From: Paratrimastix pyriformis
Lineage: Eukaryota > Preaxostyla > Paratrimastigidae
NCBI GenBank assembly: GCA_027972325.1
Contig: JAPMOS010000065.1
Location: forward strand, 56,001 to 120,000
Length of the DNA stretch: 64,000 nt
Direction of reading: 5' to 3'
Shown here: piece after piece, positions 1 through 64,000 of the stretch
How positions within the stretch are numbered: the first letter of the stretch is position 1
Layout: every line of letters starts with the position of its first letter
Notes under the pieces: generated by a model
What the model was told of the DNA's origin: nothing
What the model saw: only the letters and a program-made list of their open reading frames with translations
The model's database searches: none
Made by a program: the position numbers and the translations under genes

Positions 1-371
1 TAACGGAGAGGGACGAAGATGTGACCAAATTTCATCAGTTCTTGTGTCTTGAACTGGAATCGGTCACCTTCGTACTGCAGTAAACAGTACCCTGTTTCTG
101 GTGTCACGAAATAATTCGACCCGCGCCTGTCCGGCAGATTTTCCCACACTGTTGTTGGCCGGAGGGTTACTTTGTTCAGCCCCCAAGGGACCGCACGTCA
201 ATGTGCACCTTGTATTATGGGTCGTTGGGGTCGTTCCCTATCCTGCGCGTTGGTGGTTGAACGCTATATCGCATGACATGATGACCTTTTTCCCGGTCAC
301 CACTTGTGCGCCGATTATCGTCGTTTGAGTTGGATAGGGAACCACCCGTGTCTTTTTGAAACCCCATATCA

Positions 372-669
372 TCGGGAGCAGCAGACCACTTGAAGGTTGT
401 TTTCGACCCACCCGAGGCCAACTCACCTCCCCCGAAGGGGCCTTCGTCTGGTGTGTCGGGTTGCTCTTTCATTGGCCTCAGCCGCGACCTGCCCACTGGT
501 TTCGACTCAGATGACGACCATTTCCAAGCAGCCACAGCGCACATGACGAACGAGGTCTGCCTGCCTGCCTGGCCGTTCTCACCACTGCCCGCCATGGAGC
601 GGCCGTCCCCGCGCTTTTGCTCGGCTTTTACAGGTCAGATTTGGCTCGCTCTCTCCCTCCTCCAAGTAG
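372..669 (+). CDS. possible 3' end of an unrecognised gene (partial)
   Basis: Not recognised. An open stretch ending near 557 reads as a Pro/Gly/Ser-rich segment with a DSDDDHFQAATAHM motif. It is followed by a GTCTG donor at 558, a pyrimidine-rich intron ending in TTTTACAG at 627, and a short terminal exon stopping at TAG 667-669. The donor and acceptor match the style used by every convincing gene in the window, which is the main support. The 5' part is not resolved: in-frame stops lie just upstream of about 360, so another exon would be needed. A minus-strand reading of 380-595 is also open, so strand is uncertain. Confidence 0.25.
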
Positions 670-679
670 AGGAAGCCCT

Positions 680-1974
680 GAACCATTGACACGACCCTCT
701 ACGGTGCCCTTTTTGATCTCACCGCGTGACGGTTGATTTCCGGTCTGGACCCTGCCTTGCCTTCCTCCCCGTAGGTCCCTTCATTGGCTCGCTCGTTCGT
801 GTTCGGTCGTTGTTCTGTTGGACGCAAGTCCTGGCGGGCCCACCAACCCACACGAAGCTGGCCCGGCGGGCAGTGGTTCGAGCAGGCCAGCACATGGGGC
901 AGGTCCGTCTGGACGGAGAGGGTCGACTGACTTGATGCCCGAAAATTGGCTCTTTTACAAGGATTTCCGTTTTCATTTTTCTCTGGGTGACCGATGCCCC
1001 GAGCTCACTCTGTGCAGGAATCGAGCACCGTGCCCTTTTTGACCGATGCTGTTCTGCGTGGGATTCACCCCTGCCATGTGCTCATTTGCGCGCTTGTGGG
1101 CGTTTTGATTCGCAGATTGGAGTTCAACCATCGAAAGACAATTCCTCGACTGCCTCGGGCATCTCATTCGGCTGTTTCCTCGCCGGCAGCGCCCGAGTGC
1201 GCCCTTGTCGGCATTTTCGTCCTCCACCGGGTCGGCCCCAGGTCCCCGTCCCCATGCGCCAGCCCCTCGAGGGTGTCGATCCAGTCGGCCTCCTCCTCGG
1301 CCTTGGAGTCCTCGTCATCCTCCTAATTGCCCACCTCCTCCGGACAAGCCTCTTCGGCAGCCCTGGCTCCCCACCTCCGTCCGCGCTCCTGGTTGCTGCC
1401 GTCACTGTCGTTTTCTCCCCGATCGCATCATTCCCATGATTTGATCAACCCCCTTCTCCTTGCTTGTTGTTTTCTATGGCCTTCTCCTCCTTTTCACTTT
1501 TTGCGGAACCACAGCGGAGTCAGTGCGCTTTCCCTATTCGATGCACATGTTCCCCAAAAGCTCAAAAAGTGTCAAATTCGCCAGAAAAGTTTTACTAAAC
1601 GGCATAAAGTCGGTCCCTATTGGTTCCGATGGTCTGGACCAACAGTTCGGTCCCTGGTTACCGACCTTGAATGCGCGATGTGGGCAGGGTTTTGTGAGAC
1701 TGAAGAGATCTCTGACAACGTTGCAGATGCTAAAATATGCAGCAGCAAGTCCCGGTGCAAATGGTCTCTCGATGCATAAACTGGGAGACAGGGCCAACGA
1801 AATAACATCTTCCGGGGAATGGTGGCCCCAAAAATCGTCGAGACAAGTACTGACGTCATTGAAAATAAACTGTGCGCTGTTTAGACGGGCTGTCAACTTT
1901 CGGAAAGCCGAAGGAGTTGACTGGATGGAGGGCTCCATGCGAAAGCACCCTCATCGAGCCCTTCCCGAATAGCC
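680..1974. other. poorly resolved stretch
   Basis: Apart from the possible minus-strand acidic exon at 1165-1322, no gene model holds here. The part from about 1450 to 1970 is less GC-rich than the rest and contains a 170-codon plus-strand frame starting at a TTG, with no family resemblance and no supporting splice sites. It is probably the 5' flank of the gene starting at 1975. Confidence 0.4.
1165..1322 (-). CDS. possible minus-strand acidic exon
   Basis: Not recognised. Read on the minus strand, this stretch encodes a strongly acidic, plausible-looking peptide (EDDEDSKAEEEADWIDTLEG) directly after an AG at 1323-1324, then runs to a stop near 1165. The plus-strand readings of the same bases are hydrophobic or Ser/Pro-rich and look like shadows. 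No flanking exon could be joined with confidence: a candidate upstream minus-strand exon at 1340-1405 joins in phase only through an implausibly short 23-nt intron. Confidence 0.25.
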
Positions 1975-3970
1975 ATGCCCGGTTCATTCGGCAGCTTGTT
2001 GGGTCTACTGTTCATATCCGGTGTGACAACTCCGCCGGATCTGCTTTGCTGCAGGACGTTTTCCGGCTTCTGCGCATGGCCCCGGGCCGCTCGACTCGAT
2101 TTTTTGCCCTGTTCTCGACGATCTGACGAGTCAACCGTCCACAAAGGCATCCCGAATTTCCCGCGACTTTGAGCGGCTCACTGCTGCCGAAGAGGCCGAA
2201 CTTGCTGAGCTTGCTGCCGCGACTCCGGAAGTCCCGGATGATGGTGTGATAGATGTCGAAAATGAGGATGATTTTCTTGGTGATGGGATTGAAATACCAA
2301 CCAAGCAGGTCCGAAACGATGAATTTATGAGGTTCCTCAGCCCTTTCCAGATTTCTTCCTCTCTCCAAGCTCCCCCTCCCGACGGCACTGTCTCAGGTCT
2401 GAAATTCCTTCTCGGTTCTCGGATCATTTTTTTTCCTTTGCCATCTAGGGGTCACATCAACCAAAGGGTTTGTTGTTGGCACATCACTCTAAAATCTGGT
2501 AATCATTCTCGTGTCCCACTCCCTCCAGTGCTTCGCCCCATCTCACGAAGTCGACGTCGAACAAACGCATACGTGAGAGTCTGTGGTCACTTGGTTTTTT
2601 CGCCGCCGATTATCAGGCAACAACCTGTCGTAGGCAAGATTGCGGCGTCTCAGCAGCGTTCGCCCCGGGTCCCTGCCGCCCGGCCTGTTGCGCAACGGCT
2701 GCACACCTCTGTCGATAGCGAAGAAAGCGCCACATCTCAAACAGACGGAAATGACGCTCCGGTGCCACCGCCTCCATCTCCCCAGCAGCATCCCCGGCAC
2801 AACCCGCATCCGCACCGGTCGCACCGCCACCACCGCAGGCGAGAGGAAAGCTCCTCTTCGCCGTCTTCCTCCGGTTTGTTGTTGATTTTTTGTTTTCCGG
2901 TCTTTTCACGCCTCCTCTTCAGATCGCTCCCCCATCGCCCAATCGCCTCCTTCTTCGCGGCACCACCGCCACCGTCACCACCACCATTCGCACTCCAACT
3001 CCAACTCCAACTCCCATTCCCACCACCGACGTCTCGGCCATCACCCGCCCTCGCCCGACCTCAGCCCCGGCGCCCCGGCGCCCCGCGCCCGCCAGGGGCC
3101 AACACCCTTGCCCCAGGTGCATGTGCTCGGTCGCCAGGACTCGATGATCAAGAAGAAGAACGACCCCATGGGACTGTCCGTTGTTCGGTGGTTTGTGCGC
3201 AGGTTGCGTCAATCCTTGTGTCTCGATGTTCTGGAATGCCCAGCTGTGTCATTGTGCCACCCCCTCGGCGTGATGGTGGTGCCGGATGCTTGGCCCATGA
3301 AAAGCGGGCCCTTGTCACTCCTACTTTGTGTCTCACCCGCCCTGTATTGCCCCCCCTCGCCCACAGGGTCGTTTCGCGCCCGTACCCATCCGGCCCTGCG
3401 CCCTCTCCCTCCCCTCCTCCCATGCCACACCACCTCCCCTCCCTCCCTCCCCTCGTTCTTCCACCCATCAACATACCCATCTCGCCCGGGCTCACCACAC
3501 CCTCGCCCACCTATCACCGTGGCGGACCCCTGCCTGCGCCTCTCGTGGGCGTCCCCGGGGCAGCGGCACCCAGCTCCACATCGGCCTTCAGTTCCACCTC
3601 CTGGCTGACCAAGAAAGCACGACCCCGGCCCATGGACCAGCTCCCGGCCGCTGGTGGCTATCCCCAGACTGCCCCCACCCCACCCGTCTCGGGATCTCTT
3701 GCCCCCTTCCTGCCTCCCCTCCCCCGGACCACATCCAGAGACAACCGGCTGCCTGGGGGCGGCCGCCCAGGGCTGCAGGTATTGGAAAGTCTGGACGGGG
3801 ATGCGGCGGAAATGACCTCCTCGGGGGCTGCCGACCCGATTCCCCTCCGACTTGGTGGGGGCGGCGGCGGCGGGTCCGGGTTGATGGCTCCGCCGGCCCA
3901 TGCTCACCTCAAGGGGTTGCTCTTTGGGAGTGGGGCTTCGTCGGACCCAATTCCTATACCCATTCTGTGA
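1975..3970 (+). CDS. His/Ser/Pro-rich protein of unknown function
   Basis: Unrecognised. The start at ATG 1975 is supported because a 28-nt first exon (MPGSFGSLL) joins in phase across an intron (2003-2054) to an exon reading GRFPASAHG..., then a charged segment with FERLTAAEEAELAELAAA and an acidic DVENEDDFLGDG. Later exons are low complexity: a His/Arg/Ser-rich part near 2612-2875, another His/Asn/Ser-rich part from about 2926, then MIKKKNDPMG. A long Pro/Gly-rich C-terminal exon from about 3367 ends at TGA 3968-3970. The exon between about 2440 and 2510 is uncertain, because two alternative donors give different phases. The composition suggests an intrinsically disordered scaffold or RNA-associated protein, but no domain is visible. 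The gene converges on the minus-strand gene ending at 4226. Confidence 0.55.
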
Positions 3971-4225
3971 GCCAAATGCCCTCTCGAGTTGGGCCGACTG
4001 TGCCCATTCTTTTTTCGATTCTCTTGCGGTATCTGCCCCTGTCTGCTCCCGGCATTTTTAGGTTGTTTTTGGTTTTTCGGCAAAGCTGCCCTGCCTTCTT
4101 TCGACCCACTCTATACAGGCCTCTCCTCCCATTCTCTTCTTCTTCTTTTCGTCCCGGCAGGCGTGTTTTGTGCTTTCAACTCGATCTCCCGCGTAACACT
4201 GAAGAAAGATTTTATCGTGACGGAC

Positions 4226-4820
4226 TCAGGAGAGAATCCCACTGGCTTCGGGCGCCTTGCCCGCGTCCGGGGCAACCTTCTCCTCTGGGAAGATGCGAGA
4301 TAGGTGCTCGATAATCCGCGACGAATCACCGACCCACTCACCCTTTCGGAACGAAAGATGAGACCGGGTTTCGATTTCGGATGGAGGGACCTTGTAATGA
4401 ATGACTGGAACCGTTGAGACCCCTGACTTTTCCGCCAGCTCACTCCGGAGAGGGTCTTCGTGAATTGAGTGAGGTTTCCATTGCGCCTGGGTCTCACAGA
4501 CCTGATCGATCACTTGGGACGTCTACCGTCACGAATGGAATATTGCGCGATTGGAGGAAGCGCCGCACTTTCATACAGAAGGGGCAATTTTCGAATTGGT
4601 AGACAACAACGCGATCCGTAGCAGAAATTTCCATCGGGCAGGGTATCTTTCGGAGTGTGTCGTCTGGATCCTCCGGCGCACGCTCAGAAGCCCTGGGGAT
4701 GAACAGCACTGATCTGGAAGGATCACACTGACACAGTCGGTCTCGTGTTCCTGCAGCCTCGTAGGAGGCTAACGAGAAAGTCGCAATCGAGAAGAGTTCA
4801 CAAAAGGTTTTTACTCCCAT
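4226..4820 (-). CDS. glutaredoxin / GST N-terminal-like thiol protein
   Basis: A thioredoxin-fold protein with a glutaredoxin-type active site CPFC in the context VVVYQFENCPFCMKVRRFL. A GVSTVPVI segment follows, giving the cis-proline loop that binds glutathione in glutaredoxins and GST N-terminal domains, and the protein ends with a DSSRIIEHLSRIF helix. Two exons (4820-4502 and 4455-4226) are separated by a 46-nt intron opening with GTCTG; splicing restores DRSDPLRSELAEKSG in frame. The chosen start gives an N-terminus (MGVKTFCELFSIATFSLASY) that could be a signal or targeting segment; a later Met just before the fold is an alternative start. Prostaglandin E synthase 2-like glutaredoxins and simple glutaredoxins are both possible relatives. 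It is divergently arranged with NAR1 across about 720 bp, which may reflect shared redox/Fe-S physiology (inference only). Confidence 0.75.
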
Positions 4821-5539
4821 TTCCCAACCCCAGTCCCCCCATCTTCACAAACGATCACCTCATCCCAGCCACTCCCGCCCAGCGCTTGAGGCCCAGCATC
4901 AGGCCGCGACGTAATTTCGCCCGGTCAGTGCCGCCATCCTGGTTACGAAAGCAAAGCGAGGAGAAGGAGACAGGAAAGCGGCGACCTGGGACCCTACCCC
5001 CCCCCCCCCCCCCCCCCCTGCAGGTTTCATCTCGTCAGTTCTCGTGTCGTGTCGGACGAATAAAATTTTATAAAACTCAGCCCAAGCAATTTTCAGCACA
5101 CTGCTCCGACAGTCCGTCATCGATCAGTCAGGTGTGAGTTGCAGCCTCGTAGATCAATCCGAGCATTGGAGAAGGCGAACAAAGTCATGTCGTTGTGTGA
5201 TCCAGTGTGATCCAGTGTGTGTGTGTGGGGGGAGGGGGGGGGAGGGGGGGAGGGAGAGGAGAGTGCGCTTAACCATCGAGTTCAACGTTCAACTTGCTCC
5301 TGACGGTTGCCCCTGACTGTTTCTGCAAGTCGCTGAGTTTCACCCGAAAAGAACAGCTGATTCTTTTTTTTTTTTCTTTTCCAAACAACAATCAAGAAAT
5401 CGAGTTCTTGTCAAGATCCCCTCGAATCGATCTTCCCAGATATTTGAACCGCCTGGTCGACAGGGAATTCACGAGTCGTCCCCGATCGGCCAGAGATCCA
5501 AAGCGAATCTGATCCCCAGCCTCAATACCCCCGGTAAGA
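4821..5539. other. divergent intergenic region with homopolymer tracts
   Basis: Shared upstream region of the glutaredoxin-like gene (minus) and NAR1 (plus). It contains a poly-C run of more than 20 bases at about 4997-5019, a short GT run followed by a G-rich block at about 5216-5262, and a T run at about 5365-5376. No coding exon was recognised. Confidence 0.5.
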
Positions 5540-7399
5540 ATGGAAGCAGGAGGTGCCCCTTCCGCCTTTATCAGCTTTGCCAACGTCTCTGATTACATTG
5601 CCCCGTCCCAAGCTTGTGTTGTTCCCCTTGCACAGCAAGAGAAGGACGAAAAGGTCTTTCCTCGATTGCCTTCGTGCCTCCAAATCTCATTCCGCCCCAT
5701 TCCCCCCTGCTCTTCTCCAGCCCGTCCAGGTCACTTTGAACGATTGTCTTGCCTGCAGGTTCGTGGAGAGGATTCGCTCGCGTTCTCTTCACTCTTCTCT
5801 AGTGGGTGCATCACCTCTGCCGAGAGTGTTCTGATCTCTCAGCAGAGCCGGGACGAGTTTCTGGCCACCTTGGCCGAGAATGATCCGGAACGCAAGAAGT
5901 TTTGCGCCGTTTCTATCTCCCCCGCATCGGCGGCCAACATTGCGACCCGCAATGGCTGGACACTGGAGCAGGTCTGCCGTCTCACTGACTTGGTTTTCCG
6001 AGTCTTTTTTTTTCTTTAGGCATATCGGAAGTTGGCATGTTTCTTTCGGAAAACCCTGGGAGTCGACCGGGTCTTCTCCTGCGACTCTGCCCAGGAGATT
6101 GCCCTCATCGAGTGCCAGAATGAGGCTATTGCCCGGCTCCAGCCCCGCCTCAACGGCACCACCGATGCCGCTGATCATCTCCCTTTGATAACAGGAACTT
6201 GCCCTGGTCTGTGGAAACTTCACTTTCCCGTCGATCTCCCCTACGACTGTCTCTCCAGGTTTTGTTTGCTACCTCGAGAAGGTGCACCCTCAACTCCTCC
6301 CCCATCTCCTGACGTCTCCATCTCTCCAAGCTACCCAAGGCCTTCTCGTCAAAAGGGTATGGGCGCCTCGCCACTCTGTCAGGTCTGCCTTCCCCCGATC
6401 CCTGACTGCTCCACCACGTCTTTTCCAGGCCCGCCTCGATCTACCATGTCGTATTGGAATCCTGCTACGACCGCAAGATTGAGGCACTGCGCTTCCCCAA
6501 GTCCAAGTCGGAGGATCCCAACCTCACAGGTTTGCCAACCCCGTGCCACGCCATCACCTCTCGTTCCACGCGCGTCTAGCTGCCCCTGTGGACTGCGTGC
6601 TGACAACCAATGAGATCCAACAGCTTGCTGAGAGTAGGGGCGGCTGGGCTGAGGAGGCCGATTTGGATCCGATCAGCGACCAGCATCCCAACAGCAGGCC
6701 CCGCGGGCTGCCTCAGCACTCTGGCGGGTCTGTGGTGAAATCCCCTCTGTGTCTTGTTCCACTGAACTCCTTCCTCCCTGTCTAGGTATGTACAGGCCGT
6801 TCTGCGGGCTCTGGGGGTGAGCCTCGGGATCCCCAACGCCGAGTCTCAGTGGACCGAGGGCGCTGCAGTTCAACTGGCCCGGCGGGAAAACCCCGATTGC
6901 CGCGAGTTCACCCTCACGGTCCGATTCTCACAGACCAAGGCACCCTCCTGATACTCATGCCGCTTCTTTCTCAGGTTCCCGGCAAGGCCCCAGTCACTTT
7001 TGCCTCGGTGTTTGGTTTCCGCAATCTGCAAAACCTGATCCGCAAGATCAAGACGGGCAAATGCCCCTACCTTTTTATCGAGGCCGAGGCGTGCCCCGGG
7101 GGCTGCCTGGGTGGCGGTGGGCAGGTGCCCGGGTCGACACCCGCGGCAATGTTGGCCACCCTCTCGAGCGGCACGGACCTTGCCTGGCCCGCGGACGAGG
7201 AGTTGCACCGGGCCCTCCTCGAGGTCGGTACTCGGGGGATCTTCCTGCTGTCTGACAAGAAATATTCTCTCTGCAGGCTCTTGGCCCAGATTATGCGAGT
7301 GCCCGAGCCGGATTGCATAATTCTTACCAAGAACGTGGGGCAGACAACGCCCCATTGGCCACCGGTGTTGGCATCAACCCGTCAACGCTGAGGTGGTGA
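5540..7399 (+). CDS. NAR1: NAR1 / CIAO3, cytosolic Fe-S assembly hydrogenase-like protein
   Basis: Homologue of Nar1 (IOP1/NARFL), the [FeFe]-hydrogenase-like protein that links early and late steps of cytosolic/nuclear Fe-S cluster assembly. The N-terminus carries the hallmark VSDYIAPSQACVVP. The N-terminal cluster site spans an intron (LNDCLAC joined to SGCITSAE). The hydrogenase-like core is present: LPLITGTCPGFVCYLEK with HPQLLPHL, then IYHVVLESCYDRKIEA, DCVLTTNE, a GFRNLQNLIRKI segment, and EAEACPGGCLGGGGQ near the C-terminus. Exons include 5540-5653, 5721-5758, 5803-5971, and one starting at 6020, with later exons to 7399. Choosing donors at GTCTG (6381, 6728 and 7225) keeps every junction in frame. 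The C-terminus ends in a Trp codon just before TGA 7397-7399, as in other Nar1 proteins. The protein is predicted to be cytosolic; no leader is seen. Confidence 0.93.
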
Positions 7400-7709
7400 A
7401 GACATTATTTTTTTTTTATTTTGTTTTGCCTTTTTCCCCTCCCCTCGCATTTAATACAAAAAATCTACTCGTTCTGAAAATCTACTCGTTCTGTCAGTCC
7501 ACGGCCGCCAAGGTCACTTCGTTTTCAGACGTTTCAGATTTGGCGAACGGTCGAATCTCCGCCGTGTCCCGAGCTTCCGCAACCGTGTCAAAATTGGATG
7601 GAATTCGCCGCGTTGCGTTTCACAGTGCTCGTCAATCACAGCCGGCAGTTGTGCGGAGGTGATTTCAAGTGAACTTTTTTTCATAGAGACAGGCTGTTAC
7701 GCCACGGCA
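7400..7709. other. NAR1-gcvPB intergenic region
   Basis: About 310 bp between two same-strand genes. It opens with a T-rich stretch (7407-7440) and an AT-rich part near 7450-7490, consistent with the NAR1 3' end, and continues into the gcvPB upstream region. No exon, RNA gene or repeat array was recognised. Confidence 0.5.
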
Positions 7710-9843
7710 ATGCAGAGCATTCTTGCACGTTCCTTGGTCGGCCTTTTACCGCGGCAACCACTCGACTCAAAATTCTGTTTTTGCGTTGATTTATTTTAGG
7801 GTACTGTGAGCGGCAATCGGGCCCTCATTATCAATGAGCCTCTCATTTTTGAGATGGGTTTGTGTAATTTTCAAAACCTCTTTGCCCTTCATTTTCCCCT
7901 TCGATCGTTCCGTTTGATAGATCGCCCTGGTCTGACTGCCCTTCGGCAGCAGCAGTTCACGGAGACGACCGAGGCCCTGCCTCGCGAGACTCTCCGGACG
8001 AAGCCTATTGGGCTCCCCGGCCTGAGCGAGCCCACTGTGATGCGGTTCGTTGCTTCTCAACTTTGTAGCATTTCTTTTTGCCCTCTCCTTTCTCTAGTCA
8101 TTATGTGAAGCTTTCTCAGAAGAACTTCTCTCTGGACACCGGCATGTACCCACTGGGTTTGTTTTGCTTCCTTCTTTTTTCTCCACGAGCTTATTTTTTT
8201 TTTTTTTCGCAGGCTCTTGCACCATGAAGGTTTGGCAAAACATTTTTCTCTGTGGCGAACCTCGGATCGTCCTCTTGCACATTGGTGCTCCCATTTTCTT
8301 GTAGTTTAACCCGCGCATCAACGAAGCCATGGCCCACCTTCCCGGATTCGCCGAAATTCATCCTCTTCAACCCACCTCTACCGTCCAAGGCGCTCTTCAG
8401 GTTTGCCGTCTTTCTCTCTTTTTTTTTTTATTTTATTCTCGCGCAGGCGATGCACCTCCTTGGCGAGAGTCTGATGAAGATCACTGGCATGGGTGGCGTT
8501 TGCCTCTCCGGCGGCGCTGGTTCTCATGGTGAGCTGATTGGTCTGTTTCCTTCCCACTTTGTGATCCCGGAACTCACGCCTTCCGTTCGACTTTGGTTCA
8601 CCAGGCCTCATGACTATCCATCAGGCCCACATCTGCAACGGCCAGGATGAGAAGCGCAAGGTGGTTCTTGTTCCCACCAGTGCTCACGGCACCAACCCTG
8701 CCAGCGCTGCCACTTGTGGTTACAAGATTCGGAATGTCGAGCTGAACCCCGATGGCACAGTGAACCTCGATGACCTGCGGGCCAATCTCGCGTCTGCCCT
8801 GTCTCATCCCCGCCGGCCTGCTCACATCGTATCCATATTTTCTTCTTCTTTTTGGCAGCAAGGGCGATGTTGCCGCCTTTATGCTCACCAACCCCTCCAC
8901 GGTTGGCATGTTCGAGCCCCACTGCGCCGAGATGGCCCAGCTGGTGCACGAGGCCGGGGCCTACTTCTACATGGACGGGGCCAACTTCAACGCCATCATG
9001 GGCCGCGTCAAGCCGCGCGATCTGGGGGTCGACGTGATGCACCTCAACCTGCACAAGTCCTTCTCGACCCCTCACGGCGGCGGTGGCCCCGGCTCGGGCC
9101 CCATCGTCATGTCGGACGAGTTGGCCCAGTACGCCCCGGTCCCCAAGGTCATCCGCCGGGGTACCAGCTACAACCTGGTCGAGGAGCCCGATGAGAAGTG
9201 CCTCGGCCGTGTGAAGGGCTTCCACGGCCAAATCGGTGTCTGCGTCCGGGGGCTTGCCTACATCCTGGCCATGGGCGAGGAGGGTCTCCGCAACGTCTCG
9301 GGTGATGCCGTCCTCAACGCCAACTACATCCTGGCCCGGTTGAAGAACGTCCTCTCGCCCGCCTATCCTGGGCGTCTGTGCATGCACGAGTGCCTGTTCA
9401 GCGACGAGTACCTGAAGGACACCGGGGTGACCACCCTCGACATGGCCAAGGCCCTGATCGACGAGGGCTACCAGTCTGTTTGCCATCCGGCCTCCCCTCC
9501 ATTTTGCTGGGTGTGCCTGTGTGCACGCACATGCGACTGGATTCGGAGAGTGTTGTTCCCGCCGCCAATTTCTCACCCGCCTCTATACCCTGCCCCCCTT
9601 CGCAGCCCTCCGACCATGTACTTCCCGTTGGTCGTTCACGGTGCCCTCCTGGTCGAGCCCTCGGAGAACGAGAGCCGCGAGACCCTGGACACCTTCTGCG
9701 ACATCATGACCAAGTTGGTCGAGCGGGTCAAGGCCGGTGAGGTCGACTACTTCAAGCAGGCCCCAGTCCACGCCCCCATCCGTCGGGCTGATGAGACCAC
9801 CGCCGCAGTGGAGCCCATCCTGACCTACCAGCAGGGCAAGTAA
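7710..9843 (+). CDS. gcvPB: glycine dehydrogenase (decarboxylating) subunit 2, P2 type
   Basis: PLP-dependent P-protein of the glycine cleavage system, C-terminal (catalytic, lysine-bearing) half only. The signature landmarks are: [56 protein letters not shown], and the PLP-lysine motif [18 protein letters not shown]. The C-terminus follows the family ([18 protein letters not shown], then TYQQGK at TAA 9841-9843). Exons were traced as 7710-7736, 7800-7857, from 7921, and onward, including an intron at 8792-8858 whose GTCTG donor gives [14 protein letters not shown] in frame, and a last exon 9606-9843. The tiny first exon MQSILARSL is basic/hydrophobic and resembles an organellar targeting leader. 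Most eukaryotes carry P1 and P2 fused in a protein of about 1000 residues; here P2 is separate, as in many bacteria and as reported for Paratrimastix. The partner P1 is not in the window. Confidence 0.95.
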
Positions 9844-10230
9844 ATGAGTGGAGAGGACTCCATCACTGTACCGATTTTTGTATTGTGGTCCATGTTGGCG
9901 CGCCTTCCGCCTGGGGCCGATCTCATTATTGTTTTTCATCCTGTACTTTTTCCAGGCGCGCGAACCAAACCTTCTCTCCTCCTCCTGCTTTTTTTCCCAT
10001 TGGCTTTGTATTCAAATATGAACAGTCCGCTTTTCCCCTTTCGATGGGCATTGGGCGGGCTGACTCGTTCCGATGTGGCCACGCACAGCGTTTGACGAGG
10101 GAGACTTGTCGGTTGGAGTGGTATGAGCACGGTGATGCCGCGTGGCTGTTCGTGGCGCAGCAATTGTTTGGGCCTCTCTTTGATCAGGCTGTCCGACCGC
10201 TGGGGTCGAATTCGCTCCCTCTTGTGCCGG
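9844..10230. other. gcvPB-cyclin intergenic region
   Basis: About 390 bp between two plus-strand genes. It holds the presumed 3' end of gcvPB (AT-rich near 9998-10022) and the promoter or 5' UTR of the cyclin gene. No repeat array or RNA gene was recognised. Confidence 0.4.
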
Positions 10231-11417
10231 ATGACGACGGCCCAGGTTCCTCCGCTCAATGTCTTGGGGCCTTTTGTATCCTTTGCACCCCAGTTGGCCG
10301 ATTCTCCAAGTCTTGCAGACGGAATGACTCCGCAGGAAGAAGCGGCGGAACGAGCGAAAACGTCGGCGTTTATTCAAGAAGCTGGCATTAAACTCAGACT
10401 GTCTGTCTGATCTGTCACACTATTACAACTCGCCAAGTCCCCAAACCTCGATCGCAACAGCAATTTATTATTTTCATGTTTTCTTCGTGTATAAATCCTT
10501 CCGACGGTACACACCCACGGTCGGTTCTCCTTGATCCGCAGGACCCTCGCCCCATGTGGCCTTCACACATAGGATGTCGGCATGGCATGCCTTTTCCTCG
10601 CCTCCAAATCCGAGGAAACGTTTCGACGACTCAAGGACATTGTTAATACCACTCATCACATGCTCAATCCGACAGCGGAACCTTTAGCCTTCAACCAAGT
10701 CTGTCGTCCTGGCTCATTCAACCCTACTCCCCCCCCCCCCGACGGGGAATGCACTCGCACACGCGCCTGCCCAACCCAACTCACACCTGGCCACGTTTCC
10801 ATGCTCGCATCCCCTAGAGCTACTTTGACCACAAGGCGCAAATCTTGATGTACGAGCAAGTCCTGCTTCGAGTTCTGCAATTCAACACGGATGTCGCTGC
10901 CCTACAAGTTCCTGCTCATCTATGCCAACGCCATCAAAGGTCCGACCCCCGCCCCTGTCTCGCCCCCGCCCCTGTCTCGCCCCCCGCCCCTGTCTCGCCC
11001 CGCCCCTGTTCGCCCCGCCCTGTCTCGCCCCGCCCTGTCTCCCCCGCCCCTGTCTCGCCCCCGCCCCTGTCTCGCCCCGCCCCTGTCTCGCCCCCCGCCC
11101 CTGTCTCGCCCCCGCCCTGTCTCGCCCCCCCCGCCCCTGTTCGTCGTCTTTGCCCCCCCTGTCTCGCCCCGCCGCATCCGATTGGGCTGCTCTGCTCTGC
11201 TCCAGCCACCGAGGTCGCCCAGATTGCATGGAGCGTCGTCAACGACAGTCTCCAGCTGACGCTCTGCGTGCGGTATGCCCTCGGTCATCGCCACGGCCTG
11301 CCTCTACCTGGCCTGCCAGTTCACACACTTCGTCCCCGCGCCCGACCCGCTTTTCCCGCCGAGCGCTGCTGGGTCGAGACCTTCGGCACAACAAAAGACA
11401 TCGTCACCGGTCCGCCA

Positions 11418-11448
<31 letters not shown>

Positions 11449-11733
11449 ACACGATTGGGCGACTCTGCTCGTTCCTCGTCCCCTTCCCCCTTTCCCATCA
11501 CCCTCCCGCCCTCCGTTCCCCTGACTGCATTCCCATCTTACCGGTGTCACCCTTCTTGGACGATAGAAATCTGCGGGGAGCTTTTGGCCATGTACGAGCA
11601 GGGCATGAAGGAGAAGGAGGCCGCAGCGGCCCGGAAACCACCCGGCCCGCCCACACCCGCGCCACCACCACCGCCCACCGCCACCAACAACAGCAGCAAT
11701 AACAACAGCAACGAGCCAACGGTCATCGACTAA
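10231..11733 (+). CDS. cyclin of the K/T/L (transcriptional CDK) family
   Basis: Regulatory cyclin, likely partner of a CDK9/CDK12-type kinase. The start at ATG 10231 leads into SLADGMTPQEEAAERAKTSA. The first cyclin box runs through IKLRLPQTSIATAIYYF, then ACLFLASKSEETFRRLKDIV, then LMYEQVLLRVLQFNTDV and LPYKFLLIYANAIK. The second box carries AQIAWSVVNDSLQLTLCVRY and PSVIATACLYLACQF. The C-terminus is Pro-rich with an Asn/Ser tail. Introns start with GTCTG, GTCGG or GTCCG; the one at about 10940-11210 is a CCCCGCCCCTGTCTCG minisatellite. Three reading-frame slips interrupt otherwise conserved sequence (near 10888, 11275 and 11360). They look like short deletions or consensus errors; a decaying copy is the alternative. 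Confidence 0.82.
10941..11170 (+). repeat. intronic GC-rich minisatellite (about 16-bp unit)
   Basis: Degenerate tandem copies of CCCCGCCCCTGTCTCG fill the cyclin intron between the exon ending IYANAIK and the exon starting ATEVAQIAW. The sense strand is almost free of AG, so there are few decoy acceptors. Confidence 0.85.
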
Positions 11734-12189
11734 TGGTGGCGCCACTGGGATTTGATGATGCTCCCCTCCCCGCTCATCGTGCGCCCATCGGGGGCGCGTT
11801 TTCTCTGGGTGTCGTCGTCGTTTCGTCCTCGTGTTTTTCCGTTTTCGCTCGCTCCTCCATCCTCCGCCTCTCCCCCGCCTCTCCCCCGCCTCGGATCGGC
11901 ATCGCACATATCTTGATTATCTCCAAGCCCATGGAATCGTTGCTGATGAGGGGATGGCGACGGTGGGTGAAATTGGCCTTGTCTGTTTGCCTCGTTCCCT
12001 CGGTCGTCACGCGTCGTCTGTCGTCTCGTCTCGTCGGCGCACAGTCCGAGCGATGGCAGCCCCGCCGTCCCGAGAGACCGAGATGGCCTTCCATCCAGAC
12101 CGGCGGGCATCTCCCGAGTGCCGCACCCGTCCCGTCGTGCAGGCGACCCTCCTCTCGCACTCCCTCCTCGTCTGCGAGCCATCGGGGGG
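11734..12189. other. convergent intergenic region
   Basis: About 455 bp between the cyclin stop (plus) and the PIG-S stop (minus). No exon, RNA gene or strong repeat was found. Confidence 0.4.
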
Positions 12190-12769
12190 TTAGAGCGAGT
12201 GACTCTTCTTCGCCTGGGGGCCGCCCCTTCGGCCGGCCCGCCATTCACGCAGGGCCGCCACACACTTCAGGGCGACGGTCAGGTAGAGGGGCAGGAAGAA
12301 GGGGCTGTACACGGCGTAGCTGTGGTTGGGCGGGAAGTACAGGCTCGGGATCATGTCTGCAACAGCCAAACGACGGGAGGACAGGGACAGGGAGGGTCTG
12401 ACGATATGATGACATGAGACTCGGGATCATGTCAAACGACGGGGAGGACATGGAGGACATGACGACAATAATGACATGAGGCTCGGGAATCATGTCTGCA
12501 ACGACGGGGAGGACAGGAGGGCATGAGGAACGGGAAGACATGAGCATGGTGGAGGGGTGCCTGAGGAGGATGGAGAGTGGCCGGAGACCTGACACTCCGA
12601 ACAAAACTGGCAGGCACAGCAGCCAACACCCATCAGGGCCCGCAGCAGGCAGACAAACCCTGGTGGAAGTAGGCCTGGTGGGCCAGAGCAACCGCGGAGC
12701 GGGCCTCCCGGGACGCGGCATGGTAAGCGCCTCGCAGAAGGGCCGCCTCGGCCTTGAAATGAGCACCGA

Positions 12770-12824
<55 letters not shown>

Positions 12825-15800
12825 CTGATGATGCTGATGCTGATGATGATGATGCTGATGCTGATGATGATGATGCTGATGATGATGATTGGATGATTGG
12901 ATGATGACGATTGGACGATGATGATGGATGATGACTGGATGCTGATGCTGATTGGAAGCTGATGCTGATGCTGATTGGAAGCTGATGCTGATGCTGATGC
13001 TGATGCTGATGGAAGCTGATGCTGATGCTGATGCTGATGCTGATGCTGATGCTGATGCTGATGCTGATGCTGATGCTGATGCTGATGCTGATGCTGACGA
13101 GGGCGGTGATGGCGATGGGGAGGGAAGAAGGGAGGCGGACCCTGGTGAGATGCTCCAGGGCGCGTTGGACCAGATCCGAGACGGCTGGGGTGACGGGCAG
13201 GACCGTGATATCTGCACCCCCCCCACCACCACCCCCCGCCCCATGGGCAAAGGAACGCGACACAGGAGCGACAGCAAGTGAGCAGCCGGAAAAAGAGGAA
13301 TACGCGATCCACAACAAGTGAGGGGTGCTCGTCCTCCCGCCCATCCCATTTCCACCCCGGTGGCGGCAAGTCGCTCGAGACCGGTGGACGCCCCGTTACC
13401 GGTGTTGTGCGGGCCGCCTCCTTCCCCCCCCACGAACCCAACCCGCGCCCGGACAGACTGCGCACAGTGTGCAGAAAGCTTGTCAGCGTGTTGGCCGCCT
13501 CGGCGCCGGCCTCCAGGGCGCGCGCGCGGGCGAGGCAGGTCTCCTCCCACAGGCTGAGGCCCTCGGGGGCGCAGGCGGGGCAGCTGCCGTCGGCCGCCAG
13601 AGGGACGGGCTGCAAGCGCGGGGCGCGATGCATGGAGGAGGAGAGGAGTGAACAAGAGCACTGCAACATCCCCCTGTGGGCAACCCCAACCGATGGAGCG
13701 CCTGGGCCGTATCATCCAGTCAGCAGCAGCAGCAGAAGCGCCCCATTTTCCACCACCAGTGAACGAGTGGGAAGGGGCTGGAGGGAGGGGCGAGGAGGCG
13801 CAGCCGAACCTGCAGCCCGAGGTGGGCCCTGAGCTGCCCCACGAAGGCGCCCATGATGGCCTGCTGGACGGAGGCGGCCAGGGGCGCCCCGGCGGGGGCA
13901 TCGGGGGGCAGGTTGACGATGACCACCCCGCCCCAGCGGGGCACCAGGAAGCCGTTGTTGGGCACGGGCCGGCCTGCAGTGAGAAAGGCATGGTGGTGGA
14001 CATGAAGGTGAATCGGGTGGGTCCGTGCGCGAAGTGTGGGATGGCAGCTGTGGGATGACAGCTGGGGATGGCAACTGGGGATGGCAGCTGTGGGATGGCA
14101 GCTGTGGGATGGCAGCTGTGGGATGGCAGCTGTGGGATGGCAGCTGTGGGATGGCAGCTGTGGATTGTGGATGGCAGCTGTGGATGGCAGCTGCGGATGG
14201 CAGCTGTGGGATGGCAGCTGCGGATGGCAGCTGTGGATTGTGGATAGATGGCAACTGGGGAATGCGTGTTCGTCCAAACACGCTGCATCATCTCTTCTGC
14301 AGTCGGGGCGAGGGCAGGGCGGGTGCCCACGAACCCGTCTCATCGACCACAGTTAGTGTGGCGGCGGCATCGAGGGCCGCCTGGCCATCGGCGGGCTGCT
14401 GCGCCGTCGCCGACGCGCCCCCGGGGACATAGGCCACGAAGCGGTGGGTCGGCGCCACGGAGGTCGGGAGGGCTGGTGGGGAGGTGGTGGTCAGGGCGAT
14501 GACGATGTCGTGGGGGATGCGAAGAGGCGGAGGGAGGGAGGAGGCATGGTTGGGACGTGGTGCGCGACGCAAACGGACAGGCGATATGCAGTCACGGATA
14601 CAAAGACGGACATGCAGTCACGGATACAAAGGCGGACATGCAGTCACGGATACAAAGGCGGACATGCAGCAGTAGTCACCACGGATACAAAGACGGACAT
14701 GCAGTCACGGATACAAAGGCGGACATGCAGCAGTAGTCACCACGGATACAAAGACGGACATGCAGTCACGGATACAAAGGCGGACATGCAGTCACGGGCA
14801 CAAAGGCGAACATGCATTCACGGATACAAAGGCGAACATGCATTCACGGGCACAAAGGCAGCAGAGAGCGGACCCAGATCCCACTGGTCCCGATTGACAA
14901 AGTTGCGCAGCAGGTCCGGGGACAGCACCGCACCGGCATCGCCGTCCTGCAGCCGGGGGCGCTGCGTGGCGGGGGCGTTGTAGAGCACTTGCGACGAGAG
15001 GGTGAAGTTGGCCACGACCGCAAGCCGGGCGAGAAGCGGGGCCAGGTAGGCTGTGCGCATGGGAATGTGGGCAAATTGGCATGTGGGTGTGAATGAGTGT
15101 GACACTTGCCAATGAATGGCACCCACCTGCCCTCTTCACCTGCTGATGGAAGGGGGGCTGCGAACCCTTCGCCAACCCGTCGAAATCCCAGGCGGCCGTC
15201 CGGTGGGCCGTGGCGTGGACAAGTCCGAAGGCCAAGACGTGCTCCTGGTAGCCGATCGAACCCTGGAACCACGAGAACCCAAAGAACACGGAGGTGGGGT
15301 GATGAGATGAGGGGGGGGACCAGCAAACAGCACACCCTCCCCTCCCCCCCCTCCCCCCCACCCACAAGACACAAGACACAAGACACAAGACACGGACACG
15401 TACACAGACACAGACAGACCAACTTCTGGGGCATTCCATCGCGCATCAGCAGGTGACCCAGCTGGTCCGCGATCGAAGACATCACCGTTGGGTGATGCAG
15501 CATCTCCGGGGCGATCGCTACCCATCCGTGTTGGTATTTTCCCAGTTTCACGACGGGTTTTGTACTTTTCGGAGAGGCCGCCATCGGAAGCAGAAAGACT
15601 GTGACCGCCTGATCCTCATCCTGCCCGGTTGACGGCACATGATCTCTCAAGAAATCGTCCAAATCTAATCAAGACGACCAAGTATGGGCGGTGACAGGCA
15701 AACTTCTTTCCAGACCGGCGTCTGCCATTGCCGCAGAAGGGACAGGCACCGGAGACTGGACGATCGAGACTCGGAGACAATGGGGCTCGAAAACCATCTG

Positions 15801-16025
15801 CACGTTGTCTTCGGAAAATCCGCTGCATTCGCTTTGAGACTGTGGGCACACGATGGCCAGCCGCAGAGAATTCCGGCATCCGTTTTGCCACAAGCCGTGA
15901 AGAGCTTGAATTTGTGCCTCCCATCCGCCAATATCGCGTGGAACCCGCATCAAATAAAACCATATCGGCAAACCCGCCAGAAGAAAAACGGCGAACGCCA
16001 CCAGAACTTGGTGGCGGCTTTTCAT
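12190..16025 (-). CDS. PIGS: PIG-S, GPI transamidase complex subunit
   Basis: ER membrane subunit of the GPI transamidase, which cleaves the C-terminal signal of precursor proteins and attaches the GPI anchor. The N-terminus has one membrane segment (MKSRHQVLVAFAVFLLAGLP then IWFYLMRV). Luminal landmarks of the family follow: VVANFTLSSQVLYNAP, VLSPDLLRNFVN, HRFVAYVPG, NNGFLVPRWGGVVIVNLP, then LSLWEETCLARARALEAG. The C-terminus has LYFPPNHSYAVYSPFFLPLY, a second membrane segment, and a short basic tail ending at TAA 12190-12192. This two-TM layout, with both ends cytosolic and a large luminal domain, is that of PIG-S. Introns open with GTCTG, GTCCG or GTTTG and hold minisatellites at 14034-14252 and 14580-14860 and a trinucleotide/hexanucleotide array at 12771-13097. 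The start codon lies about 70 bp from the first usable codon of the divergent LRRIQ3-like gene. Confidence 0.9.
12771..13097 (-). repeat. ATC and AGCATC microsatellites in a PIGS intron
   Basis: On the plus strand this is (GAT)n from about 12771 to 12890 and (GATGCT)n from about 12940 to 13097, separated by mixed units. On the sense strand of PIGS the repeats read ATC and AGCATC. They sit between the exon ending ...LVQRALEHL and the one starting AEAALLRGAYHAA. Confidence 0.95.
14034..14252. repeat. 14-bp minisatellite GGGATGGCAGCTGT
   Basis: About 15 tandem, slightly variable copies of a 14-bp unit (some reading TGCGGATGGCAGC) inside a PIGS intron just upstream of the exon encoding the PRWGG motif. 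Confidence 0.95.
14580..14860. repeat. 26-bp minisatellite (ATACAAAGGCGGACATGCAG core)
   Basis: Roughly ten tandem copies of a 26-bp unit with small insertions, for example a CAGTAGTCACCA insert in some copies. The array lies inside a PIGS intron and differs entirely from the minisatellite in the next intron. Confidence 0.95.
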
Positions 16026-16097
16026 TCCCACTTGCGAACAGCCGCGTTCCCCCTTTGACTCTCTCGACTAAGTTGCCGTTCCAGCCCATTTTGAAGT

Positions 16098-29084
<12,987 letters not shown>

Positions 29085-29239
29085 ATCCATTCTCGTTCGC
29101 ACCATTTGTACATTTCGCGAACAAGGAAGAACATCGACACTGACTCTTTGACGAGTGGTTGTGACTTTGGCGCTGTCAAACAAATATCTCGAGAACACCT
29201 GGGTTCTGTGCACTCTCGCTCTTCACTCTTCTCTTCACA

Positions 29240-30137
29240 ATGAGCTTCTCCGCCGACCCGATACCAAAACCGAACCCCGATGTGATGATGCAAGCGAACC
29301 AATCTGGTCAAGAGTGGAATGTTGCTCTTTCAGTTCAACCCGATGTTTTTTCGGGTTGCGCCGGCCCTGCTGGTGGAACGGTGTGCCTCACTCCGTTCGA
29401 TGACAGCAAACGGGTTGCGGTTCCATTTACTCTTCCTAATGGCTTCCCTGCCGTGACAAATTTCATCAAAGTGGATGACGGGTATATTGTGGCCGCCGAT
29501 GAAGGAGGTCTGCAGTTCTGGGTTTCTCTCACGATTCCTCCACTTCGTCCCATTCAGAATATGGCGGGGGTGGGATTTTCTTTTTTGGAGAAGCCGGTCA
29601 GGGCTGCGTTGAGATCACACGCCAGAATTGCTGCGGCCTCACCTGGTTGGGTGGTCGCCCCTATGCCATTGTGGGGATGAACGCGGAATCAGGCGCCATG
29701 TTTGGCTCGATTTTGAGGTTGGATCGCGAGGCGCACAACCGCTGGAATCTCGCCCTGGTCTGCGCGGCGTCTCCACCACCCCACCATTCACCCCCCACTT
29801 CCGGTCTCAGGTCGCCGACCTGCAGGAGGGCCCGTACTGCTTCGCGAATGAGAGCAGCGAGTCCGTGCTGATCCTGACCACATACACCCTGCAGCGATAC
29901 ACGGCGACACCGACGGGGGAAGGTCGACTCGAGCGGCTGCAGACCCACGACTTCCGGTTCCTCTTCCCCAACTCGATGGTCCTGAGCGCGGCCGAGAACG
30001 GGTCGCTGTACGTGGGCATGCGGGCTTTCGTGGTGCGGCTGGCCCGCGACTACACCGAGTCGAACGGGTTTCGGGAGGAGTGGTTTGTGCCCCGGCAGGC
30101 CGCCCCCGGGGGCCCGCAGCCCTTTGGCAGGGCATGA
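29240..30137 (+). CDS. conserved-looking protein, possibly a beta-propeller
   Basis: Not recognised. Exons: ATG 29240 to 29505 (MSFSADPIPKPNPDVMM...), about 29563-29759, and about 29813-30137. Donors GTCTGCAG and GTCTGCG join in phase, giving YIVAADEGEYGGGGIFFFGE and a third exon starting VADLQEGPYCFANESSESV. Repeated hydrophobic strand-turn patterns (GYIVAADE, PYAIVGMNAESGAMFGSILR, SVLILTTYTLQRY, GSLYVGMRAFVVRL) suggest successive propeller blades. The N-terminus lacks a clear signal peptide. A role cannot be assigned from sequence. Confidence 0.75.
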
Positions 30138-30557
30138 GCCTCACCCAGCGCTCAGTTTCTCTGGGTCTTTCGGTCTTGGTCCCCATTCTCTCTCCTCCTC
30201 TCGCCGGCTCGCCCGAATAACGAACGAACGGCGCCCGTGCGCCTGGGCACCCCGCGCGGCAGGTAGTGTGTGTGTGGGGGGGGGGGGAGGGGGGGAGGGG
30301 AGGGGAGGGGGAGGGGAGGGGGAGGGGGGAGGGGAGGGGAGGGGAGGGGAGGGGAGGGGGGAGGGGAGGGGGGGAGGGGAGGGGGAGGGGAGGGAGGGGG
30401 AGGGGAGAGAGAGAGAGAGAAAGAGAGGAGGGGGGAGGTCGTAACGTTCATCTTCCACGCAGCCCATGCCGCATCCAAGCGACCGACCAAACACGCATTT
30501 TTCCTCTGCCCGTCCCCCACCACCGGAAAAAAAAGAAAAGGGACTGATCCCCATAAT
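30138..30557. repeat. convergent intergenic region with G-rich (GGGGA)n tract
   Basis: Between the stop of the propeller-like gene (plus) and the stop of RING/NADAR copy A (minus). The main content is a purine tract of GGGGA/GGGGGA units at about 30276-30420, ending in (GA)n. No exon was recognised. Confidence 0.9.
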
Positions 30558-32651
30558 TCACTCACAGTCCTCCGACGAGGGCGCCAGCAGGAGCCTTATG
30601 TTCCTTCGTGAGCGGATCAGGTCGCGGAGCTGCATGAGCAGCCTGCCCAGCCGGTTGGAATGGCCCCAGTAGGACTGGCCAGCCTCGAAGACGATCTGCC
30701 CATGGGAAGAGTGGCAAGACACACGCCGCACGTGACGTTGATGTGTGAGGTGGCGGCGTTGGACTTCGAAAACCCTCAAAGACAGACTGCCCTCCTCCTC
30801 CTCCCTCCTCCTCCCACAGCGCAGGTTGCAGACGCGGCGCGGGTGGGTCCCGGCCAGCAGGACGCACAGCTCGGGGTGCTGGAGGAACTTGAGCACCAGC
30901 CCCTGCCGCATGGCCCATTGCCGGTTGAACTGCGAGGGGGCACGCGGGCGGGTAGTGCGGCGGGCCCAAGGGAGAAGCCGGGGTCAGTGCGGGGAGCCGC
31001 CCGCCGGGCCGCCGGGCCGCCAGACCTGTTTGGATCGCGCCCCGCAGGCCGCCTCACGGGCCTCGAGGGCCGACGGGGCCGCGTGGACCTGCGCCAGCCG
31101 GACGGGATCCTCGGCCGCCATTTGGGCGAAGTAGAAGTGATCAAGCGAAGGGTGCGCGTACCCGACCTGGTCCCTGATCGTGCACAGGGCTGGGGGGGAT
31201 GGACAGGGAGAGAGCGATGAGGGAAAGGGACGGAAGAAATGACGGAGGGATAGGGCCCGCATTTTCAGGTCAATGAACGCGAGAGACGGAAGGACGTGAA
31301 GGAGCAGAAGGGACGCGAACCCGAATTGAGGAGCATCTGGTACGGGTGCTCTACATTGCTCGGCCCCATCCTCAGGTCCGGGACGCCGCCAATCGGGGAG
31401 CTCGGGTGAAACACAGGGGCCTCAACACGTAAGCGAGTATAAACAGGTGGAGGTGGCGGCAGTCCCCAAGGCGAGGCGGGAGGGGATCGGGAGCGCTGGC
31501 GAGGAGGGGATTGTGACGGAGGGCTGGGGAGCCGCTGCTGCAGGCGCGGGGGCAATCCATCGAGTCCCAGTCGCCCACCAACCGCGGCCATGAGCTCCGC
31601 CAGCTGGGCCTGTGGGTGCGTCAGGGGGGAATGGTGATGTGCAAAGCAGGAGGAAGAGATTAGGGGAGGGTGGGAGAGTGGGTGGAAGAGAAGGGGCGGG
31701 CAGGAAGGCAGGAGGACTTTGGTCTCCTGCAGCTCGGCCTGTGTGGCCCGCAGGCTCTCGGCCATGGCGCGCATGTGGGCCGCGGAGGGATCTGCGAGGT
31801 GCTGGTCCAGGGCATGCCGGGGGATCTGGAGATTTGGGGTGAGTGGGCGAGAGTGGTGTGGGGGCGTGTGCCGCTGACCCGATGCGTACATGTCGGAACG
31901 GGGCAGGCCACTGGGAAATTGGGGCACCCGGCCTCGTGCTGCGGCATCTCACTGCGGGGAACGGAGGCGCCACAGCCGTGCGGACATGCAATGGGGATGC
32001 GAGGGCATGTCCCGAAGTGGGTCTATGGCAGGGAGAGGGAGGTGTAAAATGGTGCACTCGTACGCAGACGTCAAGTTCGCCCTGGGGGAATTCCGACCGG
32101 CAATGCTGGCAGGGGACGCGTTTGCGGGGACACCCGTTCGCGTGTTGAGCCAGATCACGTGCAAGGCAACGAAAGTTGCAACCAGGGTGTGAGCAGCTCA
32201 CTGTTCGGCAAGGACACGCCCGGGCCTCATGCTCCTCGGCATCCTCCAACCTGATCGTGATGATTAGGCTTTGTCAGATTGGTTAACAGACTACAGACTT
32301 GCCCTGCCATTCGCATCCAGCTTGATTGTTTGCACAGAAGACGATTTGCCGGCCAATCATTCCATGCAGCGAGATGTCCAGCGTGGGAGCATTCGCAGTC
32401 ACCGGAGAACGGCACGCCCTGCGGAGGTGAGAAGGACATTAAAGATTTCTTTTTGCAACCGCAGACGGGCATTCCCGTTTTTGCTTGAACCACTCCGTGC
32501 AGCAAGCTTGACACATTTTATGATTGGTCGGACAACCCACCGAAACGGGCCTCCGCATCACACAGCCACAAGATAAACAGTTGAACTCCGGGAAAAGACC
32601 CTCTGGGTGGACAAAGCGAGCTTCAGAAAAACCCTCGGCGACAATGGACAT
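30558..32651 (-). CDS. RING + TRAF-type zinc finger + NADAR protein, copy A
   Basis: Predicted E3 ubiquitin ligase fused to an ADP-ribose/NAD-linked domain. The RING comes first: CLSCGCVMRRPVSVGCPTNH, then KMCQACC and, across an intron, RECPACRSPV (C-x2-C, C-x3-H, C-x2-C, C-x2-C). TRAF-type fingers follow (VFCANNQAGCEWQGK; CSHPGCNFRCLARDLAQHAN; CPRKRVPCQHC; HEAGCPNFPVACPVPTCTHR). Then come a coiled-coil helix (MAESLRATQAELQETK) and a Pro/Arg linker ending YQMLLNSG. The C-terminal part matches NADAR (DUF1768/YbiA): SLDHFYFAQMAAEDPVRLAQ, HAAPSALEAREAA, RQWAMRQGLVLKFLQHPELC, SYWGHSNRLGRLLMQLRDLI. Introns use GTCTG-type donors. It has one more Cys-rich finger exon than copies B and C. The start was chosen at the Met (32651) aligned with the B and C starts. 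Confidence 0.85.
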
Positions 32652-33050
32652 CGTGTGTGGTGGTGTTGACCTGGAAATACCGGCTTCGCCGGACCCGGTT
32701 GTCGCCCAAAAATTCAACGGCTTCAACTCCTTGTCGCTTCAAAGGCTTGTTTTGCATGATTCCACGCCACGACCTTCTCGCCGCACTGACGGGAAGCGGA
32801 TATCTGGGGCTGTTCCGCAAACAAATGGCCGCCAGGGTTATAACCGCCAGCCCTTGGCCTGCCCACCCAGCCTGAGCAGCGCGCCCTTTCTTTTGGTTTA
32901 GCGTGTTCGTTCTTTCCCCCACCCTCCCCTCTCCATCGACCCTGGGTAACATTGGGCACGGGCCCGAGAAACAGCCGGCCGGCCGCCAGAAAAAGCAGAC
33001 ACGTCGTGCACCTCGGTTCTTCCGACTGGGCGTCGTCGCAAACGGAGCCC
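32652..33050. other. spacer between RING/NADAR copies A and B
   Basis: About 400 bp between the start of copy A and the stop of copy B. It presumably holds the copy A promoter. No repeat or additional exon was recognised. Confidence 0.4.
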
Positions 33051-34951
33051 TTAATTTCCACCGCCGTTCAACGGGCTCGCCGGCCTCAGCAGTCCGACCA
33101 GGTCCTGTGGCGAGCGGATCAAGTCGCGCATCTCCATCATTACCGTGCCCAGTCGGTTGGATCGGCCCCAGTAGGATCCGGGCGCCTCGAAGATGATCTG
33201 AAATGGGGGCAAACCCGTTGCATTGAGGCGATTGGGTGCGTTGGACCTCGAATCACGAGGAATCAACTCACGAGCACACAGCCCAGGGTTGCAGACCTGG
33301 CGTGGATGAGTCGAGGCCAACAGGTCGCGCAGCTCGGGGTGTTGGCTGTACTTGAGCAGCAGCCCCCGCCGCATGGCCCGTTGCCGGGTGGACTGTGCGT
33401 GAGTAGGGACGCGAGCAAAGGTGTCGTCAGAGAAGAAAGATAGATGCGATCGGTGCTGCGGTGGGGCAGGTCTGCAGGCAGCCAGACCTTGGTGGTAAAT
33501 CGTAACCCACGGGCTACCTCACGGGCGGCGCGCCCCGTGGGAGCGGCATGAATCCGCGCCCGCCATCCGTCCCCATCGTCGGCCGCCATTTGGGCGAAGT
33601 AGAAGTGATCCAGCGACCGGTGCACAAACCCCGCCTCGTCCCGAATTGAGCAGAGGGCTGGGAAGTGGGGACGGCGGATTGGGAACCATGGAGTCAGGGG
33701 ATCCGAGAAGTGGTGGGAGAGAAAGGAAGGAGGATCCGCATTGGACGAACCCGAATTGAGGAGCATCTGATACCGGTCTTTGGCATAGTCCGGCCACAAC
33801 CTCAGGTCGAGCAGCGAGCGCGGGTCCTCCGCATCGCCCGGCTCCACCCTCGGGTCCGGAGGCGGGCCCAGGTCGCGCGGAGGAACGAAAACGGGGGCTG
33901 GATCGCGCAGAGGAAGGTCGCACGGAGGAACAAAAATGGGGACCGGGTCGCGCGGACGAAACGGGGGGGCTTCGGCACGGAAGCGGGCACGCCCGGCGGC
34001 CGGCAGAGGTGGGCGCGGGACAGGGGCGGGCATAAAGGGAGGTGCATCGACGCGCAGGCGGCCGGCGAGGGGCGGCGGTATTCCAGGGGACGGGGTGGCA
34101 GGCTGAGCCCCCGGGGCGAACGGGGAGTGGGCACGACGGGGGGGTGCTTGCGGCGATGGGGTGGGGAGTAGCGGGAGGCGACCGCGTGGCTGGCTATCCA
34201 GCAGCTCGTTAAGCAATGCCGAGAGTCGTGTGGGTTGAGCCTGGGGAGCGGAAGACGCGGTGAGGCACATTTGCTGCAGCTCAGTCTGTGTGGCCGCCAA
34301 GCGCTCGGCCATGACGCGCATGCAGGCAGCGGAGGGATCTGCGAGGTGCTGGTCCGCAATCTTGGAAATTTGGCGTGAGCGGGACGAGAGGTGCTTGGGG
34401 GTTGTGTGTCACAGACCCGATGAGGGCAGGTTGGAACGGAACAAACAGCTGGGATGTTGGGACACCCGGCTTGGTGCTGGGGTATCGCACCCTGTCGATA
34501 GAGACACGCCCGGATTTCATGCTCCTCGGCATCCTCCAACCTGTGTGAGGACAAGGGATTTATTTGGGCAAAAGGGAATGGCACACAACGCAGACTTGCC
34601 CTGCCATTCGCACCCAGCCTGTTGGTTTGCACAAAAGACGGTGAGCCGGCCGATCATTCCGTGCAGCGAGATGTCCAGCGTGGGTGCGTTGGCATTCACC
34701 GGCGAACGGCACTCCCTGTGTCCCGTGAATCCAATCATTCAACCCCGCCCACCCACAGACGGGCATTCCCGTTTTCGCTTGAACCACTCTTCGCAGCAAG
34801 CTTGGCACATTTTATGATTGGTCGGACAGCCCACCGAGACGGGCCTCCGCATCACACAGCCACAGGACAAACAAAAGAACTCCGGAAAGAGACCCTCTGG
34901 GTGGACAAAGCGCTCTTCCGAAAAACCTTCGATGACATTGGGGCCTGACAT
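33051..34951 (-). CDS. RING + TRAF-type zinc finger + NADAR protein, copy B
   Basis: Tandem paralogue of copies A and C. It starts MSGPNVIEGFSEERFVHPEG and has the same RING (CLSCGCVMRRPVSVGCPTNH ... RECPECRSPV) and TRAF finger (VFCANQQAGCEWQGK), then only one further finger segment (QHQAGCPNIPAVCSVPTCPH). A helix (MAERLAATQTELQQ) leads into a long Pro/Arg/Ala-rich, probably disordered linker with repeated FVPPRDL/PRDPVPI units, then RYQMLLNSG. The NADAR part reads IRDEAGFVHRSLDHFYFAQM, MRRGLLLKYSQHPELRDLLA, SYWGRSNRLGTVMMEMRDLI and ends NGGGN at 33051. The first NADAR exon has diverged (AADDGDGWRARIHAAPTG instead of AAEDPVRLAR-type). The first exons and introns are almost identical to copy C (see findings). 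Confidence 0.85.
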
Positions 34952-35394
34952 CGAATCGTCGCGTGTCCCCTGGGCAGAGTCACTAAAGTTGGTCGGAACG
35001 TTTTTGGGCGGAGGGTTTATGGACCCTCTGGGTGTGGGAACGGCTTCCCACATGTTCCAGAATCATCGGAGGCGGGTTGAAGCAGGGTTGAAGCTGCTTC
35101 AACCTATGCCGCTTCAATGAATTCTTTGTGTTCCATCATAAGACCTCCAGACAACGATTGCGCGCAAGGTACCGTTTCAAATTTTCTGGATTGATGGAAC
35201 GCCTTTTTCGAAAGAGGCATTCTGCAGCGATACCAGTGCATCGAGCATCGAGGGGGGAAGGCCGACTCACAGCCGTGAGAGGGCTTCGAGAACGTGGAGT
35301 GGGCCCGGTTCTCTTTCTCCTTGTTGCCACTGTTGTGTTGCAACTCTATTTTCTGACTGCCGCCAGCATCGTCACCAACAGGACCCTTTTCTCC
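34952..35394. other. spacer between RING/NADAR copies B and C
   Basis: About 440 bp. The first 25-30 bp are shared with the copy C promoter (ending CACTAAA-TTGGTCG), after which the two upstream regions diverge completely. No exon was recognised. Confidence 0.4.
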
Positions 35395-37474
35395 TTATTC
35401 TCCGTTGTACCGGCTCGGCGGCAACAACTCGAGCAGGTCCTGCCGTGAGCGGATCAGGTCGCGCACTTTCATCAGCAACTTGCCCAGCCGGTTGGCCCGA
35501 CTCCAGTAGGACCCAGGCGCCACAAAGACGATCTGGACAGGGCGGGGCAGTCGTACGAGGCATGCATTGATGATCGGTGGGCGCTGGACCTCGAATTGCG
35601 AGGACCCATGCTAATCACAGACGGGAAGATCCCCAATTCGACACGAACACACAGCCCGGTACAGACGCGGCGTGGGTGGGTTGAGGCCAGCAGGTCGCAC
35701 AGCTCGGGGTGTTGGCTGTACTTGAGCAGCAGCCCCTGCCACATGAGTCGTTGCCGGGCAGCCTGCGGGGGGGGGGGGGGGGGGGGGGGGGGGGGAACGT
35801 GGGCATGGAGGCGGACGAGGGGGTTGGAGAGGTGCAGCAGCGGGGCCAGGCAGGCAGGCAGCCAGACTGGTGTCAATCGCACCCCACGGGTCACCTCACG
35901 GGCCTCGAGCGCCGACGGGGCGGCAAGGATTCGCGCCAGCCGGACGGGATCCTCGGCCGCCATTTGGGCGAAGTAGAAGTGATCCAGCGACCGGTGCACA
36001 TACCCCGTCTCGTCCCGGACCGGACAGAGAGCTGGAAAGCGCAACGGGACGAAGAGAGTTTGGGATCATTCGGGAGCCGAGAAGGGGTGGGAGAGGAGGA
36101 AGGAGTGTCCATGCATTGGCAGGGAGACGGACCCGAATTGAGGAGCATCTGGTACCGATCTTTCGAGTCCGGCCACAACCTCAAGTCGAGCAGCGAGCGC
36201 GGCTCCACCTCCGCATCGTCGTCCGGCTCCATCCCCGGGTCCGGAGGCGGAGGAGCGAAAAAAGGGACCGGGTCGCCGGGAGGAGCGAACATGGGGACCG
36301 GGTCGCGCGGAGGAGCGAAAAATGGGAACGGAGGAGGTCCGAAAACGGGGGCTGGGTCGCGTAGAGGAGCGAAATCGGGGATGGGGTCGCGCGGAGGAAG
36401 GAAAGTGGGGACGGGGTCGCGCGGACGAAACGGGGGGGCTTCGGCACGGAAGCGGGCACGCCCGGCGGCCGGCAGAGGTGGGCGCGGGACGGGGGCGGGC
36501 GTAAAGGGAGGTGCATCGGCGCGCAGGCGGCCGGCGAGGGGCGGCGGCATCCCAGGGGGCGGGGTGGCAGGTTGAGCCCCCGGGGCGGGCGGGGAGTCAG
36601 CGCGCCGGCGTGGTGGGAGTCGCTGCAGTAGGTCAGGCGGGAGGCGGTCGCGTGGCTGGCTATCCAGCAGCTCGTTAAATAACGCCGAGAGGCGTGCGAG
36701 TTGAGCCTGGGAGGGTCGGAAATCGCGATGATTGCTCATTTTCCCAGAGGAGGGCAGAAGGAACGGGAGGGCAGGAGGGCAGGAGGACCTTGGTCTGCTG
36801 CAGCTCGACCTGCGTGACCGACAAGCACTCGGCCATGGTGCGCATGCGGGCAGCAGAGGGCTCTGCGAGGTGCTGGTCCAAGGAGTTCTGGGCAATCGGG
36901 AAATTTGGCGTGAGCGGGACGAGAGGGGTCGTGTGTCACGGACCTGACGAGGGGAGCTCGGAATGGGGCAAGCAACTGGGATGTTGGGACACCCGACTTG
37001 GTGCTGGGGTATCGCACCCTGTCGATAGAGACACGCCCGGACTTCATGCTCCTCGGCATCCTCCAATCTGTGTGAGGACAAGGAATTTGGTCAAAAGGGA
37101 ATGACACACAACGCAGACTTGCCCTGCCATTCGCACCCAGCCTGTTGGTTTGCACAAAAGACGGTGAGCCGGCCGATCATTCCGTGCAGCGAGATGTCCA
37201 GCGTGGGTGCGTTGGCATTCACCGGCGAACGGCACTCCCTGTGTCCCGTGAATCCAATCATTCAACCCCGCCCACCCACAGACGGGCATTCCCGTTTTCG
37301 CTTGAACCACTCTTCGCAGCAAGCTTGGCACATTTTATGATTGGTCGGACAGCCCACCGAGACGGGCCTCCGCATCACACAGCCACAGGACAAACAAAAG
37401 AACTCCGGAAAGAGACCCTCTGGGTGGACAAAGCGCTCTTCCGAAAAACCTTCGATGACATTGGGGCCTGACAT
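35395..37474 (-). CDS. RING + TRAF-type zinc finger + NADAR protein, copy C
   Basis: Third tandem copy. Its N-terminus, RING and TRAF finger are as in copy B. The Pro-rich linker is longer, with repeated FAPPRDPVP/FLPPRDPIP-type units. The NADAR segments are VRDETGYVHRSLDHFYFAQM, HFYFAQMAAEDPVRLARI, AAPSALEAREVTRG, MWQGLLLKYSQHPELCDLLA and SYWSRANRLGKLLMKVRDLI, ending SRYNGE at TAA 35395-35397. The SLDH-FYFAQM and NRLGKLLMKVRDL blocks correspond to the VEH-YYQAQK and N-LGKLLM-VR blocks of YbiA/NADAR; the usual Glu of the first block is Asp in all three copies. An intron contains a 30-base G run on the plus strand (35768-35797), that is, poly-C on the sense strand. The start lies 65 bp from the divergent gene at 37539. 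Confidence 0.85.
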
Positions 37475-37538
37475 CGAATCGTCGCGTGTCCCCCTGGGCA
37501 GAGTCACTAAAATTGGTCGTCGCGCTGCCGGGTTTGGA

Positions 37539-38591
37539 ATGGAGAGCAGCGTCCACAGAAATTCGGGACACAGCCCCGGTCCTTCGGCGAACAGCAGTCT
37601 GCATGTTCTAGAGTCTCTCGGTCACCTTTGTCGGGTAGTGGTTGCTCAATTCCAATCGTTCCTGCAAACTCGCTTGCGGAACCATCTGACCACACAGGCG
37701 TATAATGATCTTATAGAATATTCGAACATGGGCGATGCCGCCCTGCAGGATTTGGCGTCCTCGAACTCAGGCGATCTGATGGATGTGTTCAAAATTAACC
37801 GGGCATGCGCCGTGTCCTTGAATTACTGGCTTCAGCACTTTCCACAAGGTCTGACGCATATTGCCCCTTTTCAACCACTTCGTTCTATGTAGCCCCTGCC
37901 GCCGCCACCCCTCCCAACGCTATTGCTGCCCGCCCTGCTGAAGCCCCTCCCGTCGCTGCTGCTGTAACCCTTCCCGCCGCCGAACAGGGTCTGTGGACAG
38001 TCCCTCTCTGACGCTCCCACACACTCCCCAGTTCCGGTCGTCATGCTGTACCTGTTCCCATTTGCAGGGGAACAAACATCAAGCTCTTGTCGTGTTTTTG
38101 CGAGTGCCGCTACGCAGAGTGGCTTTTACGGACAGATCGAGCCGCGCATGGCACTACTCGTTCTACAATCGGGTACAGTCGAGATGTACCACAGATTTAC
38201 CCTGCTGCTCGCCCAATTTCTGGGGTATGTGCCGCTCTCCGCCGATGCCTCTCTCCAGCTGCCGGCGAACCCATACACCCACTTCGTTGCGCGTGGTCTG
38301 CGTTTCACATTCTTTCTCGGTCCCCTTTCCTCCCCGGGGTGTTCCCAGTCCATCCTCTCCTCTCACCTGATCCGGGTTCTCTCCTTAGGTCCGTCACCGT
38401 CGCTCCGGTCCTCCCCGCAATCAACCGCCTCATCGCCGCACCCCAGATCGCCGGCTCTATCTCCACCGTCGGCTCTATCTCCGCCGCCGGCTTCATCTCC
38501 ACCGCCGGCTCCATCTCCGTCGCCGGCTCCATATCCGCGGACGAAGGATCACGTTGAGAGTCCGTCTTCCCCGCTCGAACAAGCAGCTCTG

Positions 38592-38622
<31 letters not shown>

Positions 38623-39424
38623 TAGCGAGTGATGCAGATTGGATCCAGACCCAAGTTCCCATCCGAAGTCTTCTTCCCAACTTGATGGAGGAGATCCCAT
38701 CTCTGGTGGACCCCGGAACTTGGAGCTTTATGCTTGTCATGTTCTGCAGGCCCTTTTCAACGCCGACGCGAACCCAAAGGCGGTGGAGGGTGGAATGGCC
38801 TTGGCTGCCCATCCGTGGGTTCGACATCAGGAGGTCGGCACCCTCATCCATACAGTCTATCACCAAGATCTTCCGATTGGTTGGAACCGAGCCGCGGTTC
38901 CACCCCGCGCAATCCTGCATTTCCCTCGGCAGCCCGCGCCCGCTGCCCCTGGGCCCTTGATTTTCCGACCTGATCCTGTCTTCGCCGACGGGCGACGAGC
39001 GCCACTCTCCCCAACATCGCCCAACGCGAATTCATATCTCATCAGTGAAGCGACTGTTGGCCCTGGCCGTTTGGACGGAACGCTCGAGCAGTTACACCGA
39101 CATGCTTCGCTTCTCCTCGCACAGAAATCCGCCTACTTCAATCCCGTCTCCTCCAGCCGCCGCCCCGAGTCTCCCGCAGCTTACCCAAAAGAGCGCCCTC
39201 TCCCAGAGCTTCCGCTCACCCGACTCATTCCGCTCCTCTTCCTCGTGCTGACCATTGGTGACCATCCCCAGGAGAGTGCAAAACTCATCGAGGATTTCAA
39301 CAAGGCTGTCCAGGATGCCTCGTTTGGATTCGGGCAATATCTCGCCGCCGGGCGCATCGGCCTGCTCCTGCTCCCGATCCCCCCCGTGCCCGACGGGGAA
39401 ACATCCGCCGCCCCGCCGTCGTAA
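37539..39424 (+). CDS. unrecognised multi-exon protein
   Basis: No family recognised. Exon 1 (37539-37848) encodes an alpha-helical-looking segment (QFQSFLQTRLRNHLTTQAYN; YSNMGDAALQDLASS; VFKINRACAVSLNYWLQHFP). Exon 2 (37893-37988) is Ala/Pro-rich. Exon 3 (from 38068) has MALLVLQSGTVEMYHRFTLL and LPANPYTHFVARGL. A Ser/Pro repeat segment (ALSPPSALSPPPASSPPPAP) and an intron with about 36 consecutive C (38587-38622) follow. The last long exon (about 38640-39424) contains LELYACHVLQALFNADANPK, HPWVRHQEVGTLIHTVYHQD and a C-terminal helix IEDFNKAVQDASFGFGQYLA. Donors at exons 1 and 2 are GTCTG. A possible AATAAA signal is at 39537. It is divergently arranged with RING/NADAR copy C, so co-regulation is possible. 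Confidence 0.65.
38587..38622 (+). repeat. poly-C tract of about 36 bases
   Basis: Uninterrupted C run in the intron (or exon edge) preceding the acceptor GATGCAG at about 38639. It is one of a series of very long C runs lying close to 3' splice sites on the sense strand. Confidence 0.97.
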
Positions 39425-39645
39425 CGGGCGCCTCATACCCTTGCCACCCCCCCTCCCCCCCCTCCCCCCTCCCCCCTCCCCGCCGCTCGGCGGCTTCCAT
39501 CCAAGAGGCACGCTCCAGAGATACAGTATGTTCAACAATAAACGAGCCACTCCTTTTCATGTCAGAGCGAGTGCGCCAAGAGGGAGCCGGGGGATTTTTC
39601 TGAGTGCCACGCATGCACAACACCACAAGGACTCCACCCATCCAC
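39425..39645. other. 3' flank of the 37539-39424 gene
   Basis: Contains a C/T-rich block at 39441-39482 (CCCCTCCCCCC units) and an AATAAA at 39537-39542, which could be the polyadenylation signal of the upstream gene. It then runs into the end of the transposase remnant. Confidence 0.5.
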
Positions 39646-40110
39646 TTAGTATTTGGTGTGGCCACCGTGGGCCCGAATGACGGCACGAAGTCGGTCGGGC
39701 ATCGAGTTGGCCAACTTTTCGGGGAGGTCGGCGTCCATGGTGGCCCACTCGGCCTTGCGCACCCGGGTAGCCCCAACTCTTCGTGGCTTGTGCATGCTGG
39801 CGGGCGGCGCACTCGTCAGAAAAGAGCACGCAGCTCCAGTCACGGTGCAGGTTGGCACGGGCAAAGGCGAGCCGTTACTTCATGATGGCCGGGGTGAGGG
39901 TGGGTTTCTTCGGATTGCCCCCCCCCCGCGCAGGCCCACGGCGAAGAGGCGCGAGCGAACAGTCTGGTGAGTGCCCTTCGTAGTCTTTCACCTGTGCAGC
40001 AATGGCCCGCAGGGAGGGCTTGGCCGGGCAGGTGCAGCATGAGTCCCCCCCCCCCCCCCCCCCCCCCCGTTCCGCAAGGTACCGGCGCACAAGTTGCGTC
40101 ACTTGTCTGG
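39646..40110 (-). pseudogene. decayed Tc1/mariner transposase fragment
   Basis: Minus-strand pieces in different frames match Tc1-like transposases. RALxRxPARGGG-NPKKPTLT at about 39875-39960 resembles the linker before the catalytic domain. HRDWSCVLFSDEC (about 39810-39850) is the block around the second catalytic Asp. The C-terminus SMPDRLRAVIRAHGGHTKY ends exactly at a stop (39646), as in intact Tc1 proteins. The frame changes at least twice, the region around 40045-40070 is a C run, and most of the DDE domain between the two conserved blocks is missing. No terminal inverted repeats were recognised. Confidence 0.75.
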
Positions 40111-40567
40111 TTTGTCGAAGGGTTGTGTCCAGTAGTGCTCGGTATGATCACAAAACCTCCGAAAAAATGGGTGGGGTGGGGACGGAGCCGATGCTCACGC
40201 CAACGGAGAAACGCAAACCGCGGGGGTAGGGAAGCGAGGAGTGGGGGGAATGAACCCCAAACAACGACGGAGCCGAGAAAAAGGGAGGGAGAGAGGGGAA
40301 GGGAGGGAGGGGAGGGGCAAGTCCGGATTTTGCCCGTCGCGGATACAACCCAGGGCAGAGGAGAGTAGAGAAGAGACGAAGAATCGACAAGCCGACACGC
40401 CATAGCGGCAATCTGGCGGGGGCCGGGGAACTGGCGCCTCTTCGTTACGTCAGTTTTGGGGGGAGATGAACCCCGGCGGTGGCGGCGGCACCCAAGCTGT
40501 CCAACCAGCCGACAATGTCCTTCTCCGGGCGATCGTGGGGTCACCCCGGCCCCAGACAGCTGCTTCT
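40111..40567. other. intergenic region between the transposase relic and the protease gene
   Basis: No gene recognised. It contains a purine-rich stretch (GGGAGGGAGAGAGGGG type, about 40280-40320). It may include the 5' part of the transposon, but no conserved helix-turn-helix coding could be read. Confidence 0.4.
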
Positions 40568-44831
<4,264 letters not shown>

Positions 44832-44914
44832 TTTATGTAGAGATTTGTATATTCTTCCCTGAACATTAGAGACAAATTCTTTGAAATCGTCATCATTGCT
44901 CGACAGCCTAGACG

Positions 44915-46296
44915 ATGAAAACAAATTTCCCACCTCCAAAATTTCTGGGTCCCATCAAGGAACACTCTTGGGCGTTTCTTGACCATGCCAGTACTCCCAG
45001 TGGCCAGTTCCTCCCGCGTGATGAACAAGGAGTCGCATATGAAGCCATTTTCTGCGACCAACGCTGTCTCGATTTGGCCGCCAAGCTCCCAGAGTTGATT
45101 GTTCCTCCTGATTCTCCTCGACGTTCTTTGATCGTCTTGAATGGGATGTCTCATAGTGGAAAATCTGCCCTCCTCAAGGTCTCCTTTCATTGTCTCGGTG
45201 AGCTCATACATTTCTCCAGCTGCTCCCGGCCTTCCTCAACCCGGTCCCAACCACTTGGGACCGCCATTTACGCGCCCGTGCCCCCGTTTGGGATCGAGTC
45301 TATTACCTCCGCGACTCCGCAACACAGTTGGAAATGTTGCCTGTTGGTCTCAGTCGTGCCCTTGTGATTGCCGATCAGTTCGATCAGAGTGCCTTTCCAA
45401 AACTCGAGGCCGTTGCCAAAAAACATTCCGTGATCGTCATCGCCTGTCCCAGTGCCAATTGGGTCCCCAGGGTCTCCTTCAGCGCCAATTACGAAACCGG
45501 CTTTTGTTACGTCCCTGCGGCGTTCAGCTGGCCGGATTTCTGGCGTTTCTTTGTGCCCGACGATACGGTGGCTGTTCCCCCGGCACCCGACGCGTTGCCC
45601 ATGAATGCGTTCGCGACCTTCCAGCCATGCCGTCGGACCCTGGTTGCTCCTTGTGGGGGCCGTTTTCTGACCATTCGCGGGGCCGCCGCCACGACCACCA
45701 CCGCTGCCCCCACAGGCGCAGCCACAACAACCGCTCCGCCCCGCCCCGCCCCCGCCCCAGCTCCCGCTCCCGCTCCCGCTCCCGCTCCCGCTCCCGCTCC
45801 CGCTCCCGCTCAGGTCAGCGTCACTGCTCCTCCTGGCCGATCGGCGGACAGTGCCCTGGTCGACACTCTTCGTGGGCTGTACCTCTACTCGGGCGGCATT
45901 GTCAGCACCGCCGAGGTCTCCCTGCCCCCCCGCCCTTGTTCCTCACTGTTTCTCCCTCTGACACAGAATCTCGGTGCCACGCCACTTGACCAGCCACTGC
46001 TGGCCTCCGCATATGCCCGGAAACTCATCAGCCACATGCAAAGATACCTCCTGGAATATCCGGTGGCCCTGGGGCTTGTCGTCAAGATGCTCCACTCCGG
46101 CGAGCCGATCCTCCTGGTATCTCCCGATCTCTCGGCCCTCGACCCGCGGTTCTTCGAATGGGATTCTCGCCTTCCCGACCTGGACTCAATCCCGGACTTG
46201 AACTGGATCAACCGGAGGTGCGCCTGCCCGTTCTACTTCCAGCTCTACCAAGTGGCGTTCCGGACGCTGTCGGTGCGGTTTACGCCTTCCCAGTAA
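44915..46296 (+). CDS. P-loop NTPase-like protein of unknown function
   Basis: Not assigned to a family. ATG 44915 begins MKTNFPPPKFLGPIKEHSWA. A Walker A-type loop is clear in SLIVLNGMSHSGKSALL, and the exon ends just after it at a GTCTC donor (about 45179). The next exon (from about 45221) has LVIADQFDQSAFPKLEAV, which could be a Walker B region, then HSVIVIACPSANWVP. An Ala/Pro repeat (APAPAPAPAPAP) leads to DTLRGLYLYSGGI, a probable intron at about 45920-45966, and a C-terminal domain with LLASAYARKLISHMQRYLLE and FYFQLYQVAFRTLSVRF. The single-NTPase-plus-helical layout recalls retrotransposon hot-spot/Crinkler-type proteins, but this is only an impression. It diverges from the protease gene across 83 bp. 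AATAAA at 46347 is a likely polyadenylation signal. Confidence 0.7.
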
Positions 46297-46449
46297 CGAT
46301 GCTCCTCGAAGCAGCCGTCAAAGGTAGGACCCTGCTTTCTTGAACGAATAAAGTGTGCTCGGCTGCGGTGATCCCCCCCCTTCCAAGAATGGACTGGCAG
46401 AGACAGCCGAGATTGTCCGAAACAACGGGCCGTCCCACCCATTTCAGGG

Positions 46450-47123
<674 letters not shown>

Positions 47124-47924
47124 TCTACATATATAAATACCGAAAAACAGGGACGACTTTTCGGGGGAAGGAACTGAGGGTGGCCTTCCAAAAATCTGTA
47201 AAATCCCAGGGCTCTCCCCCCGGCACCGACCCGACCCTACAGCAGTTGGTATTTTTAGTCCTCATGCCGTCGGACTTTTGCCAACTTAGGGGCAACACGC
47301 CATTTGCCAGGGGGAGAGTGCAGCCGTCATCACACCCTATGTGTTCGGGACCGGCTTACCGCAGCACTGCGGGGACGTCCACAGGCCACAGTGGTATCCT
47401 GGAGCGCACCGTGTTGTTGGAGTGGGGTCCGGCCAGCTATCCGAGCGGCTCGGTCACCGTGGACCAGCACCCGAGAGAACCCGTCGCAAGGCCGGGATGG
47501 TAGGGGCATACATCAGAGGGGGATCGCCGGGCGGGCCATTGTGCTTCGGGTCTCCAAGCGGGTTCGGGCGGTGGTGGGCTAAGCTAAGCTTCAAGGGCAG
47601 GGGGCCAGAGAGCGCTACCATGTGTCGCACCGATTTCGCAACGATTTCGCAACATTTTCGCAACAGTGTTGTCCGGACAACGATCGCACCTGAAGGTGGG
47701 GCCGGACGCAGCCTGGGCGCCACAGGCGCATGAGAGCCTACCAGGTCTACTAAGCCTACTGTGTCTTGCGGCATTTCGGCTTTTCGGCCCTTCGGCCCTC
47801 CAATCCCATCTTCACAAGTCCCCCCAAGGGGGTGCCCCTGATATACCCTACTTGGGAGGCACCTCCAAAATTTTGGGACACGATCCAAAAATATTATGGG
47901 ATCATGTCAAATTTCAAAATGGTC

Positions 47925-48440
47925 GGAGAAGGATGGCGACCTCACCAGTCGTTCGGGGACCCCAACATATGTTTAGAAGCGGGGTCGTGGTGGCCCCAGG
48001 GCAACCCCTTCCCCGGGGGGATAGCCACCAAGGTCGAAAATTCAAACAGGCTCAAACGGGTCGGGGAAGGATGGCGACCTCACCAGTCGTTCGGGCCACC
48101 TTGCCCTATCATCGCAGGGTGGTCGCGATCGACTCCAGGGCAACCCTTCCCCGGGGGGATAGCCACCAAGGTCAAAATTGCAAACAGGCTCGAACGGGTC
48201 GGGGAAGGATGGCGACCTCACCGTTCGCTGGAGGGACCCATAAATCCAGCGAACCGTGGTCGTGGTGGCCCCCAGGTCAACCCTTCCCCGGGGGGATAGC
48301 CACCAAGGTCGAAATTTCAAACAGATCGGGGAAGCACGGCGACCTCACCAGTCGTTCCGGCCACCCTGCCATATCACCGCAGGGTGGTCGCGGTCGACTC
48401 CAGGTCAACCCTTCCTCGGGGAGAGAGTCACCCGATTGAA
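47925..48440 (+). repeat. satellite of about 135 bp, four copies
   Basis: Four tandem diverged copies share AGGATGGCGACCTCACC (47932, 48068, 48207 and a variant at 48337) and CAACCCTTCCCCGGGGGGAT. Spacings are about 130-140 bp. No coding potential is evident. Confidence 0.9.
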
Positions 48441-48559
48441 AGCGTAACGAAGCGAGCTCACCTGACTTGTCATCATCATCATCATCGGCAGCATCATCGA
48501 TCCCCCCGCCCCGCCTCACCCAAGCCCTTTGTTCCTTCGAGCAAAGAACACGAGCGGCC

Positions 48560-48760
48560 TCCGACGCCCTGTTTCCGTGTGGTTCAGAAATCGGAACACG
48601 GGTAGCGCATCCTGATTCGAGGGTCTTTTTCAGGACAAAGATCCGTCATCCTGTTTCCGTGTGGTTCAGAATCGGAACACGGGTAGCGCATCCTGATTAG
48701 AGGGTCTTTTCAGGGCGCGAAGATCCCGTCATCCCTGTTTCCGTGTGGTTCAGAAAGAGG
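48560..48760 (+). repeat. about 82-bp tandem repeat, three copies
   Basis: Copies begin at CCTGTTTCCGTGTGGTTCAG (about 48569, 48650, 48734) and share CGGAACACGGGTAGCGCATC. The third is partial and adjoins the oligopeptidase stop. Confidence 0.9.
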
Positions 48761-48777
48761 GAGCCAAGCGACATCCT

Positions 48778-51700
48778 TTAGAGGGTCTTCAGGGCGGCGT
48801 CCAGCTCGTCCACCAGGCCGCCGAACTCGCTGAGGGCATCCGTGATGACGGTCGGGTTGCGCAGGTCGACCCCGGCATCGGCCAAGATGTCGGCGGGGTC
48901 CTTGGCGCAGCCGGCACTGAGGAAGCCAAGGTAGCGGGGCAGCGCGTCGGGCGCGCCGCTCATGAGGCGTTTGTGGAAGGCCAGCGAGGCACAGAACGAG
49001 GTAGCGTACTTCCAGACGTAGAAGTTCTGGGGGGAATTGGGAATGAAGAAAACGGTGAACATCAGCCCCCAGAGCCCCGGGTCCGCCATCACGATCTCAC
49101 ACCCAACCACCGCCGCCATCACCATCTCACCATCACCGATCACCACCACGATCACCACCACAACTTTCAACCATCACAATCACCGATCACCATCATCACC
49201 ATCAGCATCACCACCACGCCCACCGATCACCGCCGCCACTCCAACAACCACCATCACGCCTCGGCACGTTTCACGGGGGACCCGAAACCCACCGAGCCAC
49301 AACAGAAGGGGCGCAGGACGGACGTAGTAGAAGTGCGGGATGCGAGTCCACTCGTACCGGATCTGGCGGTCCGCCCGGACGGCCGTGTGTGGGCCCTCGG
49401 CGGTCACCAGGGGGATGCCGGTCGCCGCCTCGTCCGTGACCACGGCATCGTCCGTGGGCAGCACATCGCCGTAGTACAGCGAGTTCAGTCGCAGGTAGAT
49501 GGCTGGTCGCGGGACAAGGGGACAGGGAGCCGGGGGGAGAAAAAGCAGAGTGAGAGAGCGGAAGATGGATGATGGTTGGATGATGGTTGGATGATGGTTG
49601 GATGATGGATGGTTGATGGTTGATGATGATGATGGCCGGATGATGATGATGATCACACACAACCAACCCAACGCCTTCCCGGGCGGACCGGCGAGGGACT
49701 CCTCAGTGAGGGGCTCGCCAGCCTCGAGGCGCGCATGGACGAGCTTCTCAAACTCGCCAAACATGGTCTGTCGGTAGACGGTCCCCTTGAAGTCGTCACA
49801 CTTGCTGTTGACCAGGAAGGCCAGCAGGCGGGTGTCATGCTCACGGCGGGCCTTGGCCACCAGGAAATCGTGAAGCAGAAGCTCATTCAGGGTCGAGGCA
49901 ACCTGCGCGGGGGGGAGGAGGGTTGGGATGGAGATTGCGGATTTTTGCCACAGTGCGACCAATCTTGGGTGGATTGGATCGATGGATGGAGTGGAGGATG
50001 TAGGGCTGGATGGATGGATGGGTTGATGGGTGGGTGGATGGGCGCAGCAGGCGTGGAGAAGAGCGTGAGGCGGGCGGAGCAGGACGGGAGCAGCTGATCG
50101 TCCCGCCACCGTCTGCCCGTGACACACACGGATGCCTGGGTTGGGTGGGAAGGGCGGGGCGCGGACCTCGGCGACGAAGATGCGGTAGTCGGAGGTGCAG
50201 TGGGGCTGGGCGCGGTGGCTCATGAAGCTGTGGATCGAGTGGCCTGTGGGGAAAGGCGGGCGGGACACGGGGAGGTGAGGATGGCGGGCAGCGAGATAAC
50301 GAGGGGGGCGTTGGCTGCTGATTTTGCGCTGGTGGTGGTGGTGGTTTATGGCTGACTGTGCCAGTTGGTCGGGGGTGATCAAGCTGGGTGCGGGGGTGGT
50401 GGGTGGGTGGGTGGGTGGTGGGTGGGTGGTGGGAGCTGGGTGAGCGGAAGCGTGCCTGGGCGGGGCAGGGATGGCGGACCGAGCTCGTGGGCCAGGGTGA
50501 AGACCGACTGTCCCACAGGAGCGCAGGGGAGGATGAGACGAAGGAAAAAGAGCCATGAGTGACCGGATGAGAGAAGGCGGGTCACACCCCGATTCGTGTC
50601 GTCAGCTCCCCTCTCATCCAGAGAACGCGGGTCACCCGCCGGAGAACGAAACGCGATTTGTACGTCACTCGGACAAGAGTGCGGAGGACCCTGATTTCCA
50701 TCTGAACGAATCGCGCACCTTCCCTTCGCCCCTTCAACCCGCCGTTCAGGCTCCGTGCCACCCGAGCCCATCCCTCTGCATTTCACGGGCCCACAGGGGG
50801 CGTGCATGCGTGTGTGCGGGCGGGCAGACCTCGATGTTGCCCACGAAGTTCATCAGGATGAAGGGGTGCGAGTCGTAGCAGCCCCCGCTGTATGCGCCGC
50901 TCTTCTTGCCCTTGTTCTCGAGCGCATCCACCCAGCGGTGCTGCCCGGGGTGAGTGTGCGCGGAGTCGGATGGGGGTGAGGATGATCACCGGAGGGGACG
51001 TTTGTGTGGAGCGGGGTGGGAATTCCACTCCCATATTCCAGCACCACGCGCAGATACATTCCAAGATACATTCGAAGAGACATTCCAAAGGAGGTACATT
51101 CCAAGTACATTCCAAGGTACATTCCAAGTACATTCTCATGATACATTCCAAGATACATTCCAGGACGCATTCGATCACACTTCGCAAGACGGCCGCCCGC
51201 AAAGAGGCCGACGAGTCCACCCACCCAATACCCGACACCCTGCGCCCACAAGAGGCACACATCCGGGGCGCCCGGCAAGACCACCCACCCCCCGACACTA
51301 CCACCTGCAGACCTCGCGGAGGCCTTTGACGCAGATGTCGTGGTACTCCGGGCCCAGAGGCCGCACCGCCTCGAGGACCCACTCGACGGCCTCCTCCCAG
51401 CTGACCTTCCGGTCGCAGCCCTCCACCAGGGGCACATACATATCGCACATGTCTGGGCGGGGAATGGAGGAGGATGGAGGGGGATGTCAGCAGGGTACAC
51501 TCCACCAGGGGCACATACATACATGTCGCACGTGTCTTGGCGGGGAAGGGAGGATGGAGAGGGTCATGTCAGCCGTCACCAGGGGCACGGACGTGTCAAA
51601 CATTGTCTGGGGGGATGGCGCACAAGACAAGGTGCCCAGTGAAGGGATGATTGGGTGATGATTGGATGATGATTACAAGGTGCCCAGTGAGGGATGGTGG

Positions 51701-53186
51701 GCGGGGGCGGTGGGGGGCGGACCAAGGGTGGGCAGCTTGAGGGCCCGCTGGCGCACGCCCACGTACTTGTAGAAATGCGGCAGGGCAGCATGCACGGCCT
51801 GCACGGCAGCACAGATAATGACACAGGCACAGACAGACACCAAGGCGAAACGCAAGGAAAGGCGGGCGGGGGAAGAGGTTAACCAATCCGAGCCGACACA
51901 AGATGTGCCCCGCATCACCACCCCAACCATCATCGAAGTTCCCCCAAAGGTCGGCATCGGGCGGGGGAGCGTGGGATTTCTTCGGGAGAGGGAGCGAGAG
52001 GGAGCGAGAGGGAGGGAGGGAGGGGGTGTCACGGACCTCGATCAGCGAATCGTAGATGGACACGGGCAGGTTGTCCTGGGTGTGCGTGTGTGTGTGGGGG
52101 GTGGGGGGGTGGGGGTGGGGGTGGGTGGAGGAGGAGGAGGGGGTGAGCATCGCCGTCACCCCCCCTCCCTCCTGCCATCCCTCATGCCTCATGTACGGAC
52201 CGCATGCAGGGCCTGGTGCAGGGCGCTGGGGTGGTGCCGGACCCGGGCACTCAGGCAGTCGACCTGCGGATGTCACCCCCAAGGGGAAGAGAGAGACGGT
52301 GGGATCGCCGCGACACATGCCATCAGGAACAACGAAGGGGCCCGCCGGCACGAACCTTGATCTGCCCGTCGAGGCATGAGGCGAAGGTGTTCTTGAAGTG
52401 CTCGTGGGTGTTGTACATGGCCTTCCAGGCACGCTGACGAACCTCGCGGTTCTAGCGACATCAACAAGGACAATCGGACGAACCAGTGAGTGATGTGTGA
52501 TGCGCTTCACACAGACCGGGTTTTGCAGGAAAAGGATATAGTTCCCATCAGAGAGCTGCACCTCCTCGCCCTTTTCGTTTTCGATCTTGGGGTACTCGAG
52601 ATCGGCGTTGGAGAGCAGCTCGAAGGTCTTCTCGAAGCCCGAGAAGGCATCACTGGCGGCCGAAAGGAGGGCCTCTTCGGGGGCAGAGAGGGTATGTGGG
52701 CGCTCGCGCAGAATCAATTCCATGACACGAGCCCAGGGAGCAAGCGCCTCATGACGTTGATACTGGGCCAGGATTGCGGGGTCCATGGCAAGGAGCTCAG
52801 GATTCATCCAGCTGGTCTCTGCGGAAATCTTGCTCATCTTCGCGGACATCTTATCGGACATCCCAAGATAGTGCTGGTTCCGGCGATCCTCATCAGCACG
52901 GTGAGAGGCATAACTATGGGGGTAGACAAGGACATCGACGATGGCGAGACGGATTGCAAACAGACGTATGAAGGGTGGTCAATTCACGGGAAAGTTTGTC
53001 GTCCAACTCGAGACACTTGGCGACTCGTTCGGCGCTCTCGTGGAGGTGGCCTTTCAGCTGGTTCAATTCGGCTACCATCGGGTCAAGAAGCCTGAAGCGA
53101 GCCTCAAACTTTTCGTCGTTCAGGAAAGACTCCAAGTCCCAGCGCATGGCGAGCGGAATGAGAGCTCTCTCGGGAATTTCGGACAT
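48778..53186 (-). CDS. oligoendopeptidase F-type metallopeptidase (family M3)
   Basis: Cytosolic zinc oligopeptidase resembling bacterial PepF. ATG 53184-53186 begins MSEIPERALIPLAMRWDLES, the family N-terminus. Next come LLDPMVAELNQLKGHLHESA, SNADLEYPKIENEKGEEVQL, NREVRQRAWKAMYNTHEHF, YDSLIEV, DMYVPLVEGCDRKVSW and NKGKKSGAYSGGCYDSHPF. The HExxH zinc site is split by an intron: VFTLAHELG joins to GHSIHSFMSHRAQPH. The third-ligand region is IFVAEVASTLNELLLHDFLV, followed by FRQTMFGEF-like VYRQTMFGEFEKLVHARLEA, LYYGDVLPTDDAVVTDE, RIPHFYY and VWKYATSFCASLAFHKRL, ending DAALKTL at TAA 48778-48780. Many short introns; one has ACATTCCAAG-type repeats (51055-51170) and another has duplicated acceptor/exon starts (51480-51610). 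This family is typical of prokaryotes and some protists, so lateral origin is plausible. Confidence 0.92.
51050..51175. repeat. 10-12 bp ATTCCAAG/ACATTC minisatellite
   Basis: Tandem variable units such as ACATTCCAAGGT, ACATTCCAAGT and ACATTCGAAGAG in an oligopeptidase F intron. Confidence 0.9.
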
Positions 53187-53272
53187 TTGAGGTGAGGCGG
53201 TGCTTGACGCAATCGACAAAGCCCAAAGGGTCTTGAGGCTCTTCCCTTTTTTGTGTTTTGACCAGAAAAGAA

Positions 53273-53515
53273 ATGCTCACCGATCCAAACCGCGAGCAAC
53301 CTGAAAATGAGTACGAGGATGTACAAATGGCCACCTGTACCATTTGCGGGCGCAGCTTTGCCGTCTGTCATGCTGCTCTGGGGTTTCTGATCCCCTTCAC
53401 TGTTTTGGGACAGGCTGCACGTCTGTCGAAGCACGAGATCGTTTGTAAAAAGAAGCACGAAGACAGTGGCACACGGCCTCATTTCGACGCCACGATGAAA
53501 CGGGCCGAGGTCTGA
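53273..53515 (+). CDS. C2HC zinc-finger protein (ZC2HC1-like)
   Basis: ATG 53273 begins MLTDPNREQPENEYEDVQMA, then a C2HC finger: TCTICGRSFA joined across an intron (GTCTG donor) to ARLSKHEIVCKKKH. This is the C-x2-C...H-x3-5-C pattern of ZC2HC1 proteins, and the following FDATMKRAE matches the family's FDSxxxRAEG. Read through, the ORF stops at TGA 53513-53515. However, a GTCTG donor lies exactly at codon GAG before that stop, and splicing to the acceptor at about 53565 gives RAEGADRPVRARSFFDFPRN, the better family match. That longer form runs to a stop near 53775 in a frame different from the deubiquitinase, or could be spliced into it (see findings). The start is 86 bp from the divergent oligopeptidase F start. 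Confidence 0.7.
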   Translation: MLTDPNREQPENEYEDVQMATCTICGRSFAVCHAALGFLIPFTVLGQAARLSKHEIVCKKKHEDSGTRPHFDATMKRAEV

Positions 53516-53679
53516 GTCGTTCTGCATGAACATCGGCATTTATTCCCCCTTCAGCTTCAACTTCAGGGCGCCGATCGTCCGGTTCGCGCCAGGTCTTTTT
53601 TCGACTTCCCGCGAAACCCTCCCGACCATTTCCGGACAGCGCTCGTGTGGCCGCGCATATCGCCTCCCGCGCCGCGGAG

Positions 53680-54053
53680 ATGTCGGCCCCCGCATCGGCC
53701 GAGGGCTTCATCCCGTCGGTTGGGGCCTTCGGAGCCAGCCGGCAGTTTGCCGACCATGCCCAGGGTTGGGTAGGCCTGATGAACCAAGGTCCGCATCCCT
53801 CCCCCCCACTCGATCCGTCGTCACATATCGCCCTCCCTCTGTTCAGGCGCGACCTGCTACATGAACTCCCTGCTGCAGCCGCTGGCCCACATCCCGGAGT
53901 TCTGCCAGGCGGTCTTTCGGTGGCGCTACGGGGGCGCCAGTGTGGACGGGCCCGAGGGCTCCTGCATCCCCCTGCAGACCCAGCGCCTCTTCGCGGCCAT
54001 GCGGCTGGCTGAATCGGGTTACCTGCAGACCAAGGCCCGCCGACCACCACCAG

Positions 54054-54085
<32 letters not shown>

Positions 54086-57000
54086 ATGGCCCTGGGAAAG
54101 GCGAGGAGGTGGTATGGGCGGGAGGCTTCGCCGTGTCGTCGGATTCACCGATCGGTGGGGTTCATCACTGCACACACGTCGACATCTGCCCCCCGTCCCG
54201 CCCTCCGCCCCTCCGCCCCGCAGGCGTTCATGGCCAGCTTCGGGTGGAGCAACGATCATCATCATCATCAACATGATCATCAGCAACATGATCATCATCA
54301 TCAACATGATTATCATCAACATGATTATCATCAACATGATTATCGATTATCATCAGTATGATCATCATCAGCATGATCATCATCATTCAATCATCATCAT
54401 CATCATCATCAACATCATCATCATCATCATCATCATCATCACCCCCCTCCGCCCCGCAGGCGTTCACGGCCAGCTTCGGGTGGAGCAACGAGGTCTACCA
54501 GCAGGCCGACGTGCAGGAACTATACAAGATCTACATGGAGGCTCTCATCAAGACCATGCGCCGCGGGGCGCCCGCCGACCCGGAGGCCGTCTGCGGCCGG
54601 TACGCCGAGGCCGCTGCCGTGCCGGGTGGCAAGCCCTGTCTGTGCGTCGCCCCGTCCACCGCCCCCATCTTGCTGTCGCCCCATCCGCCGCCCCCCTCTT
54701 GCGCTGTCGTCACCCGGCTTTTTGCGAGTCATCATTTTGTGATTCTTGTTCGCCACCGGCCCCCAAGTTTCGCTCAAGCTGTGCGTCAGTTGGCGACCCT
54801 TCCTGTCCGATTGATCAGCCCCTTTGCTCCGCATACACACACACCCGGCCTTCCGTGACGAGAGATGCGGAGTCGATTGGTGCCTGACATAGAGGATGAG
54901 TGTTTTTATAATTGCCGGTTTGTCTGTGTCGATGGCTGGTCTCCTCTGTCTGGACCTGACCACCCGTGTGTTGCGATCGGCCTGTGGGCATCCGGGGCAC
55001 AGGCACGACCCTCGACCCTGCCGACGCAGTCCATGGGCTTTTCACGGGCACCACGCGCGACTACATCCGCTGCCTGGTCTGCACCCCCCCCCCCCCCCCC
55101 CCCCCACGCACACGCACACACCCTGTTCACACCAACTTGTCCCTTTCAACATCGTCCTTCTTCCTTCTGCTTCTGCACAACACACACACGCACACACACA
55201 TGGGGATCCCTTTGCTCACTGGTGAAGTGACATCGCTGTCTCCGTCACACCCGCACACTCATATCCCAGCCAATCATCGTCACTATCCAATCATCATCAT
55301 CCGATCATCATCATCATCCGATCATCATCCGATCATCATCCAATCATCCAATCATCCAATCATCCAATCATCCAATCATCATCGGCATCATCGGCATCAT
55401 CGGCATCATCATCATCATCAGCATCAGCATCCAAACATCACCATCCAGTCCATCACCATCCACCCACCCACTCAGCGGTGCGTCTTCTCGAGTGTGCGCA
55501 CATCCATGTTGCCACACTCATATCCCCTGCATGACACACACACCCGCTTCTTTACACGACACACCCGCTCAGCGGTGCGGCTACTCAAGTGTGCGCACGT
55601 CGATGTATTCGGATCTCTCGCTGACCGTTGCCGGGAAGGGCTCCCTCGAGGCCGCCCTGGCCGGGTTCATTGAGCCCGAGCTGCTCAGCGGGGAGAACGC
55701 CTACTCGTGCGAGCGCTGCGGCACCAAGGTCCGGGGCGCTCGATACCAGCGCATGGCGACACGGCATTTGGCACGGTTGAGGCCCTCAAAGGCACTCACT
55801 CATTCACCCTTTCCAATCGGCCGCTCATTCATCTTCGCACACCCAGGTTGAGGCCCTCAAAGGCACCTGCATCGCGAGCGCCCCGGACGTGTTGGCGGTG
55901 CACCTGGAGCGGTCCAGCTTCGACCTGATCCGGGTCTGTCACCCCCGCAGCCCCCATGAGGCTGCCCCTGCGATGAGTCAGACCTCCCAGTGTCCTTGCT
56001 TGGTTTCTCATCCCCTCGTTTCCCTGGTGTTGCCGCCTCCGTCCCCGCCTCCGCCTCCGCCCCACGCGGCGCCCTCTCGCGTGCAGATGAGCAAAGTCAA
56101 GCTGAACCACCAAGTGACCTTCCCCACCCGGCTGGATATGTCCGCCTCGGTCATGGGTCCGTCGGATCGTCCTCCCCTCTCTCCCTCCCTCCATCCCCCC
56201 CTTGGGTCATCCATCCATCCGATGACGCAGCCAGCACTCGGTATCGGGGCGAAAGACGAATCGAACCGTCCGGGAGCTGTTCCCTTCAGGACAGCTGGAA
56301 CTTACGCAAGGTAAAGCGGATGATTCGCGGAATTAGCGGATGGAATATGCGCTTCTCAAAGTTTCAAGGGCAATTGGCGCGCGGATGGGCCTCCGGTGCA
56401 AAAACCGTTTTCCCCCCGCCGCCGAGTTCCCCATCCCCGCCCCCGATTTCTGCCCACTCGCGACCTTCCGCTTTTCGCCCCCCTGCAACCTTCCCACCCT
56501 GTCTTTCGCACCCCGCCCAGAAACACGAGGGACGGCTTTTTGTCTCTTTGTCCGTCTTCCGGAATCAAAAAGACATCAAACGACGATGAATACAGCTTTT
56601 ACGTTCAAGCTGTGCGTCATTTGAGACCCTTCCTGTCCGATTGATCAGTCCCTTTGCTCCACACCCACCCCGCCCGACAGACATCCCGACGGCCGTGCAG
56701 CGGTACGAGCAGGCCCACCCTGCGGTCGCCCCCTCGGCCGCCGGGGCCGCCTCCGCATCCCCGAAGGTGCCTTCATCGGGTGACGAGACGCAGGTGCCCG
56801 CGCCTGCTGCAGAGCAGGCCCATGCGTTTGCGGCCGCGAGCGCGGGGGCCACCGCCAGGTCCCTTGAGGTGATGGTGTGGGGTATGCGCGTGTCATACAG
56901 ATGGGAAGAAGGAAAAAACAAAAAGCAGAGAGGCAGAAGAGATGTGTGTGTTGCGTGGCACTCCAGTGAGAATAAAGTAAACCGGGAAAATCACAAAAAA

Positions 57001-59851
57001 GCAGAGGCAGAAGAGATGTGTGTGTGTGTGTGTGTGTGTGTGAGAGGGTGAGGCAGAAGAGATGTGGGTGTGTGAGAGGGTGAGGCAGAAGAGATGTGTG
57101 TGTTGCGTGTCACTACAGTGAGAATGACGCAAAGAGGCAGAAGAGGTCTGTGTGTGTCGAGAGGCTGAGGCAGAAGAGATGATGGGATGGAGGCACGCAT
57201 GCTTTCGCTCCCACCGCACACTCACATTCCACTCGCACCGTGACCTCCCACAACAGCGTCGCCCCTGCTACCGGCGCCGCCGCACCGGCTCCCCCCGTCG
57301 CCGCCCCTGCCCCGAGTGCTGCTCCTGCCGCCGCCCCCGCCCCCGCCTGCCCGCCGGACCCATCGCTACAGTACGACTTGACCGCGGTTGTCGTCCATGC
57401 CGGGGGGGCCTTCGGCGGCCACTACTTTGCCTATGTCAAGGTCCGCTTCCCGTTGGACGGGAGGGGTGCATGGGCCTGCACGAGATGTGGTGGGTGGTCG
57501 TGTGTTTGTTCGAAATCGAGGCCCGTTGCGGCTGGTGGGGTCCCCGGGAGGGGTTGCTCCCCCCCCCCCCCCCCCCCCATTGGCACACACGGCTGCCGAG
57601 TGAATTAGCGCCTATACGCGACCAACAGACCAAATGCGCGCGAAGTTCTGTTGTGGACGTAGGAGGGCGTGAGGTCTTTGGATAGGCTGGATGGAGTGCA
57701 GATTGGATGCGTGCACACCTTGGCAGAATCACAGACCCCGTTGCTCGTCTGCCTCCTTCTTAGGACGGCGACCGCTGGATGGAGTGCAACGACACCCATG
57801 TCGGTGAGGCCCCCGCCGACTGCCTGCAGCACGTGATGGGCGGGGCGCCCCCGGCTGCCGCAGGGGCGGGCGGCAAGACGGGGCCCGTGGACGGGGCCGC
57901 CTCAACCATCATGACCTGCCACGGCACAGCGTACATGCTGTTCTACCGCAGAGGTCTGGCTGGTCCCGTGGCGTGTGTGCAGCGGTGCGCTATGGGGTTG
58001 TGTGAGCTTTGGAGGGCTGGTATGTGTGGACGCACCGCATTCATTTCGGGGGGCTATTTTATTTTTCCCGTTTTCCTTCTTTCCTTCTGTCTGACAGACA
58101 GACACACGCATCTCAACTCACTCCTCTCTTTCTTTTGTTATTCTGCCAACTCGCTTGCTCCCTGCCTGCTATCTCTCATTGTGTCCCTGCTGTCCCCATC
58201 TCGTGTATGCTCCCTGCCTGCTTTTATACCAGTCCGGTGTCCCTGCTGTCCTGATGTCCTGGATCCACCCCCTCACCCCATCTCCATCCCTGACCACCCC
58301 TTCGTTTTTTTGGGTCTGCCGCAGTGCCTCTGGGCGACCCTGCCGTGGCCCAGGCGACCCTGGACGGGCTCATCTCCCCCGAGGCGCGCGCCTCCATCGA
58401 CGCGGAGAACGTCCAGTTCCACCGCCTGGTCCGCTGCCGCAGGGCCGGTTTCCTGATGTCGTCCTCTCTGTGTCCTCGCGTGCATCCTCTCTGAGTCCTC
58501 TCACGTCCTCTGAGGACTTGCGTGCGTCCTCTCGGAATCGCGTCCTCTCTGCGTCCTTGCGCCGATGTCTTCAAACACAGACCGCTCCAAAACAGGGTGC
58601 AGACTGGCACTTCAAAAAGCACCTTCAAAGACACCAAATGCACACGGTCAACAATCTTCACGACCTTCAACCCCCCCTCCCCTCCCATCACCATCATCAC
58701 TACACACGCACGCAACACCACCAGCGGGAGGAATGGCTGAAGCATAAGGATGACATCCAGATCAACGTCTACCTGCCGCCGCCCTCTCCCGCCCCCGCGG
58801 CCGCCCCCGAGGATCCCCGCGAGCGGCCCGAACCCACGCCCACCGTCCGTTGCACCCGCCAATCCACCTCCTCTCACGCGCCCGGTGCTGGCAAACCTCG
58901 CCGTTTGCTGTTTGCCTGTGCTGTCTGTCTGTCTGTATGTGCTGTCTGTGCTGTCTGTGCTGTCTGTGCTGTCTGTCTGTTTGTCTGTGCTGTCTGTCTG
59001 GCTGTGCTGTCTGTCGTGCTGTGCTGTTGTCTGCATGGATGGCTCTGCTGTCAAACGCTTTGTTCTTCTCTCTGTCTGCTGATTGTGCTGGCTGTTGGGC
59101 TGTGCTCCTGCCTGCATGGCTGTGCTTGGCTCTCTGTTCTGTTCTGTCCGTCTGGCTTGCCGTCCGTCGCCCCGCCAATCCACCCACTCGACACGATCCG
59201 AAACCTGTACATGAATAGAACCGCGCGCGCTTCACTCATGCTGCCTCAGCTGACCCCTGCCCCTCAGCACCCACCACCTCGCTCACCTCTCCTCATCTTC
59301 CCCCTCCACAGCTGGCCCTGACCCTGACCCAGCACCCACCGCCCCAGTCTCGCTCACCTCTTCTCACATTATTATGATATCTTCCACAGCTGACCCTGAC
59401 CCTACCCAGCATCCACATCAACCTCACTCCCATCCCCATCCCCATCCTGCCCTCAGCTGACCCTGACCCTACCCAGCACCCGGCCGCTCTCCGACCTGCA
59501 CGCGGCCATCCAAGCGGGCCTTCGTGCGGCCCCCGCCAAGCCCGACACGACCCCGCCCTCTGCCGATGCCGTCCCGCCCCCGCCAGTCGACGAGCGGCCC
59601 TTCCGGCTGCGAATGTATCTGCCCCATGTGCGTCGGATGCGGGAGCCCGTGAAGGGCGACCTGACGGCCAGTCTGCAGCAGGCGGGCCTCACAATGGGCG
59701 CGGTCTGCGCTTCGCCTGTCCATGTCCATGGGTGAACATCGGTGTCTTGTGCACACGCAGCAGCCTCTTCCAGCCATCCCCGCTGTCTTTTTTGTTTCCT
59801 GTCTGTGTCGGGCTCTCTGTCTCACATCCTTCTGGCCATCCCCCCCCCCCC

Positions 59852-59882
<31 letters not shown>

Positions 59883-62800
59883 ACTCACGCACAGAACCTC
59901 TGCCTCGAATACGCCCTCCCGGACGGGACTTACCCGCCCTTCGAGCCTGACATGTGCAACGTTCGCGTGGCCTTTGTGGCCCCCGTCGCCACCCGCCAAA
60001 TTGTCGTGCCCGACCAGGCGCCCGCCCTCCCGCCCGCGCCGGCCCCGCCATCGATCCCCGTACCACCGCCCGCAGGCGGCGCGGCAGCAGGAGCAGCGGC
60101 CCCGGTTGTGGAGACTGTGGAGGAGCCCACGCACTGCTTCCTCGACCCGCGCAATGTCGGCGTGCCGGAGAAGCCCACTGGCGCCCAGCTGCAGGTCTGT
60201 CGAGACCGCGACGAGCGTTGTGGGGCTCCTCCGTGCCTCTGTCAAATGACTTTCCGTTTTGGGGAGAATTTGAACCTCGACGTTGTTTTTTTATGGTTTT
60301 GCAAATTTGGTGTGGCATTCTGGGGTTCTCGTGTGGATAAGGGCCCTCCTTCCAAGGGGGGTCTGAAAAATCACGGAGTCGGGGGGAATCGCACATGAAG
60401 AACACGAATAACGTGTCAGTATGGGTTCTTTGCAAAAACACTGCCGTGCAATCTACTACACCTCACCTGGCTCTGCCCGTTCCCCACCCTCTCCAGGCGG
60501 CCATCTGTCGTGCCTTCGGGGCCCCGACCGACCGCCCGCTGCGCATCTACAAGCTGAGCACCTCGGGGCCCCTGCTGTACGTCAACGGGACGGCCGCCCT
60601 GGGCACCACCCCCGACAATGTCCTGCCCATTGCCGAGGACGAGCTCTTCTACTGCGAGTCTGTTGTTGGGCTGCATTGGGCTGCTGTGCGAATGCTGATG
60701 GGATGGTGTGTGCCTGTGTGCGATGGTTCGATGATGTGCTGATGCTGATGCTGATGTCGATGGGAGGACGTGCGTCTTGTGCGAGATATGGATGAGTTCT
60801 TCTGCGAGTCGGCCGTTGTGGCTGGGCTGCGCTGGGCTGTGCTGCTGCTGGGCTGGGCTGTGCTGCTGCTGGGCTGGGCTGTGCTGCTGCTGTGCTGGGC
60901 TGTGCTGCTGCTGTGCTGTGCTGTGCTGCTGCTGTGCTGCTGCTGTGCTGGGCTGTGCTGCTGCTGTGCTGGGCTGTGCTGCTGCTGGGCTGGGCTGTGC
61001 TGCTGCTGTGCGCTGTGCGCGTGCGCTGGGCTGGGCTGGGCTGGGCTGGGCTGGGCTGGGCTGGGCTGGGCTGGGCTGGGCTGGGCTGGGCTGGGCTGCG
61101 CTCCGCTGTGCCGATGGGAGGACGTGCGTCTGTGTGGGATGAGCCGAGTCTGTGTCGAGGGGGCGTCTGTGGGCTACGTTGCGTCGGATGGGCTGTCGCT
61201 ATTCCCCCGGCAAACTGGGCCAACATGGGACCCCTCAACCTCCGTGCACGCACGCAGTCACTCTCATCCTTCCCGCACGTTCTGTTACGCGCACCATCCA
61301 CCCATCACGCCCCAGGTTCGCCTGGACGCATCCGCAGGCGCTGCCCCTTCTCGAGAGCCGCCTGCACCAGGTGACCATCACCCTGCGCTACCCCCAGCCC
61401 GCCACCGCCGCCACCATCCCGCCACCACCTTCTCCTCCTGCCCCGCGGGCCGAGGGCGAGGCGGTGCGAGTGGGTGAGGAGGTGATCCAGACTATGACTG
61501 TCGACAATCGGCGCACGGTGGGCTGGCTCAAACAGCGCATGGCGACCGTCCGTACCCCCCTTCGCCCCGCACCAGGCACCAGGCGCCATGCGCACATTGC
61601 ACCACACACAGTGCAGACATTCGTGCTGTCTCTTCTACCTCTCTGGTTTTTGTTTTCCCGTCATCACTTCTTTCCTTCTTTACGACACACACATTGCACG
61701 GTGGTGGGCTGGCTCGGCGGCCGTCTGTCCACCTTGCCCTGCACCTTGCACCTTGCACCACCCACCTTGCACCCTGCGTCATGCACCATGCACCTGTCTG
61801 CGTGGTGATGATGCAAGGTGCCTATGACACATCAAGCGGGACCCATAATGTTTTGGTGATCTTGCACAGGCAAGCTGGAGCCGCAATGGCGGGGTTTGCA
61901 CTCTCGTTCCTCCTGAGACGTGCCAGTAGGCTTTTCTGAGGTCCAGTTTCGCCATGAAAGTCGTCATGTTGCCACAAGCCGTCTTGTGGTCCTTGTTGTT
62001 GTCCCGCCACAGAAAATTATCACTGTGGCCTGGCTGAGGAACAATCTCGTTTTGCCTGTGCCTGCGGGTAGAGCCAGATTATATCGACTATCTCTCTGTC
62101 CACCACACACACGTTCGTGCTGTCTCTTCTCTCCTTCTTTACGACATACACACACGCCACCCCTCCGACCCATTTTCAGCTTGCCGGACTGCCGCTGGAC
62201 CAGTGTTACCTGTGCCGGGGCGGCCGGGAGGGCCTGGAGATGAAGGACCTCGCCAAGCCGCTCCTCCGGGCCATGATCTTCGCCGATACGGAGATTCTGC
62301 TCGTCCGCGGGGACCCCTGCACCGTCGAGGAGTTCAGAATCAGGTCTGGCGAAGGTGTGAAGAGGGGTGGGATTTGAGTGGGGTGGTGATAAAAGACTGT
62401 CTTGATCAGTTCGCTGGGAGAGAATTGTGTGGAACGAAAAGGCAGGCCTGAGGGGCAGTACAGTCTTGGGGCCTCCGTGCATGATTATTCTACATGAAAA
62501 ACGGGGGCGTAGTCTAGTGGCAGGACATCTCGTTGTGGCCGAGATAACCCGAGCTCAAACCTCGGCGCCCCCAAATTCTTATTTTTCTTTTTTTCCCTGC
62601 GCAGTGTGGCCATCAAACGCCTCGCCGAGCAGCCTTCCACCACCCCGCCGCCCCGTCCCCCGGCCACCACCGTCCCTCCCCGCCGCCCGTCCCTCCCCCC
62701 CGCCCCTCCCTCCCCTGCCCTGCCCAGCGGGGCCATGTCCCCCGCCGGTGCCGCCCTCCCCACCTCCATCCACCCCCACCCCCTCCCCTCCCATCATGCC

Positions 62801-63543
62801 CCCCTCCTTTCTTCAGATCCGGACCAAGGTCAACATGCACATGGCAGCTCACATCCTCAATGTCCCACACTCCATGCACTCCTCTCCCCACTTTACATGC
62901 ACATGACAGCTCACATCCACCACGCACCTGCCCGATCTTTCTCAGATCCGGATCAAGGTCAACATGCACATATGACAGCTCACATCCTCTATGTCCCGCA
63001 CCCCTCTCCCCTGCCCCGCCATGCCCACACTTTCTTCAGATCCGGACCAAGCACATGGCAGCTCACATCCACCCACACCCCGTCCCATCTCCCAGCATGC
63101 CCCACTTTCTTCACACGACAGCTCACATTCTATGCCCCACACCCCATGCACTCCTCTCCCCTGCTCTTGATATTCAGATCCGGACCAAGGTCACATCCTC
63201 TATGTCCCGCACCCCTCTCCCCTGCCCCCACCATGCCCCACACTTTCTTCAGATCCGGACCAAGGTCAACATGCACATGACAGCTTACATCCACCCACCC
63301 CGTCCCCTCTTCCATCATGCCCACCCTTCTTCAGATCCGGACCAACATGCACATGACAGCTCACATCCTCTCTGTCCTGCACCCCTCTCCCCTGCCCCAC
63401 TATGCCCACACTTTCTTCAGATCCGGACCAAGGTCAACATGCACATGACGGCCCTGCAGCTGAAGGAGGCCGTGGCGGATCTGTTCTGTCTGCACCCGGG
63501 CTGTCTCAGGCTGCGCGATTACACCGGCCTTCGCCCCGGCAAG
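53680..63543 (+). CDS. ubiquitin-specific protease, USP47/USP40-like (3' end outside window)
   Basis: Deubiquitinase. The catalytic Cys box is GWVGLMNQGATCYMNSLLQP, after ATG 53680 (MSAPASAEGFIPSVGAFG). TASFGWSNEVYQQADVQELY follows; the family's usual His in QQHDVQEL is Ala here. Later come RDYIRCLVCGYSSVRTSMYS, a zinc-ribbon half (YSCERCGTKV), LAVHLERSSFDL, the catalytic His box TAVVVHAGGAFGGHYFAYVK with DGDRWMECNDTHV, and AYMLFYRR. Several ubiquitin-like segments make up the C-terminal half (INVYLPPP; LTLTLPSTRPLSDLHAAIQ; RIYKLSTSGPLLYVNG; EEFRISVAIKRLAEQ; VNMHMTALQLKEAVADLFCL), the layout of USP47. Introns are loaded with poly-C, ATC, GCTG and longer repeats, a tRNA-His gene (62503) and duplicated acceptor/exon starts. 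The last recognised exon ends at 63543 with a GTCCG donor; further exons must lie beyond 64000. Confidence 0.9.
54255..54450 (+). repeat. ATC/ATGATCATCATCA-type repeats in a USP intron
   Basis: Imperfect units (CATCAACATGATTAT) flanked on both sides by near-identical copies of the same splice acceptor and exon start (54209-54254 and 54447-54491). Confidence 0.9.
60830..61100 (+). repeat. GCTGTGCTGCTGCTGGGCTG minisatellite and (GGGCT)n
   Basis: A 15-21 bp GCTG-rich array (60830-61015) followed by a pure pentanucleotide (GGGCT)n (61023-61098) in a USP intron. It is an exception to the G-poor sense-strand pattern. Confidence 0.95.
62344..62604 (+). other. 261-nt intron of the USP gene hosting a tRNA gene
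   Basis: Donor GTCTGG after EEFRIS codon bases AG and acceptor TGCGCAG at 62604 join in phase 2 to give EEFRISVAIKRLAEQ. A complete tRNA-His gene lies inside in the sense orientation. Confidence 0.75.
62503..62573 (+). tRNA. tRNA-His (anticodon GTG), nested in an intron
   Basis: Acceptor stem GGGGGCG pairs with CGCCCCC, then discriminator A. The D arm is GTCTAGTGGCAGGAC. The anticodon arm TCTCG-TTGTGGC-CGAGA places GTG at 34-36. The T arm CCGAG-CTCAAAC-CTCGG has an unusual C at the first T-loop position. No encoded -1 G is present (the base before is C), so the His-specific G would be added after transcription. T runs at about 62581-62592 can terminate Pol III. Confidence 0.95.
62810..63440 (+). 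repeat. tandem array containing splice acceptor plus exon start
   Basis: Seven or so copies of TTCTTCAGATCCGGACCAAG followed by GTCAACATGCACATGAC, interspersed with CAGCTCACATCC and CCCGCACCCCTCTCCCCTGC. Only the last copy (exon from about 63419) continues into coding sequence (MTALQLKEAVADLF). Confidence 0.95.
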
Positions 63544-63765
63544 GTCCGCCTCCATCACTCCCACCACCCGACCCCACTCACCACCCGTGGCGGGCACGCA
63601 ACGGGCCACGCTAAGGCAAGAGAGCCCTGTCATGCCATCCATCAGATATGCGTGATCGTTCTAACAGTGGCGCTCGCACCCACAGACAGACCCCCCGAGC
63701 ATCATTCCGCGTCCCCGACATGTCCCATATGCGTGTTTCTGGCTCCGGCAAACTTGGAGAGAGAA

Positions 63766-63848
63766 GATGTTGATGTTGATGACGTTGATGTTGATGACGT
63801 TGACGTTGATGTTGACGTTGATGTTGACGTTGATGATGTTGATGATGA

Positions 63849-63891
<43 letters not shown>

Positions 63892-63990
63892 GGTGTGATG
63901 ATGATGATGTTGTTGTTGAATGTTGATGTTGTTGAGAATGTTGATGTTGATGTTGATGTTGAACATGTTGATGTTGATGTTCACGCTCAT
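63766..63990 (+). repeat. (TTGATG)n / (TTG)n microsatellite
   Basis: GTTGATG and GTTGACG units, a pure (TTG)n core at 63852-63892, then more TTGATG to near the window end, presumably within the next USP intron. Confidence 0.97.
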
Positions 63991-64000
63991 CCTCATGCTC

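Follow-up and report, generated by a model that had tools for sequence, protein, structure and literature searches.

A predicted family of RING/TRAF-finger proteins with a degenerate C-terminal NADAR domain in Paratrimastix pyriformis

Closest described systems

NADAR was reportedly defined by de Souza and Aravind in 2012. In TRAF proteins, the zinc fingers together with the helix serve oligomerisation or E2 contact. The NADAR domains described so far act as erasers of guanine ADP-ribosylation, as antitoxins and as riboflavin-pathway N-glycosidases (PMC11125620). For the E. coli C7 NADAR, K95 is essential for efficient hydrolysis, with Arg substituting in vitro, and replacement of D171, at the place of Glu125, by Ala or Asn abolishes efficient hydrolysis (PMC11543638). 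As to the Glu of the VEH block in the same protein, E88A had a minor effect in vitro and E88Q was inactive in vitro, and E88 substitutions gave no rescue of cells (PMC11543638). The catalytic acid is Glu125, with Asp or His at this place in other NADAR subfamilies; residue numbers throughout follow the structure of Phytophthora NADAR with ADP-ribose (PMC11543638).

We analysed a window of 64,000 nucleotides from P. pyriformis that carries three genes combining both kinds of domain. As in the TRAF4, TRAF5 and TRAF6 E3 ligases, to which the gene A head gave PDB matches, and in other proteins with RING and TRAF fingers, the encoded products begin with a RING, after which come TRAF-type finger(s) and then a helix. 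Unlike the TRAF family, they gave no match to a C-terminal MATH (TRAF-C) domain at E<=1 in Pfam search of all three genes, they carry a Pro-rich linker and a NADAR tail, and the fingers are shortened in two of the three. With NADAR/YbiA hydrolases (E. coli YbiA, 2b3w; DarT1-associated NADAR; Phytophthora nicotianae, 8bau) the tails share PF08719 homology, the NRLG motif, Trp133 and Arg93, but they differ in the loss of Lys50, Glu125, Trp89, Asp130 and the GGDG loop, and in being joined to a RING. By analogy only, a RING E3 with a module of ADP-ribose biology is also seen in RNF146 (RING and WWE) and in RNF114/RNF166 (RING, three zinc fingers and UIM), as described in PMC12583581; the remaining domains of these ligases have no relation to NADAR, and recognition of a mark containing ADP-ribose was shown for them, whereas for the present proteins it would be a prediction. 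A nematode trans-splicing factor is likewise a eukaryotic NADAR protein, one domain of which lacks the YbiA catalytic residues; in contrast to the window genes, no RING is mentioned in the consulted part of its description (PMC9303266). The combination of RING/TRAF finger and NADAR, for which a sequence-only reading of this DNA had named no described protein, was absent from the titles and abstract openings covered by our literature search.

Gene models and the RING/TRAF-finger head

The three genes, designated C, B and A, are arranged in tandem on the minus strand between positions 37474 and 30558 of the window (Table 1). Splice sites were set by hand, guided by the reading frame and a three-way alignment, and each of the three adjacent minus-strand genes that had been proposed could be spliced into an open protein. 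All 21 introns start with GT and end with AG, the intron positions match among the spliced models, and neither stops nor frameshifts were found in them. The domain order shared by the three genes is C3HC4 RING, TRAF-type finger(s), helix, Pro-rich linker and NADAR. The view of a RING/TRAF-finger protein joined to NADAR, in a triplicate tandem set with diverging linkers, is supported.

Table 1. Positions of genes and features in the window
Feature	Positions	Strand	Basis
Gene C, 501 aa	35395..37474	(-)	hand-made splice model
Gene C, 8 exons	37474-37284, 37238-37119, 37067-36944, 36887-36789, 36706-36133, 36031-35868, 35762-35667, 35532-35395	(-)	
Gene B, 485 aa	33051..34951	(-)	hand-made splice model
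Gene B, 7 exons	34951-34761, 34715-34596, 34540-34417, 34360-33751, 33657-33488, 33392-33297, 33197-33051	(-)	
Gene A, 474 aa	30558..32651	(-)	hand-made splice model
Gene A, 9 exons	32651-32467, 32418-32299, 32250-32070, 32022-31879, 31825-31718, 31609-31321, 31189-31026, 30929-30834, 30695-30558	(-)	
Gene C exon, open throughout: helix, Pro-rich linker, first NADAR strand	36133..36706	(-)	splice model; in-frame indels vs gene B
Gene C RING, residues 27-66, one intron inside, CPECRSPV once spliced	37232..37396	(-)	ligand pattern; Pfam below cut-off
Gene B RING	34709..34873	(-)	ligand pattern
Gene A RING, CPACRSPV once spliced	32412..32579	(-)	ligand pattern, PDB matches; Pfam below cut-off
Gene A TRAF-type zinc-finger array	31879..32336	(-)	Pfam zf-TRAF 56.8 bits, 4 stretches; PDB TRAF4 9.4e-9
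Segment 92% identical (737 columns, 26 gaps) to 34272-34995	36796..37519	(-)	blastn
Gene C degenerate NADAR, linker-exon end and three exons	35395..36154	(-)	Pfam NADAR 38.4 bits; alignment
Gene B degenerate NADAR	33051..33772	(-)	Pfam NADAR 36.2 bits; alignment
Gene A degenerate NADAR	30558..31342	(-)	Pfam NADAR 30.7 bits; alignment; weak fold match to 8bau

By pattern test, the eight zinc ligands were detected in C3HC4 order in all three genes. The best scores with Pfam RING models were 16.3-16.8 bits, under the cut-off of 27 in every gene, and the RING call therefore depends on the ligand pattern and on the PDB matches of the gene A head (phmmer; RNF8 9.7e-6 and TRAF5 1.9e-4, among others). 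Of the complete RING supposed for each gene, the ligand pattern is upheld in all three. TRAF-type fingers had also been assigned to each gene, but among the three window genes the full array is kept only in gene A; for genes B and C, Pfam search gave no zf-TRAF match at E<=1, because about 70 of the 112 finger-array residues are missing there. The segment of high identity between genes B and C extends from the upstream DNA via RING and finger into the helix, and one synonymous change was found between these genes in the first 104 codons. Such near-identical 5' parts are probably due to gene conversion or recent partial duplication.

The NADAR tail, its pocket and its relatives

With Pfam NADAR (cut-off 35.1 bits), genes C and B passed the cut-off and gene A fell short of it with an E-value of 4.4e-7. 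A profile of four tails, three from the window and one from contig C43, matched E. coli YbiA at E 1.1e-12. The C-terminal NADAR was confirmed in this way, but it spans four exons rather than the three first counted, the first strand (YQMLLNS) closing the long linker exon. When the gene A NADAR, read contiguously with its introns retained, was modelled by AlphaFold from an alignment that consisted of NADARs, the best PDB match of the model was the NADAR 8bau, a weak one (E 0.048, TM 0.38/0.41), with zero matches at E<=0.001.

The pocket was compared by alignment among the four fusion tails, 77 bacterial NADARs and other domains of the same genome, Tyr84 and Asp86 being left out. In all four fusion tails, Lys50 is replaced by Met and Glu125 by Phe, and both Trp89 and Asp130 are lost, whereas the four residues are all present in each of the 77 bacterial NADARs, a set partly gathered by a pattern holding EHYFQAMK, so that its counts for Glu43 and Lys50 are inflated. 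Lys50 is also Lys in all five other own-genome domains aligned. The Asp in place of Glu43 in the VEH block, noticed at the outset in the window copies, was found in all three and in the C43 copy; this conservative change, seen also in C485b, is accompanied in the fusion tails by the four further changes above. The GGDG loop is missing from the fusion tails. Trp133 and Arg93, both phosphate contacts, are kept in four of four, and Arg79 in three, being absent in gene A.

The fourth RING/TRAF and NADAR set, on C43, has the same order and strand as in the window; as our own-genome search scored the best 90 of 140 candidates, there are at least four fusion copies. In a NADAR tree of 29 rows, for which the tool warned of long branches, the fusion tails formed one clade (100/99), joined with the b domains of tandem-NADAR proteins (98/98). 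These proteins, on contigs C485 and C486, have as their second domain a degenerate, 'b-type' NADAR that groups with the window tails; unlike those tails, they keep Lys50 and carry a NADAR in front, and no RING/TRAF match was found in their 9.9-kb loci. In the alignment, the NADARs C463, C485a and C485Y keep Glu43, Lys50, Trp89, Glu125, Asp130 and Trp133, and hence the erasers of this genome need not be the RING-NADAR fusions. A weaker relative forms the end of an MLKL-like protein (helical bundle and EF hand) on C212. At the loci of nine RING/TRAF relatives, tblastn with gene A left the NADAR part unmatched, and no NADAR was detected at E<=0.01 in ten downstream ORFs scanned for eight of the nine.

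Possible roles of the fused tail

We consider that these genes encode a small ubiquitin-ligase family of the RING/TRAF-finger kind with a non-catalytic C-terminal NADAR as a recognition or docking module, with a probability of about 0.55. The RING of the predicted ligase, keeping its zinc ligands, would recruit an E2, and, as in TRAF proteins, oligomerisation or contact with the E2 may depend in part on the fingers and helix. The NADAR tail would then dock the ligase onto its target, which could be a partner protein bearing ADP-ribose, a nucleotide ligand in altered form or a second NADAR protein. Since most residues that an ADP-ribose-removing enzyme needs are lost, the tail probably binds and does not cut. 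The family may act in ADP-ribose-linked stress or immune signalling; ligase activity, binding role and this context are inferred, whereas the gene models, domain homology, residue losses, shared branch and related tails were computed.

As a special case of the docking ligase, the tail could bind a mark made by one of the PARP-like proteins of this genome and the RING ubiquitylate the marked target, as in E3 readers of the RNF146 or RNF114 kind. Such ADP-ribose-reading E3s exist (PMC12583581), PARP matches were found on four contigs (C223, C469, C4 and C485), with one PARP-like ORF directly upstream of the tandem-NADAR gene on C485, and the phosphate contacts are largely kept. The lost Lys50, Trp89, Asp130 and Glu125 are, however, ligand contacts as well, making ADP-ribose binding by the tails doubtful. 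The idea that the proteins sense ADP-ribose survives in this weakened form, as a possibility with the odds against it.

It is unlikely that the genes are decaying duplicates, a chimera with a drifting tail and no role. The dN/dS point estimates for NADAR (0.30-0.53, six comparisons) exceed those for RING (0.15-0.16, two comparisons), two copies have lost most of the finger array, the B-versus-C point estimate for its remnant being 1.6 (41 codons), and gene A lacks Arg79; but the hand-made models are free of stops and frameshifts, the tail is kept in four copies, and 59 of its 136 gap-free columns are invariant. Within the helix holding the VEH block, 12 of 14 columns are invariant (P 8e-4 by column; this helix is also little changed in DNA). 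From its dN/dS range, the tail is not plainly drifting, and it looks constrained, though more loosely than the RING head. The selection that had been read from the triplication stands as constraint, and it looks purifying rather than diversifying.

Quite unlikely is an active or re-specified hydrolase on an E3, its tail cleaving an N-glycosidic ADP-ribose or riboflavin-pathway bond and its RING marking the substrate or clearing it. The Asp of the VEH block is still acidic, E88A had a minor effect in C7, Trp133 and Arg93 are retained, and a Glu stands one residue past the lost Glu125 in genes A and B and the C43 copy (Val in gene C), where a shifted strand could let it substitute and allow residual or altered catalysis. 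Against this, the Lys essential in C7 has become Met, Glu125 has become Phe, Trp89, Asp130 and the GGDG loop are gone, and E88Q was inactive in vitro, with no cell rescue by E88 changes (PMC11543638). Because of the pocket losses we rejected the catalytic eraser, and the earlier suggestion that the proteins remove ADP-ribose marks is not supported.

That RING/TRAF and NADAR are two adjoining genes, co-duplicated as a pair and never one protein, is very unlikely, even though the C43 DNA between the halves is partly N. The linker exon, reading from helix to first NADAR strand, is open over 574 nt in gene C and 610 nt in gene B, and all seven B-versus-C linker indels (15, 24, 45, 6, 24, 3 and 3 nt) are multiples of 3; separate neighbouring genes were rejected on these grounds. 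From these indels and the domain E-values, the tandem RING-NADAR genes were judged to be beyond chance, and the gene models suggest that RING and NADAR lie on one mRNA. Mobile elements can carry NADAR domains, as do Gypsy elements in a brown alga and Tx1 LINEs in an oyster (PMC12477816), but a retrotransposon origin was rejected on the 7-9 exons and short introns of the three genes (in ten scanned ORFs, of more than ten listed in the window outside these genes, no reverse transcriptase was found at E<=0.001), and a viral source was rejected after an IMG/VR scan with the four-tail alignment found no relative, phage tblastn with the gene C tail giving two weak ybiA records (E 8e-3).

A wider and more speculative proposal, which we regard as rather improbable, is that the degenerate b-type domain, a pseudo-NADAR, is a common C-terminal sensor in stress or immunity of this flagellate. 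In such an ADP-ribose-linked signalling network, ubiquitylation, membrane attack and erasure would all be directed by a signal derived from NAD or ADP-ribose or by a shared NADAR partner. Candidate members are the RING/TRAF ligase (window and C43), the MLKL-like bundle with EF hand (C212) and a canonical NADAR by a PARP-like writer (C485). A NADAR branch that keeps the fold without the catalytic residues, and within one genome ends both an E3 ligase and, by the weaker match, an MLKL-like protein, would be a new non-catalytic NAD/ADP-ribose module. If the docking tail does bind an ADP-ribose mark, RNF146 and the group of RNF114 would be joined by another class of RING ligases tied to ADP-ribose, this one from a distantly related eukaryote.

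Gene structures and the RING/TRAF head

Three genes, C, B and A, were located on the minus strand of the window between 37474 and 30558, and their predicted spliced proteins, of 501, 485 and 474 residues, respectively, contain no internal stop. The splice sites were set by hand; all 21 introns across the three genes follow GT...AG and range from 45 to 138 bases. A single open exon connects the helix region, across the Pro-rich linker, with the first NADAR strand in gene C (574 bases) and likewise in gene B (610 bases). The linkers of B and C differ by seven indels (15, 24, 45, 6, 24, 3 and 3 bases), all of which are multiples of 3.

Within the window, tblastn with the three proteins detected no further copies at E<=1e-3. 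The genome of this free-living flagellate (PMC10703272) was searched (56,060,509 bases, 495 contigs), and a fourth RING/TRAF and NADAR set was found on contig C43, with order and strand as in the window genes and a Pro-rich stretch after the head. The DNA between its RING/TRAF and NADAR halves is partly N, which makes this copy a putative fusion. On the same contig, 3-4 partial repeats of the first-NADAR-exon motif CPIRDEMGY.HKSL.H lie immediately upstream of the intact exon (L037:2614-3094). The G+C content was 61.4% in the window versus 60.8% across 114 kb of loci from the same genome.

The C3HC4 ligand pattern was observed in all three genes, and the last zinc-ligand pair of the RING arises on splicing, which yields CPACRSPV in gene A and CPECRSPV in the other two. 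The best Pfam RING model scored 16.3-16.8 bits in these genes, under the cut-off of 27. By phmmer against PDB, the gene A head matched the TRAF4 fingers (9.4e-9), RNF8 (9.7e-6), the TRAF6 fingers (1.3e-5) and TRAF5 (1.9e-4). Of the three genes, A alone gave a strong zf-TRAF match (56.8 bits over four stretches), and none was obtained from Pfam for B and C at E<=1; the finger region is 112 residues long in A versus 41 and 42 in B and C. The Pfam MATH domain was found in none of the three genes.

NADAR homology of the tail and residues at known ADP-ribose-contact positions

Pfam NADAR matched genes C (38.4 bits) and B (36.2 bits) above the cut-off of 35.1 and gene A (30.7 bits) below it. A profile built from the four fusion tails, the NADAR C-termini of genes A, B and C and the C43 copy, matched E. 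coli YbiA (2b3w) at 1.1e-12. For gene A, a contiguous reading of the NADAR with introns kept as insertions was modelled by AlphaFold on an alignment of NADARs, giving a mean pLDDT of 69.4 and pTM of 0.58, confidence being good over the exons and poor over the introns. The top PDB match of this model by Foldseek was the Phytophthora NADAR-ADP-ribose structure 8bau (probability 0.99, E 0.048, TM 0.38/0.41), no PDB match reaching E 0.001; the model thus weakly supports a NADAR fold.

As described in PMC11543638, side chains of Glu43, Lys50, Arg79, Tyr84, Asp86, Trp89, Arg93, Glu125, Asp130 and Trp133 contact ADP-ribose. An alignment was made of the four fusion tails, 77 bacterial NADARs (80 loci minus three whose match contained a stop) and five further NADARs encoded by this genome, and residue numbers of 8bau were assigned via motif and alignment, without superposition, Tyr84 and Asp86 falling outside the mapping. 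Glu43, Lys50, Trp89, Glu125 and Asp130 were each present in 77/77 and Trp133 in 75/77 bacterial NADARs, a set biased because one search pattern included EHYFQAMK. In all four fusion tails, Glu43 of the VEH block is replaced by Asp, Lys50 by Met and Glu125 by Phe, and both Trp89 and Asp130 are absent. Trp133 and Arg93 are kept in all four and Arg79 in three. One position past the lost Glu125, Glu is found in A, B and C43 and Val in C.

Mutations of the corresponding residues have been reported for the E. coli C7 NADAR (PMC11543638): K95 (Lys) is essential for efficient hydrolysis, with Arg substituting in vitro; efficient hydrolysis is lost when D171, the acid at the place of Glu125, is changed to Ala or Asn; and of two changes at E88 (the VEH Glu), that to Ala matters little in vitro and that to Gln abolishes activity.

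Related proteins in the genome

Two contigs, C485 and C486, carry tandem-NADAR genes, in whose products a first domain is followed by a Pro-rich linker and a degenerate second (b) domain. In both b domains Glu125 is replaced by Phe and Asp130 is lost, with Lys50 retained. In a tree of 29 rows (20 out of 77 bacterial domains plus nine from this genome), for which the tool flagged long branches, the four fusion tails formed one clade (100/99) that joined C485b and C486b (98/98), away from the canonical domains. We infer that the fusion tail was taken from a protein of the tandem-NADAR type. No RING/TRAF match was found within the 9.9-kb loci around the C485, C486 and C463 NADARs.

A short C-terminal b-type NADAR was also detected on contig C212 by tblastn (E 1e-4 with C486b against the genome, 1.6e-10 with C485b against the one locus); Pfam NADAR did not recognise this tail, and it was left out of the tree. 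Ahead of this tail, the predicted protein has a helical bundle resembling MLKL_N (25.7 bits, E 9.2e-6, just under the cut-off of 27), a DxDGDGxIDLxEF EF hand (16.5 bits, under the cut-off of 25.9) and a Pro/Ser linker. No MLKL was among the five PDB matches of its head by phmmer at E<=10.

The C485 tandem NADAR is immediately preceded, on the same strand, by a PARP-like ORF; more PARP matches were found on C223, C469, C4 and at a second C485 site, the last below the cut-off. The zf-TRAF domain gave at least 53 matches on 26 contigs, many of them on C441, C31 and C112. Eight weak ones (C49, C176, C213, C475), all of 26.0 bits, look like copies of one repeat. No NADAR was detected in ten ORFs downstream of RING/TRAF matches, in eight of nine relatives' loci, and therefore the tail seems to distinguish a small branch within a large RING/TRAF family. 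Repeats resembling the long triplet repeat of the window were also observed in L037 (C43) and L145 (C212).

Locations of features in the window and in other loci of the same genome
Feature	Location	Strand	Remarks
Gene A	window 30558-32651	minus	RING/TRAF-NADAR
Gene B	window 33051-34951	minus	RING/TRAF-NADAR
Gene C	window 35395-37474	minus	RING/TRAF-NADAR
Long triplet repeat	window ~27920-28335		frame-dependent poly-His, poly-Met, poly-Asp, poly-Ile or poly-Ser
Oligoendopeptidase F-like gene	window 49183-52978	minus	Peptidase_M3_N 58.9 bits, Peptidase_M3 35.6 bits
Canonical NADAR	L038:4369-5289		C485, downstream of tandem-NADAR gene
Tandem-NADAR ORF	L038:5537-7018	minus	C485; end of first and start of second domain
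PARP-like ORF	L038:7675-9048	minus	C485; 33.3 bits, cut-off 26.7
Tandem-NADAR ORF	L040:4150-5004	minus	C486; end of first and start of second domain
MLKL_N-like/EF-hand/NADAR gene	L145:3255-4865	plus	C212; hand-spliced, 447 aa, six exons

Divergence of the copies and predicted function

Genes B and C share a segment of 737 columns, from upstream DNA to the helix, that is 92% identical by blastn, versus 71% beyond it; their first 104 codons differ at a single, synonymous site. Gene conversion, or else a partial duplication of recent date, would be expected to leave such near-identity. Pairwise Nei-Gojobori dN/dS values, all point estimates without significance test, were 0.16 (A vs B) and 0.15 (A vs C) for the RING; 0.20 (A vs B), 0.31 (A vs C) and, over only 41 codons, 1.6 (B vs C) for the remaining finger stretch; 0.62, 0.44 and 0.35 for the linker; and 0.30, 0.32, 0.37, 0.43, 0.51 and 0.53 for the six NADAR comparisons, C43 included. 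Of the 136 columns without gaps in the alignment of the four fusion tails, 59 are invariant, with 12 of 14 in the helix bearing the VEH block (P 8e-4). Selection and conversion are inseparable in this helix because its DNA is also little changed (1-6 differences per 42 bases).

In a comparison that covered published papers, no description of a RING-NADAR fusion was found in titles and abstract openings of the NADAR literature among the matches listed, and no literature was found on Paratrimastix TRAF/RING. ADP-ribose-reading E3s described in PMC12583581 include RNF146, which acts via a WWE domain, and RNF114 and RNF166, which bind the ADP-ribose-ubiquitin hybrid. SNA-3, which is essential, is described as having one NADAR domain without the key residues (PMC9303266). 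An ADP-ribosyl mark is one possible ligand of the fusion tails, which keep the residues of two phosphate contacts in all four copies and Arg79 in three, while those of four contacts are lost. The RING/TRAF head is predicted to recruit E2 and transfer ubiquitin, and the NADAR tail, devoid of catalytic residues and apparently under constraint, would most likely recognise a ligand or partner.
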